Assembly (NCBI GenBank): GCA_903861125.1
Contig: CAIOTF010000038.1
Location: 1 to 64,000 of the forward strand
Reading direction: 5' to 3'
Origin: an uncultured Ignavibacteriota bacterium
GTDB taxonomy: Bacteria > Bacteroidota > Ignavibacteria > UBA10030 > UBA8401
Length of the DNA: 64,000 bases
Position 1 is the first letter of the stretch. Every line of letters begins with the position of its first letter. The notes below the pieces were generated by a model. That model ran no database searches. It was not told the origin of the DNA and saw only the letters and a program-made list of their open reading frames with translations. Both the position numbers and the translations under genes were made by a program. This document shows, one piece after another, positions 1 to 64,000 of this stretch.

Positions 1-1212
1 CTATTTCATACAGTCACAATGTCTGCATTCCATCGGTTGAGATGCTTCATGCTTCTCAAAAAATTCAGCGATAGATGCAACAACGTATTCAATCTGTTCT
101 GTTTTCAGTTCCGGAAAGACTGGTATCGCGAGAGAATCATTTGCCGCGCAGTTTGCCACCGGAAAATCGTTCCCCTGGTTCAAATACTTGAAGCATTCCT
201 GTTCGTGAAATGAGACAGGATAATAAACGTCGTTTCCGATTCCTTGTCCGGTAATAAATTTCTTCAAAGCATTACGCTTTTCAACGCGGATGATGAACTG
301 ATTAAAGATATGATGATTTTTGATTCCGGATCCTTGATACACCGAATGCGGCAGCAAAACCTTGTTCTTTGAATCGAAGAGAGTTTTTCCCGATCCTTCA
401 GCCAGACCGTGTTTCCGGAATAATTCTGTATACAGTTTCGCATTCTCACGCCGTTTAGCGGACCAGATGTCCAAATGAGGCAGTTTGACAGACAGGACTG
501 CTGCCTGGAGCGCGTCAATGCGAAAATTTCCGCCGATATATTTGTGGTAATATTTCGGATTCATTCCGTGCACACGTAAATATTTCATCCGCTCTGCAAG
601 TTCGGGATTATTCGTTGTCACCAGTCCGCCGTCGCCGAAACAACCGAGATTCTTACTGGGAAAAAATGAAAAACATCCGATATCGCCGATCGTTCCGACT
701 TTCCTGCCGTCTTTGTATTGCACACCAATCGCCTGCGCACCATCTTCGATTACAGACAGTTTATGTTTTTTGGCGATCTCCATTATGGCATCCATCTCCG
801 CACTTTGACCGTAGAGATGAACGGGAATGATCGCTTTTGTCTTGGGTGTGATCTTCGCAGCAATCTTTTTCGGATCGATGTTAAACGTTACCGGGTCGAT
901 ATCAACAAAAATAGGAATTGCATGAAGGCGGGAAACAACACCAGCGGTCGCAAAGAATGAAAATGTCGGGACAATCACTTCGTCACCCGGCTTGATATCG
1001 ATTGCCATTAGTGCCAGAAGCAAAGCATCCGTACCGGAAGAGACACCAAGAGAATTGAGGGAGCCCAGATAGGAGTTCATCATCTGTTCCATCTTTTCAA
1101 CCTCAGGGCCTAAAATAAAATACTGCGATTCGATCACTTTCTGAACCGCAGCATCCAATTCGGGCTTGAGACTATTATATTGAAGCTTGAGGTCTAATAA
1201 TGGGACGTTCAT
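1..1212 (-). CDS. DegT/DnrJ/EryC1/StrS-family sugar aminotransferase
   Basis: PLP-dependent aminotransferase of the kind that converts a nucleotide-linked keto-sugar to an amino-sugar for surface polysaccharide or LPS. The N-terminus (PLLDLKLQYNSLKPEL) and the motif FFPSKNLG, whose Lys (about residue 187) would bind PLP, are typical of the family, as are the ED before GAQA and GDGG. Length of about 403 aa is normal. The ATG at 1212 is preferred over an in-frame TTG at 1218. The stop codon is the first three bases of the window, so the C-terminus is complete; it ends in an unusual Cys/His-rich tail (CRHCDCMK). A promoter lies just upstream. The exact sugar substrate cannot be told. No neighbouring polysaccharide gene is visible on this side of the window. 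Confidence 0.9.
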   Translation of the reverse strand: MNVPLLDLKLQYNSLKPELDAAVQKVIESQYFILGPEVEKMEQMMNSYLGSLNSLGVSSGTDALLLALMAIDIKPGDEVIVPTFSFFATAGVVSRLHAIPIFVDIDPVTFNIDPKKIAAKITPKTKAIIPVHLYGQSAEMDAIMEIAKKHKLSVIEDGAQAIGVQYKDGRKVGTIGDIGCFSFFPSKNLGCFGDGGLVTTNNPELAERMKYLRVHGMNPKYYHKYIGGNFRIDALQAAVLSVKLPHLDIWSAKRRENAKLYTELFRKHGLAEGSGKTLFDSKNKVLLPHSVYQGSGIKNHHIFNQFIIRVEKRNALKKFITGQGIGNDVYYPVSFHEQECFKYLNQGNDFPVANCAANDSLAIPVFPELKTEQIEYVVASIAEFFEKHEASQPMECRHCDCMK

Positions 1213-1245
1213 TGGCAAAATTTTTTGAGGTTCATTAAATATTTA

Positions 1246-1279
1246 TTGATAATCTATCAACACAATAATGCTTAGTCAA
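1246..1279 (-). promoter_or_regulatory. Promoter with inverted repeat over the -10, upstream of the aminotransferase
   Basis: On the minus strand a -35 TTGACT (1274-1279) is followed after 17 bp by TAGATT (1251-1256), with the ATG about 32 nt beyond the predicted start of transcription. The perfect repeat TTGATA-ATC-TATCAA (1246-1260) covers the -10 and could be an operator. Confidence 0.5.
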
Positions 1280-1394
1280 CAATTACAGCTGTTTCATTCT
1301 CTCTTTTAAATAATTCTTCCAATATCGTTTCACGCAATCAGAATACTAATTATCGTTGCTGACAAAAAGACCAAGGTCATCGGAAAAACGATGA

Positions 1395-1778
1395 TTACAA
1401 TACTGTCTGCTGAGTGCGGTACCACCGGTCAGAAAAAAGGGTGTGTTTAATCCTTTGATAATATTCATCACCCCATCCTATAAAGGATAGAGGACTTCCC
1501 GATAGTACTGATCGTATGAATTCATATCGTTCCCGCAATTCCGGCTGCCGGATTCTTGATATTACTGAAGGCGTCAACAATTCTTTGACTGTTTGGACAT
1601 CGATAATTTCTAATATCTCATGCCATCCTAACCGCTCCAACATTCTTACAAAAATATTCTCTCTTGGTATCAAACCTTCTTTTGAAAAACCGGTAACGAC
1701 TTCCAATAAATCCGTTTCGGGTGGGTTATAATCCCAAAATGTTGTGCGAAGTAATTGTAATTGTTCTTCTTTTGACAT
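1395..1778 (-). CDS. Uncharacterised protein downstream of a nucleotidyltransferase
   Basis: 127 aa from the ATG at 1778; an in-frame TTG at 1802 is a weaker start. I recognise no domain. The protein is probably all-helical and soluble, with no signal peptide or membrane segment. It begins MSKEEQLQLLRTTFWDY, and a later stretch has the pattern RERYEFIRSVL. From memory, small proteins with a WDY...PE N-terminus and an R-YEF-R-L segment often sit beside AbiEii-like nucleotidyltransferases, which fits this position 64 bp after one; this is unverified. It may be a third member of the module encoded at 1.8-2.8 kb, or an independent gene. Confidence 0.6.
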   Translation of the reverse strand: MSKEEQLQLLRTTFWDYNPPETDLLEVVTGFSKEGLIPRENIFVRMLERLGWHEILEIIDVQTVKELLTPSVISRIRQPELRERYEFIRSVLSGSPLSFIGWGDEYYQRIKHTLFSDRWYRTQQTVL

Positions 1779-1842
1779 GATTTGATGGTACCTAATTCTC
1801 AATAGAATCTATGAGACTTAAGAGAATGGTAAAAATTTGTGC

Positions 1843-2403
1843 TTACGCGTCAAAAATAATTTTCCCAACATCCTCTAGGCCTAATTCCCTTATTGTACGA
1901 GTGAGGAACTCGAAATTTATATTCTCTCTTGAATTGGACAGTATACCTTCAATATCACTGAGATGTTTCTGAGACTTTCCTTCTTTGTAATATTCAAGTT
2001 TTTTAATAATCACATATTCAGGCGGTGCAACACAGATCACTTTCCCGGACAATTCAATTTTTTGGATATTGTTCATTGCCCACCATTGTAGATCCTCTTT
2101 GCCCGCGAGAAAGATATCAGCTTTAAAACCGGTCGCATGGTGGATTAAATTAAAATGCCCGCGAACTGAGCGTTTCAACTCCGCTCTAAGAACCTCTTCC
2201 GGCGGACAGTAGAAAGAAGCAGCATTGAATGCACTCGTAAATTTAGCAATATCGTTTTCATTAATATGAATGACTACGTCGACGTCATGTGTCAAGCGCG
2301 GTTCACCATATACTATAGCTGCAACTGAGCCGGTGACAAAATATTGTATGTGAATGTCATTCAGAATATCTGTAAATATTCCAAACAGGTTAACTTCTTG
2401 CAT
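1843..2403 (-). CDS. Nucleotidyltransferase (MNT/AbiEii-like fold)
   Basis: 186 aa protein of the polymerase-beta nucleotidyltransferase superfamily. Residues 25-42 hold the signature: G25-S26, then D40 and D42 in HDVDVVI, the two metal-binding aspartates. A third acidic residue is likely in KADIFLAG (about residue 115). The family includes antitoxins and toxins of MNT/HEPN and AbiE systems, which transfer nucleotides to a protein or tRNA; the target here is unknown. It overlaps by 14 bp the end of a 57-codon gene upstream, so the two are probably translationally coupled. No HEPN partner is visible, but a 127 aa protein follows. Confidence 0.8.
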   Translation of the reverse strand: MQEVNLFGIFTDILNDIHIQYFVTGSVAAIVYGEPRLTHDVDVVIHINENDIAKFTSAFNAASFYCPPEEVLRAELKRSVRGHFNLIHHATGFKADIFLAGKEDLQWWAMNNIQKIELSGKVICVAPPEYVIIKKLEYYKEGKSQKHLSDIEGILSNSRENINFEFLTRTIRELGLEDVGKIIFDA

Positions 2404-2563
2404 GCGAAAATATTGTTTTAACTTTCAGAAGTACCTCATTGTCGGTTAGTTCAGGATGGAATTTTTTAACGGAGGCAATTTTCAATTCATATGCTGAATA
2501 ATATAGACGCAAGGCTAACAGTAGTTTTTGCTCGGCCGTAAAATTTTTCACTGGACTATTCAT
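2390..2563 (-). CDS. 57 aa helical partner protein of the nucleotidyltransferase
   Basis: Small gene read directly from the sequence: ATG at 2563, TAA at 2390-2392. The product begins MNSPVKNFTAEQKLLLALRL and contains YYSAYELKIA and KKFHPELTDNEV; it reads as two or three amphipathic helices. Its last codons overlap the start of the nucleotidyltransferase by 14 bp, the arrangement expected of a two-gene module. From memory, short proteins with the pattern LRLYxSAxELK...HPxxxxxE commonly precede MNT-type nucleotidyltransferases, but their function is not known to me. It could be an antitoxin-like or substrate-recruiting subunit. Confidence 0.65.
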   Translation of the reverse strand: MNSPVKNFTAEQKLLLALRLYYSAYELKIASVKKFHPELTDNEVLLKVKTIFSHARS

Positions 2564-2623
2564 TAGTGGTCACTGACTGCAAAACATTTGGTTCCCGAAA
2601 TGCATAACAAACCATTCTAACAC

Positions 2624-2806
2624 TCACATTTTATAGATTTTCACTTTTCTCGATTGCCGAACGTCCGGTGTATTGCTTCCATAAAACCGTCTTTTTAATT
2701 CTTTTGCAATTTGCTGTCGCTCTTCCGGGGTCATCGAAATTTGTTGCAGAACATCCCAGGCTTCGGCTTCTTTATGATTTTTTGCTATATGGACAATTTT
2801 TTTTAT
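2624..2806 (-). pseudogene. 60-codon reading frame lacking a standard start codon
   Basis: A frame that looks coding runs from an ATA at 2806 to the TGA at 2624-2626. It reads KKIVHIAKNHKEAEAWDV, then a middle section with MTPEERQQIAKELKRRFYG, and ends in a basic stretch. The N-terminus looks complete except that the expected ATG is ATA; the frame is closed by TGA four codons upstream, and the only in-frame ATG before the last residue is at codon 25. The gene has therefore probably lost its start (ATG to ATA), or uses a rare ATA/ATT start. It lies 60 bp upstream of the 57 aa gene and is probably part of the same island. Confidence 0.5.
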
Positions 2807-2857
2807 GAATAGTCAATTCAGCAATTCCAAAATTAGCCTATTTTCAATACATCTTAG

Positions 2858-2931
2858 TGGGCCCTGCCGGACTTGAACCAGCGACCCGCTGATTATGAGT
2901 CAGCTGCTCTAACCAACTGAGCTAAGGGCCC
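2858..2931 (-). tRNA. tRNA with CAU anticodon, probably tRNA-Ile2
   Basis: A 74 nt cloverleaf on the minus strand: 7 bp acceptor stem (GGGCCCT/AGGGCCC), D arm TTAGCTCAGTTGG, anticodon loop CTCATAA (CAU at 2895-2897), T arm GGTTCAAGTC, discriminator A. CCA is not encoded. CAU is shared by initiator Met, elongator Met and lysidine-modified Ile2. The acceptor stem and the GGTCGCTGGTTCAAGTC segment resemble bacterial tRNA-Ile2 as I recall it, so Ile2 (read as AUA after TilS modification) is the best guess; elongator Met is the alternative. It is not initiator-like, because the first pair is G-C. Confidence 0.9.
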
Positions 2932-2945
2932 GAAATTTCGTTTTG

Positions 2946-2974
2946 AATATAGTAAAATAGGGGGTAAATAACAA
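2946..2974 (-). promoter_or_regulatory. Promoter of the CAU tRNA gene
   Basis: Minus-strand -35 TTGTTA (2969-2974), a 17 bp spacer and -10 TATATT (2946-2951). Transcription would begin about 8 nt before the mature tRNA 5' end at 2931. Confidence 0.55.
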
Positions 2975-3140
2975 TAAATGGCTCAGTTTTTATCGGTTTT
3001 CGTACGTTACGTCACGTTATTTGTTTATGTGTGGGGTGACAAATATTTCGAAGAATCCATCCTGCTCAAAGCAAGGGACGAAAAATGAAAACCGAGCAGA
3101 ACAATGTGATAAACAGAAAAAATTACGTAATACTCGCCTG

Positions 3141-3189
3141 TTGATTTATCTCAATTGATTGAGTATATTAACTCAGTCAATTGAGATAA
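3141..3189 (+). promoter_or_regulatory. Promoter with a 19-bp-arm palindromic operator, upstream of the DUF4143 ATPase
   Basis: -35 TTGATT (3141-3146), a 17 bp spacer and -10 TATATT (3164-3169). An almost perfect inverted repeat with arms 3146-3164 and 3171-3189 (one mismatch, 6 bp centre) covers the spacer, the -10 and the expected start of transcription. Each arm contains the palindrome TCAATTGA. The ATG follows 3 bp after the right arm. A repressor bound here, perhaps the gene product itself, would shut the promoter. The span between the tRNA promoter and this site (2975-3140) shows nothing else recognisable. Confidence 0.6.
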
Positions 3190-3192
3190 TTT

Positions 3193-4395
3193 ATGGACCA
3201 TTCTTTTACAAGAAGTCAGTTCTCGGTACTCCGCAAACGCCTTGCAGAACATCGAACCTTCATACAAGTTCTTGCCGGACCCCGTCAGGTCGGTAAAACA
3301 ACACTGGCGTTGCAGGTTGCCGAATCTGTCAAAGCAGAAGTTCATTATGCTTCTGCCGACGAACCATCGTTAAAAGGAACTGCGTGGATAGAACAACAAT
3401 GGGAATCAGGAAGGATACTGGCTGCCCGGACAGCGAACAAAGGGGGCGTACTGATCCTTGATGAGATCCAAAAAATTCCGCAGTGGTCCGAAACGGTGAA
3501 ACGGTTGTGGGACTCGGATACGCGGAAAAAAATTCCACTCCATGTTGTCTTGCTCGGATCATCCCCGCTGTTAATCCATCAAGGATTAACAGAAACACTT
3601 GCGGGTCGTTTTGAACTGCTTCATGTAACACATTGGTCATTTGCAGAAATGTCTTCTGCATTCGGATGGACGTTTGAGCAATATGTCATATATGGAGGAT
3701 ATCCAGGAGCAGCCCAATTAGTCAGCGAACCTGACCGCTGGAAAAGGTATATCAACGATTCGCTGATAGAAACAACCGTTTCACGCGATATTCTGTTGAT
3801 GCAGCGTGTTGATAAACCGGCGTTGCTCAGGCAACTCTTTTCCCTTGGTTGCTCCTACTCCGGCCAGATCGTTTCCTATCAGAAACTGGTCGGTCAATTG
3901 CAGGATGCCGGAAATACGACGACACTATCGCACTACCTTTCGCTGCTTTCCGGAGCGGGTATGCTAACAGGACTTGAAAAATATTCTTCTCAGAAGATCC
4001 GGCAAAGGGCATCGAGCCCTAAACTTCTCGTATTAAACACTGCCTTGCTCACAGCACAGATTGCTCAACCGCTGGACTCCATTGTCCAACAGCGTGATGT
4101 ATGGGGAAGATTGGTTGAATCGTCGGTAGGAGCGCATCTCTATAATTCGTCATTGGGTACACCGTTAAAAATTTATTACTGGCGCGAAGGTGCAAAGGAA
4201 GTTGATTTCATCGTTCAATACGGAAAAACGTTGACTGCAATTGAAGTAAAAAGCGGACGGTCACGGGAAACACTTGCCGGAATAACACAATTCACAAAAC
4301 AATTCAAACCTCAACGCTCTCTGCTGGTTGGTGCAGACGGAATTCCTGCGGAAGAATTTTTGCGAGTACCGATTATGCAATGGATAGAACGTTAA
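3193..4395 (+). CDS. AAA ATPase with C-terminal DUF4143 domain
   Basis: 400 aa, full length for the family. The N-terminal ATPase has Walker A GPRQVGKTT (29-37) and Walker B LILDEIQKI (D90-E91), followed by a sensor-like segment VVLLGSSPLL. The C-terminal DUF4143 half carries a restriction-endonuclease-like pattern (EVDFIV, then IEVKSGR at about 350-356), as found in the family. These ATPases are common, often laterally moved and of unknown biological role. It stands alone next to a tRNA gene. Its promoter is covered by a long palindrome, suggesting tight or self-regulated expression. The cytoplasmic location is inferred from the absence of a signal peptide. Confidence 0.9.
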   Translation: MDHSFTRSQFSVLRKRLAEHRTFIQVLAGPRQVGKTTLALQVAESVKAEVHYASADEPSLKGTAWIEQQWESGRILAARTANKGGVLILDEIQKIPQWSETVKRLWDSDTRKKIPLHVVLLGSSPLLIHQGLTETLAGRFELLHVTHWSFAEMSSAFGWTFEQYVIYGGYPGAAQLVSEPDRWKRYINDSLIETTVSRDILLMQRVDKPALLRQLFSLGCSYSGQIVSYQKLVGQLQDAGNTTTLSHYLSLLSGAGMLTGLEKYSSQKIRQRASSPKLLVLNTALLTAQIAQPLDSIVQQRDVWGRLVESSVGAHLYNSSLGTPLKIYYWREGAKEVDFIVQYGKTLTAIEVKSGRSRETLAGITQFTKQFKPQRSLLVGADGIPAEEFLRVPIMQWIER

Positions 4396-4499
4396 ATATT
4401 TTTTTGCAGGATATTTAATATTCCAGAAATTCACTTCTCAACAGTGTGAAATATTCTATTGTCTCCATGCTTTTCGGTTACACAAAAAACTATATTGTC

Positions 4500-7463
4500 T
4501 TATTTTAACGGTAATATTTTTTTAAGGAAATTTCCTGTATAGGAATGTGAAATCCTGGCAAGTTCTTCCGGCGTGCCCGTTGCAATCACTTTCCCTCCAT
4601 TTTCGCCGCCTCCCGGTCCAAGATCGATGACATGGTCCGCACATTTGATCACATCCAGATTATGTTCGATCACAAGTACAGAATTCCCCGTCTCGAGCAG
4701 CGCGGTGAAACATTTCAGTAATTTTGTGATGTCGTCAAAATGAAGTCCGGTCGTCGGTTCATCAAAAATGAAGAGTGTGTGCCCATCTTTTTTCTCGACA
4801 AGGTGTGTGGCAAGTTTTATCCGCTGTGCTTCGCCGCCCGAGAGTGTCGTAGCTGCCTGACCGAGACGAAGGTATCCAAGACCGACCTGGTCGAGCACTT
4901 CAAGTTTTTGTGCGACCTTATGTCCGTCCGGATATTTGTTGAAAAAACCGATGGCCTCTTCAACGGTCAATCCGAGAATGTCGTCGACATTCTTTCCGTT
5001 CCACCGTACTTCAAGAGCTTCCTTCTTATACCGTTTGCCGTTGCACGATTCGCAGGTCAAATACAGGTCCGCCATGAACTGCATCTCTACTTTTTGCAAA
5101 CCGTCCCCTTCGCACACGTCGCATCGTCCGCCGGGAACATTGAACGAGAAGAATCCCGGTTGATACCCGCGCAATTTTGCTGCCGCCGTTTTTGAGAGCA
5201 ACTCTCTGATGCCATCGAACACGCCGACATATGTAACCGGATTCGAACGGGGCGAACGTCCAATAGGCGATTGGTCGACCAATTCAAGATGCTGGATCTT
5301 CTCCCATCCCTTGATATCGTGTACTCCGCTCAACCGGCCGATGTGTCCGTTCAAACGCTTCTTAATCCCCTCACCGATAATGTCGTGAACAAGCGTACTT
5401 TTTCCCGAGCCGCTGACGCCGGTAACACAAACGAACATTCCCAATGGAATTTCTACATCAATATTCTGAAGATTGTGCTGGAATGCATTAAGAATAAGAA
5501 TGGAATTATTCGGCAGTGCCGGTGTCTTTTGTGAGACAGACATTTTTTTTCGGCGTACTTTCGGAACAGGGATATTCAATTTTCCGGACAAATATTTTCC
5601 GGTCAGCGAGTTTTCACTTGCAACCGCCTCTGCATATGTTCCCTGGAACATGATCTCGCCGCCGCGTTCGCCCGCTTTCGGTCCGATGTCGATTATCTGA
5701 TCGGCTGATTTCATCATATCCGCATCATGTTCCACGACAAGAACGGTATTCCCGACGTCGCGCAGCCGTTTCAGAATATTGATGAGCCGGTCATTATCAA
5801 GCGGATGCAAGCCGATGCTCGGCTCGTCGAGAACATAGATCGAACCAACCAACGATGAACCTATTGATGTTGCGAGATTAATCCGCTGCGATTCTCCTCC
5901 AGAGAGTGAGTTTGATAAACGGTCCAGCGTTAAATATCCGACTCCTACATCCACAAGATATCGCAGACGCTTTCTGATCTCCTCCAGAATTCTTTTCCCT
6001 ATGCTCAACTCAAAATCCGTCAGTTTGAGATTCATAAAGAATTCATCGGCCCGTTCGATATTCATTGCCGCGACCTCGCCCACATGCTTCCCTCCGATGA
6101 TCACATTCAATGCTTCTTTCCGCAGCCGGGCTCCATGACAAACATCGCACATCGTATATCCGCGGTACCGGCTGAGCATCACCCGGTATTGGATCTTGTA
6201 CGCTTTCCGTTCCACCATCTTGAAGAAGCCATTGATACCGTCAAATTCTTTTCCATATCCGTTCATCACGATGTTCAATTGCTGTTCCGTCAATTTCCGG
6301 AATGGAACATTCATGGGAACGCCGGCTTCATACGCAATGCGCGAAAGATCGCGAAGATTTTCCTGAAACTTCGGCGTTGTCCAGGGCATCACCGCCCCTT
6401 CTTTCAGTGTCTTCTCCAGATCAGGAACAACAAGTTCCATATCGATCCCGACCGAACGGCCGAATCCCTGGCATTTCGGACATGCGCCGATGGGAGAATT
6501 AAATGCGAATAAATGCGGTTCCGGTTCTTCGAATCTGATAGAATCGATTGGACATTCAAAATGCTGACTGAACGGAATGATCTCCTTCGTTTCAACATTC
6601 AGAACAGATGCGTAGCCATCCCCTTCCACAAATGCAGTCTGAATCGAATCGGCAAGCCGGTTCTGACTTTGAATCTCATCTTTCCGGAGAACATAACGAT
6701 CTACAAGAATGAAGATGTTCTTCTTTTCATCGGATTGAGAGTGATTCTTTTTGGCGGGAACGGTCGGTTTGACTCCTTGAACATTCTTTTTTACCGTTCG
6801 TTTCGGGACCGAGAGCAGTTCCTTAATCTTTTCCGATTGCGCGGGATCATTCAGGTCTATCATTTCACCTTTCAGCACAATGCGGAAGAACCCGCGCTTT
6901 TTCAGTGTTTCCAGTTCCTCTGCAATGGTCCTGTCGGCGTGATCGTGCATCGGGAACATCACAAAGAACTTGCCCCCTTCTTTCTCCTGGCTGATTCTGT
7001 CAACAACATTCTGCACGGAATCTTTTTTGATTTCACGTCCGCATACCGGACAGATCGTTTTGCCGACGCGTGCGTACAGCAATCGGAGATAGTCATAGAT
7101 CTCCGTAGTGGTGGCAACCGTCGATCTGGGATTGCGAGTATTGGTCCTCTGCTCGATGGAAATGGCCGGCGACATTCCCTGAATAACATCCACATCCGGC
7201 TTGTCCATTCGTTCCAGAAATTGACGCGCATATGCCGAAAGTGATTCCACATAGCGCCGCTGACCTTCAGCGTAAATCGTATCGAATGCGAGGGACGATT
7301 TACCCGAACCGCTCACGCCGGTGATCACCACAAGTTTATTGCGCGGAATCTCGATGGAAATGTTCTTCAGATTATGGACCCGCGCTCCTTTAATGATAAG
7401 AGGAGACCGTGTGGAATGAAGTTGGGGAGATTTTGTTTTCGATTGTACTTTAGTTTTTCCCAT
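4500..7463 (-). CDS. uvrA: Excinuclease ABC subunit A (UvrA)
   Basis: Damage-recognition ATPase of nucleotide excision repair, acting as a dimer with UvrB. Two ABC modules are visible: N-terminal Walker [10 protein letters not shown], signature [12 protein letters not shown] and [12 protein letters not shown]-terminal [21 protein letters not shown] and [10 protein letters not shown]. Zinc modules include ACPKC, CDVCHG, CDVCEG and CESC; in the first one the expected CxxC reads CPID, losing a ligand, which I recall in Bacteroidota-type UvrA. An Asn/Lys-rich insert around residues 220-245 makes it slightly long (about 987 aa). ATG 7463 is chosen over TTG 7469. It starts 8 nt after vapC and is probably cotranscribed with vapBC. 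Confidence 0.97.
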
Positions 7464-7471
7464 ACCCAATA

Positions 7472-7870
7472 TTAATTCTGTTTAAGTGTTTTTAAGCCGA
7501 GATGCTTTTCAAACGGCAAAAAATCCTTGTCGTTATGCAACAGGGTAAAACCGTTTTCTATGCAAAAAGTTGCTATAACAATATCTATCGTCTTGCGTAT
7601 CGTAAGTCCTTTTTTCCGAAGCAATCTGAAATTTTTAGCACTTCTCAGAGCAATTGATTCCCCGCAAATTTCATAACAGGGAAAAGATTGAAGAATCGAT
7701 TTTGCCTTGGCAAAGTCTTTGTCACTTTTGAATCCTTGCAGCACTTCCGCAAGAACGTAGTCACCAATGATAACGATTTTTTTCCCCAGCAAATCGTCTA
7801 ACACATCAACTTGCCATGTCTTCACATTATTGAAATAGTCAATCAATACAGACGAATCGACAAAGATCAC
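7472..7870 (-). CDS. vapC: VapC-type PIN-domain toxin (ribonuclease)
   Basis: 132 aa PIN-domain protein, usual length for a VapC toxin. The acidic active-site residues are in place: D5 (FVDSSVLID), E42 (LAEVLQGF), D96 (TIDIVIATFC) and D114 (HNDKDF). Such toxins cleave tRNA or rRNA and are held inactive by VapB. The start codon is GTG at 7870, overlapping the vapB stop in the sequence GTGA, so translation is coupled. Only 8 nt separate its stop from the uvrA ATG. The RNA target cannot be predicted from sequence alone. Confidence 0.92.
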   Translation of the reverse strand: MIFVDSSVLIDYFNNVKTWQVDVLDDLLGKKIVIIGDYVLAEVLQGFKSDKDFAKAKSILQSFPCYEICGESIALRSAKNFRLLRKKGLTIRKTIDIVIATFCIENGFTLLHNDKDFLPFEKHLGLKTLKQN

Positions 7871-8061
7871 CGCGAATTCCTCATTTCATCAAGATCGCCT
7901 TCCCACTTGATCTTGCCGCGCAGTGATTTCAGCCTGCTCTGTCTCTTGATCTGCACCAGCAGTTTCAGCGCCTCTTCTACAACCTCTTTTTTTGTGGAAT
8001 GACCCGATGTTCTTAATGCAGCAGACATCAACTTATCATCGATAATAATGTTTGTTCGCAT
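7867..8061 (-). CDS. vapB: VapB-type antitoxin
   Basis: 64 aa protein starting MRTNIIIDDKLM, with the segment TKKEVVEEALKLLV, the layout of a ribbon-helix-helix DNA-binding antitoxin of the VapB/DUF2191 kind. The C-terminal half (EGDLDEMR) is acidic and would bind and block VapC. The ATG at 8061 is chosen because AAGGGA lies about 7 nt upstream and the longer frame has no such site and would start within the operator. It overlaps vapC by 4 bp. The promoter and a palindrome immediately upstream suggest autorepression by VapB/VapBC. Confidence 0.88.
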   Translation of the reverse strand: MRTNIIIDDKLMSAALRTSGHSTKKEVVEEALKLLVQIKRQSRLKSLRGKIKWEGDLDEMRNSR

Positions 8062-8072
8062 AAATTCCCTTA

Positions 8073-8120
8073 ATGTGTATAAATCATAGTAAATATACAC
8101 ATCATTCTACCATGAATCAA
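8073..8120 (-). promoter_or_regulatory. vapBC promoter with operator palindrome over the -10
   Basis: Minus-strand -35 TTGATT (8115-8120), 17 bp, -10 TATATT (8092-8097). A perfect 9 bp inverted repeat, ATGTGTATA (8073-8081) and TATACACAT (8094-8102) with a 12 bp centre, spans the -10 and the predicted start of transcription. This is where a ribbon-helix-helix antitoxin would be expected to bind. It probably also governs uvrA expression, at least in part. Confidence 0.6.
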
Positions 8121-8271
8121 CTTAGGGAATTCCTGCTTAAAACGATTCCCGTTTTATGCGAAAAGGGTGATTTTTTAATGAAGGGAAACTTCATTGCATC
8201 CCTTTCCCATTTTACCTATTTTATTACAGACTTGGCGGGTGATGATACTCTCCAAGTCTAATTTTTTTCTT

Positions 8272-9357
8272 ATGGCTGACACGAATCTTAAAGGACTTAC
8301 GCTCGCCGGTTTGGAACAATTCATTGTTTCCATTGGTGAACCGAAATACCGGGCGGCACAGATCTATCAATGGCTCTACAAATACCGCGTAACATCCTTT
8401 GACGGGATGACCAATCTTTCGGTAGCACTCAGACAAAAATTGAGTGAAACAGCCTATATCGAACAATTCAGTGTGGCAACATCCCAAACATCAAAAGCAG
8501 ATGGAACTGTAAAATTCCTCTATGAGCTTTCCGACGGGAAAAAGATAGAAACAGTGCTGATTCCCCCTCGCGTAACGGCCGTTGATGCGGAAGAACGGAT
8601 GACGCTGTGCGTTTCAACGCAGATCGGGTGTGCTCTGGATTGTACATTTTGCGCTACGGCTTCCATGGGATTCATTCGGAACCTGACAACCGGCGAGATC
8701 CTCAATCAATTTCTCACTGCACAAACGTTCTCCGAAAAACCGATCACCAATATTGTGTTTATGGGCATGGGGGAACCGATGCTCAACTATGATAATGTTA
8801 TGTCTGCAATAGACATTATTACAGATCAAAACGGCATCGGATTGAGTTCGAGAAGGATCACCCTTTCGACCGCGGGATATGCAAACCATATCCGGAAAAT
8901 GGCCGATGAGGACAGAAAAATCAAACTGGCACTATCGCTCCATTCTCTCCGCGACGATGTGCGCACCGCATTGATGCCGCTTACAAAAAAATTCAAGGTG
9001 GAGGATCTCCTCGCAGCACTTGAATACTATAATAAGAAGACGAAAAAGAGCGTGATGCTGGAATATATCGTCTTTGAAGGGGTGAATGACACGGATCAGG
9101 ATGTTCAACTTCTGATTAAAGCTGCACGCAGGCTTGACTGCCGGGTGAATCTGATCCCGTTCCATTCTATTGATATCACCAATCCGAAAGGATATTCGGC
9201 ACACTTGCACGGAGCATCGAAAGAGGGGTTGGAACAGATCTGGAAAAAGCTCCGAGCCAATGATGTGATAACATTCATCCGCCACAGTGCAGGCGTTGAT
9301 ATTGATGCCGCGTGCGGACAACTTGCGGTAAAAAATGAACTTGAAATTTTGAATTAA
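8272..9357 (+). CDS. rlmN: RlmN, 23S rRNA A2503 / tRNA A37 C2-methyltransferase
   Basis: Radical SAM enzyme that adds a methyl group to C2 of adenine in 23S rRNA and some tRNAs. The iron-sulfur motif CxxxCxxC is at C120, C124 and C127 (IGCALDCTFC), and the methyl-carrying Cys is C348 in DAACGQ, both diagnostic of RlmN/Cfr. GEPMLNYDNV binds SAM. Length of 361 aa is usual. ATG 8272 gives the typical N-terminus (NLKGLTLAGLEQF); ATG 8242, preceded by GGCGGG, is a possible alternative. It leads a plus-strand run with adk and a phosphodiesterase. The 150 bp upstream holds no gene, only a short hairpin at 8178-8196. Confidence 0.95.
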   Translation: MADTNLKGLTLAGLEQFIVSIGEPKYRAAQIYQWLYKYRVTSFDGMTNLSVALRQKLSETAYIEQFSVATSQTSKADGTVKFLYELSDGKKIETVLIPPRVTAVDAEERMTLCVSTQIGCALDCTFCATASMGFIRNLTTGEILNQFLTAQTFSEKPITNIVFMGMGEPMLNYDNVMSAIDIITDQNGIGLSSRRITLSTAGYANHIRKMADEDRKIKLALSLHSLRDDVRTALMPLTKKFKVEDLLAALEYYNKKTKKSVMLEYIVFEGVNDTDQDVQLLIKAARRLDCRVNLIPFHSIDITNPKGYSAHLHGASKEGLEQIWKKLRANDVITFIRHSAGVDIDAACGQLAVKNELEILN

Positions 9358-9387
9358 CCATTTCAACAATTAAATGTCTGAGCGAAT

Positions 9388-10032
9388 ATGAATATTATTC
9401 TCTTTGGTGCACCCGGAGTCGGGAAAGGAACACAAGCAAAAATTCTGTCGCATGTCTATCATATCCCGCATATTTCCACCGGTGATATTTTACGGGAAGC
9501 CATAAAAGCAGAAACTCCCCTTGGAATAAAAGCAAAAGTATTGATGGATAAAGGAAATCTTGTACCGGATGATGTGATGAACATTTTGGCGTCCGATCTT
9601 CTCTCTTCCGAACGGTGTAAAAACGGTTTCATTCTGGATGGATTTCCGAGAACCGTTGGACAGGCAAAAGCACTTGATGATATTTTTCGCACATTGAATA
9701 TCCACAAATTTAAGGTCATCAATATTGATGTTGACCGTAAGATCATTATCGAACGGCTGACCGACCGCTTTCTGTGCGCAGGGTGCGGCAAGATCTACAA
9801 TTCCACCATCGATCAATTTAAGGCCGGCGATAATTGTTTTAAGTGCGGAGGAAAGATCTTTCAGCGGGATGATGATAAACCCGAAACAGTGATTAAACGC
9901 TTAGAGATTTATTTTGAAACGACCGAACCGGTAAAAAAATATTACCAGAGGGCACATGCCCTTCTTGACGTGAACGGCGTTGGCGAGATCGATGAGATCA
10001 CTCAAAGGCTTCTCTCGGCATTGGGACACTGA
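9388..10032 (+). CDS. adk: Adenylate kinase
   Basis: Cytoplasmic enzyme interconverting ATP, AMP and ADP. The P-loop GAPGVGKGT is at residues 7-15; ISTGDILR and DGFPRTVGQA are the AMP-binding segments. The LID domain carries four cysteines (C130, C133, C150, C153), the zinc-binding form of the enzyme. Length of 214 aa is standard for the long form. It lies 30 bp after rlmN and 3 bp before the next gene, in a likely shared transcript. Confidence 0.97.
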   Translation: MNIILFGAPGVGKGTQAKILSHVYHIPHISTGDILREAIKAETPLGIKAKVLMDKGNLVPDDVMNILASDLLSSERCKNGFILDGFPRTVGQAKALDDIFRTLNIHKFKVINIDVDRKIIIERLTDRFLCAGCGKIYNSTIDQFKAGDNCFKCGGKIFQRDDDKPETVIKRLEIYFETTEPVKKYYQRAHALLDVNGVGEIDEITQRLLSALGH

Positions 10033-10035
10033 CAG

Positions 10036-10785
10036 ATGAAAAGACCACTGATTATTGCCCACCGCGGTTTTTCGGACGAAGCACCCGAAAATTCTATGGC
10101 AGCATTCCAGAAAGCGATCGAAGCAAAAAGCGATATGATCGAACTGGATGTACGTCTCTCCGCCGACAATGTTCCGATGGTCTTTCACGACAGGAGACTG
10201 CAGCGAACATCGGACGGCAACGGCGCTATCAATGAAAAACATTCTCGTCAGCTCACAGAGATAGATAATGGTTCGTGGTTCTCTCCAAAATTTAACCGTG
10301 AACGAATCCCTCTGCTAAAGGATGTCTTTCCGATCTTGAAAAAAGATGTCCGCATGAACATCGAAATCAAGCCCGATGTTGTCAGCACGAATGATGTCTC
10401 GGCCGTTGAACTTGTTGTGAACGAAGCGGAAAAAGCAAAGGTGCTCTCCAAAGTATTGTTCACCTCGTTCAATCACCAAATGATCAAAGAAATCAGCGAG
10501 ATTGACGAATCGATCACGACCGGGGTAATCTACAATCCCATTACGCATTTCAGGAAATCCCCTTCAACACTGGTGAAGAATTCGAAGGCAAAGATCTTCG
10601 TCTGCAGCAAATTCCAGATCAACGGCGATGTCGTTGCCGATACGCACGATGCCGGCTACGTCTTGTACGTATACGGTGCAAAAACCGGAAGGGATGTTCA
10701 GCGGATGCTGGATTTGAATGTTGACGGCCTGATCTGCAACAATCCCCGCTTCGTTCGTGAAACGATAGAACTTCTCGCACAATAA
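10036..10785 (+). CDS. Glycerophosphodiester phosphodiesterase
   Basis: 249 aa GDPD-family enzyme that hydrolyses deacylated phospholipids (glycerophosphodiesters) to glycerol-3-phosphate and an alcohol. The motif HRGFSDEAPENS near the N-terminus supplies the catalytic His-Arg and the first metal Glu; ELDVRLSAD and VFHDRRLQRT add the other Glu, Asp and His; NIEIKPD is the next metal-site strand. There is no signal peptide, so it is probably cytoplasmic and recycles lipid head groups. It starts 3 bp after adk. Confidence 0.92.
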   Translation: MKRPLIIAHRGFSDEAPENSMAAFQKAIEAKSDMIELDVRLSADNVPMVFHDRRLQRTSDGNGAINEKHSRQLTEIDNGSWFSPKFNRERIPLLKDVFPILKKDVRMNIEIKPDVVSTNDVSAVELVVNEAEKAKVLSKVLFTSFNHQMIKEISEIDESITTGVIYNPITHFRKSPSTLVKNSKAKIFVCSKFQINGDVVADTHDAGYVLYVYGAKTGRDVQRMLDLNVDGLICNNPRFVRETIELLAQ

Positions 10786-10827
10786 TTTTTTCTTTTGCAT
10801 CAATAATCCAATGGACCGATTGAGACG

Positions 10828-13065
10828 ATGAAAAATATCATCATTCTTTTATTCTTTACCTCTATCCTTTTCGGTCAGGATACGCTCACGTATCAGTGGC
10901 CTGTTCCTCCATTTAATACCACTCAGCTGATCACCGGCTCATTTTGCGAATACAGAAACACATTATCCAGCAATCATTTTCATAACGGCGCCGATGTCCC
11001 GAAGGCAGACGGGTCTGCCGTGTATCCTGTTTTGGATGGCATTATCACGGCTATTGGATATCCCGCCACCGAAGGAACAAGCGCATATATCCGCGTTGAA
11101 GGGACTGTGAGTGGAATTTTTAAGAGTATGGCGTATGTACACATAGAGCCGAATCCCGCGTTATATATTGGACAGAGTGTAACAAAAGGAATAACCATTC
11201 TCGGAAATATATTAAGTGGAATGGGACATACGCACCTGATCGACGGACGTTACAATTCCGAGAACAATGCGCTGCGAAAAGCAGGCGGATTAACCCCGTT
11301 TACCGACACCTATTCGCCGAAAGTGCTGACGGTAAAATTCTATCAAGACAACTCCAGCGTTGAATTTACGACAAGAAAAGTATTCGGATTGATCGACATT
11401 GTTTCACAAATGGTGGAGCGAAACAGCAACGATCCTGCCAACAGCGGTTCTACGACGAACAACGGTGTCTATCATACCGGTTACAAGATCTATTCAGCAG
11501 ACAAATCCGCTGTTGTGTATACTCCGCCGGGAAACGGAGTCCGTTATAAATTCGACTGGAAACCGAATGATGCAGGGGCGAATATTGTTTACACAACCTC
11601 GTCGGACGTTTCCAACCATATTTATTATTTAACGAACGGCACCGGAAATATCGGTACGACAAAACTTCAAAGCGTTTCAAATAATTATTTTAATACAACG
11701 CTACTTGCACCGGGGCAGTATCAGGCAATGGTTTATGCAATCGATACGCATGGAAATGCCGACACGGTTTTCACTCCTTTTGAAATTTCTACGCAGGATG
11801 TTGTTGCCCCGGCAAATCCTATGCTGAAATCAGTTCTCAACGATTCAACAAATAGAATCACCGTCTCGTGGTATCCCAACACCGAGCCTGATTTGAAAGG
11901 ATACCGTTTGTATTCATCCATCAACGGAACATCGTGGACGCCGCAGAAAAATGAATCGATCCTTGATCAAAGTGCAACATCCATTTCATTCAACGGTATC
12001 TCATCGACAACACCGGTCTATTTCCGGCTGACCGCGGTCGATTCAGCTCCAATCACCAATGAAAGCGGACCAAGCGATACGTATGGACTGCGTCCGAATC
12101 TTCCCGGACAAAAAGTACTCGTGATCGATGCATTCGACAGGATCACCGGAAGTTACAGTAAACGATATCATCCCTTTGCCATGACGGCCGGTCAGTCTCT
12201 GAATGCACGTTTTGAGACAGCACACAATAACGCAATTGTCGACGGAAGCGTACTGCTGAATAATTACGGAGCAGTAGTTTGGCTTTTCGGAGATGAAAGT
12301 TCCGTGGACGAAACATTCGGCGCAGCTGAGCAGATAAAAGCAAGTGCATATTTGAACTCCGGCGGCAAGATTTTTGCAACCGGTTCTGAATTAGCATTCG
12401 ATCTGGAAGATCCTGCCAGTTCGTCCCAAGCCGACAGGGATTTTTTTCACAACTACCTGCACACAGAATTCCGCGGAGACAATGCAAACGTTTACCGCAT
12501 TCTCGGATCACCCGGAAGTTTTTTAACCGGACTCTCGTTCACGTACGGAGACACACTTCAGGGTTCACCCTATGCAGAGGATAATCCGGATTACATCATG
12601 GGGTTTACCGGTATATCGCACACAGCTGCGACCTATGAAGGCGGAGCGGTGGCTATGGTTGCTGGAACGAACACCGTTGTTCTTACAATTCCTTTTGAAA
12701 CGATCCACACGAAAGCGGACCGTGATGCGGTCATGACAAAAGTGTTGAACTATTTGGGCATCACAACTTCGGTGGCCGAACAAAATGATCTTCCGATCCC
12801 GGCAGCATTCACGTTGGAGCAAAATTATCCGAATCCCTTTAATCCATCAACAAATATCAGATTTTCAATCCCTGTAAAAGGGTTGATTTCATTGGTGATA
12901 TACGATGTTTTAGGCGAACGAATCGCGACTCTTGTGAAGGATGAACTTTCAGTCGGAACATATAGTGTTCAATGGAACGCGGCAGCATTTCCGTCCGGTG
13001 TATATTTTTATCGTTTACAGTCCGGAAGCTTTTCCGAAACAAAAAAACTTATCCTGACCAAATAG
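10828..13065 (+). CDS. Secreted M23-like / Fn3 protein with T9SS sorting domain
   Basis: 745 aa secreted protein. In order: signal peptide (1-16); an M23 (LytM-like) peptidase domain (about 20-150) with zinc-ligand pattern H52-x3-D56 (HNGAD) and HTH at 134-136; a linker region; one fibronectin type III domain (about 325-420, ITVSWYPNTEPDLKGYRLY); a Rossmann-like region (about 430-645) of the kind seen in secreted xanthan-lyase-like or GATase-like proteins; and a C-terminal type A sorting domain (about 655-745) starting LEQNYPNPFNPST and containing YDVLGERIATL. It is probably exported by type IX secretion and anchored or released at the surface, where it may cut peptidoglycan or another peptide. 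The substrate is unknown. Confidence 0.85.
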   Translation: MKNIIILLFFTSILFGQDTLTYQWPVPPFNTTQLITGSFCEYRNTLSSNHFHNGADVPKADGSAVYPVLDGIITAIGYPATEGTSAYIRVEGTVSGIFKSMAYVHIEPNPALYIGQSVTKGITILGNILSGMGHTHLIDGRYNSENNALRKAGGLTPFTDTYSPKVLTVKFYQDNSSVEFTTRKVFGLIDIVSQMVERNSNDPANSGSTTNNGVYHTGYKIYSADKSAVVYTPPGNGVRYKFDWKPNDAGANIVYTTSSDVSNHIYYLTNGTGNIGTTKLQSVSNNYFNTTLLAPGQYQAMVYAIDTHGNADTVFTPFEISTQDVVAPANPMLKSVLNDSTNRITVSWYPNTEPDLKGYRLYSSINGTSWTPQKNESILDQSATSISFNGISSTTPVYFRLTAVDSAPITNESGPSDTYGLRPNLPGQKVLVIDAFDRITGSYSKRYHPFAMTAGQSLNARFETAHNNAIVDGSVLLNNYGAVVWLFGDESSVDETFGAAEQIKASAYLNSGGKIFATGSELAFDLEDPASSSQADRDFFHNYLHTEFRGDNANVYRILGSPGSFLTGLSFTYGDTLQGSPYAEDNPDYIMGFTGISHTAATYEGGAVAMVAGTNTVVLTIPFETIHTKADRDAVMTKVLNYLGITTSVAEQNDLPIPAAFTLEQNYPNPFNPSTNIRFSIPVKGLISLVIYDVLGERIATLVKDELSVGTYSVQWNAAAFPSGVYFYRLQSGSFSETKKLILTK

Positions 13066-13068
13066 TGT

Positions 13069-14031
13069 ATGAAACAAATACTTATTGCATCATTTCTTGT
13101 CGTCTCACTTTGCTTTTCACAATATTCATTAAATGTGGAACGTATCGGAGGAGCTACACATGCAGGTGACGCAAATCTGTTCCGCGCCTCTTTGATTAAC
13201 GATGGTAAGACAATATGTTCAATCGAACGGGAGATCCCGTTCGATGTTCCCTTTCCTGCATCGTACGTAAATGAAAAGAGCGGCACTATTGTCCTCACCA
13301 ATTCATTCGATGGATTCGTGGAAGTATATAGTGCGAACGGAAAGAAGATGTGGGAACAGAATTTTTTCAAGGGAATGGGACCGAATTATGAACGGACGAT
13401 CACTGTTGCTCTTGGATCAGCATACATTTTATTTTTAACTTCCGATGTGACATTACCGTATGCAAAAATACAAAAATATACGATCAACGGTGCAAAGGAA
13501 TGGGAAACATCACTTCCGTATTCATTAGGAAATGCAATCGTCATGTCCGGCGACGGACAAACAATCATCGCCGGAAGTTATGCTGTGCAGGATAATGTTT
13601 TCCGCCGTTCATCGGCGCTGTTGAATTCCGGGGGAGTGATTGAAGGAAATGCGGATATTCTTTTCCGCACTGCGGCCTTTTCGGATAACAATACATTCAT
13701 TGCGCTCATTTCAGAACGCGAGATCGTCGTCATATCCGGTGAGAATAAAAAGGAGATCGGCAGAACGGCCCGCAAGACTGAAGGGATCATCACCAATGTC
13801 ATCTGGAATGGAGATATGCTGATCGTTCAGGAATCGGAAGTAAAGACAACGCCGGATCAACTATTCCATTATGCCAATCCTACATTCATTGCATACACAA
13901 AAGAATTAAAGGAACAGAGCCGTCAGAATGTTCCCCTTCCATCGTTTAAGCTTTCCCGTCTTATTAAAACCAATGATGGTGTGCAGTTCATCAGCACCGA
14001 AACACACATACTTCTTCGAGATCTGAAATAG
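13069..14031 (+). CDS. Secreted beta-propeller-like protein
   Basis: 320 aa. Signal peptide (about 1-17: ILIASFLVVSLCFSQ), then repeated strand-turn units such as FVEVYSANGKKMWEQNFF and YTINGAKEWETSLPY, with AIVMSGDGQTIIAGS, the pattern of a PQQ- or WD40-like propeller. No catalytic motif is visible. It begins 3 bp after the T9SS protein and is surely cotranscribed; it may be a periplasmic partner of it. Function unknown. Confidence 0.7.
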   Translation: MKQILIASFLVVSLCFSQYSLNVERIGGATHAGDANLFRASLINDGKTICSIEREIPFDVPFPASYVNEKSGTIVLTNSFDGFVEVYSANGKKMWEQNFFKGMGPNYERTITVALGSAYILFLTSDVTLPYAKIQKYTINGAKEWETSLPYSLGNAIVMSGDGQTIIAGSYAVQDNVFRRSSALLNSGGVIEGNADILFRTAAFSDNNTFIALISEREIVVISGENKKEIGRTARKTEGIITNVIWNGDMLIVQESEVKTTPDQLFHYANPTFIAYTKELKEQSRQNVPLPSFKLSRLIKTNDGVQFISTETHILLRDLK

Positions 14032-14033
14032 CG

Positions 14034-15239
14034 TTATTTCACTCTTTGCATTTTCATCCGATCGATCTCTTTACGAACGATCTTGTCGATGTACTTTTTT
14101 ACCTGCACATCTTTTGTCGTTATTGATGAATACATTCCAGAATCTTCAAGCAGGATCGGAACATCAAATAGTCCGTTCGTCAAATTCACGGAACTCCCCG
14201 GATACACAACATCGTTTCTGGTCATCACTCCATTACCGTTAAATGTTCCCGTTGCGTGCTGTGTGGTAAAATCCTTAAATGTAACCGTTCCTGAATTGAG
14301 TATATAAATATCCGCCGTTTCAGAGGAGATATCCCCGTTAAAGACAAACAACACACTTGCGGTATCAACTTTGAACATTGCAGAATCGATAGGTAACGTT
14401 CCGGCCGAAACTACACTTTTTAGATATATGATTGAAACTAAATCAACAATAGTCTGGCTCTTCTTTTTATACGCAGATATCGATCCGTAATTTCCATAAT
14501 AACCATATGCAATAAGCGATCCGCCGGCACCTTCGCTATTGACGGGAGCATTGACAATATTTTGCACTGAAATGCCATTGACAGAAAAATCTCCCTTTGT
14601 CGATGTAAACGAAAGCTTACCGGCTGTAGTGAATTGAGGTTCCGGAGTTACAACAATCGGAATGACAATTTTATTTGCCGGACTTGAATTATCCCTGATG
14701 GTTATGCTTGTGGTCCCTTGTGAGACACCGGAAACATTCATTGAATAATTATTGAATGCAATGCTTGCTATTGCAGCATTGGCATTCTGTTCAATTGCGT
14801 AAGGTTGCGTACCACCCATAAACGAAACATATGCCGTACGGTTTACTTTTACATTTACCGACGATGGTGTCGAAGCAATTACCGCAACGGTAACGGTGAT
14901 TTCAACTTCTGCGGCTTTCGCACTATCTTGGATAATCACTTTTGTTGTGCCTATTTTTTTCCCTAAAAAACTGACGGTCTGGGAAAATTGCGTGGAAAAC
15001 TGACTCGACGGATAGAAATTCACCTGCACAATTGAAGAATCGGACATTGACTTCACCCGATAACTCCCTTTGCCGCCTGTGACAATAATGCCTTTGGAAT
15101 AGTTTCGGGCAATCGTCACCGGGTTTTCGGAGGCCGTTAAGACCGGTACTGACGGTTGAGATGGTGAAGTTGTTTCGTTGCACGAAATTGATAGAATCAA
15201 CATGAGTACAACAGTAATCCATAACGATAGTCTTGGCAT
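14034..15239 (-). CDS. Lipoprotein with Big-like (bacterial Ig) repeats
   Basis: 401 aa. A lipobox (LSISCNE, Cys at about 20) follows a hydrophobic N-terminus, so it is an outer-membrane or periplasmic lipoprotein. After a Ser/Thr/Pro linker come two repeats ending GTTKVIIQDS and GTTSITIRDNSS, typical of bacterial Ig-like group 2 domains (about 35-120 and 120-205). The rest (205-375) is beta-rich without a known domain, and the C-terminus is basic (KKYIDKIVRKEIDRMK). It converges with the plus-strand gene, only 2 bp apart, with no terminator visible between them. Probably adhesive or structural. Confidence 0.75.
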   Translation of the reverse strand: MPRLSLWITVVLMLILSISCNETTSPSQPSVPVLTASENPVTIARNYSKGIIVTGGKGSYRVKSMSDSSIVQVNFYPSSQFSTQFSQTVSFLGKKIGTTKVIIQDSAKAAEVEITVTVAVIASTPSSVNVKVNRTAYVSFMGGTQPYAIEQNANAAIASIAFNNYSMNVSGVSQGTTSITIRDNSSPANKIVIPIVVTPEPQFTTAGKLSFTSTKGDFSVNGISVQNIVNAPVNSEGAGGSLIAYGYYGNYGSISAYKKKSQTIVDLVSIIYLKSVVSAGTLPIDSAMFKVDTASVLFVFNGDISSETADIYILNSGTVTFKDFTTQHATGTFNGNGVMTRNDVVYPGSSVNLTNGLFDVPILLEDSGMYSSITTKDVQVKKYIDKIVRKEIDRMKMQRVK

Positions 15240-15271
15240 AATTGCTCCGGGAAGTATTGAAGATATAATAG

Positions 15272-15646
15272 TTATTGAATTTTTTCGATCACTACAAATG
15301 CGACCACCGTTGAATCCGAATGCGACATGGAAAGGAAAACGGAATATCCTGTTAATGTCTCAGCCGTCTTACCGTAGAGGATGAAATCCGGTTTGCCGGT
15401 CGGATCGTTCTTCACCTCGATGTTCTTCCATTCAAATTCGCCGCTCCATCCCGTTGAGACCGCTTTGCTGAATGCCTCTTTTGCTGCGAACCGTGCGGCG
15501 AAATGCTGCGTGGGAAATTGTTTGGCTTTACAGTATGTAATTTCGTTTTCTGTGAAGAGTTTTGAGAGGAAAGAATCGCCGTATTGATTTATGGAATGTT
15601 CAATGCGTGCGATCTCGATGATGTCTATGCCTATACCGGTAATCAT
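15272..15646 (-). CDS. acpS: Holo-[acyl-carrier-protein] synthase (AcpS)
   Basis: 124 aa 4'-phosphopantetheinyl transferase that activates acyl carrier protein with CoA. GIGIDIIEIARIE near the N-terminus carries the first metal-binding Asp; FAARFAAKEAFSKA carries the Glu and Lys of the second motif; LSMSHSDSTVVAFV is the C-terminal strand. Length is typical. It lies 16 bp after the HAD gene in the same direction, and both may form one transcript with aroQ. Confidence 0.95.
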   Translation of the reverse strand: MITGIGIDIIEIARIEHSINQYGDSFLSKLFTENEITYCKAKQFPTQHFAARFAAKEAFSKAVSTGWSGEFEWKNIEVKNDPTGKPDFILYGKTAETLTGYSVFLSMSHSDSTVVAFVVIEKIQ

Positions 15647-15662
15647 AAGTTTCTGTCTGAAG

Positions 15663-16346
15663 TTATTTTCTATTCTCGTTTTTTACTATACCAATCAATT
15701 CAGCGATATCGTTCACTTCATAATCCGCATGTGTTTCCACCGTGCCGAATGTGTCACCGTAACGCGCAAAGACCGTTTTCATCCCGACTTTTGCGGCACC
15801 GATGATATCCCGTTCCGCCCAATCGCCGATCATCAGTGATTCGTGCGGCGGCACCTGCAACAGGGAAAGGATCTTTTGAAACGGCGCCGGATCCGGTTTT
15901 CGTTTTCCGGTATCTTCAAATGTTACAATATGATCGAAGATGTGATGGAGATTTAAATACGTCAATCGGAGCCACGCTTCCTTGGCAGGAGCATCGGAAA
16001 CGACGCCGAGTTTTAATCCCATCTTCAGCAGGTCCATAAGTGTCGTATATACGTGCGGATAAAGGGAAAGAGCCGCTTCTCGCGCCCGGCGGTATGCGAT
16101 AACGCCGGCAGATAGGATCTTATAATCCACCTTTTGAAATTCATCATACAGCAATTGATCGAAGACGTTCTGGAATTCAATCCCTTTTTCCTTATAGATC
16201 GAATCGATGCGCTGCTGAATCTCTTCCCGGCTCAGTTTCAATCCTGAATCGATCATTGCATTAATGGCCGCCCCGATTGCCTGACGTTTCATCGCCATAA
16301 AATCGACGAGCGTATTATCCAGATCGAAAATGATTGCTGTGATCAT
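15663..16346 (-). CDS. HAD-superfamily hydrolase
   Basis: 227 aa haloacid-dehalogenase-like phosphatase. Motif I FDLDNTLVDF (residues 7-16) gives the nucleophile Asp; motif II GVVSDAP; motif III/IV GDWAERDIIGAAKVGMKTV. The helical cap between motifs I and II places it in subclass I. The N-terminal half resembles 5'-nucleotidase or phosphoglycolate phosphatase types, but the substrate cannot be assigned. No signal peptide. It lies between acpS and aroQ. Confidence 0.88.
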   Translation of the reverse strand: MITAIIFDLDNTLVDFMAMKRQAIGAAINAMIDSGLKLSREEIQQRIDSIYKEKGIEFQNVFDQLLYDEFQKVDYKILSAGVIAYRRAREAALSLYPHVYTTLMDLLKMGLKLGVVSDAPAKEAWLRLTYLNLHHIFDHIVTFEDTGKRKPDPAPFQKILSLLQVPPHESLMIGDWAERDIIGAAKVGMKTVFARYGDTFGTVETHADYEVNDIAELIGIVKNENRK

Positions 16347-16385
16347 AATTTTATTTTTGTGCCGGCATAGAAACCGGCGCTACTG

Positions 16386-16829
16386 TTAGTTATTCTTTGG
16401 CGGCTGATTATTTTTCAAAAGCATTTCGATGGCAAGCGAATATCCGTCCGATCCGAATCCGCTCAGTTGAGCGGCGCAGACCGGCGCTGTAACGGAATGG
16501 CGGCGGAATTCTTCCCGCAGATGAATATTGGATATATGTACTTCAACAGCCGGGATCATGAGCATTGCGATTGCATCGCGGATGGCATATGAATAATGTG
16601 TGAATGCTCCCGCATTGATCACGATGCCGTGAAAATCCTTTCCGATCGTCGATTGCAGTGCATCGATGATCGCCCCTTCGTGATTTGACTGAAAGAATGT
16701 GAAACGTACATCGGTATATCGAGCTGTCAGTTCATGTTCGATATCCGCGAGCGTTTGTGAGCCATAGATGGCCGGTTCACGCATACCGAGAAGATTTAAA
16801 TTTGGTCCGTTAATAACAAGTATGTTCAT
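16386..16829 (-). CDS. aroQ: 3-dehydroquinate dehydratase, type II
   Basis: 147 aa enzyme of the shikimate pathway, converting 3-dehydroquinate to 3-dehydroshikimate; forms dodecamers in the family. [18 protein letters not shown] holds the catalytic Tyr and Arg; [27 protein letters not shown] and [16 protein letters not shown] hold the other active-site residues. ATG 16829 gives the canonical N-terminus [15 protein letters not shown]; an in-frame start at 16850 would add seven unneeded residues. Confidence 0.96.
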
Positions 16830-16879
16830 ATAAATATTTATTCCAGCCATCGTATGCGACGACCGACTGTTATTGTGTG

Positions 16880-17140
16880 CTACCGTGCTTTGACCACTTC
16901 GTCTTCAATGAACATCCGCACATTCGGCTTCACAAAGAGATTTTCAATTCCCAACTCACCAAGTGCAAGAGCAATAACGGCTGCTTTCCGTGACGGATGG
17001 AGTTTTTTGTTCACAACAATGATCTGCTGGTCCTTGAGAATACAATATCCGCCGTCAAAATCCCCTTTTTCATAGCGGATCTTCATTCCCATTTCAGCGG
17101 CAAGTTCTTCCAGTTCCGGTAAGAAATCTTCTGAATTCAT
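16880..17140 (-). CDS. Small conserved protein, function unknown
   Basis: 86 aa soluble protein starting [18 protein letters not shown], with [24 protein letters not shown] and [19 protein letters not shown]. The segment resembles part of a small ImmA/IrrE-like or SprT-like fold without its catalytic HExxH, so any such relation is weak. Its ATG overlaps the stop of the upstream membrane protein by 4 bp (ATGA). No function is assigned. Confidence 0.7.
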
Positions 17141-17649
17141 TCATGTCTCTTTTGTAATGGCTTAAAGATAATAAAAATCGGTATAGTATAGTAGCACATG
17201 TGCGCTAAGAACGGCAAACCGGCCAGTGCCGTCAATCGAATGAGAAGTGCTTTCCGAAATTCTTCAAGAGGCCAGGTGCCCCAATAATTCAATCCGACAA
17301 TCTTCCAATCAAGCCAGAAGCAATAGAGTTCAACGGGGACAAATACGTACAAAAGTATCGCACTCATCATCAGCCATCCATCCTGTTTGAAGGACCGGCG
17401 AGTTGTTATGATAAATCCGATCCCGGCTAAAAGAACGACCGGATAACTGATGAAAGTGATAAGTGAATTCTGCGCGATTGAACGATACACATCCCGTTCG
17501 GCGGCGGGGTCCGTTTGTTCCTTGAACTCCACTGTGCCGAACTTCAACATGAGGCCCGATTCGTAATGCCTCATCGAAGAAGCATAGAGCCAAACAACAG
17601 CACTCAGCAAAAAGATGATAAGAAAGAATTTTGCGACCGGTTTTTCCAT
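17137..17649 (-). CDS. Four-helix integral membrane protein, function unknown
   Basis: 170 aa from ATG 17649 (GGAAG lies 8 nt upstream; an in-frame TTG at 17664 is less likely). Four hydrophobic segments are visible: FFLIIFLLSAVVWLYAS (N-terminal), VVLLAGIGFIITT, WLMMSAILLYVFVPVELYCF, and LAGLPFLAHMCYYTIPIFII. The loop after the first helix is polar and charged. No motif points to a function. It is coupled by a 4 bp overlap to the 86 aa gene. Confidence 0.7.
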   Translation of the reverse strand: MEKPVAKFFLIIFLLSAVVWLYASSMRHYESGLMLKFGTVEFKEQTDPAAERDVYRSIAQNSLITFISYPVVLLAGIGFIITTRRSFKQDGWLMMSAILLYVFVPVELYCFWLDWKIVGLNYWGTWPLEEFRKALLIRLTALAGLPFLAHMCYYTIPIFIIFKPLQKRHE

Positions 17650-17693
17650 AGTTAATACTTCCAAAATATTATTGCTGGTTCAATAATCGGCAG

Positions 17694-18740
17694 TCAACGC
17701 ACGATGATTTTTCTGACCCGTTGTTTCGGGATGATCTTCCCTTTTCCGCTGATGATGGCTGATAAACAGAGATGTTCAGCTCTTATCTCGATCACCTGCA
17801 CTTCACCGGTTTTTTCTTCGCGCGATCCTAACCTCTCGCCTGTTTTGGGATCTGTAACATTTTTTTCGCCTCCAAAAACCGGCAGGATATCACCGATCTT
17901 AATCCCATCCTGCGAGCCAAGGTTTATAAACGCCTGATCGTCATCAACGATAACGATCTCACCGTTGATCAGTTGACGCTTTAGGGTTATTGCCGAATCG
18001 GCCGATGTAGAATCAATAACAACTGATGAGGCCAACACAACATTCTTGCTGATCAGCGCCGGAATTGCTCGCTCTATTTTTGTGCTCAGATCGTCCGCAC
18101 ACTTCAGCAATGCTTCACCTATAATGGTCTTATTAAATGCTTCCGATCCAAACGCAATGTCGTCAAGGGAAAAATACTGACTGGTTCTGTCGGTCTGTTT
18201 CCCGAACAATGTGATTCCTAACCCTCTGTCTTTCACACTCCCTGCCGCCTCACCTTCATACAACAATGCCTCACCGCCGGATCCAAGACGTGCCGCGTCG
18301 TACAGCGCAAACTTCAGCGAAACCTCGGCAGAGAACGCCTCATACCCTGCCAACTGTACTTCGGATACCATAAAGCGACCGATTGTGAATTCTATGATCT
18401 CAGCCGAAACAATATACCGGACATGAAAATGTTCGGCAATCGTTTTTATCTGTGCGGGAGTAGTGTACTGCAGCGTATCAAGTTTTTGTCCCTTCGCAAA
18501 CTGTTTTACCGGTACAGGAGAAATGATGCCGACGCGGAATCGTTCTTTTGTATATGCTGAAACAAATCGGGGAATATCTATGGCGGGATCCCATTTTCCG
18601 TTAAATCCGGAATGATCTACGAATGGAACAATGATCAGCAGCGAATCGGATGAGAATAGTGACGGATTCGGCTGTGCAACAAGAAGATGCACCGATATGA
18701 GACAATAAAGACCTGCGAAGCGGACCAACATCTTATTCAT
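17694..18740 (-). CDS. Periplasmic CsgG/FlgT-like protein
   Basis: 348 aa with a signal peptide (about 1-22, CLISVHLLVAQ). Residues 35-220 read like the alpha/beta domain of CsgG/TolB-N-type proteins (LLIIVPFVDHSG..., VRYIVSAEIIEF). The C-terminal part has NGEIVIVDDDQAFINLG, GIKIGDILPVFGG and GEVQVIEIRAEHL, the pattern of the FlgT C-terminal beta domain. Its start overlaps the NamZ stop by 8 bp, so the two are translationally coupled. A role in outer-membrane assembly or cell-wall turnover is inferred from this coupling alone. Confidence 0.65.
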   Translation of the reverse strand: MNKMLVRFAGLYCLISVHLLVAQPNPSLFSSDSLLIIVPFVDHSGFNGKWDPAIDIPRFVSAYTKERFRVGIISPVPVKQFAKGQKLDTLQYTTPAQIKTIAEHFHVRYIVSAEIIEFTIGRFMVSEVQLAGYEAFSAEVSLKFALYDAARLGSGGEALLYEGEAAGSVKDRGLGITLFGKQTDRTSQYFSLDDIAFGSEAFNKTIIGEALLKCADDLSTKIERAIPALISKNVVLASSVVIDSTSADSAITLKRQLINGEIVIVDDDQAFINLGSQDGIKIGDILPVFGGEKNVTDPKTGERLGSREEKTGEVQVIEIRAEHLCLSAIISGKGKIIPKQRVRKIIVR

Positions 18741-19956
18741 ACAGCAAATATTTTTTTCTCGTTTTCATAAACTCTGCAGCACTGCTCTGCCACGATGCAA
18801 TGATGGACGATGCGGAAACGCCGCTCATCAGACTTTTACGCACTTCGTCCGTTCCCGCCACCTTGTCGAACATCGTAATCCGGTTCGCATCGGCAAGTAG
18901 AAACGGATTCTTCTCAGGGTATAAAGCGATCAGAGTTTCGATAACATGGATCTGAATGTTCGTCAGATTCACCTGCGCCCTGTCCAGAATATGCATCTGC
19001 ACACCCGAGAGTTGTTTTCCCATCTGATTTCCGTAATACGGTTTGAAACTGAGAGGACGGAAATAGACGCCGGGAAGATTTTTTTCATTCAATGCTTCGG
19101 CAAAACGGGTTCCGTCGATCCACTCCTGTCCGATTAATTGAAACGGCATTGTGTATCCCACCCCAATGTTGACTGTTTCCAATTCACCAAGCATGCCGAT
19201 GGCAGAATAGAACAAAGCTGTCTCGGCATTCGGAACATGCGGAGATGTAGGCACCCAAGGAAGTTTTGTATTATCCCAATGCATCCAGCGCTTCCAGTTC
19301 TCCATTTTCACAACTGTTAATTTGCATTTCTTTCCCGCTTCAAGCCATCCTTCGTTGTTCAGCATTCCGGCAAACTCACCGCACGTCATTCCATACACAT
19401 AGGGAATTGGATATTGACCGACAAACGACCGGAACTTGAGATCAAGAATATTTCCTTCCACTCTGTTACCGTTCAGCGGATCCGGCCGGTCGAGCACAAC
19501 AACCTCTATGTTGTTTTCTGCCGCCGCTTCCATCACATAGGCCAGCGTATTGATGTATGTGTATGATCGTGAGCCGATATCCTGAATATCATATACAAGA
19601 ACATCAATGCCTTTCAGCATTTCCGGAGTTGGTTTACGGGTTTTTCCGTACAGCGAGTATACCGGCAGACCGGTTGCAGGATCGGTAAAATTATCCACCT
19701 TTCCGCCTGCTGTTACATCACCGCGCACTCCATGTTCAGGACCGAACAACGCAACGAGCTGCATATTCTTTGCTTTCGCAAGGACATCCACTGTAGAAAT
19801 GAAGTTTGAGGTAATCCCGGTCGGATTGGTGACGAGTCCCACCCGTTTGCCCTGGAGGATGGCAAAATTTGTTTTGGCAAGGACTTCAATTCCCGTAGAA
19901 ACCTGAGAGAAGAGAAGAGCGGAGAACAAAAGATTACATATTATTATTTTTTTCAT
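18733..19956 (-). CDS. namZ: NamZ-like exo-beta-N-acetylmuramidase (DUF1343, GH171)
   Basis: 407 aa, with a signal peptide (about 1-18). The DUF1343 pattern is clear: GKRVGLVTNPTGI, LFGPEHGVRG (with the Glu-His of the active site), YSLYGKTRKPTPEML, DVLVYDIQDIGSRSYTYI and VEGNILD. Characterised NamZ enzymes release N-acetylmuramic acid from the non-reducing ends of peptidoglycan fragments. It acts in the periplasm or outside, in wall recycling. Coupled with a CsgG/FlgT-like gene downstream. Symbol given by family, not by proven activity. Confidence 0.88.
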   Translation of the reverse strand: MKKIIICNLLFSALLFSQVSTGIEVLAKTNFAILQGKRVGLVTNPTGITSNFISTVDVLAKAKNMQLVALFGPEHGVRGDVTAGGKVDNFTDPATGLPVYSLYGKTRKPTPEMLKGIDVLVYDIQDIGSRSYTYINTLAYVMEAAAENNIEVVVLDRPDPLNGNRVEGNILDLKFRSFVGQYPIPYVYGMTCGEFAGMLNNEGWLEAGKKCKLTVVKMENWKRWMHWDNTKLPWVPTSPHVPNAETALFYSAIGMLGELETVNIGVGYTMPFQLIGQEWIDGTRFAEALNEKNLPGVYFRPLSFKPYYGNQMGKQLSGVQMHILDRAQVNLTNIQIHVIETLIALYPEKNPFLLADANRITMFDKVAGTDEVRKSLMSGVSASSIIASWQSSAAEFMKTRKKYLLYE

Positions 19957-20088
19957 ATTGTATGCTCTTAAGGTAGGGAAAATTACGGAGGAGGGAAAGA
20001 AAATTATTGAACATGGCGGCGATGTTGAGTATCTATTCCAAGAATGGAATCATTCCAGCAATAGCCGCAGCCAGAAAAAGTACCCGGA

Positions 20089-20820
20089 TCATTCGTTCAG
20101 CATTTTCTGCTGCAACACTCCGGCAGCGTACTGTTCCTTTCGTGTTTGATGCCCGAGAGAATCCCATACCTGGTAGAGACCGTTCAACGAATCGTTTTGC
20201 CACCCCGACATTTCTTTTACGGTTCCGTTTTCGTGCCACAATGTTCTTTGAATGACCTGGCCGCGGTCAAAAATAAATTTTGCCGAGATATTCCCGTTCG
20301 GATTCCAATTGTAAAGCATGGTAGCTGAATTCCTGCTCCGTATATTACCGCTTTCGTAAAATTCTTCGTAGATGCGTTTCAGCGAATCAACCGGCGTAAT
20401 CCTTCGTGAATAGAGATGACCACTCGGATAGAACCGGTATGCACTATCGATCATTTCTCGGTTTTTTACCGGATAAAATACCAACGCAAGCACTCCATTA
20501 CCATATTCTCCGCGCACTGACCGCACCATCCCATTTTCCAGAGAGATTTTCATTGTAATTTCCATACTCAATAAATAATCTTCAAATTCCACGGCACCGG
20601 TTAGCTGTTCATATTTTTTCAGCAGAGTGATTACATTCTGTCTTGTATATTCCGGCAGCCTGTTTAGAGATTCTTCTTTCGAGGAATCATCCATCGCTTT
20701 TATCATCATCGCCCATCGGATCTCTTCATTAGTTTCGGTGCGTCTTGTTCTCGGTTTACATCCCGTGAAGAACAATGAGATTATAATCGATAAAACGAAT
20801 ATTCGTATCCAGAATAACAT
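20089..20820 (-). CDS. Lipoprotein with MORN/YwqK-like repeats
   Basis: 243 aa. A hydrophobic N-terminus ends in a lipobox (FFTGCKP), so the mature protein is lipidated. A helical region follows (30-70). The C-terminal 120 residues hold repeats such as YRFYPSGHLYSRRI, EEFYESGNIRSRN, LYNWNPNGNISAKF and TLWHENGTVKEMSGW, the pattern of MORN-variant repeats as in the YwqK family. The function of such repeats in lipoproteins is unknown. The start at 20820 (ATG, then a basic-hydrophobic stretch) is supported by the signal. The 132 bp between this gene and namZ holds nothing recognisable. Confidence 0.75.
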   Translation of the reverse strand: MLFWIRIFVLSIIISLFFTGCKPRTRRTETNEEIRWAMMIKAMDDSSKEESLNRLPEYTRQNVITLLKKYEQLTGAVEFEDYLLSMEITMKISLENGMVRSVRGEYGNGVLALVFYPVKNREMIDSAYRFYPSGHLYSRRITPVDSLKRIYEEFYESGNIRSRNSATMLYNWNPNGNISAKFIFDRGQVIQRTLWHENGTVKEMSGWQNDSLNGLYQVWDSLGHQTRKEQYAAGVLQQKMLNE

Positions 20821-20877
20821 TTTTCTTTCTCTTCCCCTTCACTATGCAGTTTATGCTAAAGCAGAATTTTTTATCCC

Positions 20878-22296
20878 TTACACTCCCCGTAATTTCGCTG
20901 CCTTCGCAACCCGGTCCACTGCAAGAATGAATGCGCCAATCCGCAACGACACTTTATATTTTTCCGATGTTTGAAGAACAGCAGCATAACTTGAGGTCAT
21001 TGTTTTTTCGAGTTCATTAATGACCCGTGCATATTCCCAACGGAACCGCTGAACATTCTGCACCCATTCAAAATAACTAACGGTGACTCCTCCTGCATTC
21101 GCATAGATATCGGGAATAACAGGTATCTTCCTCGACACAAAAATCTCATCTGCCTCATACGTCGTCGGACCGTTCGCCGCTTCAATGATCAGCTTTGCCT
21201 GTATATTGCCCGCATTGTCTGCGCGCAGCTGATTTCCAAGCGCAGCAGGGATGAGAACGTCGCATTTTAATTCCAATAATTCTTCATTGGTGAGTTTCAC
21301 CCCTCCCTTCAGTCCCAATATGCCGCCGGTATTTTTAATCTGGTTGACCGCATCGGTATAGCGAATGCCACGCGGATTATAGACCCCTCCTGTAACATCG
21401 CTGACCGCAACGACCTTCACACCCATTTCCTGTTCCAGAATTCTGGCCGTATGTGAACCGACATTCCCGAATCCCTGAATAGCAACGGATATTTTTTTCA
21501 AATCAAGATGGAGTGTTTTGGCTGATTCGCGCAACGCAATACAGACTCCCCGTCCGGTCGCTTCTTCGCGACCAAGCGAGCCGCCGAGTTCGATCGGTTT
21601 ACCGGTGACGACAGCAGGAGAATATCCGTGTGATTTGCTGTATTCATCCATCATCCACGCCATTGTCTGCGCATTCGTATTCACATCCGGTGCTGGTATG
21701 TCTTCCGATGGTCCTATGATCAGATCGATCTTTGAAGTGAACGATCGGGTAAGCCGCTCAAGTTCACCTAGCGATAATTTTTTCGGATCGATCGTCACGC
21801 CCCCTTTTGCACCGCCGAAAGGAATATCCACAACCGAAGTTTTCCACGTCATCAGCGATGCAAGAGCACGCACCTCATCCAGATCTACCTCTTCGTGATA
21901 GCGAATGCCCCCCTTATACGGTCCGCGTGCATTATTATGCTGTACACGATAGCCGATAATCGAATGAAGTTTACCATCATCCATCATTACAGGAAGTTCA
22001 ACACGCAGTTCCCTGTCCGGCGTACGGATAAGCGTAGCCAGTTCTTCATTAAGATTAATTTTTTTTGCAGCAAGTTCAAAGTTATGGAGGACAACATCGT
22101 ACGGATTGTGTTTTGGTACTGCAGAAACCGCAGAGGGCAACACAGATTTTGGGATTGCCGGAGTAGGTATTCTTGCGGACTTCCCGGTACGGTTCGGTTT
22201 CACGGTTGCGCGCACTTTTATTTTTTTTGCAGGACGCGGTTTGGTTCTCTTTGAAGGGGATTTTTTCGCAGCACGTTTTGCTGATTTTTTAGCCAT
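20878..22296 (-). CDS. Glu/Leu/Phe/Val dehydrogenase with histone-like N-terminal tail
   Basis: 472 aa. Residues about 63-472 are a complete glutamate-dehydrogenase-type enzyme: KGGIRYHEEVDLDEVRALA, the catalytic Lys in DIPFGGAKGGV, ED...APDVNTNAQTMAWMMDEYS, and the NAD(P) Rossmann segment VAIQGFGNVGSHTA. It converts glutamate to 2-oxoglutarate and ammonia, or acts on a branched-chain amino acid. Ahead of it is a tail of about 62 residues, rich in Lys, Arg, Ala and Pro (18 basic in the first 42) with no acidic residue. AAAGGA lies 8 nt before the ATG at 22296, so the tail is translated. NADP/NAD preference cannot be judged. Confidence 0.92.
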   Translation of the reverse strand: MAKKSAKRAAKKSPSKRTKPRPAKKIKVRATVKPNRTGKSARIPTPAIPKSVLPSAVSAVPKHNPYDVVLHNFELAAKKINLNEELATLIRTPDRELRVELPVMMDDGKLHSIIGYRVQHNNARGPYKGGIRYHEEVDLDEVRALASLMTWKTSVVDIPFGGAKGGVTIDPKKLSLGELERLTRSFTSKIDLIIGPSEDIPAPDVNTNAQTMAWMMDEYSKSHGYSPAVVTGKPIELGGSLGREEATGRGVCIALRESAKTLHLDLKKISVAIQGFGNVGSHTARILEQEMGVKVVAVSDVTGGVYNPRGIRYTDAVNQIKNTGGILGLKGGVKLTNEELLELKCDVLIPAALGNQLRADNAGNIQAKLIIEAANGPTTYEADEIFVSRKIPVIPDIYANAGGVTVSYFEWVQNVQRFRWEYARVINELEKTMTSSYAAVLQTSEKYKVSLRIGAFILAVDRVAKAAKLRGV

Positions 22297-22407
22297 ACGA
22301 CGTTCCTTTCGAAGAACATTTTGCCACTGAAGCTATTGAGACGCTATTGAAGAATACAATTCAATACCATGAACAATGCAAAAACTCCTGGAGGAATTGT
22401 GTGTCCG

Positions 22408-22824
22408 TCAGTTTCGTTGATCGATCAGGTAGTTCTTGTACCAGCTCAGGTCATGGTAGAGCTGCATCAGGTTCTGCATCGTCAGAGTGTTCATCTCAAG
22501 ATAACTGTTGTTGAAATGTGCTTTGGTCATCGCATCAGCTTTTTCGAGAAGCCGCTTGAGTAGTTCCTGAGATTTTATTGTTTGGTTTGAAAATTCTTCG
22601 GAAAGTTTTTCGTATCCATTACCATCGCTCCCGATGCGCTGCATCAGATCGAATGATTTGATGACGAACTTCGCCGAAAATGCGAGTTCGTCGAGCAGGG
22701 CCTGCTGCGAATGCTCTTCGGCAGTCTGCAGCAGAACTCCAAGATCCAATGACCGCTTCAGAGATTTCCCTGAAGTTTCATTGATATCCGATAATAATGT
22801 TTTTGTCGTTTGGCGTAAAATCAT
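22408..22824 (-). CDS. Helical protein, function unknown
   Basis: 138 aa, all-alpha by appearance, probably a four-helix bundle: SLDLGVLLQTAEEHSQQALL, ELAFSAKFVIKSFDLMQR, QELLKRLLEKADAM and LMQLYHDLSWYKNYLIDQ. No signal peptide and no motif of known function. It stands between the dehydrogenase and the glycosyltransferase, with gaps of more than 100 bp on both sides and nothing recognisable in them. Confidence 0.65.
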   Translation of the reverse strand: MILRQTTKTLLSDINETSGKSLKRSLDLGVLLQTAEEHSQQALLDELAFSAKFVIKSFDLMQRIGSDGNGYEKLSEEFSNQTIKSQELLKRLLEKADAMTKAHFNNSYLEMNTLTMQNLMQLYHDLSWYKNYLIDQRN

Positions 22825-22992
22825 AAAACGTGGGCTAATATAGAAGAAGGGGTAAAGAGATGCAACGGTAAATGAGAGGTTTGAAGGGGAAAGTGTGTTT
22901 ATATCCTTATTTGCATAGCGTTTTTGAGCATTTTTCAGGAGGAGATTCCGGTATTTTTACGGCAGAAGCACCGGTCTTAAGAATCTAATCGT

Positions 22993-24048
22993 TCACGAAA
23001 GCATTCGCTGCAGTGCTGAATAGACCTCGTCACTGCCTATTTCCATCATACACTTAAAATGTCCTTTCGGACATTCCTGCCGACCAATGTGCGTGCAGGG
23101 ACGGCAGTCCAGATCATTCTTTTCGATTACGGCCGATTCTGTTCCATATGGCGCAAAACCGAATTCCCTAACAGTAGAACCAAAGACAGCAACAATCTTT
23201 TTCTGTTTTGCTGCAGCAAGATGCATCAATCCGCTGTCGTTCGTTACAACCGCGTCGCAGAACTCAAGCGCAGCCGCAGATTCCAGCAATGAAAAATTCC
23301 CTGCAAAATTGGATACAGAATTCTCTGAATCCCTGCGTGCAACTTCCTTCCGCACAAATTCGCAATCTTCCCTTTCATCCGCTCCGCCGAATAAAAGGAT
23401 CTTCGCCTTGAATTCTTTGACGGCGCGGAGGGCAATTTCGGCAAATTTTTCTTTCTGCCAGCGTTTTGTGAAATGTTTGGAACCGGGACAAATCCCGATC
23501 ACTTTTTCAAACTCGTTCAGCCGCAGTTTCGCCATCTTTCCGGAGATCTCGAACAGAATCGAATCAGGAATGAATATCTCCAGCCCTTTATCATCGTTCT
23601 GTATCCCGTATTTTTCAACCGTTTCGATATACCGTTCTGCAACGGTAAGATTATTGGTGTATGCATTCCTTTTAAGATTTACCAGCAGCCAACGTTCAAG
23701 TTTCCGTTTATCCATGACAACAACATCGTTTGCATTGCAAGCTGCTCGAAGCAATTTTGTTCTGATACTGTCGTGAATATCAATTACAAGATCGTACTTC
23801 TCAGCACGGAGCCGCCTGGCAAGTTCCTGCAATCCCTTATAACCGGTATCAACATCGTATTCATGAACAATGGAAAGATGATGACTGAATTTGACCAATT
23901 CAGCATATTCCTTTCGCACAACAAAATCGACGCGGGCGTTGCTGCCGGCAGCTTTACGGAAAACACGAAGTAGCGGCGACGAAAGGATAATATCGCCAAT
24001 GGAACTTAATCGGAGAATGAGTGTTTTATGTGGTACTGGCAGTGACAT
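22993..24048 (-). CDS. Glycosyltransferase family 9 (heptosyltransferase-like)
   Basis: 351 aa GT9 enzyme of the WaaC/WaaF/WaaQ type, which adds heptose to the LPS inner core from ADP-heptose on the cytoplasmic face of the inner membrane. SSIGDIILSSPLLRVFRKA is the N-terminal signature, GICPGSKHFTKRWQKEKFAEIA the donor-binding segment, and VTNDSGLMHLAAA and DCRPCTHIGRQECPKGHFKCM the C-terminal domain typical of heptosyltransferases. Divergent from the MoxR gene by about 90 bp. The exact acceptor sugar is unknown. Confidence 0.9.
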   Translation of the reverse strand: MSLPVPHKTLILRLSSIGDIILSSPLLRVFRKAAGSNARVDFVVRKEYAELVKFSHHLSIVHEYDVDTGYKGLQELARRLRAEKYDLVIDIHDSIRTKLLRAACNANDVVVMDKRKLERWLLVNLKRNAYTNNLTVAERYIETVEKYGIQNDDKGLEIFIPDSILFEISGKMAKLRLNEFEKVIGICPGSKHFTKRWQKEKFAEIALRAVKEFKAKILLFGGADEREDCEFVRKEVARRDSENSVSNFAGNFSLLESAAALEFCDAVVTNDSGLMHLAAAKQKKIVAVFGSTVREFGFAPYGTESAVIEKNDLDCRPCTHIGRQECPKGHFKCMMEIGSDEVYSALQRMLS

Positions 24049-24138
24049 TGATTAAAAATAAGGTAACATTACTCCAAATCCAAGAAATTGATTTTGGCTG
24101 AGCACAAAAGTATATTAAAAGAAATAAGGATGGAGATC

Positions 24139-25641
24139 ATGAGCAAACCAACAACAGTCGGCGAATTAAAAAACAGCGGATATACTGTCGTATCCGTTAA
24201 AGAAGAAATACGAAACAATCTCATCAGGAAGCTTCGAAGTAATGAGCAACTATTTCCGGGTATCGTCGGTTATGAAACAACGGTTATTCCCGCGCTTGTG
24301 AATGCAATTCTTGCAAAGCATGATATCATCCTGCTTGGTCTGCGCGGACAGGCAAAAACAAGACTTATCCGTCAGCTCCCTTCACTGCTCGATGAATATA
24401 TTCCTACTATCAAAGGAAGCGAGATCAACGACAATCCATTTGCGCCGGTAAGTAAATTCGGTGCAGATCAAATCGCAACATTCGGTGACGAAACTGAGAT
24501 CGAATGGATACGCCGCGATCAGCGGTTCAGCGAAAAACTTGCCACGCCGGATGTAACAATTGCCGACCTGATCGGTGACATTGACCCGATAAAAGCGGCA
24601 ACGCAGCGACTGCACTATTCGCATGAAGGTGCAATACATTTCGGATTGATACCGCGAAGCAACCGCGGCATCTTTGCGATCAACGAACTTCCCGATCTTC
24701 AGCCGCGCATACAGGTAGGTCTCTTCAACATCCTTGAAGAGAAGGATGTGCAGATCCGTGGATTCAATATCCGCATTCCGCTCGATGTGTTCCTTGTTTT
24801 CACTGCTAATCCGGAGGACTATACGAACCGCGGAAGCATCATCACTCCGTTGAAGGACAGAATCGATTCGCAGATCCTTACACACTATCCCCGTTCTCTT
24901 GAAGATGCCATCGAGATCACGGAACAGGAAGCATGGATCACGCGCGAAGGTATGCAACTGCATATGCCGTATTACTTTAAAGAGATCATTGAAAATGTCG
25001 CATTCGAAGCGCGGAAGAGCGAGTTTGTGGACCAAAAATCTGGCGTAAGCGCACGGCTGACCATTGCCGCAATGGAAAATCTTGTGAGCAATGCAGAACG
25101 GCGCGCCATAGTTCTGAATGAACAACATATCGTCCCTCGCATGTGCGACCTTCCCCATGCATTGCCCGGCATTACCGGGAAAGTTGAGCTTGTCTTCGAA
25201 GGTGAGCAAGAGGGATCGCTAAAGGTCGGTAAAGCGCTCATCGGAAAGGCAACCCGTGAAGTATTCAGAAAATATTTTCCCGATCCGCTGAAAAAACAGA
25301 AGCGCGCACCCCAGGGGCAAGAACAAAAAGATACAAGCGAATACGCACCGATTGTGAACTGGTTTGAAGGTGGAAATTCAATTGAAGTTGCGGATGATAT
25401 GCCGTTCAATACTTACTTCGCTGAATTGAACAGAATTCCGGTCCTGTATGCAATCACGAGAAAATATTTCAAGCTGGATGAAAGCAATCAGTATGATCTG
25501 GCCTCGGCGATGGAATTTGTACTGGACGGACTTCATCAAAATTCGAAGATCGCCAAAGACGAGATAGATCATGTAACGCATTACAAGGATATGGTGGGAA
25601 GCATCTTCTCGAACAAAGGAAAGTATGAGGAATACGACTAA
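24139..25641 (+). CDS. MoxR-type AAA+ ATPase
   Basis: 500 aa from ATG 24139 (AAGGA lies 9 nt upstream; in-frame starts at 24088 and 24130 are less likely). Belongs to the AAA+ MoxR/magnesium-chelatase-I branch: Walker A GLRGQAKTR and Walker B GIFAINELPDL, where the usual Asp-Glu is Asn-Glu. VFTANPEDYTNRGSIITPLKDRI is the sensor-1 and arginine-finger region. Such ATPases work with a VWA-domain partner as chaperones that activate or insert cofactors into other proteins. The partner gene follows 78 bp downstream. Cytoplasmic; the client is unknown. Confidence 0.88.
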   Translation: MSKPTTVGELKNSGYTVVSVKEEIRNNLIRKLRSNEQLFPGIVGYETTVIPALVNAILAKHDIILLGLRGQAKTRLIRQLPSLLDEYIPTIKGSEINDNPFAPVSKFGADQIATFGDETEIEWIRRDQRFSEKLATPDVTIADLIGDIDPIKAATQRLHYSHEGAIHFGLIPRSNRGIFAINELPDLQPRIQVGLFNILEEKDVQIRGFNIRIPLDVFLVFTANPEDYTNRGSIITPLKDRIDSQILTHYPRSLEDAIEITEQEAWITREGMQLHMPYYFKEIIENVAFEARKSEFVDQKSGVSARLTIAAMENLVSNAERRAIVLNEQHIVPRMCDLPHALPGITGKVELVFEGEQEGSLKVGKALIGKATREVFRKYFPDPLKKQKRAPQGQEQKDTSEYAPIVNWFEGGNSIEVADDMPFNTYFAELNRIPVLYAITRKYFKLDESNQYDLASAMEFVLDGLHQNSKIAKDEIDHVTHYKDMVGSIFSNKGKYEEYD

Positions 25642-25719
25642 CTAAAAAGCGTTGGTTAACAAGGAAACACAATGATTATTTTTAATTTATTATGGGAAAT
25701 GGACAATTAGCAATTAATC

Positions 25720-26811
25720 ATGAAGTTTTTATATAGTAAATGGACCGATAATTCCTCCACCGACGAACAGCGTCTTGAGCAGCTGACGAAACTGTTCAAC
25801 TATCTTGTGCTTCAAACAAGCGGTAATGTTGAAGAGGCGCTGCAATGGCTGCGTCAACTTGCGGAGGAGTACGGCATCTTTGATGAAAACATGACGATGG
25901 AAGAGCTCATTGAAAAACTGAAGGAGATGGGACTCATTGAGGAAGTAAACAACAATTTTGAAATGACGACAAAAGGGATTCAAAAAATTCGGCAGGATGC
26001 TTTGAAAGAGATCTTCTCATCGCTAAAAAAAAATCCGTTCGGAAACCACGAATCCCCAAATACCGGCAGCGGAGTGGAACGGACTAGCGAGACAAAAAAA
26101 TGGACCTTCGGTGATATGCCGACAAACATTGATCTCACGTCTACAATGACGAATGCAATGAAACGCGACGGCATCGATGATTTCCATCTGCAGGAAGACG
26201 ATCTTGAAGTATACGAAACGGAAAATCTTTCATCGTGTGCAACGGTCTTGATGATCGATATTTCGCACAGCATGATTCTCTATGGCGAAGACAGGATCAC
26301 TCCCGCCAAACAGGTCGCTCTTGCATTGGCAGAACTAATCCAAACAAAATTCCCGAAAGATTTTCTGGCGTGTATCACGTTCGGTGATGAAGCCAAACTG
26401 ATCAGTTTGGCAGAGATTCCATTCCTGCAAGTTGGACCATTCCATACCAACACGCGGGCCGGATTGCAGATGGCACGTACTCTGCTCCGGAAGTGCGGAA
26501 ATGTGAACAAACAGATCTTCATGGTCACCGACGGCAAACCATCGGCAATGTTTGATGATTATGGACGGTTATATAAAAACTCGTTCGGACTTGATCCCAA
26601 AATCGTCAATAAAACATTGGATGAGGCTGTCCAATGTCGCCGCGACAAGATTACAATCAGCACGTTTATGATCGCACAAGACCCTTATCTGATAAATTTT
26701 GTTGAGGAATTAACAAAAGCTAATAAAGGACGCGCATATTATTCTTCGTTGGATAATCTGGGCCAGTTTCTTTTTGTCGATTATATCCGCAATAGAAGGA
26801 AAAAATACTGA
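25720..26811 (+). CDS. VWA-domain partner of the MoxR ATPase
   Basis: 363 aa. An N-terminal region of about 110 residues (LQTSGNVEEALQWLRQLAEE) is helical; a linker rich in Ser/Asn/Gly follows; the C-terminal 185 residues form a von Willebrand factor A domain. The metal site (MIDAS) reads DISHSM in place of DxSxS, with Thr in FHTNTRAGL and Asp in VTDGKPSA, so metal binding is probably intact. This layout matches VWA partners of MoxR ATPases such as ViaA and the magnesium chelatase D subunit. Expected to bridge the ATPase and its client. Confidence 0.87.
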   Translation: MKFLYSKWTDNSSTDEQRLEQLTKLFNYLVLQTSGNVEEALQWLRQLAEEYGIFDENMTMEELIEKLKEMGLIEEVNNNFEMTTKGIQKIRQDALKEIFSSLKKNPFGNHESPNTGSGVERTSETKKWTFGDMPTNIDLTSTMTNAMKRDGIDDFHLQEDDLEVYETENLSSCATVLMIDISHSMILYGEDRITPAKQVALALAELIQTKFPKDFLACITFGDEAKLISLAEIPFLQVGPFHTNTRAGLQMARTLLRKCGNVNKQIFMVTDGKPSAMFDDYGRLYKNSFGLDPKIVNKTLDEAVQCRRDKITISTFMIAQDPYLINFVEELTKANKGRAYYSSLDNLGQFLFVDYIRNRRKKY

Positions 26812-26931
26812 TAAATTGTACTGTGTATCCCCACTCAAAACAGGATAAACACCAATAAATCAGTGGGAATTATCACTGGACAAAATTTTTTCCCTAATAC
26901 GCGCTCAACTTCTTTTTTTTATTGAAATTCA

Positions 26932-26963
26932 TTCAACCTTATTTTACATTAGTATAAAATAAG
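26932..26963 (+). promoter_or_regulatory. Candidate promoter/operator of the cytochrome operon
   Basis: The perfect inverted repeat CTTATTTTA (26938-26946) and TAAAATAAG (26955-26963) with an 8 bp centre lies 30 bp before the ATG. A weak promoter, TTCAAC (26932-26937), 17 bp and TAAAAT (26955-26960), would be covered by it. GGAGAG lies 6 nt before the start codon. No known regulator box is recognised; an oxygen, iron or redox regulator is a guess. The rest of 26812-26931 is AT-rich without recognisable structure. Confidence 0.4.
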
Positions 26964-26994
26964 ACTAAATTGTCTTGTTTACTGGAGAGACATT

Positions 26995-28128
26995 ATGCAT
27001 CGTTCAATAGCACTTTTTGTTATCACAATATTCATAACGCTAACGGCTTCTTCATTGCCGAGATTTGCTACGCGTCAGGGAGCCAAATGTCAAGCATGCC
27101 ACATCAACCCTACCGGTAAAGGAATGCGCAACGCATTCGGTTCAACGTACGGCAGGGAAGAATTGACCATGGCAACATACAAAGAGCAAACCGATATTGA
27201 AGACTACTCCCAGGCGTTGAACAATTTCGTCACAATCGGTATGGACTACCGGACCTTGTACTATTACCGTGAGCAAACCTCAACATCGAGTTTCTTTCAG
27301 ATGCAGGGAGATCTTTTTCTCGATCTCCGTCTTAATAAGAAATTCCGGATCTATTTCAACAAAGGATTGTACAACGGATTTGAAGTGTTTGGTCTTGCAA
27401 AAGTTCTTCCAATGGATGGATATCTTAAAATTGGAAACTTCATTCCCGCGTACGGCCTGAAGATGGATGACCACAATCTATTCATCCGCGGCGGAGCTTT
27501 CTTTCCGGCCAATCCTGACATTGCCGGATACCCAGGCGGTCTCGGATTTGGGCAAGGGGCTGAGGATACTGGCGTAGAAATTGGTTTCAATCCAAGCATT
27601 TTCTCAGTGAACATCGGCCTCTTCAACGGACGGAAAGGCGGATTGACAGGAACAGCAGGAACGAAAACAAAAGCGGTAGCGGTGCGTGCAGATGCAAACA
27701 TACAAACCGATATCTTGAATTTTAATATCGGGGGTTCTCTTTACAACCTTCCTACCCCGGGTGGTCCGGGAAAGACGCAGATCGCAGGAGCATTCGGCGT
27801 TTTCTCATTGTATAACAATCTGACACTTCAGGGTGAATACGACATTTTAACAACATATAATGCTACTAAGAACAAAGAAGTAACGGGTAATGTGCTATAT
27901 ACAGAATTGAATTATCTGCTCTCAAGCGGCATCGATCTGAAACTCGGTTATGAATTCTACGATCCGAATTCCGATCTGAAAGATGGCAGTGTTTCACGAT
28001 ATACGATCGGAGCCGAGTTCTTCCCTCTTACAGGAGTAGAAGTCCGTCCGCTCTACCGCATCAATCAGGAAAAACCGACCGAACGTTCAAACAATGAGAT
28101 ACAGGTTCTATTCCATTTCTTTCTATAA
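26995..28128 (+). CDS. Outer-membrane beta-barrel with an N-terminal c-type heme motif
   Basis: 377 aa. Signal peptide (about 1-20), then at 32-36 a single CxxCH heme motif (CQACH) in the segment RQGAKCQACHINPTGKGMRN, then from about 75 to the end alternating hydrophobic-polar strands with aromatic turns (FRIYFNKGLYNGFEVF, LTLQGEYDILTTYN, GIDLKLGYEFYDPN, IQVLFHFFL) typical of an outer-membrane barrel of about 12-16 strands. No second heme motif is seen. It resembles porins joined to a cytochrome. It heads an operon with two further c-type cytochromes and has a consensus-like RBS. A role in moving electrons or substrate across the outer membrane is inferred. Confidence 0.7.
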   Translation: MHRSIALFVITIFITLTASSLPRFATRQGAKCQACHINPTGKGMRNAFGSTYGREELTMATYKEQTDIEDYSQALNNFVTIGMDYRTLYYYREQTSTSSFFQMQGDLFLDLRLNKKFRIYFNKGLYNGFEVFGLAKVLPMDGYLKIGNFIPAYGLKMDDHNLFIRGGAFFPANPDIAGYPGGLGFGQGAEDTGVEIGFNPSIFSVNIGLFNGRKGGLTGTAGTKTKAVAVRADANIQTDILNFNIGGSLYNLPTPGGPGKTQIAGAFGVFSLYNNLTLQGEYDILTTYNATKNKEVTGNVLYTELNYLLSSGIDLKLGYEFYDPNSDLKDGSVSRYTIGAEFFPLTGVEVRPLYRINQEKPTERSNNEIQVLFHFFL

Positions 28129-28140
28129 AGGATTCATAGT

Positions 28141-28530
28141 ATGATTTTTAAATTTCTACTCACAGTCTCACTTTTACTGATCCTTTTCATTCCGGCATGC
28201 ACGGATCAGGGTAATCCGCTTACTCCTGCAGCACCGGCAGCAACCGAAGTAAAATTCTCTTCGGATATTTCTCCGCTGCTTGCTTCGAAAGGATGCGTTG
28301 GCTGCCACGGCAGCAACGGAGGATTGAATGTCGGTACGGTTGCTTCACTGCTCACAGGCGGCAATCACGGTCCGGCTATTGTTGCAGGGAAAGCCGACAG
28401 CAGTAACCTCGTGCTAAAATTAAAAGGAACTCCCTTCGGTTCGCGAATGCCGCAAGGCGGCCCGTATCTTACAGCAGCAGAAATTAAATTATTTGAAGAC
28501 TGGATCAACGCCGGTGCAAAAAACAATTAA
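28141..28530 (+). CDS. Lipoprotein c-type cytochrome (one heme)
   Basis: 129 aa. A signal peptide ends in a lipobox (FIPACTD, Cys20), so the protein is lipid-anchored in the periplasm or on the outer membrane. One heme motif CVGCH (52-56). The segment DISPLLASKGCVGCHG and the later GSRMPQGGPYLTAAEIKLFEDWINAGA are the pattern of the Planctomycete-type cytochrome C domain; Met of SRMPQ is the likely sixth heme ligand. It follows the barrel gene by 12 bp and is clearly coexpressed. Probable electron carrier. Confidence 0.85.
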   Translation: MIFKFLLTVSLLLILFIPACTDQGNPLTPAAPAATEVKFSSDISPLLASKGCVGCHGSNGGLNVGTVASLLTGGNHGPAIVAGKADSSNLVLKLKGTPFGSRMPQGGPYLTAAEIKLFEDWINAGAKNN

Positions 28531-28544
28531 AAAGGGATGACACA

Positions 28545-28910
28545 ATGAAAAAACTACTTATTGCAATCATTATTATTGCGGGCATTATGTCTGCTCAGGA
28601 AAAGAAGGGGAAAATCTCCTTCAAAGATGATGTCATGCCGATATTTCAAAAAAAATGCATGAACTGTCATAATACCGAAGATGAGAGTCCGAGCGGATTT
28701 TATTTGGACAACTATGCTGAATTGATGAAGGGCGACAGCCGGAATGGTCCGGTTGTAATACCCAAAAAAGGGGAAGAAAGTATTCTGATTTTGAAATTGC
28801 GCGGAACAGCAACATTCGGCAAACAAATGCCCCGGGGTAAAATAGTTCTTGATGCTAACATAATCGACATGATTTCGAAATGGATCGATCAAGGCGCGAA
28901 GAATAATTAA
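28545..28910 (+). CDS. Periplasmic c-type cytochrome (one heme)
   Basis: 121 aa. Signal peptide (1-17), not lipidated. One heme motif CMNCH (38-42) in VMPIFQKKCMNCHN, and a Met ligand candidate in GKQMPRGK, with IDMISKWIDQGAKNN at the C-terminus, the same Planctomycete-type domain as the preceding gene. The two are probably an old tandem duplication that kept the heme fold, one anchored and one soluble. It ends the operon; a terminator follows. Confidence 0.85.
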   Translation: MKKLLIAIIIIAGIMSAQEKKGKISFKDDVMPIFQKKCMNCHNTEDESPSGFYLDNYAELMKGDSRNGPVVIPKKGEESILILKLRGTATFGKQMPRGKIVLDANIIDMISKWIDQGAKNN

Positions 28911-29017
28911 CATTTGCCACGCAATCGTCCCCGCCGCCACAAAGTGATACTTCGGACAAGCGACGGGAAATTCCACCCGAAGTGATTAAAGTAAGACATA
29001 TTATAAGATACGCTATA

Positions 29018-29051
29018 CAAAAAAACCTTGCCGGACGGCAAGGTTTTTTTG
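29018..29051. terminator. Bidirectional terminator between the cytochrome operon and dnaG
   Basis: A GC-rich hairpin with stem CCTTGCC/GGCAAGG (29026-29032 and 29037-29043), a 4 nt loop, a T tract on the plus strand and an A tract on the other side. It sits between convergent genes and could end both transcripts. The preceding 100 bp has only a weak repeat around ACTTCGG/CCGAAGT. Confidence 0.75.
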
Positions 29052-29072
29052 ATCCATTTCGGTAGAATGTTC

Positions 29073-30935
29073 CTACCCCTTCATCAGCTTCAGCGCATCA
29101 ATTTCTATTAATCCCGCCATGATTTCCTGCTGACGTTTTAAGAACGGCATTGTATCCTGTCCGGTCACCGATGCATTCTTCATATGAATCCGGTTCTCGG
29201 CAAGATCTTTTTCAAGATATTTCCTTTTCAAAACCTTGATTGCACCGAGAGCAATCTCATACAATCTCGTTTCACTCGCCCGGCCTCCGATCTTGTTCCA
29301 GCGGTCTCCTAACTGATACCGGTGAAATGTAACATCGGTAACGGCGGTTTTTTCTTTTTCATCGGTGAGTTTTTCCAGAAGCTGATTCACATCAACGTTT
29401 CCGGTCTCATCAAAAAGATTCAGCATCAACCCGGTGATCTTTTGGGACGAAGGGTGACTAAAATCCTCCGGCCGTAAATTACCGAAAACGAACGGGATCA
29501 TCTCTTTGGGATCTTCCAGGATGGCAGAGAGCAGCTCTTTTTCTTCGATTGGAATCTCCTCAACCGCGACCTTGCGTTCTATCGCCGTCCGTTCCTCAAC
29601 CGGGACCTCCGTTTTCACCATCTGGATGAATTTTTGCGGTACACGCCGGGTGAATTTTTCCAATTCGCCGTACAAAGTTGATTCGTAAAGATTATATTTC
29701 TCGGCAACGTCTTTAATAAAAAAGGTTCTCTTCAGCTGATCGGGGATCTTTGCGATCGATTGCACAAGACCCCGGATGGCTTCAGTCTTCCCTTCCGGTG
29801 ATTCAAATTTCCCTGATCGAAGAAACTCGCTTGCCTTATAATCAATAAAGCTCACCCCTTTTTTCATCAATTCTTCAAATGCTTCCCCGCCGTTCTTTTG
29901 TACGAAAGAATCAGGATCATCGCCTTCAGGTAGCTGCACGATATGAACATCGAGTCCCCCTTCTAGGATCAGATCAACACCGCGCATCATCGCATTAGCT
30001 CCGGCGGAATCGGCATCGTATACCAGGGTGATGTTTTTGGTATAACGGGAGATCAGTTGTATCTGCTCCGGAGTCAGCGCCGTTCCGCTGGATGCAACAA
30101 TATTTTTCGTGCCTGCCTGGAAAACGGATATGAGATCAGCATACCCTTCTACCAAAATGGCAAAATCGCGTTCGCGGATCGCGTCCTTCGCCTGAGAGAG
30201 TCCATATAAAACTTTGCTTTTATGATAGATCGATGTTTCCGATGAATTGATGTATTTCCCAAGTGTATCATCATCGTACAGTTTTCTGGCACCGAACGCT
30301 ATCACTCTCCCGGTGGTATTGAAGATCGGGAACATTGCGCGTCCGCGGAAGGTGTCGTAACCGCTCCCGTCTTCCCGCCGCCGTATTAATCCTACCTTAG
30401 AAAGATCTTCCGGATCGATACCGTCTTCCTGTGCTTTTTTCAACAACGATTCCCAGCTACGGAGCGAATAACCAAGACCGAACGTCGTCATCGTCTGATT
30501 GGTGAATCCCCGATCGCGAAAATACGCCAATGCAAATTCACCTTCGTTTGATTTCGTCAGATTCGTATAAAACATTCTGGCTGCGTACGACATCACATTG
30601 TATAACTTCTCTGTCTCGTTCGCCGCTTCGTATGCTTCCTCCGTCCGGGTGATCGTAATACCGGCACGTTCTGCCAGTTGTTCCAGTGCTTCAACATAGG
30701 AAGATTTTTCATATTCCATCACAAACTTCACCACATCCCCGCCGCGGTGGCACCCGAAACAATAGAAGAGCTGCTTTTGCGGACTGACACTGAATGAAGG
30801 GGTCTTTTCCTGATGGAACGGGCAAAGTCCGAGATAATCCTTCCCACGTTTTTTTAGCTGAACATACTTGGAAATGACATCCACCGCATCGGATGCGGCC
30901 CGGATCTCATCAATTTTTTCCTGCGGGATCTTCAT
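29073..30935 (-). CDS. dnaG: DNA primase
   Basis: About 620 aa. N-terminal zinc-binding domain: CPFHQEKTPSFSV and CFGCHRGG, the CHC2-type Cys/His ligands. A TOPRIM domain follows, with EGYADLISVFQAG (metal Glu) and DADSAG (acidic pair). The C-terminal part (from about 440) is the helicase-binding domain. Makes RNA primers for replication with DnaB. ATG 30935 gives MKIPQEKIDEIRAASD, the usual DnaG start; a TTG at 30989 would add 18 residues of no known role. In the family it often heads an operon with rpoD, which is not seen here. Confidence 0.96.
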   Translation of the reverse strand: MKIPQEKIDEIRAASDAVDVISKYVQLKKRGKDYLGLCPFHQEKTPSFSVSPQKQLFYCFGCHRGGDVVKFVMEYEKSSYVEALEQLAERAGITITRTEEAYEAANETEKLYNVMSYAARMFYTNLTKSNEGEFALAYFRDRGFTNQTMTTFGLGYSLRSWESLLKKAQEDGIDPEDLSKVGLIRRREDGSGYDTFRGRAMFPIFNTTGRVIAFGARKLYDDDTLGKYINSSETSIYHKSKVLYGLSQAKDAIRERDFAILVEGYADLISVFQAGTKNIVASSGTALTPEQIQLISRYTKNITLVYDADSAGANAMMRGVDLILEGGLDVHIVQLPEGDDPDSFVQKNGGEAFEELMKKGVSFIDYKASEFLRSGKFESPEGKTEAIRGLVQSIAKIPDQLKRTFFIKDVAEKYNLYESTLYGELEKFTRRVPQKFIQMVKTEVPVEERTAIERKVAVEEIPIEEKELLSAILEDPKEMIPFVFGNLRPEDFSHPSSQKITGLMLNLFDETGNVDVNQLLEKLTDEKEKTAVTDVTFHRYQLGDRWNKIGGRASETRLYEIALGAIKVLKRKYLEKDLAENRIHMKNASVTGQDTMPFLKRQQEIMAGLIEIDALKLMKG

Positions 30936-31047
30936 GAAAGAAGATAGTGAGAATTTATTTGATTGTGAAACGGATTGATCAGCGGTCAATTACCCACATG
31001 AACAATTGCATAAGGATAGAGAAAAGAAGGGGCGCCTCAAAGAACAT

Positions 31048-31620
31048 TCACTGAAACGGATGACGCAACGTATGTTCCTCTGATGACGATAAACGGTACA
31101 GGTCAATAATATTCTTCACTCCCGAATAGATCCCATAACACCCAAGGAACATGCCTGTCCAGAACATTATTTCGCCAAACAGATATCCGTATTCGATCAA
31201 GCCCCAATCATTCAGCAGATTGGCCCAGTCGTGATGCGATTTGCTCAAACCACCGATGAGAGGCAACTGCAGCATACCGGCATCTTTCACATAAATGCTA
31301 ACATCAACAATACTGACGCCGGTGAAGAAGACTGCAACATGGGAAAGCAAAGACTGTTCCCTCTTCGCTACTACGAACCAAATTGCCGGAATAAGTATTT
31401 GATTTAAAGATCCTCCAACTATCGAAATCGTCCTGCCAAAGATGGAGAAAATCAAATGTCCTGCTTCATGAATATATAACAAAATAAGATGGGTCAGCCA
31501 AAGCAGATTGGGCAGATCAAACGTGCGCGTTGGAGTGTACAGATGCATCGGTAGCAGGACGAGTATGTACAGCAATACGCTGTATCCAATAAGCGATATG
31601 GAGAGATTGAATTTTGTCAC
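31048..31620 (-). CDS. Membrane protein with HExxH motif, M50-like
   Basis: 190 aa with about four transmembrane segments (SISLIGYSVLLYILVLLPM, LTHLILLYIHEAGHLIFSIF, SHVAVFFTGVSIVDVSIYV, FGEIMFWTGMFLGCYGIYS). The second holds HEAGH (51-55), the zinc motif of intramembrane metalloproteases; the later HHDWANLLNDWG (about 128-139) could supply a third ligand. The start is GTG (31620), not ATG. It is not recognisable as a named M50 protease such as RseP, and it lies immediately after the kamA terminator. A protease or a non-catalytic relative; uncertain. Confidence 0.65.
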   Translation of the reverse strand: MTKFNLSISLIGYSVLLYILVLLPMHLYTPTRTFDLPNLLWLTHLILLYIHEAGHLIFSIFGRTISIVGGSLNQILIPAIWFVVAKREQSLLSHVAVFFTGVSIVDVSIYVKDAGMLQLPLIGGLSKSHHDWANLLNDWGLIEYGYLFGEIMFWTGMFLGCYGIYSGVKNIIDLYRLSSSEEHTLRHPFQ

Positions 31621-31641
31621 CAGACATCACCCGAAAAATAA

Positions 31642-31664
31642 AAGTCCCGCACGAGGCGGGACTT
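31642..31664 (-). terminator. Terminator of the kamA operon
   Basis: A hairpin with 9 bp stem AAGTCCCGC/GCGGGACTT (31642-31650 and 31656-31664) and a 5 nt loop, with a T-rich run following it on the minus strand. It lies 7 bp after the kamA stop and closes the four-gene unit. Confidence 0.65.
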
Positions 31665-31670
31665 CATATG

Positions 31671-32831
31671 TTATTCTGCAGGAACTTCCACTTTTTCTTT
31701 CTTGTAAGTCTTTTTTCGCTGTACGCTCTTCCGTTTCCGCAGATATTTCTTTTCGATCTGCTGTTGATCGGCGGAGACTTTTTTCTCCTCCTCTTCAACA
31801 TCCGGATATTCATAGATCTCATACTTGTAATTCCGCATGATGATCTTATTGCCGTTTCGGCCGAGCACATACTGCGGAAGGATCGGTATCTTGCCGCCGC
31901 CGCCGGGAGCATCGATAACATAAGCCGGTATTGCAAGTCCGGAAGTATGTCCACGCAATTTGTCCATAATCTCAAGACCAACACTGACCGGTGTTCTGAA
32001 ATGATTCGCACCTTTGGTAATATCCGCTTGATAAAGATAGTACGGACGAACACGGATCGCAAGCAGTTTGCGCATTAATTCCAGCATCACATCGGGATCG
32101 TCGTTCACCCCTTTCATCAGCACAGCCTGGTTCCCCACAGGAATACCGGCATCGGCGAGCATTTCACAGGCACGTTTCGCTTCAGGAGTAATCTCCCACG
32201 GGTGATTAAAATGCGTGTTGATATACAATGGATGATATTTTTTCAGCATATTCACCAATGCCGGTGTAATGCGCTGCGGAAGAACGCACGGCATCTTTGT
32301 TCCGAGGCGAATAATCTCCACATGCGGTATTGCACGCAGACCGGAAATGATCTTCTCCAGCATCACATCAGTCAGCATCAGCGGATCGCCACCGGATAGA
32401 ATAACGTCACGGATTTCGGGATGCGCAGCAATATAATCCAATCCGGTCTGGATATATTTCATGCTGATCTTGCCGGAATCTCCCACCTTGCGCTTACGGG
32501 TGCAGAACCGGCAATACATGGAGCATTGACTTGTTGTTAAGAAAAGCACTCTATCCGGATAGCGGTGCGTGATGCTCGGGACTGGGCTATGTGCTTCTTC
32601 ATTAAGAGGATCTTCTGAAAAACCATCTTCTTCCAGTTCTTTTGCATCGGGAACGCATTGAAGCCAGATCGGATCGCCGGGATAGCGTATCAAACTTAAA
32701 TAATATGGATTGATACGAATATGAAACAGCGTATTAAGTTTTTCGGCAAGTTCTTTATCAAAGCCGAATCTGTCCACAAGATCCTTACCGCTGTCAACGC
32801 TTGCTCTTAGCATTTCCTGCCAGAGTTCCAT
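31671..32831 (-). CDS. kamA: Lysine 2,3-aminomutase-like radical SAM enzyme
   Basis: 386 aa. CxxxCxxC is at C103, C107, C110 (QCSMYCRFC), for the iron-sulfur cluster and SAM. PLP lysine is K314 in DAPGGGGK. Both acidic residues that hold the substrate side-chain amine in lysine 2,3-aminomutase are kept: D270 (YQADIT) and D307 (IDAPGG); in glutamate 2,3-aminomutase these positions differ (Lys and Asn). L-lysine to beta-lysine is therefore the predicted reaction. Residues 343-386 are a Glu/Lys-rich charged tail not needed for catalysis. Last gene of a four-gene unit with ATP-grasp ligases and a GNAT, ending in a terminator. EpmB function is less likely, given the layout. Confidence 0.85.
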   Translation of the reverse strand: MELWQEMLRASVDSGKDLVDRFGFDKELAEKLNTLFHIRINPYYLSLIRYPGDPIWLQCVPDAKELEEDGFSEDPLNEEAHSPVPSITHRYPDRVLFLTTSQCSMYCRFCTRKRKVGDSGKISMKYIQTGLDYIAAHPEIRDVILSGGDPLMLTDVMLEKIISGLRAIPHVEIIRLGTKMPCVLPQRITPALVNMLKKYHPLYINTHFNHPWEITPEAKRACEMLADAGIPVGNQAVLMKGVNDDPDVMLELMRKLLAIRVRPYYLYQADITKGANHFRTPVSVGLEIMDKLRGHTSGLAIPAYVIDAPGGGGKIPILPQYVLGRNGNKIIMRNYKYEIYEYPDVEEEEKKVSADQQQIEKKYLRKRKSVQRKKTYKKEKVEVPAE

Positions 32832-32902
32832 AGAATAGTGCCTTCTGTTGTTAATAAAAATGAATTTGTAGAACCAAACTTTTCTTTATTGCCTTTTGCT
32901 GC

Positions 32903-33376
32903 CTAAAGATATTTCCCGTAGATGACCAGGTCATCGTTCGGTTTATAATATTCTTTGATATGTGCAAGTTTTTGAAACTTCTTGCGCTCATAAAACTGAC
33001 GCGTGTTGTCATACTTTGATGTTGATGAGGTTTCCGCAATCAACAACCGTCCGCCGCGCCCCTTTAAAACATCTTCGGTATAATTCAACAGCACAGTCCC
33101 GATTCCTTTGCTCTGAGCCGCCGGATCCACCGCAATCCAATAGAGGTCATACGTTGCAACCGTTGCCGGTGTCGGACCAATACAAATATACCCCAGTGCT
33201 TTCCCTTCGCCGTCAACATACGAGAACAACTCGTAATCCTTTTGGTCCGGATCATTCAGGTAGATCTCCATCAATTCCACCGCAATGTCGATCTCTTCCT
33301 GACTGAACACTTCTGTTGCAATGACGATCGAACGCAAGGTTTCGAAATCCTGCCGCTCTGTTTTACGTACTTCCAT
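32903..33376 (-). CDS. GNAT-family N-acetyltransferase
   Basis: 157 aa with the acetyl-CoA-binding motif A: DLYWIAVDPAAQSKGIGTVLL (the Q-x-x-G-x-G/A segment QSKGIG), then NTRQFYERKKF, motif B. Single GNAT fold with no added domain. It overlaps the start of the downstream end of an ATP-grasp gene by 14 bp, so it is translated with it. The substrate is unknown; by operon context it may modify a beta-lysine-containing product. The AblB enzyme that acetylates beta-lysine in osmolyte synthesis is a longer GNAT as I recall it, so identity with AblB is not assumed. Confidence 0.8.
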   Translation of the reverse strand: MEVRKTERQDFETLRSIVIATEVFSQEEIDIAVELMEIYLNDPDQKDYELFSYVDGEGKALGYICIGPTPATVATYDLYWIAVDPAAQSKGIGTVLLNYTEDVLKGRGGRLLIAETSSTSKYDNTRQFYERKKFQKLAHIKEYYKPNDDLVIYGKYL

Positions 33377-34478
33377 TTTTCTTCTTTTCTTTGCGTCGCT
33401 CTACGGCAAAACCGACAATCCTATTGATCGCATCGGCATATGACATACCGTATGTCCGGACTGAACGGAAATACCCGGCATCATGGGAGAGATCGGGATT
33501 CGGATTCACTTCCAGCACGAACGGTTTCAATGTCTTTGAAAGACGGATATCTACACGGGCATAATCCCTGCATCCCATCAATTTATAGGCACGAAGAGCA
33601 ACAGCCTTCACTTCATGTTCAACCTCGGCCGGCAATGGCGCCGGACAGATCCCCTTTGTTCCTTCAAACTCTTTTGTGCCGTCCATCCATTTTGCATCGT
33701 ATGTAACTATTTTCGGATAATCATCCGGCAGACCGGAAAAATCGATTTCCGAAATCGGCAGAACCAGCGGCGGATCATTTCCGATAACAGCAACATTCAA
33801 CTCACGCCCTTCAATATACTCTTCAACCAGCGCCGCCTCTTGAAATTTATTGATGATGAACTCCACTCGTTCTTTCAACTCAGCAAACGAATTAACGATC
33901 GATTTGTTATCGATCCCGACACTGGCATCTTCCGCGCTTGGCTTTACGATGATCGGGAATGATAACTTGAAATTTTCGGGCGTTAAACCGGCAACATCAT
34001 GCACCAGCATGAACTCTGCCGTCGGGATTCCGTTGTGCAGCATGATCTCCTTCGTACGCGCCTTATTCAGGCATGTTCCCAATGTCCATGGACCGGAACC
34101 GGTATAGGAAATTCCCATGAGTTCATAAATTCCCGCAACATGCATCTCATGGATCGCGTTATCACCAAGGCTTTCCACCATATTAAAAATTACATCCGGC
34201 TGCATTGCCTTGATATAGCCAAGAAAACGATCGAGATCATCCGACATATTAAAAATGGATGTTTCATATCCAATGGTGCGCAGCGCAGTCTGAATATCTT
34301 CCTTCTCTTCAATCACACCAACTTCCGACAAGTCTATTTTCCCATCCGATTTTGCCGCAGAAATCCATACGCCGCTGTGTCCGTGATCCACTCCGGCATT
34401 GAATGCAAATTCGCGACCGGTATGTGTTTCAATAGTCGGTTCGTTATAAATAATTGCAATGTGAATTGGTTCCGTCAT
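33363..34478 (-). CDS. ATP-grasp ligase, D-Ala-D-Ala ligase-like (second)
   Basis: 371 aa of the ATP-grasp superfamily. Visible: GISYTGSGPWTLGTCLNKART (substrate-binding part), PIIVKPSAEDASVGIDNKS (ATP grip), VEEYIEGRELNVAVIG and RVDIRLSKTLKPFVLEVNPNPD, which supply the Lys, Glu, Asp and Asn residues for Mg-ATP. Such enzymes join an amine to a carboxylate with ATP. It is unlike a housekeeping Ddl, because it is paired with a second, related ligase only 2 bp upstream. It overlaps the GNAT gene by 14 bp. Confidence 0.82.
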   Translation of the reverse strand: MTEPIHIAIIYNEPTIETHTGREFAFNAGVDHGHSGVWISAAKSDGKIDLSEVGVIEEKEDIQTALRTIGYETSIFNMSDDLDRFLGYIKAMQPDVIFNMVESLGDNAIHEMHVAGIYELMGISYTGSGPWTLGTCLNKARTKEIMLHNGIPTAEFMLVHDVAGLTPENFKLSFPIIVKPSAEDASVGIDNKSIVNSFAELKERVEFIINKFQEAALVEEYIEGRELNVAVIGNDPPLVLPISEIDFSGLPDDYPKIVTYDAKWMDGTKEFEGTKGICPAPLPAEVEHEVKAVALRAYKLMGCRDYARVDIRLSKTLKPFVLEVNPNPDLSHDAGYFRSVRTYGMSYADAINRIVGFAVERRKEKKKNGST

Positions 34479-34480
34479 AA

Positions 34481-35551
34481 TTATAGATTGTGTCGTTTCA
34501 TACCGGCATCAAGCACCGCATTCAGCATTTCGTTATAATTCATTCCTGCCATTCTTGCGGCTTTAGGAAAACATGAATTATCCTCTATTTTAGGAAGTAT
34601 TCCGGGCAAAGGATTGATCTCGATAATGTTCGGTCTGCCATTTTTGTCAAGCCGGACATCGATTCTGGACCAGTCGCGGCACCGAAGTGCGTTATAGGTA
34701 TTTCTGCAAAGATCTTCTATAGCCGTTTTAAGATTATGATCAACCTGCGCGGGACATTCAAAGATTTCAAGAGGATTTGAGGACTGATCCCATATCCATT
34801 TCGCTTCGTACGAATAAATGGGATTTACTCCGCTCGGCAGCGAATCGAATTTTATTTCGACAATCGGAAGAACCTTAAGATCATTCCCGTTGCCAAGCAT
34901 TGCTACCGTGAACTCACGTCCCGGCAAAAACTCTTCCACAAGCGCCGGCTGACCGTACTCTTCAATCACTTTCGTCACCTGCTCCGTCAGTTCCTTAACG
35001 GAATGGACGAGCGACTTGTCGAAGATCCCTTTACTGGAACCTTCGAAAAGTGGTTTGACCATGGCGGGAACGGGAAAATCGAGTAAGCGAAGTTCTGACA
35101 GTGATGAAATAACGGCGAATTTTGGATTGGCGATATTATAATACGACAGGATCTCTTTTGCGCGGGATTTATCAAGACAAATGCCAAGCGTCAGCGGATC
35201 GGAACCGGTATATGGTATGTTCAGCATCTCGAGCATCGCCGGTATCTGTGCTTCACGTGATGCGCCGAAACGGCCTTCCGCAATATTGAATACAATGTCC
35301 GGCTTCGATGATTTGAGCGATGCAAATGCATTTTCATCGGCTTCAATAAGAGTAACGGAATGGCGAAGGGAGAGGGCATCTCGCACGGCGTGGATAGTTT
35401 CAATAGTATCCCACTCCGCAAAAGCGTCTGCGCTTGATGTGACTTGTATTTGTGTGTGAGTCGTTTGTTGCGTTTGACTCGAAGGTTGAAGAACACTTGC
35501 TGTTGAATCGTTCTCTTCCTTCTTCACGTTGTAGACTAATGCTACATCCAT
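34481..35551 (-). CDS. ATP-grasp ligase, D-Ala-D-Ala ligase-like (first)
   Basis: 356 aa, a paralogue of the next gene: NIPYTGSDPLTLGICLDKSRA, AMVKPLFEGSSKGIFDKS, VEEFLPGREFTVAMLGNG and DVRLDKNGRPNIIEINPLPG. All catalytic positions look intact. The N-terminal 40 residues, with a Ser/Thr/Gln-rich stretch, are extra. First full gene after a good promoter at 35.7 kb; no Shine-Dalgarno is seen before its ATG. Paired ligases suggest two successive peptide-bond-forming steps. It is not obviously the housekeeping ddl, which should lie near murC/ftsZ. Confidence 0.82.
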   Translation of the reverse strand: MDVALVYNVKKEENDSTASVLQPSSQTQQTTHTQIQVTSSADAFAEWDTIETIHAVRDALSLRHSVTLIEADENAFASLKSSKPDIVFNIAEGRFGASREAQIPAMLEMLNIPYTGSDPLTLGICLDKSRAKEILSYYNIANPKFAVISSLSELRLLDFPVPAMVKPLFEGSSKGIFDKSLVHSVKELTEQVTKVIEEYGQPALVEEFLPGREFTVAMLGNGNDLKVLPIVEIKFDSLPSGVNPIYSYEAKWIWDQSSNPLEIFECPAQVDHNLKTAIEDLCRNTYNALRCRDWSRIDVRLDKNGRPNIIEINPLPGILPKIEDNSCFPKAARMAGMNYNEMLNAVLDAGMKRHNL

Positions 35552-35561
35552 TCAGAAGAGT

Positions 35562-35580
35562 ACCAAAATTATATTTTGGT
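35562..35580 (-). promoter_or_regulatory. Inverted repeat just before the first ATP-grasp gene
   Basis: A perfect repeat of 8 bp arms with a 3 bp centre (ACCAAAAT-TAT-ATTTTGGT) ends 11 bp before the ATG at 35551 and overlaps the stop of a small reading frame. In the transcript it forms a hairpin over the start region, or it is an operator. Confidence 0.35.
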
Positions 35581-35708
35581 TACCTTTCGCAGTTAGTTTG
35601 AAATTTTTTTCCATCATCCGCACACGCTGCATTAATTTTCTCTTCAGTGATGATGGTCGGTCGATTTTGTATCAAAGAACGGTTGAACAGTCGTTTTGAC
35701 ACCCTCAT
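35580..35708 (-). CDS. Possible 42 aa leader or small protein ahead of the ATP-grasp genes
   Basis: A frame from ATG 35708 to TAA 35580-35582 reads MRVSKRLFNRSLIQNRPTII, then TEEKINAACADDGKK, ending with a second Cys (TNCER). It lies between the promoter and the first ligase gene, and the palindrome follows its stop at once. The ATG is only about 3 nt from the predicted start of transcription, so the message would be nearly leaderless, or the true start site is earlier. It may be a regulatory leader peptide, or chance. I cannot exclude that it is a peptide substrate of the ligases. Low confidence. Confidence 0.25.
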   Translation of the reverse strand: MRVSKRLFNRSLIQNRPTIITEEKINAACADDGKKFQTNCER

Positions 35709-35717
35709 TTCTATACT

Positions 35718-35745
35718 AATATACGGAATTATACAGAGTTGTCAA
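35718..35745 (-). promoter_or_regulatory. Promoter of the ATP-grasp/GNAT/kamA operon
   Basis: Minus-strand -35 TTGACA (35740-35745), consensus, a 16 bp spacer and -10 TATATT (35718-35723). Transcription would begin near 35711, giving a leader of about 160 nt before the first ligase gene. Among the clearest promoters in the window. Confidence 0.65.
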
Positions 35746-35833
35746 GAGGTTGCGACACTTTTTCAGGAGGATGAGAGATTTTTAATTTGAGATGAATTTC
35801 AGGATGACATGACAAAAAAAGAAGATGATCATT

Positions 35834-36058
35834 TTAAAAATAATCCCGTGCGGAATTTTTTGGAGGGGAACTACGTCGGATCGATAAAAATAATTTTCGA
35901 ATCTTTACTACGACCACATTCATATCGTCGTACCGATCTGCATCGCCGGAGATTTTTTTTACCACACTAACTATGCCGATCATTTCTTCGGCTGACCTTC
36001 CTATCGCCTCTGCTACGGACTTTCGCAGAACTGTTTCGGTAAATTCATCGCAGGCAGT
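35834..36058 (-). pseudogene. C-terminal remnant of a PP2C/SpoIIE-type phosphatase
   Basis: Between the ligase promoter and recG, a frame bounded by stops reads CDEFTETVLRKSVAEAIGRS, then EEMIGIVSVVKKISGDADRYDDM and NVVVVKIRK. The DD followed by a run of hydrophobic beta-strand residues (DDMNVVVVKI) is the C-terminal metal-site signature of PP2C-like phosphatases of the SpoIIE/RsbU type. There is no start codon at its beginning, only an internal ATG, and the rest of the domain is missing, so it is a decayed remnant, probably of a deleted gene. The region 35746-35833 contains nothing recognisable. Confidence 0.5.
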
Positions 36059-36095
36059 TTAGAAAATCAAAAATATCCCCTTCCATTTAATAAAA

Positions 36096-38282
36096 TCAGC
36101 CGACCCGAACAAAGGACAACAGATCTTTGAAAACAAATTCAAATTCTTTACGGATGTTCTTGTTTTCCGTACGGGTTAAATGAGGATCCCGTTCAACAAG
36201 GGCAAATGCTTCGGTTCGGGCCGCACGTAATATATCCGCATCTGTAACAATATTTGCAATCCGGAAACCGGGCAGACCGCTTTGACGCGTTCCGAAATAT
36301 TCTCCCGCACCACGCAGTTCAAGATCCACCTCGGCGATCTTAAATCCGTCATTCGTTTCCACCATTGTTTCAAGCCGTTTTTTTGTCACGTTTACTTCAC
36401 GATGTGCTTCTGCCCGGTTTACCGCTAATTGAAGAGTCCTTTTTGTATAATTTTCGTCCGTAAGCAGAATGCAGTAACTTTGTTCTGCTCCGCGTCCTAC
36501 CCTTCCGCGCAATTGGTGTAATTGCGACAAACCGAAACGCTCCGCATTCTCGATAATCATAATGGTTGCATTCGGCACATCGATACCGACCTCGATCACC
36601 GTTGTTGCAACAAGGATTTGGATTTCATTTTTTTTAAACCGCTGCATCATATCGTCTTTTTCTTCGGAAGAAAGACGCCCGTGCAGAAGGCCAAGAGTAT
36701 ATTCGGGAAATATCTTTCCGCTCAGATATTCATATTCCTTCGTTGCCGCCTTCAGGTCGATCTTCTCCGATTCTTCGATCAGAGGATAAACTACATAGGC
36801 CTGTCTTCCTTTTTTCACTTCTGTGCGGACGAAATCGAATATTTTTGCCTTATCCTTTTCAAACCGTACGGCAGTTCGAATCTGTTTTCTGTCCTTTGGT
36901 AATTCATCAATCACGGAAACATCCAGATCGCCGTACACGGTCAGAGACAGCGTACGCGGGATGGGTGTAGCCGTCATCACTAAAACATCGGGATTCTGTT
37001 TTCCTTTCTCCCGCAGCAAAGCCCGCTGCGATACGCCGAAACGGTGCTGTTCATCAATCACTACAAAACCAAGATTGGCGAATTGAACATGCTCCTGGAT
37101 CAGCGCGTGAGTACCGATGACAATGTTCGCCGTTCCGCTGCGGATATCCTGCAACACATCTTCGCGTAATTTTTTCTTTTGTCCGCCGACAAGCAGGCGT
37201 ATATTGACCGGAATATCCTTCAGAAAATTCCGGATGCTCCGCCAATGCTGCTCGGCAAGTATCTCGGTCGGCGCCATCAAAGCGCATTGATATCCGTTCT
37301 CGATTGCGGTCAGCATGGCGAATAATGCAACAATTGTTTTCCCGCTTCCCACATCCCCTTGCAGAAGGCGATTCATCGGAACGGGCTGTTGCATATCGTT
37401 GTGAATTTCCTGAATCACCCGGTCCTGCGCCCCGGTCAATTCGAACGGAAGAGATTCCTTTAATTTCGCCGTCAGTGTCCGCTCCAATTTGAACTGGATC
37501 CCCTTCAATTCCCCTTTCAACTCCCGTTTCCGGTATGCCATCAGCAACTGGAAGTAAAACAATTCATCGAACTTCAGCCGACGGACGGCATGATCGCACT
37601 CCGCATACGATTTCGGAAAATGAATCATTTTAATGGAGGAATAAATATCGAGCAGTGTATTCCGTTGCAATATCTCACGAGGCAAGTGTTCCGTCAATGA
37701 ATTGAGATTGTTATTGATGGCATTTTTGAGGATACGCCGGAAACCCCGATTGTCCAAACCGGCATTGCGCAATTCCTCGCCCGAAGAATATTTCGGGATG
37801 ATCGAACCGGTATGCAGAAGAGAGTTCCAATCTGTTTCATCCTCCTCGTCCTTCGTCTTCAATCTGTCGAATTCCGGATGAACGAACTGAACACGGTTAT
37901 ACTTATCCAGTTCCGGCACGGACGACACTGCGAGGATCTCACCTACCTCAAATGCCTTTTGAAACCAGTCGACAGCGCCGTAGAAAACACACGTGACATA
38001 TCCGGTCTCGTCCTTAATGGTAAGAAAAAATATCTTTTTTCTGTTGCGCGTATATTTCACTTCGGAACGGAATACGGAGCCGATCACCGTCACTTCGTTG
38101 CCCGGCTCAACAAGTTTCGGCAATTCTATAATCTTGGTGATTCGGGAACGGTCAAGATAATCGAAGGGGAAGTAATATAGGAGTTTCTGCAGGGAATCAA
38201 TTCCGATCTTCTTTAGTACGGCTGCGCGTACGGGACCGATCCCTTTTACATATTGAATTTCAGTTGAGTCTTGTCCGTTCAT
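36096..38282 (-). CDS. recG: ATP-dependent DNA helicase RecG
   Basis: 728 aa from ATG 38282, which overlaps the stop of the anti-sigma-like gene as ATGA. It unwinds branched DNA at stalled forks and in recombination. GIGPVRAAVLKKIGI is the N-terminal wedge region; the OB fold with VTCVFYGAVDWFQKAF follows; then helicase motif I GDVGSGKTIVAL, motif Ia APTEILAEQHW, motif II DEQHRFG, motif III TATPIPRT and motif VI QLRGRVGRG. The C-terminal RecG-specific segment LELRGAGEYFGTRQSGLPGF is intact. Its coupling to a sigma/anti-sigma pair is probably a chance of gene order. Confidence 0.96.
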   Translation of the reverse strand: MNGQDSTEIQYVKGIGPVRAAVLKKIGIDSLQKLLYYFPFDYLDRSRITKIIELPKLVEPGNEVTVIGSVFRSEVKYTRNRKKIFFLTIKDETGYVTCVFYGAVDWFQKAFEVGEILAVSSVPELDKYNRVQFVHPEFDRLKTKDEEDETDWNSLLHTGSIIPKYSSGEELRNAGLDNRGFRRILKNAINNNLNSLTEHLPREILQRNTLLDIYSSIKMIHFPKSYAECDHAVRRLKFDELFYFQLLMAYRKRELKGELKGIQFKLERTLTAKLKESLPFELTGAQDRVIQEIHNDMQQPVPMNRLLQGDVGSGKTIVALFAMLTAIENGYQCALMAPTEILAEQHWRSIRNFLKDIPVNIRLLVGGQKKKLREDVLQDIRSGTANIVIGTHALIQEHVQFANLGFVVIDEQHRFGVSQRALLREKGKQNPDVLVMTATPIPRTLSLTVYGDLDVSVIDELPKDRKQIRTAVRFEKDKAKIFDFVRTEVKKGRQAYVVYPLIEESEKIDLKAATKEYEYLSGKIFPEYTLGLLHGRLSSEEKDDMMQRFKKNEIQILVATTVIEVGIDVPNATIMIIENAERFGLSQLHQLRGRVGRGAEQSYCILLTDENYTKRTLQLAVNRAEAHREVNVTKKRLETMVETNDGFKIAEVDLELRGAGEYFGTRQSGLPGFRIANIVTDADILRAARTEAFALVERDPHLTRTENKNIRKEFEFVFKDLLSFVRVG

Positions 38283-39340
38283 CGGCGATGTGCTGGCTGA
38301 GAGTTCCATCCGGACGGCATCCGGAATGCAATACGCTGATGCGGCAATGATACAACAAGTGAATCTTCCGTGAGCGTTTCAACAACAGCTTCCTGCAGAT
38401 CCGAATCTTTTACGTTGTCGGCATACAGCGTCAGACTGAATCCGTTATCGGTACGTTCAAGCAATGTCTGCACCTCTTGTGCATGCATGGTATACTGCCG
38501 AGTACGAGCGTCAGGAATATCTTTTGCAGCACGCTGCTGAAGCACGATCCCCTCATCTTTTGCACGACGCACAGCTATCATTTTTTCCGATGCTGCTGTT
38601 TCGACGGATTTTTCTTTCACCGCTTGTTTGTCACTACGTTTGGACATTTCCATTTTTGATTCAGAGTGCGACATGGTTTCCAACTGCCCGGTGACCATCA
38701 CCACTTTCCCGATCAGCCATATTGCTGAAGAACCCTGTGAGGAATTTGATTCACCGGCATCAGCCAACGCTGCCGCGGGGGGAGTCTGCTGCAATTGATC
38801 AGCACCGGCTCCCGAAGAGATCTGTGACGGCTTATTTGATAACTGTTCATCCGCGAGATTACTCTTTTTTCGCTTCGCAATCTCACGTTGCTCTGTCAGA
38901 TTTTGTGATGGGGTACCCTGTTCGTTGTTTTCCTGAGGCACAATCTTCTCTTCAGCCGAATCTTGCTTCTGAGTTAGTACGATCTCCTGCTGACGAAATT
39001 GTTTCGGAGCGACAAGATCGCTGAACCAGATCTTATATAGACCGATCCCAATAGCGATAATAACAACTGACGCTGCAAGTCCGATATACTGATACGAATA
39101 ATATTGAGACGCGCGTTCACGCTTCAATTTTGAACGGAGTCGCTGCTTCAGCGCATCACGTCCGTATCGGCGTATCCCTGCGGCGATCTCCATCTCTTCG
39201 CGGAGTTTTGCCTTACATGGCTCGCAATCGGCAATCTCCTTTTCCATCCGCACCTTCTCTTCTGCGGATACCTGTCCGAGAACATACTTCTCAATACGTT
39301 CAGGATCATCGGTCCAATATTTTTTATCAGATTCTTTCAT
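38279..39340 (-). CDS. Anti-sigma-factor-like membrane protein
   Basis: 353 aa from ATG 39340. N-terminal cytoplasmic part with CEPC (C39, C42) and the flanking EKEIADCEPCKAKLREE, like the zinc-binding domain of ZAS anti-sigma factors, but the His of the usual Hx3CxxC is not in place (Glu). One membrane helix (about 88-109, YIGLAASVVIIAIGIGLYK), then a Gln/Ser/Lys-rich periplasmic part of some 240 residues whose end (FSLTLYADNVKDSDLQEAVV) is structured. It lies 44 bp after the ECF sigma gene and probably binds that sigma. Its stop overlaps the recG start. Confidence 0.75.
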   Translation of the reverse strand: MKESDKKYWTDDPERIEKYVLGQVSAEEKVRMEKEIADCEPCKAKLREEMEIAAGIRRYGRDALKQRLRSKLKRERASQYYSYQYIGLAASVVIIAIGIGLYKIWFSDLVAPKQFRQQEIVLTQKQDSAEEKIVPQENNEQGTPSQNLTEQREIAKRKKSNLADEQLSNKPSQISSGAGADQLQQTPPAAALADAGESNSSQGSSAIWLIGKVVMVTGQLETMSHSESKMEMSKRSDKQAVKEKSVETAASEKMIAVRRAKDEGIVLQQRAAKDIPDARTRQYTMHAQEVQTLLERTDNGFSLTLYADNVKDSDLQEAVVETLTEDSLVVSLPHQRIAFRMPSGWNSQPAHRR

Positions 39341-39384
39341 AACAATCATTAGGGCGGCACTGCTTTAATATCGTCCGCCGGTGA

Positions 39385-39951
39385 TCAGCCATTATTTTTT
39401 AATATTTTTTCCAACATTTTCTTGCACGTATATTTTTTTGATTTCACCGTTGCCGCATTCGCAAACCCCATTTGTACGGCGATCTCTTCCTGAGATCGTT
39501 CCTCCCAATAGTAGAGAAGCAGTAATGTTTTACACGGATCGCCTAATTGCTCTAATGCATCGGCGATCGTCCGCGACCGTTCCGATGATATCATTTCATC
39601 AAGCGGCGATTGATCCGTAGTTGCGAAAGCATCATTGTCGAATTCCGTTGCCGGTTCCCTCATTTTTCGCATTCGTTTTCGGGACCAGACATTCTTGGCA
39701 ACAGCATAGAGAAATGTACTCAGCTTTGCGGTATACTCAAAGCGTCCGCTCTTTACACGTTCCCACAGAATAACCACCGATTCCTGCAGCACATCGTCGG
39801 CATCGTGTTCGCTGCCGTTGTTGCGCATCACCAAAGAGAAAATCGCATTCTTATTTTGCGAATACACGATCACCAGCGCTTCTTCGTCCCCTTTTTTTAT
39901 CAGGTCGAGAATTTTTGCATCGTCATTCAAAAAAAAGAGTGTCGGCTTCAT
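39385..39951 (-). CDS. ECF sigma factor (sigma-70 family)
   Basis: 188 aa from ATG 39951. Region 2: DADDVLQESVVILWERVKS, with the pattern of the core-binding helix, and FLYAVAKNVWSRKRMRKM, the -10-recognition part. Region 4: LEQLGDPCKTLLLLYYWEERSQEEIAVQMG, and NAATVKSKKYTCKKML, the helix-turn-helix for -35. No regions 1 or 3, so it is of the extracytoplasmic function type. It is followed by an anti-sigma-like membrane protein and is divergent from a secreted VWA protein that may be its target. Confidence 0.92.
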   Translation of the reverse strand: MKPTLFFLNDDAKILDLIKKGDEEALVIVYSQNKNAIFSLVMRNNGSEHDADDVLQESVVILWERVKSGRFEYTAKLSTFLYAVAKNVWSRKRMRKMREPATEFDNDAFATTDQSPLDEMISSERSRTIADALEQLGDPCKTLLLLYYWEERSQEEIAVQMGFANAATVKSKKYTCKKMLEKILKNNG

Positions 39952-40039
39952 TGACCTTTCAACAGTTAATGACATGTATTTGCAATAGGTGAACATAAGA
40001 AATTACACAATCCATCTCACAAAATCCAAAGGAGGATTT

Positions 40040-41389
40040 ATGAAATCCCGAAAGAACAATATAAATGCTGTAAAACTTGCTCTCATGATCGTCTCTTTGG
40101 CGGTCAGCACATTCTCAATGACATTGCACGAACCGGCGCCGGTCTTTTCACTGAACGGACGACTGAACTGCCCCGTCATTTCCGAAAATGGAGGAACGGC
40201 ATATTTGCAGATCACGGTCACTGCGCCTGGTATGCATACCGGATTCAAACGGAAACCAATGAATCTTTCCGTTGTGATCGACAGAAGCGGTTCAATGAGC
40301 GACCAAAGGAAGATGGAATATGTAAAGAAAGCATTTTCCTCGCTGACCGACGAACTGCAGCCGCAGGATATTCTTTCACTTGTAGTGTATGACGATGTTG
40401 TTGATGTCCTCCGCAGTGCAAAACGAATCGGTGAAGATGCGCGATCAATCAAACGGATGCTTGATGAGGTCTATCCGCGCGGATCGACAAACCTTGGCGG
40501 AGGATTGGCGGAAGCATTACGACAAGCGGAACGGTTTGCAGGTAAAGAATACATCAACCGTGTTGTGCTGCTTTCTGACGGACTGGCAAATGTCGGAATG
40601 ACTGATCCTGTTGAACTGAACCGGATCGCGCGAAAATATCGGAACAGGTCGATCTCTATCACGACCATGGGCGTCGGGCTGGATTATAATGAGAATTTAA
40701 TGATGGGATTATCGGAAAGCGGGGGTGGTAACTATTATTTTATCGAGCATCCGAATTCGCTGGCGGCAATCGTGCGTCAGGAACTGAATATGACATCATC
40801 CGTAATCGCTCAGAATGCTTCGATCTATATTACGCTCGGCGGGAATGTTCGCATAAAGAATGTTCTTGGTTGTGAGTTCACACACTCGAGTGAACATCAT
40901 ATCATATCGGTTGGAGACCTGTATGCTAACGAGACACGTGAATTTACAGTGGAACTTGCCATCCCTGAAGGCTCAGGAAAACGGCTCGTCGCTTCCGGAG
41001 AATTGCGGTATGAGAGCGAAAACATTATTGCATCGTTTCCAAAGTTTTCTGCGGGTGTAACATACACGAAGGACTTTGCGGAAGTGGATAAGAACCGCGA
41101 TATCCATGTTCAGGCAAAAGCGGATATTGCTGTTTCCACTCACAAAGTGGAACAGGCTATGCAGGCAATGGATAACGGCGACCAGGCTGCTGCTCAACTG
41201 CATTTGGATGAAGCAAAAGAAATGATCACAAATTCACCGGCGGCATCCGCAGCAGGAGCAAGCGGCGAATCGGTCCGTTCGCAGTTGGGAAAGATCGAAT
41301 CATACCAGAAGACCGCACGCGAGGAAGATGCACAAAAAGCAAAGAAGTCTATACAATACGATAATTATAAGACAAGAAAGAATAAATGA
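40040..41389 (+). CDS. Secreted VWA-domain protein
   Basis: 449 aa. The ATG at 40040 is chosen for the strong Shine-Dalgarno AAAGGAGG, 5 nt before it. Signal peptide (about 1-28: LALMIVSLAVSTFSM). A VWA domain (about 75-240) with an intact MIDAS, VVIDRSGSM (DxSxS), then Thr in GSTNLGGGL and Asp in LSDGLANVG. A beta domain follows (250-345), then a helical C-terminus with repeated acidic-polar residues. Resembles the Bacteroidota BatA/YfbK-type proteins, but with a signal peptide. Divergent from the ECF sigma gene, with 88 bp between them, so it may belong to the sigma's regulon. Confidence 0.85.
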   Translation: MKSRKNNINAVKLALMIVSLAVSTFSMTLHEPAPVFSLNGRLNCPVISENGGTAYLQITVTAPGMHTGFKRKPMNLSVVIDRSGSMSDQRKMEYVKKAFSSLTDELQPQDILSLVVYDDVVDVLRSAKRIGEDARSIKRMLDEVYPRGSTNLGGGLAEALRQAERFAGKEYINRVVLLSDGLANVGMTDPVELNRIARKYRNRSISITTMGVGLDYNENLMMGLSESGGGNYYFIEHPNSLAAIVRQELNMTSSVIAQNASIYITLGGNVRIKNVLGCEFTHSSEHHIISVGDLYANETREFTVELAIPEGSGKRLVASGELRYESENIIASFPKFSAGVTYTKDFAEVDKNRDIHVQAKADIAVSTHKVEQAMQAMDNGDQAAAQLHLDEAKEMITNSPAASAAGASGESVRSQLGKIESYQKTAREEDAQKAKKSIQYDNYKTRKNK

Positions 41390-41414
41390 ACAACCAATGA
41401 ACCCGGTTCACCTG

Positions 41415-42281
41415 TTATTCACCTTCCACGTCCAATCTTCTGGATATTTCACGGATGGACGTGGAACTTTCAAGTAATTCCGGCAGATATTCTGTTGATG
41501 TGACAAATGTCCAAAGATACGCGACGATTGAATATATGCTGCCGGTGGTAAAATCGTCCAGATCGATGGAAATGTAGAGAACCAAAAGAAAAATACCGAG
41601 AAGACAAATCCGTATGAAGCCAAAATTCAAAGCACCCCAATACGCGATCCTCTTCTCGTTGTGTGCGATTCGCTGATAATATTTCCGTATCACATCGGCG
41701 TCTTGGGTTGAAAAAACATCGAACGCTTCTTCTTTAGTATCATGGAGGTCCGTTTGAAGCGTCATCACTTTCTTCGTGTACAGTTTCGTGATCAGCAAAA
41801 GGGGAATGACGATGAACAAACAGGTCAACGATATTCTCCAATCGAAAAAATAGAGAGCGATCACTGCACCGCCGATAGCGATGGATTGTTCCATGATCTC
41901 GGGAAACCGGTACTGGAAAAAATTGATGAATTCGCGCGACAATTCAGCCCGCGCCACTGTTTTTGAAACGGTTTCTCCCCGTTCCTTCCCTGTTTCGGCA
42001 ACCTGAACGGCAATATGAGAAAACATGGTGAGATAGATCTTTTGATCGAATGCGCGGCGTAATGCACCCACACCGGAGTTGACAAGGAACACGCCAATCC
42101 ATATCATAAGAGGAACAATGAAACGGGCGCTATCCTGACTGACAGATTTATCAATGAAGGCATCGATCACGTTCCCGAACAAGGTCGGTTCCACGATCCA
42201 TGCAACATTTTCTATGACGACAAGAGAAAGCGCAAAGAGGATCGAGCGATAATAGCGGCGGAACAGTTGTGACAAAATCAT
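41415..42281 (-). CDS. ABC-transporter-like six-helix membrane domain without an ATPase
   Basis: 288 aa. Six hydrophobic segments match an ABC exporter membrane domain (ILFALSLVVIENVAWIVEPTLFGN, FIVPLMIWIGVFLVNSGVGAL, IAIGGAVIALYFFDWRISLTCLFIVIPLLLI, IRICLLGIFLLVLYISI, IYSIVAYLWTFVT), including the FINFFQYRFPEIMEQ elbow. No Walker A, signature or Walker B follows. I recall a family of stand-alone six-helix ABC domains (ABC_membrane_3). No separate ATPase gene is nearby. It overlaps the amidohydrolase stop by 4 bp (ATGA), so it is coupled to it. Role unknown. Confidence 0.8.
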   Translation of the reverse strand: MILSQLFRRYYRSILFALSLVVIENVAWIVEPTLFGNVIDAFIDKSVSQDSARFIVPLMIWIGVFLVNSGVGALRRAFDQKIYLTMFSHIAVQVAETGKERGETVSKTVARAELSREFINFFQYRFPEIMEQSIAIGGAVIALYFFDWRISLTCLFIVIPLLLITKLYTKKVMTLQTDLHDTKEEAFDVFSTQDADVIRKYYQRIAHNEKRIAYWGALNFGFIRICLLGIFLLVLYISIDLDDFTTGSIYSIVAYLWTFVTSTEYLPELLESSTSIREISRRLDVEGE

Positions 42282-43936
42282 GGCTGTTTTTCGTAAATAA
42301 TCTTACCCCCCAGCACGGTCATTACAACCTGTGTACGCTCGATTGCTGTTGGATCGATGGACAATATATCATCAGATAATAGTACGAAATCCGCAAGCTT
42401 GCCGACAGTGATGCTTCCTTTTTCATTTTCTTCAAAAGCAGCATACGCATTATTGACTGTATAGCATTCGATCGCTTCTTTTACAGTGATCTTCTGTTCG
42501 GGATACCAGCCATTCGGGTTTGCTCCATCAATTGTTCTGCGCGTGGCAGCGGCATAAATGCCAAGCAGAGGATCGAGAGGACCAACGGTCCAATCACTGC
42601 CAAAGCACATCTTAATTCCATTATCTAAAAATGATCTGAATGGATACGTCGTTTTACAGCGTGTATCGCCGATGCGTTTCACAGCCCAGCGTCCATCATC
42701 AATTGTATGATACGGCTGCACGGATGCGATCACGCCGAGTGCAGCAAAGCGTTTGAAATCTTTTGGGTGGATATGCTGCGCATGTTCAATTCTGAACCTC
42801 CGGTCCCAGACGGGATTTTTTTTGACAATACGTTCAAACATATCAAGCGTTAAGCTATTCGCGCTGTCACCGATGGCATGAACGCGAAGCTGTAGGCGCG
42901 AACTATCGGCACTGGTAGCCCACCGTTCGAGTCGTCCGTCAATAACAACGTCCATGGGAAGACCGTATGTATCTTCATTCAAAAATTTTTCAAAAAAAAG
43001 CGCGGTCGAAGAACCGAGAGAACCATCAACGAACGCTTTCATGAATCCGATACGGATCATTTCATCACCGAACGGCGATTGTACACCGCTTAGGGCAAGA
43101 CTCTTCCAATTCGAAATATAGCTGACACAGTTCATCCGTGCGGTCAATTCGTCGCGCCGTTTCAATTCAACATATGTTTTAATGTCCCGTTCGCCGTTCG
43201 AATATGCCATATCCTGAATGGAAGTAACACCATGTTTTCGAGCTTCATCAAGACCGCCGCGGGCGGCGGCCAGCATATCGTCATCAGTCGGAGCGGGAAT
43301 CATTCTATAGATAGGAGTCATCGCTTCGTCTTTCAGCAAACCTGTCGGTTCTCCGGTAACGGGATCGCGCACGATTGTTCCACCGGCAGGATCAGGTGTA
43401 TTCTTGGTGATTCCGGCAAGTTTCAAAACGTAGCTGTTGGCGAGTGCCATATGCCCGTCATACCGGTTGACAAAGACCGGTGTGTTAGGAGTATAGGCGT
43501 CGATCATTTCCTTGGCTGGCAGTTTTCCGCTTTTCCAGAGATCGTGATCCCAATCGCCGCCGGTGATCCATTTCCCCGGACGTTCATCCGATCTTTTTTT
43601 TATGATCGATGCAAAATCATTTTCACTTTTTGCCGTACGCAGATCTACGCTTTGCAGTTGGAAACCACCGTTCATAAAATGGGTATGATTATCGATGAAG
43701 CCGGGCAGCATCCGCTGTTTCTTCAGATCAATAATTTTTGTATTCTTGCCGACATATTTTTGCACAGCTTTCGACGAACCAACATTAATGATCCTGCCGT
43801 TGAACACGGCAACCGCTTCGGCTTCCGGTGCCGAACTGTCGACAGTCCAGATTTTCCCGTTCGTGAAGACAACATCTGCGGATTGCTGAGCCGAAATAAA
43901 AAAAGGGACGAAGAGAAGGAAAAAAAGATTTTTCAT
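42278..43936 (-). CDS. Secreted amidohydrolase, family 3 (YtcJ-like)
   Basis: 552 aa with a signal peptide (1-16). TIM-barrel metal hydrolase of the YtcJ/amidohydrolase-3 family: H84 and H86 in DNHTHFMNGG, the Lys/Trp region of the barrel, VHAIGDSANSLTLDMF, RIEHAQHIHPKDFKRF, and FGSDWTVGPLDPLLGIYAA. The N- and C-terminal beta-sandwich segments (VFTNGKIWTVDS and FVLLSDDIL) are present. Family members cleave amides and related C-N bonds; the natural substrate is rarely known. Export suggests a periplasmic substrate. Coupled with the six-helix membrane protein that follows. Confidence 0.88.
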   Translation of the reverse strand: MKNLFFLLFVPFFISAQQSADVVFTNGKIWTVDSSAPEAEAVAVFNGRIINVGSSKAVQKYVGKNTKIIDLKKQRMLPGFIDNHTHFMNGGFQLQSVDLRTAKSENDFASIIKKRSDERPGKWITGGDWDHDLWKSGKLPAKEMIDAYTPNTPVFVNRYDGHMALANSYVLKLAGITKNTPDPAGGTIVRDPVTGEPTGLLKDEAMTPIYRMIPAPTDDDMLAAARGGLDEARKHGVTSIQDMAYSNGERDIKTYVELKRRDELTARMNCVSYISNWKSLALSGVQSPFGDEMIRIGFMKAFVDGSLGSSTALFFEKFLNEDTYGLPMDVVIDGRLERWATSADSSRLQLRVHAIGDSANSLTLDMFERIVKKNPVWDRRFRIEHAQHIHPKDFKRFAALGVIASVQPYHTIDDGRWAVKRIGDTRCKTTYPFRSFLDNGIKMCFGSDWTVGPLDPLLGIYAAATRRTIDGANPNGWYPEQKITVKEAIECYTVNNAYAAFEENEKGSITVGKLADFVLLSDDILSIDPTAIERTQVVMTVLGGKIIYEKQP

Positions 43937-43980
43937 AGTATTAAAACGGAAAGTGTGGAGGGGAATTGAAAATTTATTTT

Positions 43981-44979
43981 TTAGTGTTCACCTTTGATGC
44001 TTCTGGTCATCAGATCTTCGGTGGCACGATGTGGTTCTTTTCCGTTGAACATAATATTATATACCTCGGAAAAGATAGCCATCTCGGTATGATGTTTTTT
44101 GGCAAGGTCAACAGCTGAGCGACACGTAGCAACGCCCTCGGCCACCATCACCATTTCGCCGAGAATATCATCCAGTTTTCTTCCGCGGCCGAGTTCTTCG
44201 CCAACATGACGGTTTCGGCTGTGTTTGCTCATACACGTTACGATCAGATCACCGACACCCGATAATCCCGAAAAAGTCCGAGGAAGAGCCCCCATCCTGT
44301 CACCGAGGCGCGTCATTTCTGCGATACCACGCGTAATAATCGCCGCCTTGGTATTGTCGCCGAAGCCTGCACCATCCACAACACCTGCACCAATGGCAAT
44401 AACATTCTTCAACGCACCGCCGAGTTCAACACCGCGGATATCGTCCGATACATACACGCGAAAATATGGAGTATTGAAACATTGAGCAACAATCTTCGCC
44501 GTGCGGGAGCTGAACGATGATGAAACAACAGCCGTAGGGATTTTTTTCACAACTTCTTCTGCATGACTCGGTCCTGAAAGGATCGTGATATTCGATTTTT
44601 TTTCATGCTCAAGAATATCGATCATCACTTCGGACATAGTCATTAGTGTGTTGTTTTCGATCCCTTTGGCAACATTGACGATAATCGTTTTGGTCAGATC
44701 AATATGGGCGATCGTCTTAAGAACACTGCGAAGGAACTGAGAAGGAACAGCCATAACGATGAGGTCCTTCTTTGACGATGCTTCTTCTACGTTATGGGTG
44801 ATCTTCAGATGTTTTGGGAGAGAAATACCGGGAAGATAATCTTTATTGGTCCGAGCGTCACGCATCTCCTCCGTCTGGTCCTCACGATAGCTCCACAACG
44901 TAACATCACGAAAGTTTTCGCAGAGGACAATGGCAAGTGTTGTACCCCAACTTCCGGCACCGAGTACTGATATACGCAT
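43981..44979 (-). CDS. gpsA: Glycerol-3-phosphate dehydrogenase [NAD(P)+]
   Basis: 332 aa cytoplasmic enzyme making sn-glycerol-3-phosphate from dihydroxyacetone phosphate, the head of phospholipid synthesis. The N-terminal Rossmann motif is GAGSWGTTLAIVL (7-19). The catalytic Lys is in GALKNVIAIGAGVVDG, and SGPSHAEEV and FSGLSGVGDLIVTCMSKHSRN are the family signatures. Lies 30 bp after plsY, so both early steps of glycerolipid synthesis are cotranscribed. Confidence 0.97.
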   Translation of the reverse strand: MRISVLGAGSWGTTLAIVLCENFRDVTLWSYREDQTEEMRDARTNKDYLPGISLPKHLKITHNVEEASSKKDLIVMAVPSQFLRSVLKTIAHIDLTKTIIVNVAKGIENNTLMTMSEVMIDILEHEKKSNITILSGPSHAEEVVKKIPTAVVSSSFSSRTAKIVAQCFNTPYFRVYVSDDIRGVELGGALKNVIAIGAGVVDGAGFGDNTKAAIITRGIAEMTRLGDRMGALPRTFSGLSGVGDLIVTCMSKHSRNRHVGEELGRGRKLDDILGEMVMVAEGVATCRSAVDLAKKHHTEMAIFSEVYNIMFNGKEPHRATEDLMTRSIKGEH

Positions 44980-45009
44980 GGCGAGACCTTACAAACCGGT
45001 GAATGAATG

Positions 45010-45684
45010 CTACTGCCGGGAGCCTTTAAAGTGTGTCAATTTACTTTCCGTCCCCGCCAGCAAACGTTTTATATTTTCGCGATGAGTGTAGGTTATGAGA
45101 AATGAAACAGCAATTGCAAAATAGACAAGCGTATGGTACCCAGGAATATTGACGTTGAACACATTCTCCCGGACAAACAGCGTAACCGGAATTGCCATCG
45201 CTGCCAGAATCGATCCTAGTGAAACATACCGCCAAGAAATAAAAACAAATGTGAACACAGCGATGGCAACCACAAACTCTACGGGTGCAAGGCCAAGAAT
45301 CATTCCTGCACCAGTCGCAACACCTTTTCCCCCCTTAAAACCTGCAAACAGCGTCCAGATGTGTCCTAACACTGCGGCAATTCCGCAGATAACCTGTACA
45401 ACCGTAAAATCCTGAAACGGCGTGTGGTTATCGAAAGGGAGCGTGCTTGGATCCCAAAACAGGTGCGGTATATAATACGATGCAACAACACCCTTAAAAA
45501 GATCGAACAAAATTACAGCAAGACCAATTTTCCATCCCAGCATCCTTAATACATTCGTACCGCCAGCGTTGCCGCTGCCGAACTTCCGGATATCACCGGC
45601 TTCGGCAAGCCTCGTGGCAATGATGCTTGTCGGAATCGATCCGATGATATAGCTTAACAGCAGTACGATTGCAAAGTTTCCCAT
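45010..45684 (-). CDS. plsY: Glycerol-3-phosphate acyltransferase PlsY
   Basis: 224 aa inner-membrane enzyme that acylates glycerol-3-phosphate from acyl phosphate. The three family motifs are visible: GSGNAGGTNVLRMLG, FAGFKGGKGVATGAG, and TYTHRENIKRLLAGTESK. Five to six membrane helices. TAAGGA lies 7 nt before the ATG. It precedes gpsA by 30 bp. The 131 bp upstream has no gene and no clear promoter that I can place. Confidence 0.95.
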   Translation of the reverse strand: MGNFAIVLLLSYIIGSIPTSIIATRLAEAGDIRKFGSGNAGGTNVLRMLGWKIGLAVILFDLFKGVVASYYIPHLFWDPSTLPFDNHTPFQDFTVVQVICGIAAVLGHIWTLFAGFKGGKGVATGAGMILGLAPVEFVVAIAVFTFVFISWRYVSLGSILAAMAIPVTLFVRENVFNVNIPGYHTLVYFAIAVSFLITYTHRENIKRLLAGTESKLTHFKGSRQ

Positions 45685-45815
45685 ATAAATTCCTTAGGTC
45701 TGATAATCTCTTGACTGAGAGAAAATAAGTAAATTGAATGTATAGAAGCAAGAACTTCATTCACCGTTCTTCAAATATGAAGGATCGGTGATTTTAGCTG
45801 AAATTGGACAATAAA

Positions 45816-46505
45816 TTATGGAATAAACCGTTTCGCGAGCAATTCGGCAAGCAACAGATCATCCGGAGTTGTAATTTTTATGTTTTCGTAACTTCCTTCA
45901 ACAATAATCGGTAAAATCCCGATCTGCTCCGCAAGATAGGAATCGTCCGTAGCAACGATGTCATTCCTGAAGGCAAAGTCGTACGCATCAACAAGGATCT
46001 TCCGTTGAAATGACTGCGGCGTCTGCACATTCCATAGTGATGCACGATTCAATGTCCTTTCCACACGTCCGTCTGTAGATGCCTGCTTCATCGTATCCTT
46101 TGCGCGAACGGCAACGATCGATGCTCCGAAATATTTTGCCGTCTCTATGGATTGCGTTATTTCCCTGAGATGAACGAACGGACGAACTGCATCGTGAACG
46201 GAAATGATTTCTGCATCTGCATCAACAACCTTCAACGCGTTTGCAATCGAGTCCTGTCTTCTCTCTCCGCCTTCAACCGGTGCTTTCAGCTTTGAGAGGG
46301 AATATTTTTTTTTGAATTCCTCGATGATGGGAAAGGACGAACGCTGGGTAGCAACGATGATCTCCTGAATATCGGCACAACTTTGAAACCGCTCCAATGT
46401 ATGGACCAGGATCGGTTTTTCATTGAGCAGCAGAAATTGTTTACCAATGGTCGCCCCCATCCGTTCACCAAAACCTGCCGCCGGTATGATCACACTGGCA
46501 AACAT
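45816..46505 (-). CDS. ispD: 2-C-methyl-D-erythritol 4-phosphate cytidylyltransferase
   Basis: 229 aa enzyme of the non-mevalonate isoprenoid pathway, joining CTP and MEP. VIIPAAGFGERMGATIGKQF holds the CTP-binding Gly-rich loop and Arg/Lys. VHDAVRPFVHL, AVRAKDTMKQA, and WNVQTPQSFQRKIL are diagnostic. Length is typical. It starts 4 bp after the permease stop. Other MEP-pathway genes are not in the window. Confidence 0.95.
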   Translation of the reverse strand: MFASVIIPAAGFGERMGATIGKQFLLLNEKPILVHTLERFQSCADIQEIIVATQRSSFPIIEEFKKKYSLSKLKAPVEGGERRQDSIANALKVVDADAEIISVHDAVRPFVHLREITQSIETAKYFGASIVAVRAKDTMKQASTDGRVERTLNRASLWNVQTPQSFQRKILVDAYDFAFRNDIVATDDSYLAEQIGILPIIVEGSYENIKITTPDDLLLAELLAKRFIP

Positions 46506-46509
46506 CAGA

Positions 46510-48372
46510 TCACTTCAACTCTTTCGGTTTGCCGAAATATTCGATTGCAAAATTGAATCGCGGGAATATTTTGGGGAGACGCATAACGCTCAGAATCATC
46601 ACGCCGATGGATAACCTGTCTATCCATGACGATGTTGGCCAACCAAGATGGATCGTGATCTTCTTGTGCGGCAATTCGTAATCTAATGCATACAATATCT
46701 CCGTGATTCCCTGAAAGACCGATTGGCTTTGATTGGCAAACCGGAAATGATTGACTGCCACTTTTTCCGGAATTCCCTGGCGAGGATGATAGAGGCTGAT
46801 AAATGCCGAAGAGGAATCGTCTACCTTCGGTGCATTTTCGTTCGGACGGCGGAAGTAAATGTTGATATTCTCCGCTTCGGATTCGACCAAATAGAAGATC
46901 ATATTCAATGGCTGATCTGTCTGCGCGATCTCCTTGATCTCCGGTGCCCGTTTTTTGGCGACACGAATACCGATAAATAAAAAGATCGCCGTTACCGAAC
47001 TCCACATAAGTGTTCCATACGGTTTATGGTACCCAAGATAGAGGAAACAGGAAAACATGATTGCAAAAAGGCCGAACGTTCCCAAACGGTGAGTATTGAA
47101 TGCAAGTACGTCCTTGGTCCCCTTTGAATATCGGTAAATTAGAAGGCTGCCAAGATTGATTGAAAAACTTGCGAGTAATCCGATCGCATACATTTCTGCA
47201 AGCAGCATTTGATTCCCGCCCGTCAGGAAAATGATGAACGTATAAAAAAGGGCGTTGGCAATATGAATACGGTAGAGCGACTGGCGGCTGTTTGTTTTTA
47301 TTATCCATTGAAAGCCGTAGCGATGTGCTACGCGTTCCACCAATTCGCTTGTTGCCACATAGGCTGTATTCACTGCCATCATCAGTAGAATACTGGCGAG
47401 AATGCCGACAATATAACCGAACGGGACACCGCCGACCATGCGGGCGAACTGCGTGATAAGATCGGTCTCATGTGCAGAGAAATTGATTTGTGATGATAGA
47501 ACCACCGCAGCTAGCAGCGGTGTAAAAATACCCGTGGTGAGTGCAAGAAAAATGTATGCGCGTTTCACATCTTTCCATGATTTCACTAATCCTGCGGTCT
47601 GCACTACAGATTCTATTCCTGAATAGGCAAGAATACAACTTGATACGCCGACGATGACGAAAAAATACGCATTAAACCAGTTACCGCTATCCATGCCGAT
47701 CGCAACATTCGAAAAACTTTGCCCGATCACTCCCCAACTGTCGTTGTTCATGTGAAAGATGCCGGCTGAGACCAGATTGATCAGTACTATTGCCGCCACC
47801 ACAAAAATCCCGTAGGTGAATTTTGCATTCTCTTTGATGCCGATGATATTCAATCCTGCCACAAACCATATGATGCCGGCCTGAAATGCGAATTTTCCGG
47901 CTGCACCCAGATGGATGAACGACATGCCATTTTCAACGGCACTGACTGTGGAAAGACTAGCAGTTAATACATAATCAACAATAATCGAAGCAACCGCGAT
48001 GAACGAAACGGTCGGTCCAAGCACGATGTATGAAAACGAATAAACCCCTCCACCTTTGATCCCATGAAATTCAAGAATCTCAGCGATCTCCGTCATCCGC
48101 ATAGAAAGCAAACGGATTAGAATAGAAGTGAGAATGATGAAAACAATAGCATTGGTTCCGATGACCCGAAACGCTTCGCTCGGTGCATAGAAAATGGATG
48201 TCAACTCATCCATTAATGTAATAATCGCAACAGAAAGCCATGTCAGCCACCATTTCCCCTGCGAAAAATACGATAGCAAATGTTTTTTCGTCATTAAATA
48301 TCCGAATGCTCCGAGGAGCAGAATATTTATGACAAGAAGAACAAAAAACTTGGACGTTAGGTAATGTTCCAT
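46510..48372 (-). CDS. APC-family amino-acid permease with a C-terminal soluble domain
   Basis: About 620 aa from ATG 48372. Some 12 transmembrane helices; the first (FFVLLVINILLLGAFGYLM), the GIKGGGVYSFSYIVLGP segment of helix 3 and GIESVVQTAGLVKSW are typical of APC transporters. After the last helix (about 475) comes a soluble part of about 130 residues (NMIFYLVESEAENINIYFRR, VAVNHFRFANQSQSVFQGIT, KKITIHLGWPT) not seen in short permeases. It could regulate uptake. The substrate is not assigned. Situated between queA and ispD with no clear functional link. Confidence 0.82.
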   Translation of the reverse strand: MEHYLTSKFFVLLVINILLLGAFGYLMTKKHLLSYFSQGKWWLTWLSVAIITLMDELTSIFYAPSEAFRVIGTNAIVFIILTSILIRLLSMRMTEIAEILEFHGIKGGGVYSFSYIVLGPTVSFIAVASIIVDYVLTASLSTVSAVENGMSFIHLGAAGKFAFQAGIIWFVAGLNIIGIKENAKFTYGIFVVAAIVLINLVSAGIFHMNNDSWGVIGQSFSNVAIGMDSGNWFNAYFFVIVGVSSCILAYSGIESVVQTAGLVKSWKDVKRAYIFLALTTGIFTPLLAAVVLSSQINFSAHETDLITQFARMVGGVPFGYIVGILASILLMMAVNTAYVATSELVERVAHRYGFQWIIKTNSRQSLYRIHIANALFYTFIIFLTGGNQMLLAEMYAIGLLASFSINLGSLLIYRYSKGTKDVLAFNTHRLGTFGLFAIMFSCFLYLGYHKPYGTLMWSSVTAIFLFIGIRVAKKRAPEIKEIAQTDQPLNMIFYLVESEAENINIYFRRPNENAPKVDDSSSAFISLYHPRQGIPEKVAVNHFRFANQSQSVFQGITEILYALDYELPHKKITIHLGWPTSSWIDRLSIGVMILSVMRLPKIFPRFNFAIEYFGKPKELK

Positions 48373-48381
48373 CATGTACAA

Positions 48382-49419
48382 TTAGAGAATGAGCATCGCG
48401 TCACCGTAGCTGTAAAAGCGGTAACCTTTTTTAATTGCGTGTTTGTAAGCCCGCATTGCCAGTTCATGTCCGGCAAACGCAGCTACCAGCATCAGTAAGG
48501 TCGATTCCGGCATATGGAAGTTCGTGATCAATCTGTCCGCGATCTTAAAATCGTACGGCGGGAAGATGAACTTATCGGTCCAACCGCGCAACGGTTTTAA
48601 GTGTCCGTCCGTTGTTACGGACGATTCGACGGCACGCATCGCACTGGTGCCGATCACGCAGACATTTTTCCGGGCGTCGATTGTCTTGTTAACGATTTTC
48701 ACCGTTGATTCATCGACCTGGAAATATTCGGAATCCATTTTGTGCTTGGTGAGATCTTCCACTTCAACGGCACGGAATGTTCCCAAACCGATGTGAAGAA
48801 TGACCGGAGCAAAATTGACCCCTTTCTTTTCCATTTTTTTCTGAAGCGCTTTGGTGAAATGAAGCCCTGCCGTCGGCGCAGCAACAGCACCCACTTTATC
48901 GGCGAATATCGTCTGGTACGCTTCTTTGTCTTTCGGGGTCGGTTCTCGCTTGATATAGTTCGGCAGCGGCGTCAGTCCGATCTTATCGATAACCTTGAAA
49001 AAATCGCCCGTATAGTTGAAACGCACTGTTCTTCCGCGCGATGTGGTATTATCAATCACTTCGCACCAAAGATTTCCGTTGTCAAAATATATCTTATTAC
49101 CGATGCGCACTTTGCGTGCCGGATCGACGATCACATCCCAGATATTATCCTCTACGTTCAACTGACGGAGCAGAAATACTTCAATCTTGGCATTCGTCTT
49201 TTCTTTTTTTCCGATGAGCCGTGCCTGAAATACCTTTGTTTCGTTCACAACAATGGTATCCCCTTTTTCAAAATATTCGGCAACATCGTAAAAGTGTCGG
49301 TCCTCAATTGTTTCTTCCTTTCGGTTAATAACCATTAACCGTGCATGGTCACGCGGATTTGCCGGATGTTTCGCGATAAGATTCCTCGGGACCGGATATT
49401 TATAGTCGGAAAGTTTCAT
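48382..49419 (-). CDS. queA: S-adenosylmethionine:tRNA ribosyltransferase-isomerase
   Basis: 345 aa enzyme making epoxyqueuosine in the wobble base of tRNAs with GUN anticodons. [20 protein letters not shown] is the N-terminus, [19 protein letters not shown] the next strand; [13 protein letters not shown] and [20 protein letters not shown] are the active-site signatures; [18 protein letters not shown] closes the domain. ATG 49419 is chosen because AAAGGA lies about 11 nt upstream and the start MKLSDYKY fits; a longer frame to 49476 adds 19 residues without homology. Confidence 0.96.
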
Positions 49420-49501
49420 AGGACACTGTTCCTTTCGGGCCTCTTGCCCACTGTGGTAAATGTTTTGCCTGTCCACTAACGGCGGACGTCACTGCACTTT
49501 A

Positions 49502-50200
49502 TTATTTCGTTAAATTATACTGTTGTGCTCCCTGAAAGAATGCGGAGCCGATCTTTGTGGTAAACGGATTCGCTGCATCCACCATCCGTTCAGGATGCCA
49601 TTGAACGAGCATCAAAAATGATTTATCTCTTTTTTCCTTCCATTCCATTGATTCCACAACATCATCATCCGAATAGCCGGAAACGATCAAATCATCAGCG
49701 ATTGTGCGCACGGATTGATGATGGTACGAATTGATCACACCGGATAATTTCTCCGTCACTGACGCTAACAGCGATTCGCTCTTCACCGTTATTGCATGAC
49801 GAAGTTCCGGCTCCCCTTTCATTGCTGTATGTCTTTCAAATCCCGCAGCCGGAAGATCGGCAATAAGGGTACCCCCGAGAAAAACATTCGCAACCTGCAA
49901 GCCGCGGCAAATACCGAGGATCGGCATCTTCACGCTCATCGCTTCGTCCAATAGCCTAAATTCAAAATCATCACGCGCCCTATCAATCTGTTCAACCAAT
50001 TCTTCCGGGATTGCCTTGGATAACTTTGGATCGACATCTTCTCCGCCCACAAGAACCAATCCGTCAAAACCGGATAACCCGGAAAAATCATTTCTGTATG
50101 AAGCAACGACCAGTTCGGCAGCCGGATCGAATGATTGGACCCAATCCATATATGTCTTCTGTTTATCTGGATTACCCGAATCCGTAACCACAATCTTCAT
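49502..50200 (-). CDS. Class I glutamine amidotransferase-like hydrolase (peptidase C26)
   Basis: 232 aa. GILGICRGLQVANVFLGGTL holds the nucleophile Cys, and VQWHPERMVDAANP the His-Glu pair, so the triad of class I GATases is intact. The closest types are gamma-glutamyl-gamma-aminobutyrate hydrolase (PuuD) and related gamma-glutamyl hydrolases that split gamma-glutamyl amides. No synthase partner is present, which favours a free-standing hydrolase. It lies 13 bp after lpxK. Confidence 0.88.
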   Translation of the reverse strand: MKIVVTDSGNPDKQKTYMDWVQSFDPAAELVVASYRNDFSGLSGFDGLVLVGGEDVDPKLSKAIPEELVEQIDRARDDFEFRLLDEAMSVKMPILGICRGLQVANVFLGGTLIADLPAAGFERHTAMKGEPELRHAITVKSESLLASVTEKLSGVINSYHHQSVRTIADDLIVSGYSDDDVVESMEWKEKRDKSFLMLVQWHPERMVDAANPFTTKIGSAFFQGAQQYNLTK

Positions 50201-50213
50201 TAAAATAAAACTT

Positions 50214-51239
50214 TCAGCTCAATAAATATTTTTTCCATTCATCCTGCTGATGAATGGCCGCATCCATAATCAGCGCAGAGACCGGCAGATTATTCAATAT
50301 GCTTTCAAACTCCTGCAGCCGAACACCATCCTTCTCCGTTGTCAGGATAAAATCAGCGTTGTGCTCATGAAACGACCGAATGAACGATTCAATTTCGGAT
50401 ATTTTGAATGCATGATGATCCGGAAAACTATATACAGCCTTCAATGAAACACCGCATTTTTCAAGTTCTAAAAAAAACATTTCCGGCCGGGCAATGCCGC
50501 ATACAGCAACGGCCGAACGGCCTTTCATGGTTTCCAGCGTTTGTGCAACGCCGCCAAACAAATGCCTCATGCCAGACGGAACAAATGAACCGGAGAACTT
50601 TTTCTGTATGAATCCGATCCGATCATCACGTAAAATGTTTTCCGCGTCGGCACTGTTCTTTGCTTTCGTAATGACTACTCCGTTCGCGCGTTTCAAACTT
50701 CCGATCCATTCTCTGCGATATCCTGCCGGAAGCATCATCATATCGAACGGCAATTGTGCAGCATCGATCAGCACAATGTCTTTCGTCCGTTTGATATATC
50801 GATGCTGAAATCCGTCGTCAAGGATAATCACCTGAGCGCCGAATCCATCGATTGCTTTTTTTGCACCGCGGACTCTGTCTTCATCAACAATGACGACCGC
50901 GGTTTTCAAGTTACGGGCGATCATCAACGGTTCATCACCGGCTGAAACTGCATCGGTAAGGATACGTTTTCCATCACATGCAACGACTGTTCCGCGCGTT
51001 GCTCTTCCATAACCTCTGCTGACAATAGCAACGGTCTTTCCAGAGTCCTGAACTATCCGTGCAGCGTTCATCACGATCGGAGTTTTTCCCGTCCCGCCGG
51101 CCGTGATATTACCGATTGAAATAACCGGAACACCAACATCGATCGATCTCAATAATCCAATATCAAAGAACAAATTGCGCAGCCACACAATAAATCCGTA
51201 GATGAAAGACAGCGGAAATAAGACAGGATGCGGTCTCAC
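50214..51239 (-). CDS. lpxK: Tetraacyldisaccharide 4'-kinase
   Basis: 341 aa inner-membrane-associated kinase that phosphorylates the lipid A precursor at the 4' position. Walker A reads GNITAGGTGKTPI (43-55), the LpxK-specific P-loop. VDEDRVRGAKKAI and VIILDDGFQHR (the Walker B-like DDGFQH) are also characteristic, as is the N-terminal hydrophobic segment. Its ATG overlaps the stop of the acyltransferase gene by 4 bp. With lpxB two genes upstream, this is a lipid A operon. Confidence 0.96.
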   Translation of the reverse strand: MRPHPVLFPLSFIYGFIVWLRNLFFDIGLLRSIDVGVPVISIGNITAGGTGKTPIVMNAARIVQDSGKTVAIVSRGYGRATRGTVVACDGKRILTDAVSAGDEPLMIARNLKTAVVIVDEDRVRGAKKAIDGFGAQVIILDDGFQHRYIKRTKDIVLIDAAQLPFDMMMLPAGYRREWIGSLKRANGVVITKAKNSADAENILRDDRIGFIQKKFSGSFVPSGMRHLFGGVAQTLETMKGRSAVAVCGIARPEMFFLELEKCGVSLKAVYSFPDHHAFKISEIESFIRSFHEHNADFILTTEKDGVRLQEFESILNNLPVSALIMDAAIHQQDEWKKYLLS

Positions 51240-51910
51240 GATCTTTCCCCTTCCTGCAATAGCATCCTTTCAGCATCTTTGGTCAACGCATTCATTCTTG
51301 CCTGCATTTCAAGTTTGAAAGCGTCCAGCGATTCACCATCAAGTTCTTTTTGAACCGTCACGGGATCGCCGTAGCAAACCGCAACGGGCGAAAAGAGCAT
51401 CGGCACTATAAACTTGTCCCAACTGCGCAGGTGTCTCTTTTTTTTCACCGCGATTCCTGCAAGCACCAACGGAACTCCGCACTTTTGTGCAACCCGAACC
51501 GCACCCATCTTCATTTCATGACGTGGACCGCGGGGTCCGTCCGGAGTGATCGCCAGCGAGCGCCCATTCGTCACTTCATCCACCATTAACTGCATCGCCT
51601 CTTTTCCGCCGATGTGGCTCGATCCGCGTATCATCGAATAGTTCCAGCGTTCCAAAATCGTTGAAAGAAACTCACCGTCGTTGCTTTGGCTGACCAGCGC
51701 TGAAACCGTTCCACTTTTCTGTGGACGATGAATGAACCAACCGACCAGCATTGCACCGTGCCAAAATGCCACAACATAATTCTTTCCGCTTCGTTTCAAC
51801 TCCTCAAACTGCTCACCTCCACGTACTGTGATCTTCAGCGTTCTGACACACAGCAAAGCTATGCGCCACAACACCAAACGCAGAGCAATCAATATCATTT
51901 TCTTTCTCAT
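51236..51910 (-). CDS. Lysophospholipid acyltransferase-family protein (DUF374)
   Basis: 224 aa. N-terminal hydrophobic segment, then VAFWHGAMLVGWFI (the WHG of DUF374), SNDGEFLSTIL, and ITPDGPRGPRHEMKMGAV, the pattern of a stand-alone acyltransferase related to the LPLAT superfamily. The Bacteroidota-type proteins of this family sit in lipid A operons and may add the secondary acyl chains, as LpxL does in enterics; this is inferred. It overlaps lpxB and lpxK by 4 bp each (ATGA both times), so all three are translated together. Confidence 0.85.
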   Translation of the reverse strand: MRKKMILIALRLVLWRIALLCVRTLKITVRGGEQFEELKRSGKNYVVAFWHGAMLVGWFIHRPQKSGTVSALVSQSNDGEFLSTILERWNYSMIRGSSHIGGKEAMQLMVDEVTNGRSLAITPDGPRGPRHEMKMGAVRVAQKCGVPLVLAGIAVKKKRHLRSWDKFIVPMLFSPVAVCYGDPVTVQKELDGESLDAFKLEMQARMNALTKDAERMLLQEGERS

Positions 51911-53025
51911 AAAGCAAGGATCGCTTCTGCTACATTCGCCGAAGCACCGATGCCGCCCAGTTTCTGACGGACGATATTCAATTCATTTTTGATCCCGTTA
52001 TACCGTTCAGGCGAATTTATGATCATCCGAGCCTCTGCGGTCAGCGATTCGACAGTAACATCACTCTGAATCATTTCGGGAACGATCGTTCTGCCGGCTA
52101 CGATATTCACCAGCGAGATATTCTTAATCTTCACCACCAATCGCGCAATCCAATAGGTGATCGCGGAAGTCTTATAGACTACAATCATGGGTGTTCCGAC
52201 ACATGCCGTTTCCAGCGTAGCCGTTCCCGAGGTAACAAAAGCAAACTCGGCATATTTCATCACTTCATGCGTTGCATGCCGGATGAATTTCACGCGTGCA
52301 TCGGGCGGTAAATTTATCGTGTACAATTCCATCGGTAGATCCGGAGCAACGGCAACAACAACATCTTTTTCATCCTGTGCAAGTGCTACCGCAGAACGAA
52401 CCATCACCGAAAATAAATTTTCGATTTCCTGTTTTCTACTTCCGGGAACAACCGCAATGAATTTTTTTTCCGGATCCAATTCATAGCGTTTTGAAAACTG
52501 TGTTTGTGTCATACCATCCTGCATCTCTTCCACCAACGGATGACCGACAAATTGCACGGGAACATTCTCTTTCTCATAGATCGGCACTTCAAACGGAAAG
52601 ACGACGAGCATCTTGTCAATCAATCCGTGCATCTTCTTTACGCGTCCTTTTTTCCATGCCCACACCTGCGGACTGATATAGTATGCAACCTTGATCCCAT
52701 GTTTCTTTGCGATGCCTGCAAATCTCAAGTTAAAACCGGGATAATCGATCAGCACAACAACATCCGGTTTTTTCAAGAGCAGCAGTTGTTCAAGCGTCCG
52801 TTCCACCGATCGGATCAACGGAAGATGCTTCACTACCTCGATAAATCCCATGAACGACATTTCCCGCACATGATACGTTAGTGTCATTCCTTCCTTCTGC
52901 ATTTTATCTCCGCCGATGCCGAAGATCTCCATTGACGGATTTCTTTTCTTCAGTTCACGGACAACCCCAGCACCGTGCAGATCGCCTGATGCTTCGCCCG
53001 CTATCATCATTACTCGCTGTTTCAT
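51907..53025 (-). CDS. lpxB: Lipid-A-disaccharide synthase
   Basis: 372 aa GT19 enzyme that joins UDP-2,3-diacylglucosamine and lipid X on the inner membrane. The N-terminus MMIAGEASGDLHGAGVVREL carries the family motif GExSGD; VVLIDYPGFNLRFA, VAYYISPQVWAWKKGRVKKM, and VVVAVAPDLPMELY follow, with TSGTATLETACVGTPMIVVYK the donor-binding segment. Length typical. It follows a methyltransferase gene by 1 bp. Confidence 0.97.
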   Translation of the reverse strand: MKQRVMMIAGEASGDLHGAGVVRELKKRNPSMEIFGIGGDKMQKEGMTLTYHVREMSFMGFIEVVKHLPLIRSVERTLEQLLLLKKPDVVVLIDYPGFNLRFAGIAKKHGIKVAYYISPQVWAWKKGRVKKMHGLIDKMLVVFPFEVPIYEKENVPVQFVGHPLVEEMQDGMTQTQFSKRYELDPEKKFIAVVPGSRKQEIENLFSVMVRSAVALAQDEKDVVVAVAPDLPMELYTINLPPDARVKFIRHATHEVMKYAEFAFVTSGTATLETACVGTPMIVVYKTSAITYWIARLVVKIKNISLVNIVAGRTIVPEMIQSDVTVESLTAEARMIINSPERYNGIKNELNIVRQKLGGIGASANVAEAILAL

Positions 53026-53026
53026 G

Positions 53027-53605
53027 TTACCGTATTAAATATCGGACGATGATCAAACCAATGACTGCCGTAAATGCCTGCAAGGTTCTCGTTTCCGACT
53101 GCAAGCCGCGCGCAACATTCGGTTCCCGATGAAATGCATGATCGCCGGAATACCGGGTCACTCTCGGAATGAAACGGGGAACATTTTTGCAATATGTGTC
53201 GTATTCCGCACCAAAAGCGCCACGAAGATGCTCTTCTTCACGTGAAACAATCAATTGATACTGTATAACAAACCAGATAAATGCCGCTAATGCTAAATAC
53301 GGTACAAGAGCATTGGACATGATACCGATACCGACATACATCAAAATGTTACCGACATACAACGGGTTGCGCACATGTCCGAACGGACCATCGGTGATCA
53401 GATTCGTCGCCCCAACAACGCCGGTCGTGCGGGTTTCACTGCCGCAGATTGATACACCCCAAAAACGTATAGCCTCTCCGGTCAATGCGATAATGAACCC
53501 AACAGCCAGTGTAGCTGCCGTCGGTTCGGCGAACATAACCATAACAACAAGAAACGGTATCGGGGTGTAGCTGCGCAGTTCAAATATTTTCAGTCTCAGA
53601 TCCAT
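53027..53605 (-). CDS. Isoprenylcysteine/phospholipid methyltransferase-like membrane protein
   Basis: 192 aa with about four membrane segments. GPFGHVRNPLYVGNILMYVGIG is the SAM-binding signature of the ICMT/PEMT family; EEEHLRGAFGAEYDTYCKNVPRFIP is the conserved C-terminal stretch. In bacteria the substrates are mostly unknown (lipids or small thiols). It starts 2 bp after the HAD gene, in the lpxB run. Membrane-bound. Confidence 0.85.
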   Translation of the reverse strand: MDLRLKIFELRSYTPIPFLVVMVMFAEPTAATLAVGFIIALTGEAIRFWGVSICGSETRTTGVVGATNLITDGPFGHVRNPLYVGNILMYVGIGIMSNALVPYLALAAFIWFVIQYQLIVSREEEHLRGAFGAEYDTYCKNVPRFIPRVTRYSGDHAFHREPNVARGLQSETRTLQAFTAVIGLIIVRYLIR

Positions 53606-53607
53606 AT

Positions 53608-54339
53608 CTACTCTCCCATGAAGATGTCTTTGCGGGCAAGTTCCGCCGTACGACGCTTGCGCGGTTTTTTCGTTTCGATAATCGTCCTGAAAATATTCAG
53701 CACGTCGGAAAAATTCTCAAACCGGTGAAACGTAATATTATGTATCTCGCAAAATCTTACAAGTGAATCTTTGGCAAACACGATATCCGCAAACTGGACG
53801 GGACACCGGTCGGAAATTCCGTCGCCGATATATACAATCACCTGATCATCATTCGATCGTGTCAGCAGATGATTCCGTTTACAATTTGCACAGCGCTTGC
53901 ATTCAGCCTCGGTGTACGGAAAAATCGGCTCGACCGTTCCTCCGTTATTGAATTGCAGCCTATTCGAGAAACGGACTAATCTCTCCAATCCTTCCCGTTC
54001 CAACACCGGATCGATATACGCATCAAATCCATCGCTCAATATTGACAACGGAATAGTATGTATTTTGCAAAATTCCACGAACATCTTAAAATGTGGATCG
54101 ATAGAATGACTCAGTGCAAATTGCGTAAATTCATTCTTCGTAACGGGTGCCACAGTTGCAAACCCTTGTCTCCAGCATTCCCGTGCATCGATCTCTCCAG
54201 ACCGGAACGCATCAAAACTTCTGGAGCAGACCGCCGTATCGCCAAACCGTACGAACATTTCATCACCGATATCCTTCAATGCGATAGTTCCGTCAAAATC
54301 GGTGAAGACGGTATACGACAATTGATTCTGCATATTCAT
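53608..54339 (-). CDS. HAD-family (IB) phosphatase, MtnX-like
   Basis: About 243 aa. Motif I FTDFDGTIALKDIGDE carries the nucleophile pair Asp-x-Asp; LSDGFDAYID is motif II; the zinc-like cysteines ECKRCANCKRN are in the cap; YIGDGISDRCPVQFAD is motif IV. The layout resembles MtnX (methionine salvage) and PSP-like phosphatases; the substrate is not assigned. ATG 54339 (or 54333) is chosen because an earlier in-frame start at 54417 would overlap the smc gene. Confidence 0.85.
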   Translation of the reverse strand: MNMQNQLSYTVFTDFDGTIALKDIGDEMFVRFGDTAVCSRSFDAFRSGEIDARECWRQGFATVAPVTKNEFTQFALSHSIDPHFKMFVEFCKIHTIPLSILSDGFDAYIDPVLEREGLERLVRFSNRLQFNNGGTVEPIFPYTEAECKRCANCKRNHLLTRSNDDQVIVYIGDGISDRCPVQFADIVFAKDSLVRFCEIHNITFHRFENFSDVLNIFRTIIETKKPRKRRTAELARKDIFMGE

Positions 54340-54361
54340 CCGGAGTACCGGCCGGTCAATG

Positions 54362-57300
54362 TTAGTTTGTTGCCACTTTATTCTCGTTAAACCGCACCGA
54401 AACAAGCTTCGATACACCCTGTTCTTCCATCGTCACGCCGTACATCGCGTTCGCCGCTTCCATTGTCCGCTTATTGTGCGTGACAATAATAAATTGAGTA
54501 TTGTCGCTGAACTTTCTGATGATGCGGGCAAAGCGGTCGATATTGGAATCGTCGAGCGGTGCATCAACTTCGTCAAGGATGCAGAACGGCGACGGTTTCA
54601 CCAGATAGATCGCAAACAAGAGAGCAATCGCCGTCAGTGTCTTTTCGCCGCCGGAGAGCAGATCGATTGATGTAGGTCGCTTGCCGCGCGGCTTTGCGGT
54701 GATCTCGATTTTTGCTTCGAGAGGATCGACCCCTTCTTCCAATTGAAGATCGCACTCATCACCTTCGTCGAACAGGCCTTTGAACGTTGTGATGAAGTTC
54801 TCGCGGATCTTTTCAAAAGTATTGAGAAATTCCCTTTGCGCAGTATTGTTAATCTCTTCGATAGTCTGCAGGAGCGTCTTTTCGGATTCGATCAGATCTT
54901 CCCGCTGCGTGCTGATAAATTCCAGACGTTCCTTTTCCGTTTTATATTCATCGAAAGCCGCAAAGTTCACCGCGCCAAGCGAACGAATTTTATCCTTCAT
55001 CTGCCGCACTTCTTCCTTCCCCTCTTCAATGTCAAAGGTCTCTTCGGCGGCATATACCTTCAATTCCACGACGTAATCAAATTCCTCTTTGCCACGAGCA
55101 ATAATATTCTGCGATCGCATCGTCAGTTCTGAGATCTTCATTTCAAGTTCATGTGAACGTGACATGGACGTATCGTGAAGACGTCGCGCATCTTTCAGTT
55201 TCAGTTCAATATCGTGCGATTGCGTCCGTTTTGCGTTGAAATCTGACTGAACAACGCGTTTCCGTTCAACGATCTCTTTCAACTCAGAGTCAAGCCCTTC
55301 CAACTCGGCAGCATTCGTCAGTAAATTTTCCTTAAGACGGATGATCTCTCCGTTTGCGTTACCGATATCGGTATTGCGTTGTTCGAAGGTGTTCCTGATA
55401 TTGGCGATGGTTGCGTTGGTATATTCCAGCTCGCGTGCAAAATTCTTCTCTTCATTCTCCAGCCGCATCATTTCAAGCTGTGCGTCTGTGGCCACTTTGG
55501 AGAATTCGTTCCACATCACTTCCATTGTTTCCAGTTCGCTAGCTATTGCGCCCGACTGCTGTTCCGCTGACGATTTTTTCTTTTCAAGCGTTTCGATCAA
55601 CGGCTGAAGATTTTTCAATTCGGTACCGAGAGAATTAGCTTCTTCACGTAAACGGGTATTCTCGGCATCGTTCCGCTGGACGTTTTCCGCCATCCGCTTC
55701 TTTTCGTATTCGATCTGAGCAATACGCATTTCCACCGATGTCATCTGCTGTTCGATCTTTTTAGCGCCGTCGAACAACGATTTCACATCAATGGAGGAAA
55801 CCATTCTTTCTTTTTCAGCAGTCTCTTTCCGCAACGTATCCAGCTGTTCCGTTAAGACCGCGATTTCCTTTTCCAATTCTTCGATCTGCGACTTTTTGCC
55901 GAGCATGCCGCCGTCTTCCACGCGGTTGCTTCCGCCGCGCACAATACCCGAACCGGTCACCAACTCACCGTCCAGGGTAACGCACTTCAGCGACGAGTAC
56001 CTTTTCACAAGAGCTGATGCGGTTTGAACGGTATCAACGATCATGGTACCGGAGAGCAGAAAATCACGCAATACGCGATACCGCTGATCGCACTGTATGA
56101 TATCATTTGCCCGAGCTATGACTCCCTTTTCTTTGATATCCAATTTGTCATCGGGAAGCGACGGAACCGATTCCATACAGACAAATGTTGCGCGCCCTTT
56201 GTCGTTTGATTTTAACAGTTCCACACCGCGGTGTGCATCCCCGATCGTGTTGACAATAATGTAACTTGCCATCTCCCCGAGCGCTGCCTCAATAGCAATG
56301 CGGTATTTTGCATCGGCGGAAAAAGCATCCGCAACGGTCGACTGCAGAACATCATTCCACTCGTCATGAGCGATCAGATATTTTGCTCCTTCCGAAAATC
56401 CCTCGTGACTTTCAACAAGTCCTTTCAGAAATTCCAGTCGGGAACGTCGCCGTTCAATTGTTGAGCGGATTTCAAATTCAGAATTTCTTTGCGATTCGAT
56501 CTCCTGCTGGAGCGACAATTTCTTCGATTCTTCGTTCAACGCGACCAATTCCGCTTCGGCATATTTCTTCCGGAGGTCCTTATCCTGAGCGCTCAGATCG
56601 GCTACGGTCGCCGAATTTTTCGAAATCTCGGTGGTATAAATAGCACTTTCTTCACCCGAATAATCGAGGCGGCCGTTGATATTTTCCAGGCGGGCTTTGG
56701 TACGTTCGTAGTCATTCCGTTTGGACGAAATCTCATGCAGAAGTGCAATCACTTCATCCTGTTTCGACTTCACATCGGTCTTTTTCTTTTCAAGCTCCGC
56801 CGTGAACGCATCAAGTTCTTCCTTCTTTTCATTGTAATGCGCCGTCGATGAAATGACATTTGCATGCGTCTGATCGATCGCTATCTTCAATTCAACGGAA
56901 CGCGCTTCAAGTTCCGGAAGCTGGTGCTGCAGTTCTTCCTTGTCTTTGGTGAACCGGTCGATTGCTTCATTTAATGAATTCGTCCGTTCATTCGCCTTCA
57001 CCCGCGCCTGCTGGGAAAGATTGATTTTCTGCTGATGCTCGTTCAGTTCCATCTGCACATCGTTCAGATTTTCTTCAAGCGAAGTCAATTCTTCGCGAAG
57101 TGTATCCAGCAAGATTTCTTCGGACGACAATTCGTCACTGATCTTCTTTTTTTCATCCACGGCCGAGCTTAACTTTTCCTTCAACGGATCGATCGAATGA
57201 ACAATGTCATAATATTCCCGCTCAAGCAGGATGATCTCTTTTTCCCGCAATTCCTTCGAGATGAGATTAAATTGTTCTGCTTTGTTCGCCTGTCGTTCAA

Positions 57301-57913
57301 GAGAATTCACGGCCTTCTGCACTTCCTTCACAATATCCATCACCCGCATCAGATCCTGCTGAACGTGATCCAGTTTTGTGAAGGTCTCTTTTCTGCGAAC
57401 CTTATACTTTGTTACTCCAGCCGCTTCCTCAAATAACAAACGGCGTTGATCCGCTTTGTCGCTCAGAATCGTTTCGATCATTTTCAATTCGATTACGGAG
57501 TATGCATCCGAACCCATACCCGTATCCATGAACAGATCTTTGATGTCCTTTAAGCGGCACAGGGTCTTGTTGAGATAATATTCGGATTCTCCGGATCGGT
57601 ATACACGGCGTGTGATGACAACTTCTTTATATTCGGAAGGAAGAATACCTTTGGTATTCTCGATGGTGAGTGAAACATCCGCCATACCGAGAGGCTTGCG
57701 GTTCTTCGTGCCGTTGAAAATAACATCTTCCATCTTGTCACTACGCAACCGGCTCGGCTTTTGTTCTCCAAGAGCCCAACGAATTGCATCCACAACATTC
57801 GTCTTGCCGCAACCGTTGGGACCAACGATCGCGGTCAACCCGACGTCGAACGACAAATTCACCTTGTTGGCGAATGATTTAAAGCCGACAATTTCGAGTT
57901 TTGATAGATACAT
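54362..57913 (-). CDS. smc: Chromosome segregation protein SMC
   Basis: 1183 aa condensin subunit. Walker A GPNGCGKTNVVDAIRWALGE (31-50); two coiled-coil arms (about 170-500 and 680-1010) with heptad-like Leu, Glu and Lys; a hinge around 510-680 (GMASYIIVNTIGDAHRGVEL and GKGRATFVCMES-like stretches); C-terminal signature LLSGGEKTLTAIAL and Walker B FCILDEVDAPLDDSN. It organises and helps segregate the chromosome with ScpA/ScpB. It lies 12 bp after the GH2-like gene. Confidence 0.96.
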   Translation of the reverse strand: MYLSKLEIVGFKSFANKVNLSFDVGLTAIVGPNGCGKTNVVDAIRWALGEQKPSRLRSDKMEDVIFNGTKNRKPLGMADVSLTIENTKGILPSEYKEVVITRRVYRSGESEYYLNKTLCRLKDIKDLFMDTGMGSDAYSVIELKMIETILSDKADQRRLLFEEAAGVTKYKVRRKETFTKLDHVQQDLMRVMDIVKEVQKAVNSLERQANKAEQFNLISKELREKEIILLEREYYDIVHSIDPLKEKLSSAVDEKKKISDELSSEEILLDTLREELTSLEENLNDVQMELNEHQQKINLSQQARVKANERTNSLNEAIDRFTKDKEELQHQLPELEARSVELKIAIDQTHANVISSTAHYNEKKEELDAFTAELEKKKTDVKSKQDEVIALLHEISSKRNDYERTKARLENINGRLDYSGEESAIYTTEISKNSATVADLSAQDKDLRKKYAEAELVALNEESKKLSLQQEIESQRNSEFEIRSTIERRRSRLEFLKGLVESHEGFSEGAKYLIAHDEWNDVLQSTVADAFSADAKYRIAIEAALGEMASYIIVNTIGDAHRGVELLKSNDKGRATFVCMESVPSLPDDKLDIKEKGVIARANDIIQCDQRYRVLRDFLLSGTMIVDTVQTASALVKRYSSLKCVTLDGELVTGSGIVRGGSNRVEDGGMLGKKSQIEELEKEIAVLTEQLDTLRKETAEKERMVSSIDVKSLFDGAKKIEQQMTSVEMRIAQIEYEKKRMAENVQRNDAENTRLREEANSLGTELKNLQPLIETLEKKKSSAEQQSGAIASELETMEVMWNEFSKVATDAQLEMMRLENEEKNFARELEYTNATIANIRNTFEQRNTDIGNANGEIIRLKENLLTNAAELEGLDSELKEIVERKRVVQSDFNAKRTQSHDIELKLKDARRLHDTSMSRSHELEMKISELTMRSQNIIARGKEEFDYVVELKVYAAEETFDIEEGKEEVRQMKDKIRSLGAVNFAAFDEYKTEKERLEFISTQREDLIESEKTLLQTIEEINNTAQREFLNTFEKIRENFITTFKGLFDEGDECDLQLEEGVDPLEAKIEITAKPRGKRPTSIDLLSGGEKTLTAIALLFAIYLVKPSPFCILDEVDAPLDDSNIDRFARIIRKFSDNTQFIIVTHNKRTMEAANAMYGVTMEEQGVSKLVSVRFNENKVATN

Positions 57914-57925
57914 TCTTCTGAATGA

Positions 57926-60514
57926 TTAATTTGCGAACGGAAAAACATGAGTGACGAAAAATTCAGTGAACGCTGTGAATGAGTATGCATAATCATAATA
58001 AGTATACAAACCGCCGCCAACAACCAGCAAAAATATGGCGCCGATCATATACATCTTTGGAGTATAGATTTGATAAATTACCGAGATACCTTTCAGCGTG
58101 CGCATATAGACCCAAACGGACATCACTACAACCATTCCAAGCACCCAGGGGACATACGGATCGCTTTCCAGCAAACGATAGAGGATCATTCCGCCGGGAA
58201 TGAAAAAACCCCACGGCAGGGCTGTCCAAACGGCAATCGAGTACGAATGGAAGAGCCTGATGCGTACACGTGCCATCATTGCGAACATTTGTATACACAT
58301 CGTCAGGAAAAAAAACCAGACCACCATCGCTCCCGTCAGATATCCTACACTGAGCAGCGGATCCCAGCACATTTGAATGATGATCTTCTTAAATGCATCT
58401 GAGAAAAGCTGAGAGAGCAAGTAATCCAGAAAAATATTGCTGCGAAAATGATGGAGTATGCTTGAGAACGTTACCGAAAATGTGACCGCAATGATCAGCG
58501 CCGTTATGGTAGTATGAAATAACGGCAAGGCGAACTGGTCCCGGATATCTGCGAAAAAATTATACGATTTGAAAATTGAGCGCCATGTACTTTCACGGAA
58601 CCTGCGGTTTCCGTTCACAAGCCACGCCGCAATCACCAGCAACGAAAATCCGATCACCACATAGATATAAGGAGATGCGGGAATATAAGTACCGATAGGA
58701 AGTGCGGAGATCTTTTGTTCGTGGTACAGGGATTGAACGATATCATATGTTACTTTCTTTTCACGGTTCAACTCTACAAGGCCGTACGTATGAACCGTGG
58801 GCACTATCGGCCTTACACTTAAAATTGGCCGATCACTGCGAAAATCATTAAATGTAAAGACCAATGACCCGGCAAGATTTAATTCCCGAATGACTGCAAA
58901 TCGTTGCTGAATCATTCGTGCCTGTGCTTCTCGTGAATTCGGATCACTATAGCCGTTCCGGTTTTCCTTTTCAACAGCTTTCCCATAGCCGGCAACAATA
59001 ACCGGTTTTTTCGGATTTTCATCCCTGAACGCAGTGATACGGGTTCGGAAAGTTCTTATATCAGCATTGGAAAAATTTATTGCGGCAATATCAACGATTG
59101 CTGCCGACTTATCTTCCGGATCCCGCACAACTGCATACGTTAACCGGTCATCTAGCGATTTGGCGGTCCGATGGAGCTGTGTTATGATACGTTTATCCTC
59201 ATCACCGCTCGAACCAAATCCTTCTCCAAGTCCCCATGCAATCACCGATGGATTATACCGGTCGCGCTCGATCATTTCCTTGAGATATGAATTGACCAGT
59301 GTGCGATAATTCTCTTCCTCAAGAAGAGATGCCGGAATCTCGTAATTCGGAATTTCTTCCATTGCAAACAATCCGTACCGATCGCACAATTGAATGAAGA
59401 ACGGATGCGGCGGATGGAAACCGATGCGGACAACATTTGCTCCCAGATTTTTGATAAGCGCAACATCTTTTTCCATCTCTTCATACGTCATTGCGCTGCC
59501 GTGTTTATCGGCATCCTCGACCCATACAACTCCGCGCAGAATGACCGGAGCGCCGTTGAACAACAGAATATTTTTGTCTTTGGTGAAGGTGCGGATACCG
59601 GTGCTGACGTTTGTTTCATCAATCAGAGAATCCTTTTTTCCTTCAACGGCGTGCAAAGAAACTTTTACGGTATACAACTCCGGCGCATCAGGTGACCATA
59701 ATTTTGCCCCGGGGATCGAAACTGAAAAACGTACGGTAATATCATTGCCGGATTCCGGCGTAACTGAACTGACGACCGGCTTACCAATCGGAATTCCATT
59801 CGCGGCTTCCGAAACTTCAGCGGAGAGCTGAAGCGTTTTACCCGACAATTCGGTTACGGACTTCAGTTCTTTTGCCGAGATCGTAGCAGTTACCAAAAGT
59901 TTTGCAGCTTTCGGTTCGATCGCTTCAACGACAGCATTCAGATCATCGATCCACACTTTAGGTGTTGCAACAATAAACAGGTCACGCAGAATTCCATTGT
60001 AATTTTTCCATCCGCTCACTTGCGGCCTCGGGGGGAAGGTCGACCGGTAGTTCAGCGTATTATCGACTACAACACGGATAACATTTTCGGCACCGACCTG
60101 AATAATATTTTGCGGAATGGAAAGTTCAAACGATGTATACCCACCTTCATGGTTCCCGACGAATGTTTCGTTGATATATACTTCCGAACGGTAATTCATT
60201 CCATAGGAAACAACTTTGAACGCATTGGCACTGATCGAACCCTCGGTTACAAAAAATTTCCGGCGGTATACGATCTTCCCCTCATAGTTTGCGGCGGCGG
60301 GGATTTTCACTTTTTTCCACGTTATTTCATTATCGAGGGAATAGTTCCATTCCCCAGAAAGATCAATGACTGAACGGGTTGGCGAACTGAAGCCAAGGAC
60401 GCTTGGATGCGACGGCGTGCCATTTTCTAAGAACAACTGCTGGGAAAATAGAGTGGTTACGACGAGAAATGAAACAAATAGATAAACTGATGACCGAAAG
60501 AGCAATTTGTTCAA
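57926..60514 (-). CDS. Glycoside hydrolase family 2-like protein fused to a membrane domain
   Basis: 862 aa. Signal peptide (1-25), then a GH2 jelly-roll (about 45-190), Ig-like domain (195-310) and TIM barrel (310-600) recognisable by SGEWNYSLDNE, FVGNHEGGYTSFELSIP, FNGAPVILRGVVWVEDADKHG, and PSVIAWGLGEGFG. The acid/base Glu (E431) is kept but the preceding Asn is Gly; where the nucleophile Glu should be (usual SEYG) the sequence is VAGYG (G509). A C-terminal part of about 250 residues has six membrane helices, like the Yip1 domain. Probably non-catalytic, or with altered chemistry, and anchored in the inner membrane. Substrate unknown. Confidence 0.75.
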   Translation of the reverse strand: MNKLLFRSSVYLFVSFLVVTTLFSQQLFLENGTPSHPSVLGFSSPTRSVIDLSGEWNYSLDNEITWKKVKIPAAANYEGKIVYRRKFFVTEGSISANAFKVVSYGMNYRSEVYINETFVGNHEGGYTSFELSIPQNIIQVGAENVIRVVVDNTLNYRSTFPPRPQVSGWKNYNGILRDLFIVATPKVWIDDLNAVVEAIEPKAAKLLVTATISAKELKSVTELSGKTLQLSAEVSEAANGIPIGKPVVSSVTPESGNDITVRFSVSIPGAKLWSPDAPELYTVKVSLHAVEGKKDSLIDETNVSTGIRTFTKDKNILLFNGAPVILRGVVWVEDADKHGSAMTYEEMEKDVALIKNLGANVVRIGFHPPHPFFIQLCDRYGLFAMEEIPNYEIPASLLEEENYRTLVNSYLKEMIERDRYNPSVIAWGLGEGFGSSGDEDKRIITQLHRTAKSLDDRLTYAVVRDPEDKSAAIVDIAAINFSNADIRTFRTRITAFRDENPKKPVIVAGYGKAVEKENRNGYSDPNSREAQARMIQQRFAVIRELNLAGSLVFTFNDFRSDRPILSVRPIVPTVHTYGLVELNREKKVTYDIVQSLYHEQKISALPIGTYIPASPYIYVVIGFSLLVIAAWLVNGNRRFRESTWRSIFKSYNFFADIRDQFALPLFHTTITALIIAVTFSVTFSSILHHFRSNIFLDYLLSQLFSDAFKKIIIQMCWDPLLSVGYLTGAMVVWFFFLTMCIQMFAMMARVRIRLFHSYSIAVWTALPWGFFIPGGMILYRLLESDPYVPWVLGMVVVMSVWVYMRTLKGISVIYQIYTPKMYMIGAIFLLVVGGGLYTYYDYAYSFTAFTEFFVTHVFPFAN

Positions 60515-60540
60515 CTATTGGCCCGAAATTGTTGAATTTT

Positions 60541-60606
60541 CGTTGTTTTTAGGGATTTTGCTAACTAAAACAACGTAAATATAACACACGAACCTGCTGA
60601 AACCAA
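60541..60606 (-). promoter_or_regulatory. Promoter of the GH2-smc-lpx run, with inverted repeat at the start of transcription
   Basis: Minus-strand -35 TTGGTT (60601-60606), 17 bp, -10 TATATT (60578-60583). Right at the expected start, an imperfect inverted repeat joins CTAAAACAACG (60565-60575) and CGTTGTTTTTAG (60541-60552), and could be an operator. Confidence 0.5.
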
Positions 60607-60634
60607 GAGTTATTTTGCGGGGTTTAAATGAACA

Positions 60635-60679
60635 GGAAAGCCGTAATGTCGCTGAATTAAGACGAAATTACGGCTTTCC
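60635..60679 (-). terminator. Long hairpin after tpiA
   Basis: A 13 bp perfect inverted repeat, GGAAAGCCGTAAT (60635-60647) and ATTACGGCTTTCC (60667-60679), with a 19 nt loop, lies just after the tpiA stop and before the next promoter. T-richness on the minus strand is modest, so it may be a terminator or an attenuator-like element. Confidence 0.45.
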
Positions 60680-60686
60680 GAGTAAT

Positions 60687-61436
60687 TTATGCTGCCGTGA
60701 TAATAGATGCAAACGAATCGGCCTTCAAACAAGCACCGCCGACGAGAGCGCCATCGATATTCGGTTGAGATAGAAGTTCTTTTGCATTATCCCCTTTTAC
60801 ACTTCCGCCGTATTGGATAACTACTTTTTCAGATACTGCAGTTGAATACAATTGAGTAATTACATTTCTGATCACCTTGTGAGCTTCTTCAGCCTGTTCC
60901 TTTGTAGCCGTTTTTCCTGTACCAATAGCCCAGACAGGTTCATACGCCACGATTGAACGTTCAACATCAACAGCACTCAAACCGGCAAGAACACCTTTTA
61001 CTTGTGTTGTCAACACCTGATCGGTGATATTTTTTTCGCGCTCTTCCAACGTTTCTCCCACACAGATGATCGGGAGCATGCCGCCGGCCAGCACTTTTTT
61101 TGCCTTTTGATTGATAATCTCATTCGTTTCGTGGTGATACTGTCTCCGTTCCGAGTGTCCGACGATGACATACGAACAACCGACAGATTTCAGCATTGAT
61201 ACAGACACTTCACCGGTGTAGGCTCCGTTGTCGTACAGGGAAACATCCTGAGCACCGAGCTTAATGGATGAATTCACCAACAACTGCTGAGCCGTTGCGA
61301 GCGAAGTGTAGGGAGGACAAACGATCACCTCTGCATTTGCTGATACGATTAGTGATTTTAATCCGTTGATGAGTTCCGTTGTCTGGACAATATCGTTGTT
61401 CATTTTCCAGTTGCCGGCAATAACTTTCTTTCTCAT
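60687..61436 (-). CDS. tpiA: Triosephosphate isomerase
   Basis: 249 aa glycolytic enzyme. GNWKMNN (catalytic Lys), VIVGHSERRQYH (catalytic His) and AYEPVWAIGTGKTAT (catalytic Glu) are all intact; QYGGSVKGDNAKEL and GALVGGACLKADSF form the phosphate-binding loop. ATG 61436 gives MRKKVIAGNWKMN; an in-frame ATG at 61445 overlaps gatB. It starts 1 bp after the gatB stop, so both are probably cotranscribed. Confidence 0.97.
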   Translation of the reverse strand: MRKKVIAGNWKMNNDIVQTTELINGLKSLIVSANAEVIVCPPYTSLATAQQLLVNSSIKLGAQDVSLYDNGAYTGEVSVSMLKSVGCSYVIVGHSERRQYHHETNEIINQKAKKVLAGGMLPIICVGETLEEREKNITDQVLTTQVKGVLAGLSAVDVERSIVAYEPVWAIGTGKTATKEQAEEAHKVIRNVITQLYSTAVSEKVVIQYGGSVKGDNAKELLSQPNIDGALVGGACLKADSFASIITAA

Positions 61437-61437
61437 G

Positions 61438-62895
61438 TTAACCATCCAGTTTTTTCTTTAGTATTTCGTTTATCAATTTGGGATTTCCCTTTCCCTTCAT
61501 CACCTTCATTGTTTCACCGACGAAGAATCCCGTTAATTTAACTTCGCCGCCCCTATATCTGGTCATCTCATTTGGAAATTTTGCAAGTATCAGATCTATC
61601 TCTTTTTCGATCGCCCCGGCATCAGAGATCTGAAGAAGACCTTTTCTTTCAACGATTGCTTTCGGATGCTCTTTTGTAGTGAGCATATCGTCAAAAACTT
61701 CCTTTGCGATCTTTCCGCTGATCGTACCATCGGCGATCAGATTCACCATTGCGCCAAGATGTTCCGGCGTTATGGGACAATCGGCGACCGCAATCTTTTT
61801 GTCGTTCATCACACGCAGAACGTCGGTCATAATCCAATTGCTGACAGTCTTATGATTTTCTTCATTTTTTTTAGAAAGCTGACCTGCCGCAGACTCAAAA
61901 TATTCTGCAAGTTCTCTTTCCTGTGTGAGAACACCGGCATCGTACGCAGGAAGTTTGAAGGATTCCACAAACCGCTTTCGCCGTTCCTTCGGAAGTTCCG
62001 GAATTAGTTTTTGAGCCGATGCTATCCACGCATTATCTACAACAACAGGAACCAGATCGGGATCCGGAAAGTACCGGTAGTCATGCGCCTCTTCTTTACT
62101 GCGCATCGGTGCGGCGATGTTCTTTTCAGCGTTCCACAGCAATGTCTGCTGCACCACCGTGCCCCCTTCTTCGATCAGGTCGATCTGGCGTTTTATCTCG
62201 TATTCAATCGCGCGCTCTACGTTACGGAACGAATTCATGTTCTTCAATTCTGCTTTCGTTCCCAGTTTTGTTTCACCCTTCAGCCGGACGGAGATATTGG
62301 CATCGCACCGCAGGCTTCCCTCTTCCATATTGCCATCGCAAATTCCCAAGTACTTCACTGTCTGCCAAACAGAATGTAAATATTGAGACGCTTCCTTAGC
62401 AGAACGCATATCCGGTTCGCTGACAATCTCCAATAATGGCGTACCGCAGCGGTTCACATCCACAAGCGTATCTGTGTCCATGTCGTGGATCGATTTCCCA
62501 GCGTCCTCTTCCATATGGATACGCGTGACGCCGATGCGCTTCGTGCTTCCGTCTTCAAGGTCAATATCAACGAAGCCGTGCCGACAGATCGGTTCCTCGT
62601 ATTGGGAGATTTGGTACCCTTTCGGAAGATCGGGATAGAAATAATTTTTGCGGGCAAAGACGGATGTAGGCGAAATTGCACAGTGCGTGGCAAGGCCTAA
62701 ACGAATGGCATATTCAACCACTTGTTTATTTAATACAGGAAGAACTCCGGGCATTCCAAGGCAAACGGGACAAACATTCGAGTTCGGCGCATTACCGAAC
62801 GTGGTCGAACATCCGCAAAAGATTTTCGTTTTCGTTGAGAGCTGTGCGTGAACTTCCAGGCCTATGACTGCTTCGTATGTATCGTAAACGGACAT
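61438..62895 (-). CDS. gatB: Aspartyl/glutamyl-tRNA amidotransferase subunit B
   Basis: 485 aa. GatB activates misacylated Glu-tRNA(Gln) or Asp-tRNA(Asn) for amidation by Gat[14 protein letters not shown] opens it; the zinc-type segment reads [48 protein letters not shown] and [17 protein letters not shown] are diagnostic. The C-terminal YqeY-like part ends in [21 protein letters not shown] 62895 is chosen; an in-frame start at 62940 would overlap sucC. gatA and gatC are not in the window. Confidence 0.96.
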
Positions 62896-62902
62896 GTATC
62901 GA

Positions 62903-64000
62903 TTACGCCGCCAGCGCTTTCGTAACCTTATCCGCTGCATCTTTCAGATCCCCGGCTACCAGAAAACTCATTCCAGAATTACGGAGTATATCCGCAGCAA
63001 TATCGGCATTAGTGCCGGCAAGACGGATGACGATCGGGATCTTCACATCGACAACTTTTGCCGCTTCGACAACGCCGTTTGCGACCCGGTCGCAACGAAC
63101 GATACCGCCAAAGATGTTGATGAGAATTGCTTTCACATTCTTATCGGAAAGGATGATCTTGAATCCGCTCGCAACTGTTTCGGCATTCGCTCCGCCGCCA
63201 ACATCAAGAAAGTTGGCCGGTTCACCGCCTGCGAGTTTGATAATATCCATTGTTGCCATCGCCAGACCAGCTCCGTTCACCATGCAGCCCACATTGCCGT
63301 CGAGTTTGATGTAGTTAAGATTTGATTTAGATGCTTCAATTTCGAGCGGTTCCTCTTCTTCAAGATCGCGAAGTTCGGCAAATTCGGGATGTTTGTAGAG
63401 TGCATTATCATCGATGTTCACTTTTGCATCGAGTGCAATAACATTTCCTTCCTTCGTGATCACGAGAGGATTGATCTCAAACAGCGATGCATCGGTTGCT
63501 TCATATGCTTTATAGAGAGCTAATAAAAATTTTACCGCATTCTTGAAAGCATCACCGCTTAAGCCGAGTGCAAACGCAAGTTTGCGTGCCTGAAATTGCT
63601 GAAAGCCAACGGAGGGTTCGATGGTTTCTTTGATAATTTTTTCCGGATGCTCTTCGGCAACTTTTTCGATTTCCATTCCACCTTCGGTGGAGACCATCAC
63701 GACATTCTTTGATTGTGCGCGGTCCAGCGTGATACCGACATACATTTCCTTGTCGATGTTTGCTCCTTCTTCAATCAGCAAACGTTTCACCAACCGTCCT
63801 TCCGGTCCGGTCTGATGAGTTACAAGCGTCATACCGAGTATCTGCTTCGCATAATTTTTCACTTCATCGATACTCTTTGCAACTTTTACTCCGCCCCCTT
63901 TACCTCGTCCGCCTGCGTGTATCTGCGCTTTCACAACCCATACGCTGCCGCCGAGACGTTTTGCCGCATTCACTGCTTCATCAACGGTAAATGCAACTTC
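62903..64000 (-). CDS. sucC: Succinyl-CoA ligase, ADP-forming, beta subunit (5' end outside window)
   Basis: TCA-cycle enzyme subunit. The frame runs off the end of the window (reading [18 protein letters not shown]), so perhaps 25 N-terminal residues are missing. The ATP-grasp part has [16 protein letters not shown], and the CoA-ligase part has [26 protein letters not shown] and [10 protein letters not shown]. The ADP/ATP form is the common one, but nucleotide choice is not decided by what is seen. It precedes gatB by 7 bp, and sucD is not in the window. Confidence 0.96.

Follow-up and report, generated by a model that had tools for sequence, protein, structure and literature searches.

Two described routes to small acetylated solutes come closest to the locus reported here. 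In the AblA/AblB pathway, a lysine 2,3-aminomutase-family enzyme is paired with an acetyltransferase to give N-epsilon-acetyl-beta-lysine; acetyl-beta-lysine is an osmolyte and acetylation of beta-lysine is known chemistry, according to PMC1224877. In the NAGGN pathway (Ngg and AsnO), Ngg performs both N-acetylation and peptide bond formation en route to the osmolyte NAGGN, a small dipeptide solute, as described in PMC8070244. The window, the whole 64,000-nucleotide stretch of DNA analysed here, contains an operon that likewise combines such an aminomutase and an acetyltransferase, but adds two ligases that resemble D-alanine-D-alanine and Van ligases. No description of this four-gene set was present among the matches listed in a search of open-licence papers, and the aminomutase of one match is a different enzyme. 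A comparable set may appear in a 2009 survey of ATP-grasp amidoligase neighbourhoods by Iyer and colleagues. The gene set is a novel combination of known kinds of enzyme.

The four genes all lie on the minus strand. A1, a Ddl-like ATP-grasp ligase of 356 aa (34481..35551, PF07478), is separated by 2 bp from A2, a second, divergent Ddl-like ATP-grasp ligase of 371 aa (33363..34478, PF07478), which overlaps by 14 bp a GNAT N-acetyltransferase of 157 aa related to PDB 2R7H (32903..33376, PF00583). After a gap of 71 bp follows KamA, a KamA-family lysine 2,3-aminomutase-like radical SAM enzyme of 386 aa (31671..32831). The domain search found Dala_Dala_lig_C in A1 and A2, GNAT in the acetyltransferase, and Radical_SAM and LAM_C in KamA. 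A sigma-70-like promoter, TTGACA-16-TATATT (35718..35745, minus strand, 11/12 match), stands at one end, and an intrinsic terminator with a 10-pair stem and a T-rich tail (31641..31665, minus strand) directly follows the KamA stop codon at the other. The numbers of promoter-like sites (14 versus 12.0, sd 3.5, by chance) and terminator-like sites (5 versus 6.7, sd 2.7) in this region do not exceed the chance expectation; the two operon signals are each the top scorer of their kind in it. The promoter block TTGACA...TATATTAGTA is kept in six of seven aligned rows (the window and five near relatives) and is absent from the corresponding position in L044, and the terminator hairpin has a conserved stem and a variable loop in all six rows, those of the window and five near relatives. 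The coordinates and the conserved signals thus bear out the first-pass annotation, which had described four same-direction ORFs with these spacings, a consensus-like promoter and a hairpin terminator. Judged by signals and spacing, the four genes form one transcription unit. The operon contains no regulator gene and no transporter or carrier genes, and an RNA-family search of the window returned one tRNA only and no riboswitch; with neither riboswitch nor regulator, the operon context offers no link to salt.

KamA carries the CxxxCxxC motif and matches 2A5H at 413.5 bits. Its D270 and D307, which the first-pass annotation had singled out as retained, align with two Asp residues of 2A5H taken here to be D293 and D330, whose equivalents presumably hold the lysine amine and select lysine. 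Both are present in all 40 aligned KamA rows (35/35 operon-type and 5/5 from genomes in which the genes are dispersed), and KamA therefore has the features of a catalytic lysine 2,3-aminomutase, the motif and both Asp. Residues and homology together suggest that it makes beta-lysine. However, it scores 479.9 bits on the AblA equivalog model, below the cut-off of 525.4, so even lysine is a putative substrate; the KamA of one relative, G075 (L109), reaches 755.9 bits on the same model. Scores are also below cut-off for the glutamate (430.5 versus 650) and arginine (346.3 versus 600) 2,3-aminomutase models and for EpmB (242.5 versus 369.3). A search for lysine 5,6-aminomutase matched none of 16 genomes, and all 14 control genomes were equally silent.

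The two ligases resemble D-alanine-D-alanine and Van ligases in fold (AF2 models: A1, mean pLDDT 88, DdlB similarity Z 33.8; A2, mean pLDDT 90, LmDdl2 similarity Z 34.1) and in their ATP/Mg residues, but differ in their pocket residues and in scoring below the curated Ddl cut-off (NF002378: A1 189.4, A2 159.3, cut-off 243). A2 forms a clade separate from A1 in the tree, and other ATP-grasp families are absent among the matches listed for both proteins (VIA-align, Foldseek). Residues were compared in 30 A1 and 28 A2 sequences at K144, H63, Y216, R255, D257, E270, N272 and G276. Equivalents of K144, R255, D257 and N272 are conserved in all 30 A1 and all 28 A2 sequences, and the E270 equivalent is E in every A1 and in 24 A2 sequences, with D in the remaining 4. 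Y216 is replaced by W and H63 by E in all 58 sequences, and the G276 equivalent is G in 30/30 A1 but D in 28/28 A2. Because the ATP/Mg residues are kept and the pocket residues replaced, A1 and A2 are likely functional ligases, predicted to be other than Ddl and to differ from each other in their pockets. The genome has a separate Ddl (a 257.8-bit match on contig C42), which, with the differing pocket residues, rules out A1 and A2 as the housekeeping enzyme; neither is the sole Ddl, in agreement with their first-pass description as non-housekeeping.

The closest solved relative of the acetyltransferase is 2R7H (153.8 bits, covering 150 of 158 profile positions; next match 34.9 bits), which was deposited as a putative D-alanine N-acetyltransferase, so that the function of the relative is itself putative. 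A role as the RimI ribosomal protein acetyltransferase is ruled out by a score of 45.5 against a cut-off of 86.4. That cut-off is not reached by any protein in the genome; the top score, 53.1 bits, belongs to a different gene.

All four genes occur in 52 of 296 sampled genomes of the phylum, counted as A1, GNAT and a strong KamA match, with the A2 match in each read by eye. Gene order, whose conservation had been proposed as a check, is retained in 41 of these (A1, GNAT and KamA on the same strand within 6 kb), while two are split at contig ends and nine have the same genes at separate loci; A2 sits between A1 and GNAT in the 33 loci that were read and contain the full set. A1 and GNAT are each matched in 53 of the 296 genomes. 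A1 and A2 occur without GNAT and KamA in G047 alone, where the end of contig C53 cuts A2 short, and GNAT occurs without A1 in G088 alone, as a weak match. KamA is matched in 101 genomes, and since 49 of these lack A1, KamA by itself does not imply the pathway. The nine dispersed genomes belong to three other families, and in the tree the dispersed A1 sequences included, from four of the nine, cluster with operon A1 (support 98/99), and the dispersed A2 sequences included, also four, with operon A2 (100/97). Fisher values for the co-occurrence ignore shared descent, and the single-sequence scan of genome contigs reached close relatives only. As read from these genomes, the four genes are co-inherited, even where dispersed. 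Because 52 genomes keep the set, nine of them dispersed, the genes appear to be tied by function and not to be mere neighbours, although the nine dispersed cases are also consistent with separate functions retained on other grounds.

A four-enzyme cytosolic pathway may be proposed. KamA would convert L-lysine to beta-lysine by shifting the amino group from the alpha to the beta carbon; A1 and A2, with their differing pockets, would use ATP to make two amide bonds in succession, with beta-lysine taking part in one or both; and GNAT would acetylate a free amine. The product would be a small beta-lysyl peptide of two or three residues carrying an N-acetyl group, a metabolite retained inside the cell, for instance as a compatible solute. 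The chances that KamA, A1/A2 and GNAT act together in this way are about even. The beta-lysine peptide interpretation of the first-pass annotation is partly supported: two of the three findings named there as refuting it, a gene order lost in relatives and a ligase that is the sole Ddl, did not materialise. Every substrate is predicted, as are the sequence of reactions, the product, its role, the action of A1 and A2 on beta-lysine and the acetylation of the product by GNAT. An intracellular metabolite seems likeliest because the genes are widely conserved in the class, the operon has no transporter or carrier genes, and acetyl-beta-lysine and NAGGN set precedents, which by analogy point, perhaps, to a compatible solute. 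The proposed route resembles the NAGGN pathway in combining N-acetylation with a peptide bond, but its activities would sit on separate proteins, an enzyme for a beta-amino acid is present, and the operon has no asparagine-synthase gene. It is possible, at somewhat less than even chances, that the core pathway is new to science in this class, yielding an N-acetylated beta-lysine peptide through at least one ATP-grasp enzyme that takes a beta-amino acid; such a route would amount to a mixture of the acetyl-beta-lysine and NAGGN solute strategies. If so, the majority of sampled genomes of this environmental class (A1 is matched in 236 of 391 and missing from 155) would make an unseen beta-lysine peptide, two ligase families scoring as D-Ala-D-Ala ligase relatives would do another job, and ATP-grasp ligases that accept a beta-amino acid would be useful tools for beta-peptide synthesis.

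A simpler solute route would have GNAT acetylate free beta-lysine from KamA. This chemistry is known, as noted above, and a KamA-AblB route exists among relatives, G075 and G063 of phylum family f24, where the two genes lie within ~2 kb and AblB is above cut-off (345 and 344 bits). Among 14 genomes searched, all operon-type or dispersed, none nevertheless has AblB above cut-off, nor does G000; two weak matches fall under it, one to the operon GNAT of G004 (23 bits) and one in G267 (19.4 bits). The 157-aa GNAT instead groups with 2R7H, and the route would not account for A1 and A2 co-occurring so strictly, which makes it unlikely. It is rather improbable that A1 and A2 attach beta-lysine or a beta-lysyl peptide to peptidoglycan or its precursors, with acetylation by GNAT. 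Both ligases are Ddl relatives, the nearest solved relative of GNAT was deposited as a putative enzyme of D-alanine, and a murI gene, called by eye, is adjacent to GNAT or one gene away in five of six readable dispersed loci (three further loci lie outside the readable set; orthology of dispersed GNAT was assigned at 40-44% identity, without a tree). Yet the operon has no Mur gene, the ligase pockets are not Ddl-like, and the murI neighbourhood was observed only in dispersed genomes, mostly of a single family (four of five), and could reflect plain synteny.

Beta-lysine could alternatively be destined for a protein. The KamA-family enzyme EpmB supplies the beta-lysine of EF-P in other bacteria, and RimK is an ATP-grasp enzyme that modifies proteins; ATP-grasp ligases might by these precedents replace EpmA in, for example, EF-P beta-lysylation. 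Against this, EpmA is above cut-off in none of 24 genomes; each has sub-cut-off matches, the top ones scoring 186-256 bits in frames at least 500 aa long and taken for lysyl-tRNA synthetase. The EF-P tip is K or N both with and without the genes, and N in this genome; the tip residue was thus rejected as a correlate of the gene set, and modification of this sort, although a protein other than EF-P might be its target, is very unlikely. The view that known uses of beta-lysine do not match this set held up, with neither AblB nor EpmA reaching its cut-off in the 14 genomes that have the genes in an operon or dispersed and were searched for both. Just as improbable is a catabolic KamA, with ligases and GNAT serving other ends and the linkage incidental: clostridia use lysine 2,3-aminomutase in lysine breakdown, but incidental linkage sits poorly with an order conserved in 41 genomes and a set conserved in nine dispersed ones.

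Beyond the four-gene set, ATP-grasp/KamA pairs in another group of the phylum and in Thioflavicoccus resemble the operon in having a Ddl-like ATP-grasp enzyme near a KamA homologue, but the loci read contain a single ligase and nothing that matches GNAT. In the KamA of the other phylum group, unlike that of the operon, the first Asp is Gln in 13/13 sequences. Relatives of GNAT occur in nine plasmid records (30-40% identity), with no ATP-grasp or KamA annotated alongside in the four annotated neighbourhoods of five fetched. Ligases of Thioflavicoccus and rhizobial plasmids share 33-39% identity with A1, and their position in the tree is unsure. No KamA is annotated in either rhizobial plasmid ligase neighbourhood read, and no ATP-grasp is annotated near a Deinococcus plasmid KamA. 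The gene beside a Rhizobium plasmid KamA carries a biotin-carboxylase-like annotation and could encode an ATP-grasp enzyme. On the Thioflavicoccus plasmid, the A1-like ATP-grasp gene lies behind genes annotated as SbnA and diaminobutyrate transaminase and adjoins KamA on the opposite strand, which suggests an independent ATP-grasp/KamA pairing.

The four genes lie on the minus strand of the window, with A1 (35551-34481) and A2 (34478-33363), both coding for Ddl-like ATP-grasp ligases, followed by a GNAT N-acetyltransferase gene (33376-32903) and the gene for KamA (32831-31671), a radical SAM enzyme resembling lysine 2,3-aminomutase. The open reading frames reproduce the spacings reported in the first-pass annotation, which also described a promoter at one end and a hairpin terminator at the other. 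By count alone, promoter-like and terminator-like sites are not commoner than in shuffled sequence; nevertheless, both are conserved among near relatives. The sigma-70-like promoter block (35745-35718) is kept in six of seven aligned rows (the window plus five near relatives) and is absent at that position in a more distant locus, L044, while the terminator stem (31665-31641) is retained with a varying loop in 6/6 rows.

Each of the four proteins was used to query one sample of 296 phylum genomes. A1 and GNAT each match in 53 genomes, and 101 have a KamA match at E 1e-40. The combination of A1, GNAT and a strong KamA is present in 52/296, and each of these genomes also contains an A2 match (checked by eye). 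The exceptions are G047, with A1 and an A2 running off the contig end, and G088, with a weak GNAT alone (82 bits); the remaining 49 genomes with a KamA match are without A1. Fisher tests of this co-occurrence ignore shared descent. The gene order, whose conservation had been proposed as a check of the operon, is kept in other genomes: A1, GNAT and KamA follow one another on one strand within 6 kb in 41 of the 52, and A2 sits between A1 and GNAT in all 33 tblastn-read loci having four genes. Contig ends split the set in G196 and G247. Class-wide, A1 is found in 236/391 genomes (206/337 of the better ones).

Nine genomes, from families f37, f22 and f49, carry all four genes at separate loci. For the four of these nine included in the ligase tree, the dispersed A1 clusters with operon A1 (support 98/99), and the A2-like protein falls with the A2 and A3 clade (100/97); the GNATs of the dispersed genomes, matched by identity rather than by tree, are 40-44% identical. 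Because the genes are kept together in a genome even when unlinked, the four likely share a function.

KamA matches lysine 2,3-aminomutase 2A5H at 413.5 bits. The two Asp residues that the first-pass annotation regarded as selecting lysine, and that we take to hold its side-chain amine, are conserved in 35/35 operon-type and 5/5 dispersed sequences, and in 4/4 others (L109-L112), including those of G075 and G063. KamA scores below the AblA cut-off and further below the glutamate and arginine enzyme cut-offs. Together, these comparisons make lysine the likeliest substrate, short of settling it. A Lys/Arg/Glu-rich C-terminal tail of ~40 residues (31671-31800) extends past its phmmer alignment with 2A5H. 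The phylum also contains a distinct KamA group, by our guess Rhodothermia-type, in which Gln replaces the first Asp in 13/13 sequences (L121 included), and a Ddl-like ATP-grasp lies nearby in 9/13 loci (L099, L100, L113-L115, L118, L120-L122), possibly a parallel pathway with a different substrate.

Predicted models of A1 and A2 (mean pLDDT 88 and 90) align almost full length with Ddl enzymes (Z 33.8, rmsd 2.2, 292 aligned; and Z 34.1, rmsd 2.7, 318 aligned, respectively). Residues were compared in 30 A1 and 28 A2 sequences against the genome's own Ddl, with numbering and roles assumed from E. coli Ddl and the poorly aligned E15 position left out. The ATP and Mg residues are retained nearly throughout, except for E270 to D in 4/28 A2, whereas in 58/58 ligases Trp replaces the pocket Tyr and Glu the pocket His. 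With these replacements and a separate Ddl on contig C42, both enzymes are non-housekeeping, as first annotated. Position 276 is Asp in 28/28 A2 and Gly in 30/30 A1, and such unlike pockets would suit two distinct joining steps. The top profile match of GNAT is 2R7H (153.8 bits; the next is 34.9), named a putative D-alanine N-acetyltransferase, and GNAT falls under both the AblB and RimI cut-offs. A DxYWI motif and a TS pair are invariant across 20 aligned sequences, which indicates from sequence that GNAT is an enzyme under constraint.

In the proposed pathway, KamA would form beta-lysine, A1 and A2 would make two amide bonds, and GNAT would acetylate the product. The first-pass annotation found no fit to known uses of beta-lysine, and the searches agree: AblB exceeds its cut-off in 0/14 operon-type or dispersed genomes, and EpmA, the enzyme of EF-P beta-lysylation, in 0/24. 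The classical pair, with AblB near KamA, is present in G075 and G063 of family f24, by our guess green sulfur bacteria. Acetyl-beta-lysine is described as a methanogen solute (PMC1224877) and is reported to occur also in green sulfur bacteria (PMC4685198); Ngg acetylates glutamine and joins it to a second glutamine, toward the dipeptide solute NAGGN (PMC8070244). These precedents and the distribution of AblB favour a small N-acetylated beta-lysyl peptide retained in the cell, every substrate being putative.

Against a beta-lysine peptide count the KamA score below the AblA cut-off, the putative nature of the substrates of all four enzymes, and the lack of a salt-related signal. The product might instead be destined for the cell wall, as a murI-like gene (judged by eye) adjoins GNAT or lies one gene off in 5/6 readable dispersed GNAT loci. 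Protein is another possible destination; EF-P is an unlikely target, given the EpmA result and a tip residue that does not track operon presence. For the favoured retained peptide, the enzymes are of known kinds, and their combination and product appear new; among the matches listed in open-licence literature, no paper on the four-gene set was found.

Related ligases occur in other settings. A lone ATP-grasp, inside the A2 clade where placed on the tree, lies beside protein family c7 at nine loci (L058-L060, L063, L079-L083; e.g. L079:7733-8806 and 6787-7623), and the single c7 member tested scores right at the Pfam threshold for peptidase C39. A single open frame encodes both a methyltransferase and a Ddl-like ATP-grasp at L096:6089-8011 and L097:5996-7939 (Pfam: L096 only). 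On a Thioflavicoccus mobilis plasmid (L178, 3557-9038), an ATP-grasp and a KamA retaining both Asp accompany an annotated diaminobutyrate transaminase, SbnA and ornithine cyclodeaminase, an arrangement resembling a small diamino-acid peptide cluster. Elsewhere in the window, three adjoining proteins (26995-28128, 28141-28530 and 28545-28910; region 26995-28910) each contain a CxxCH haem-like motif.
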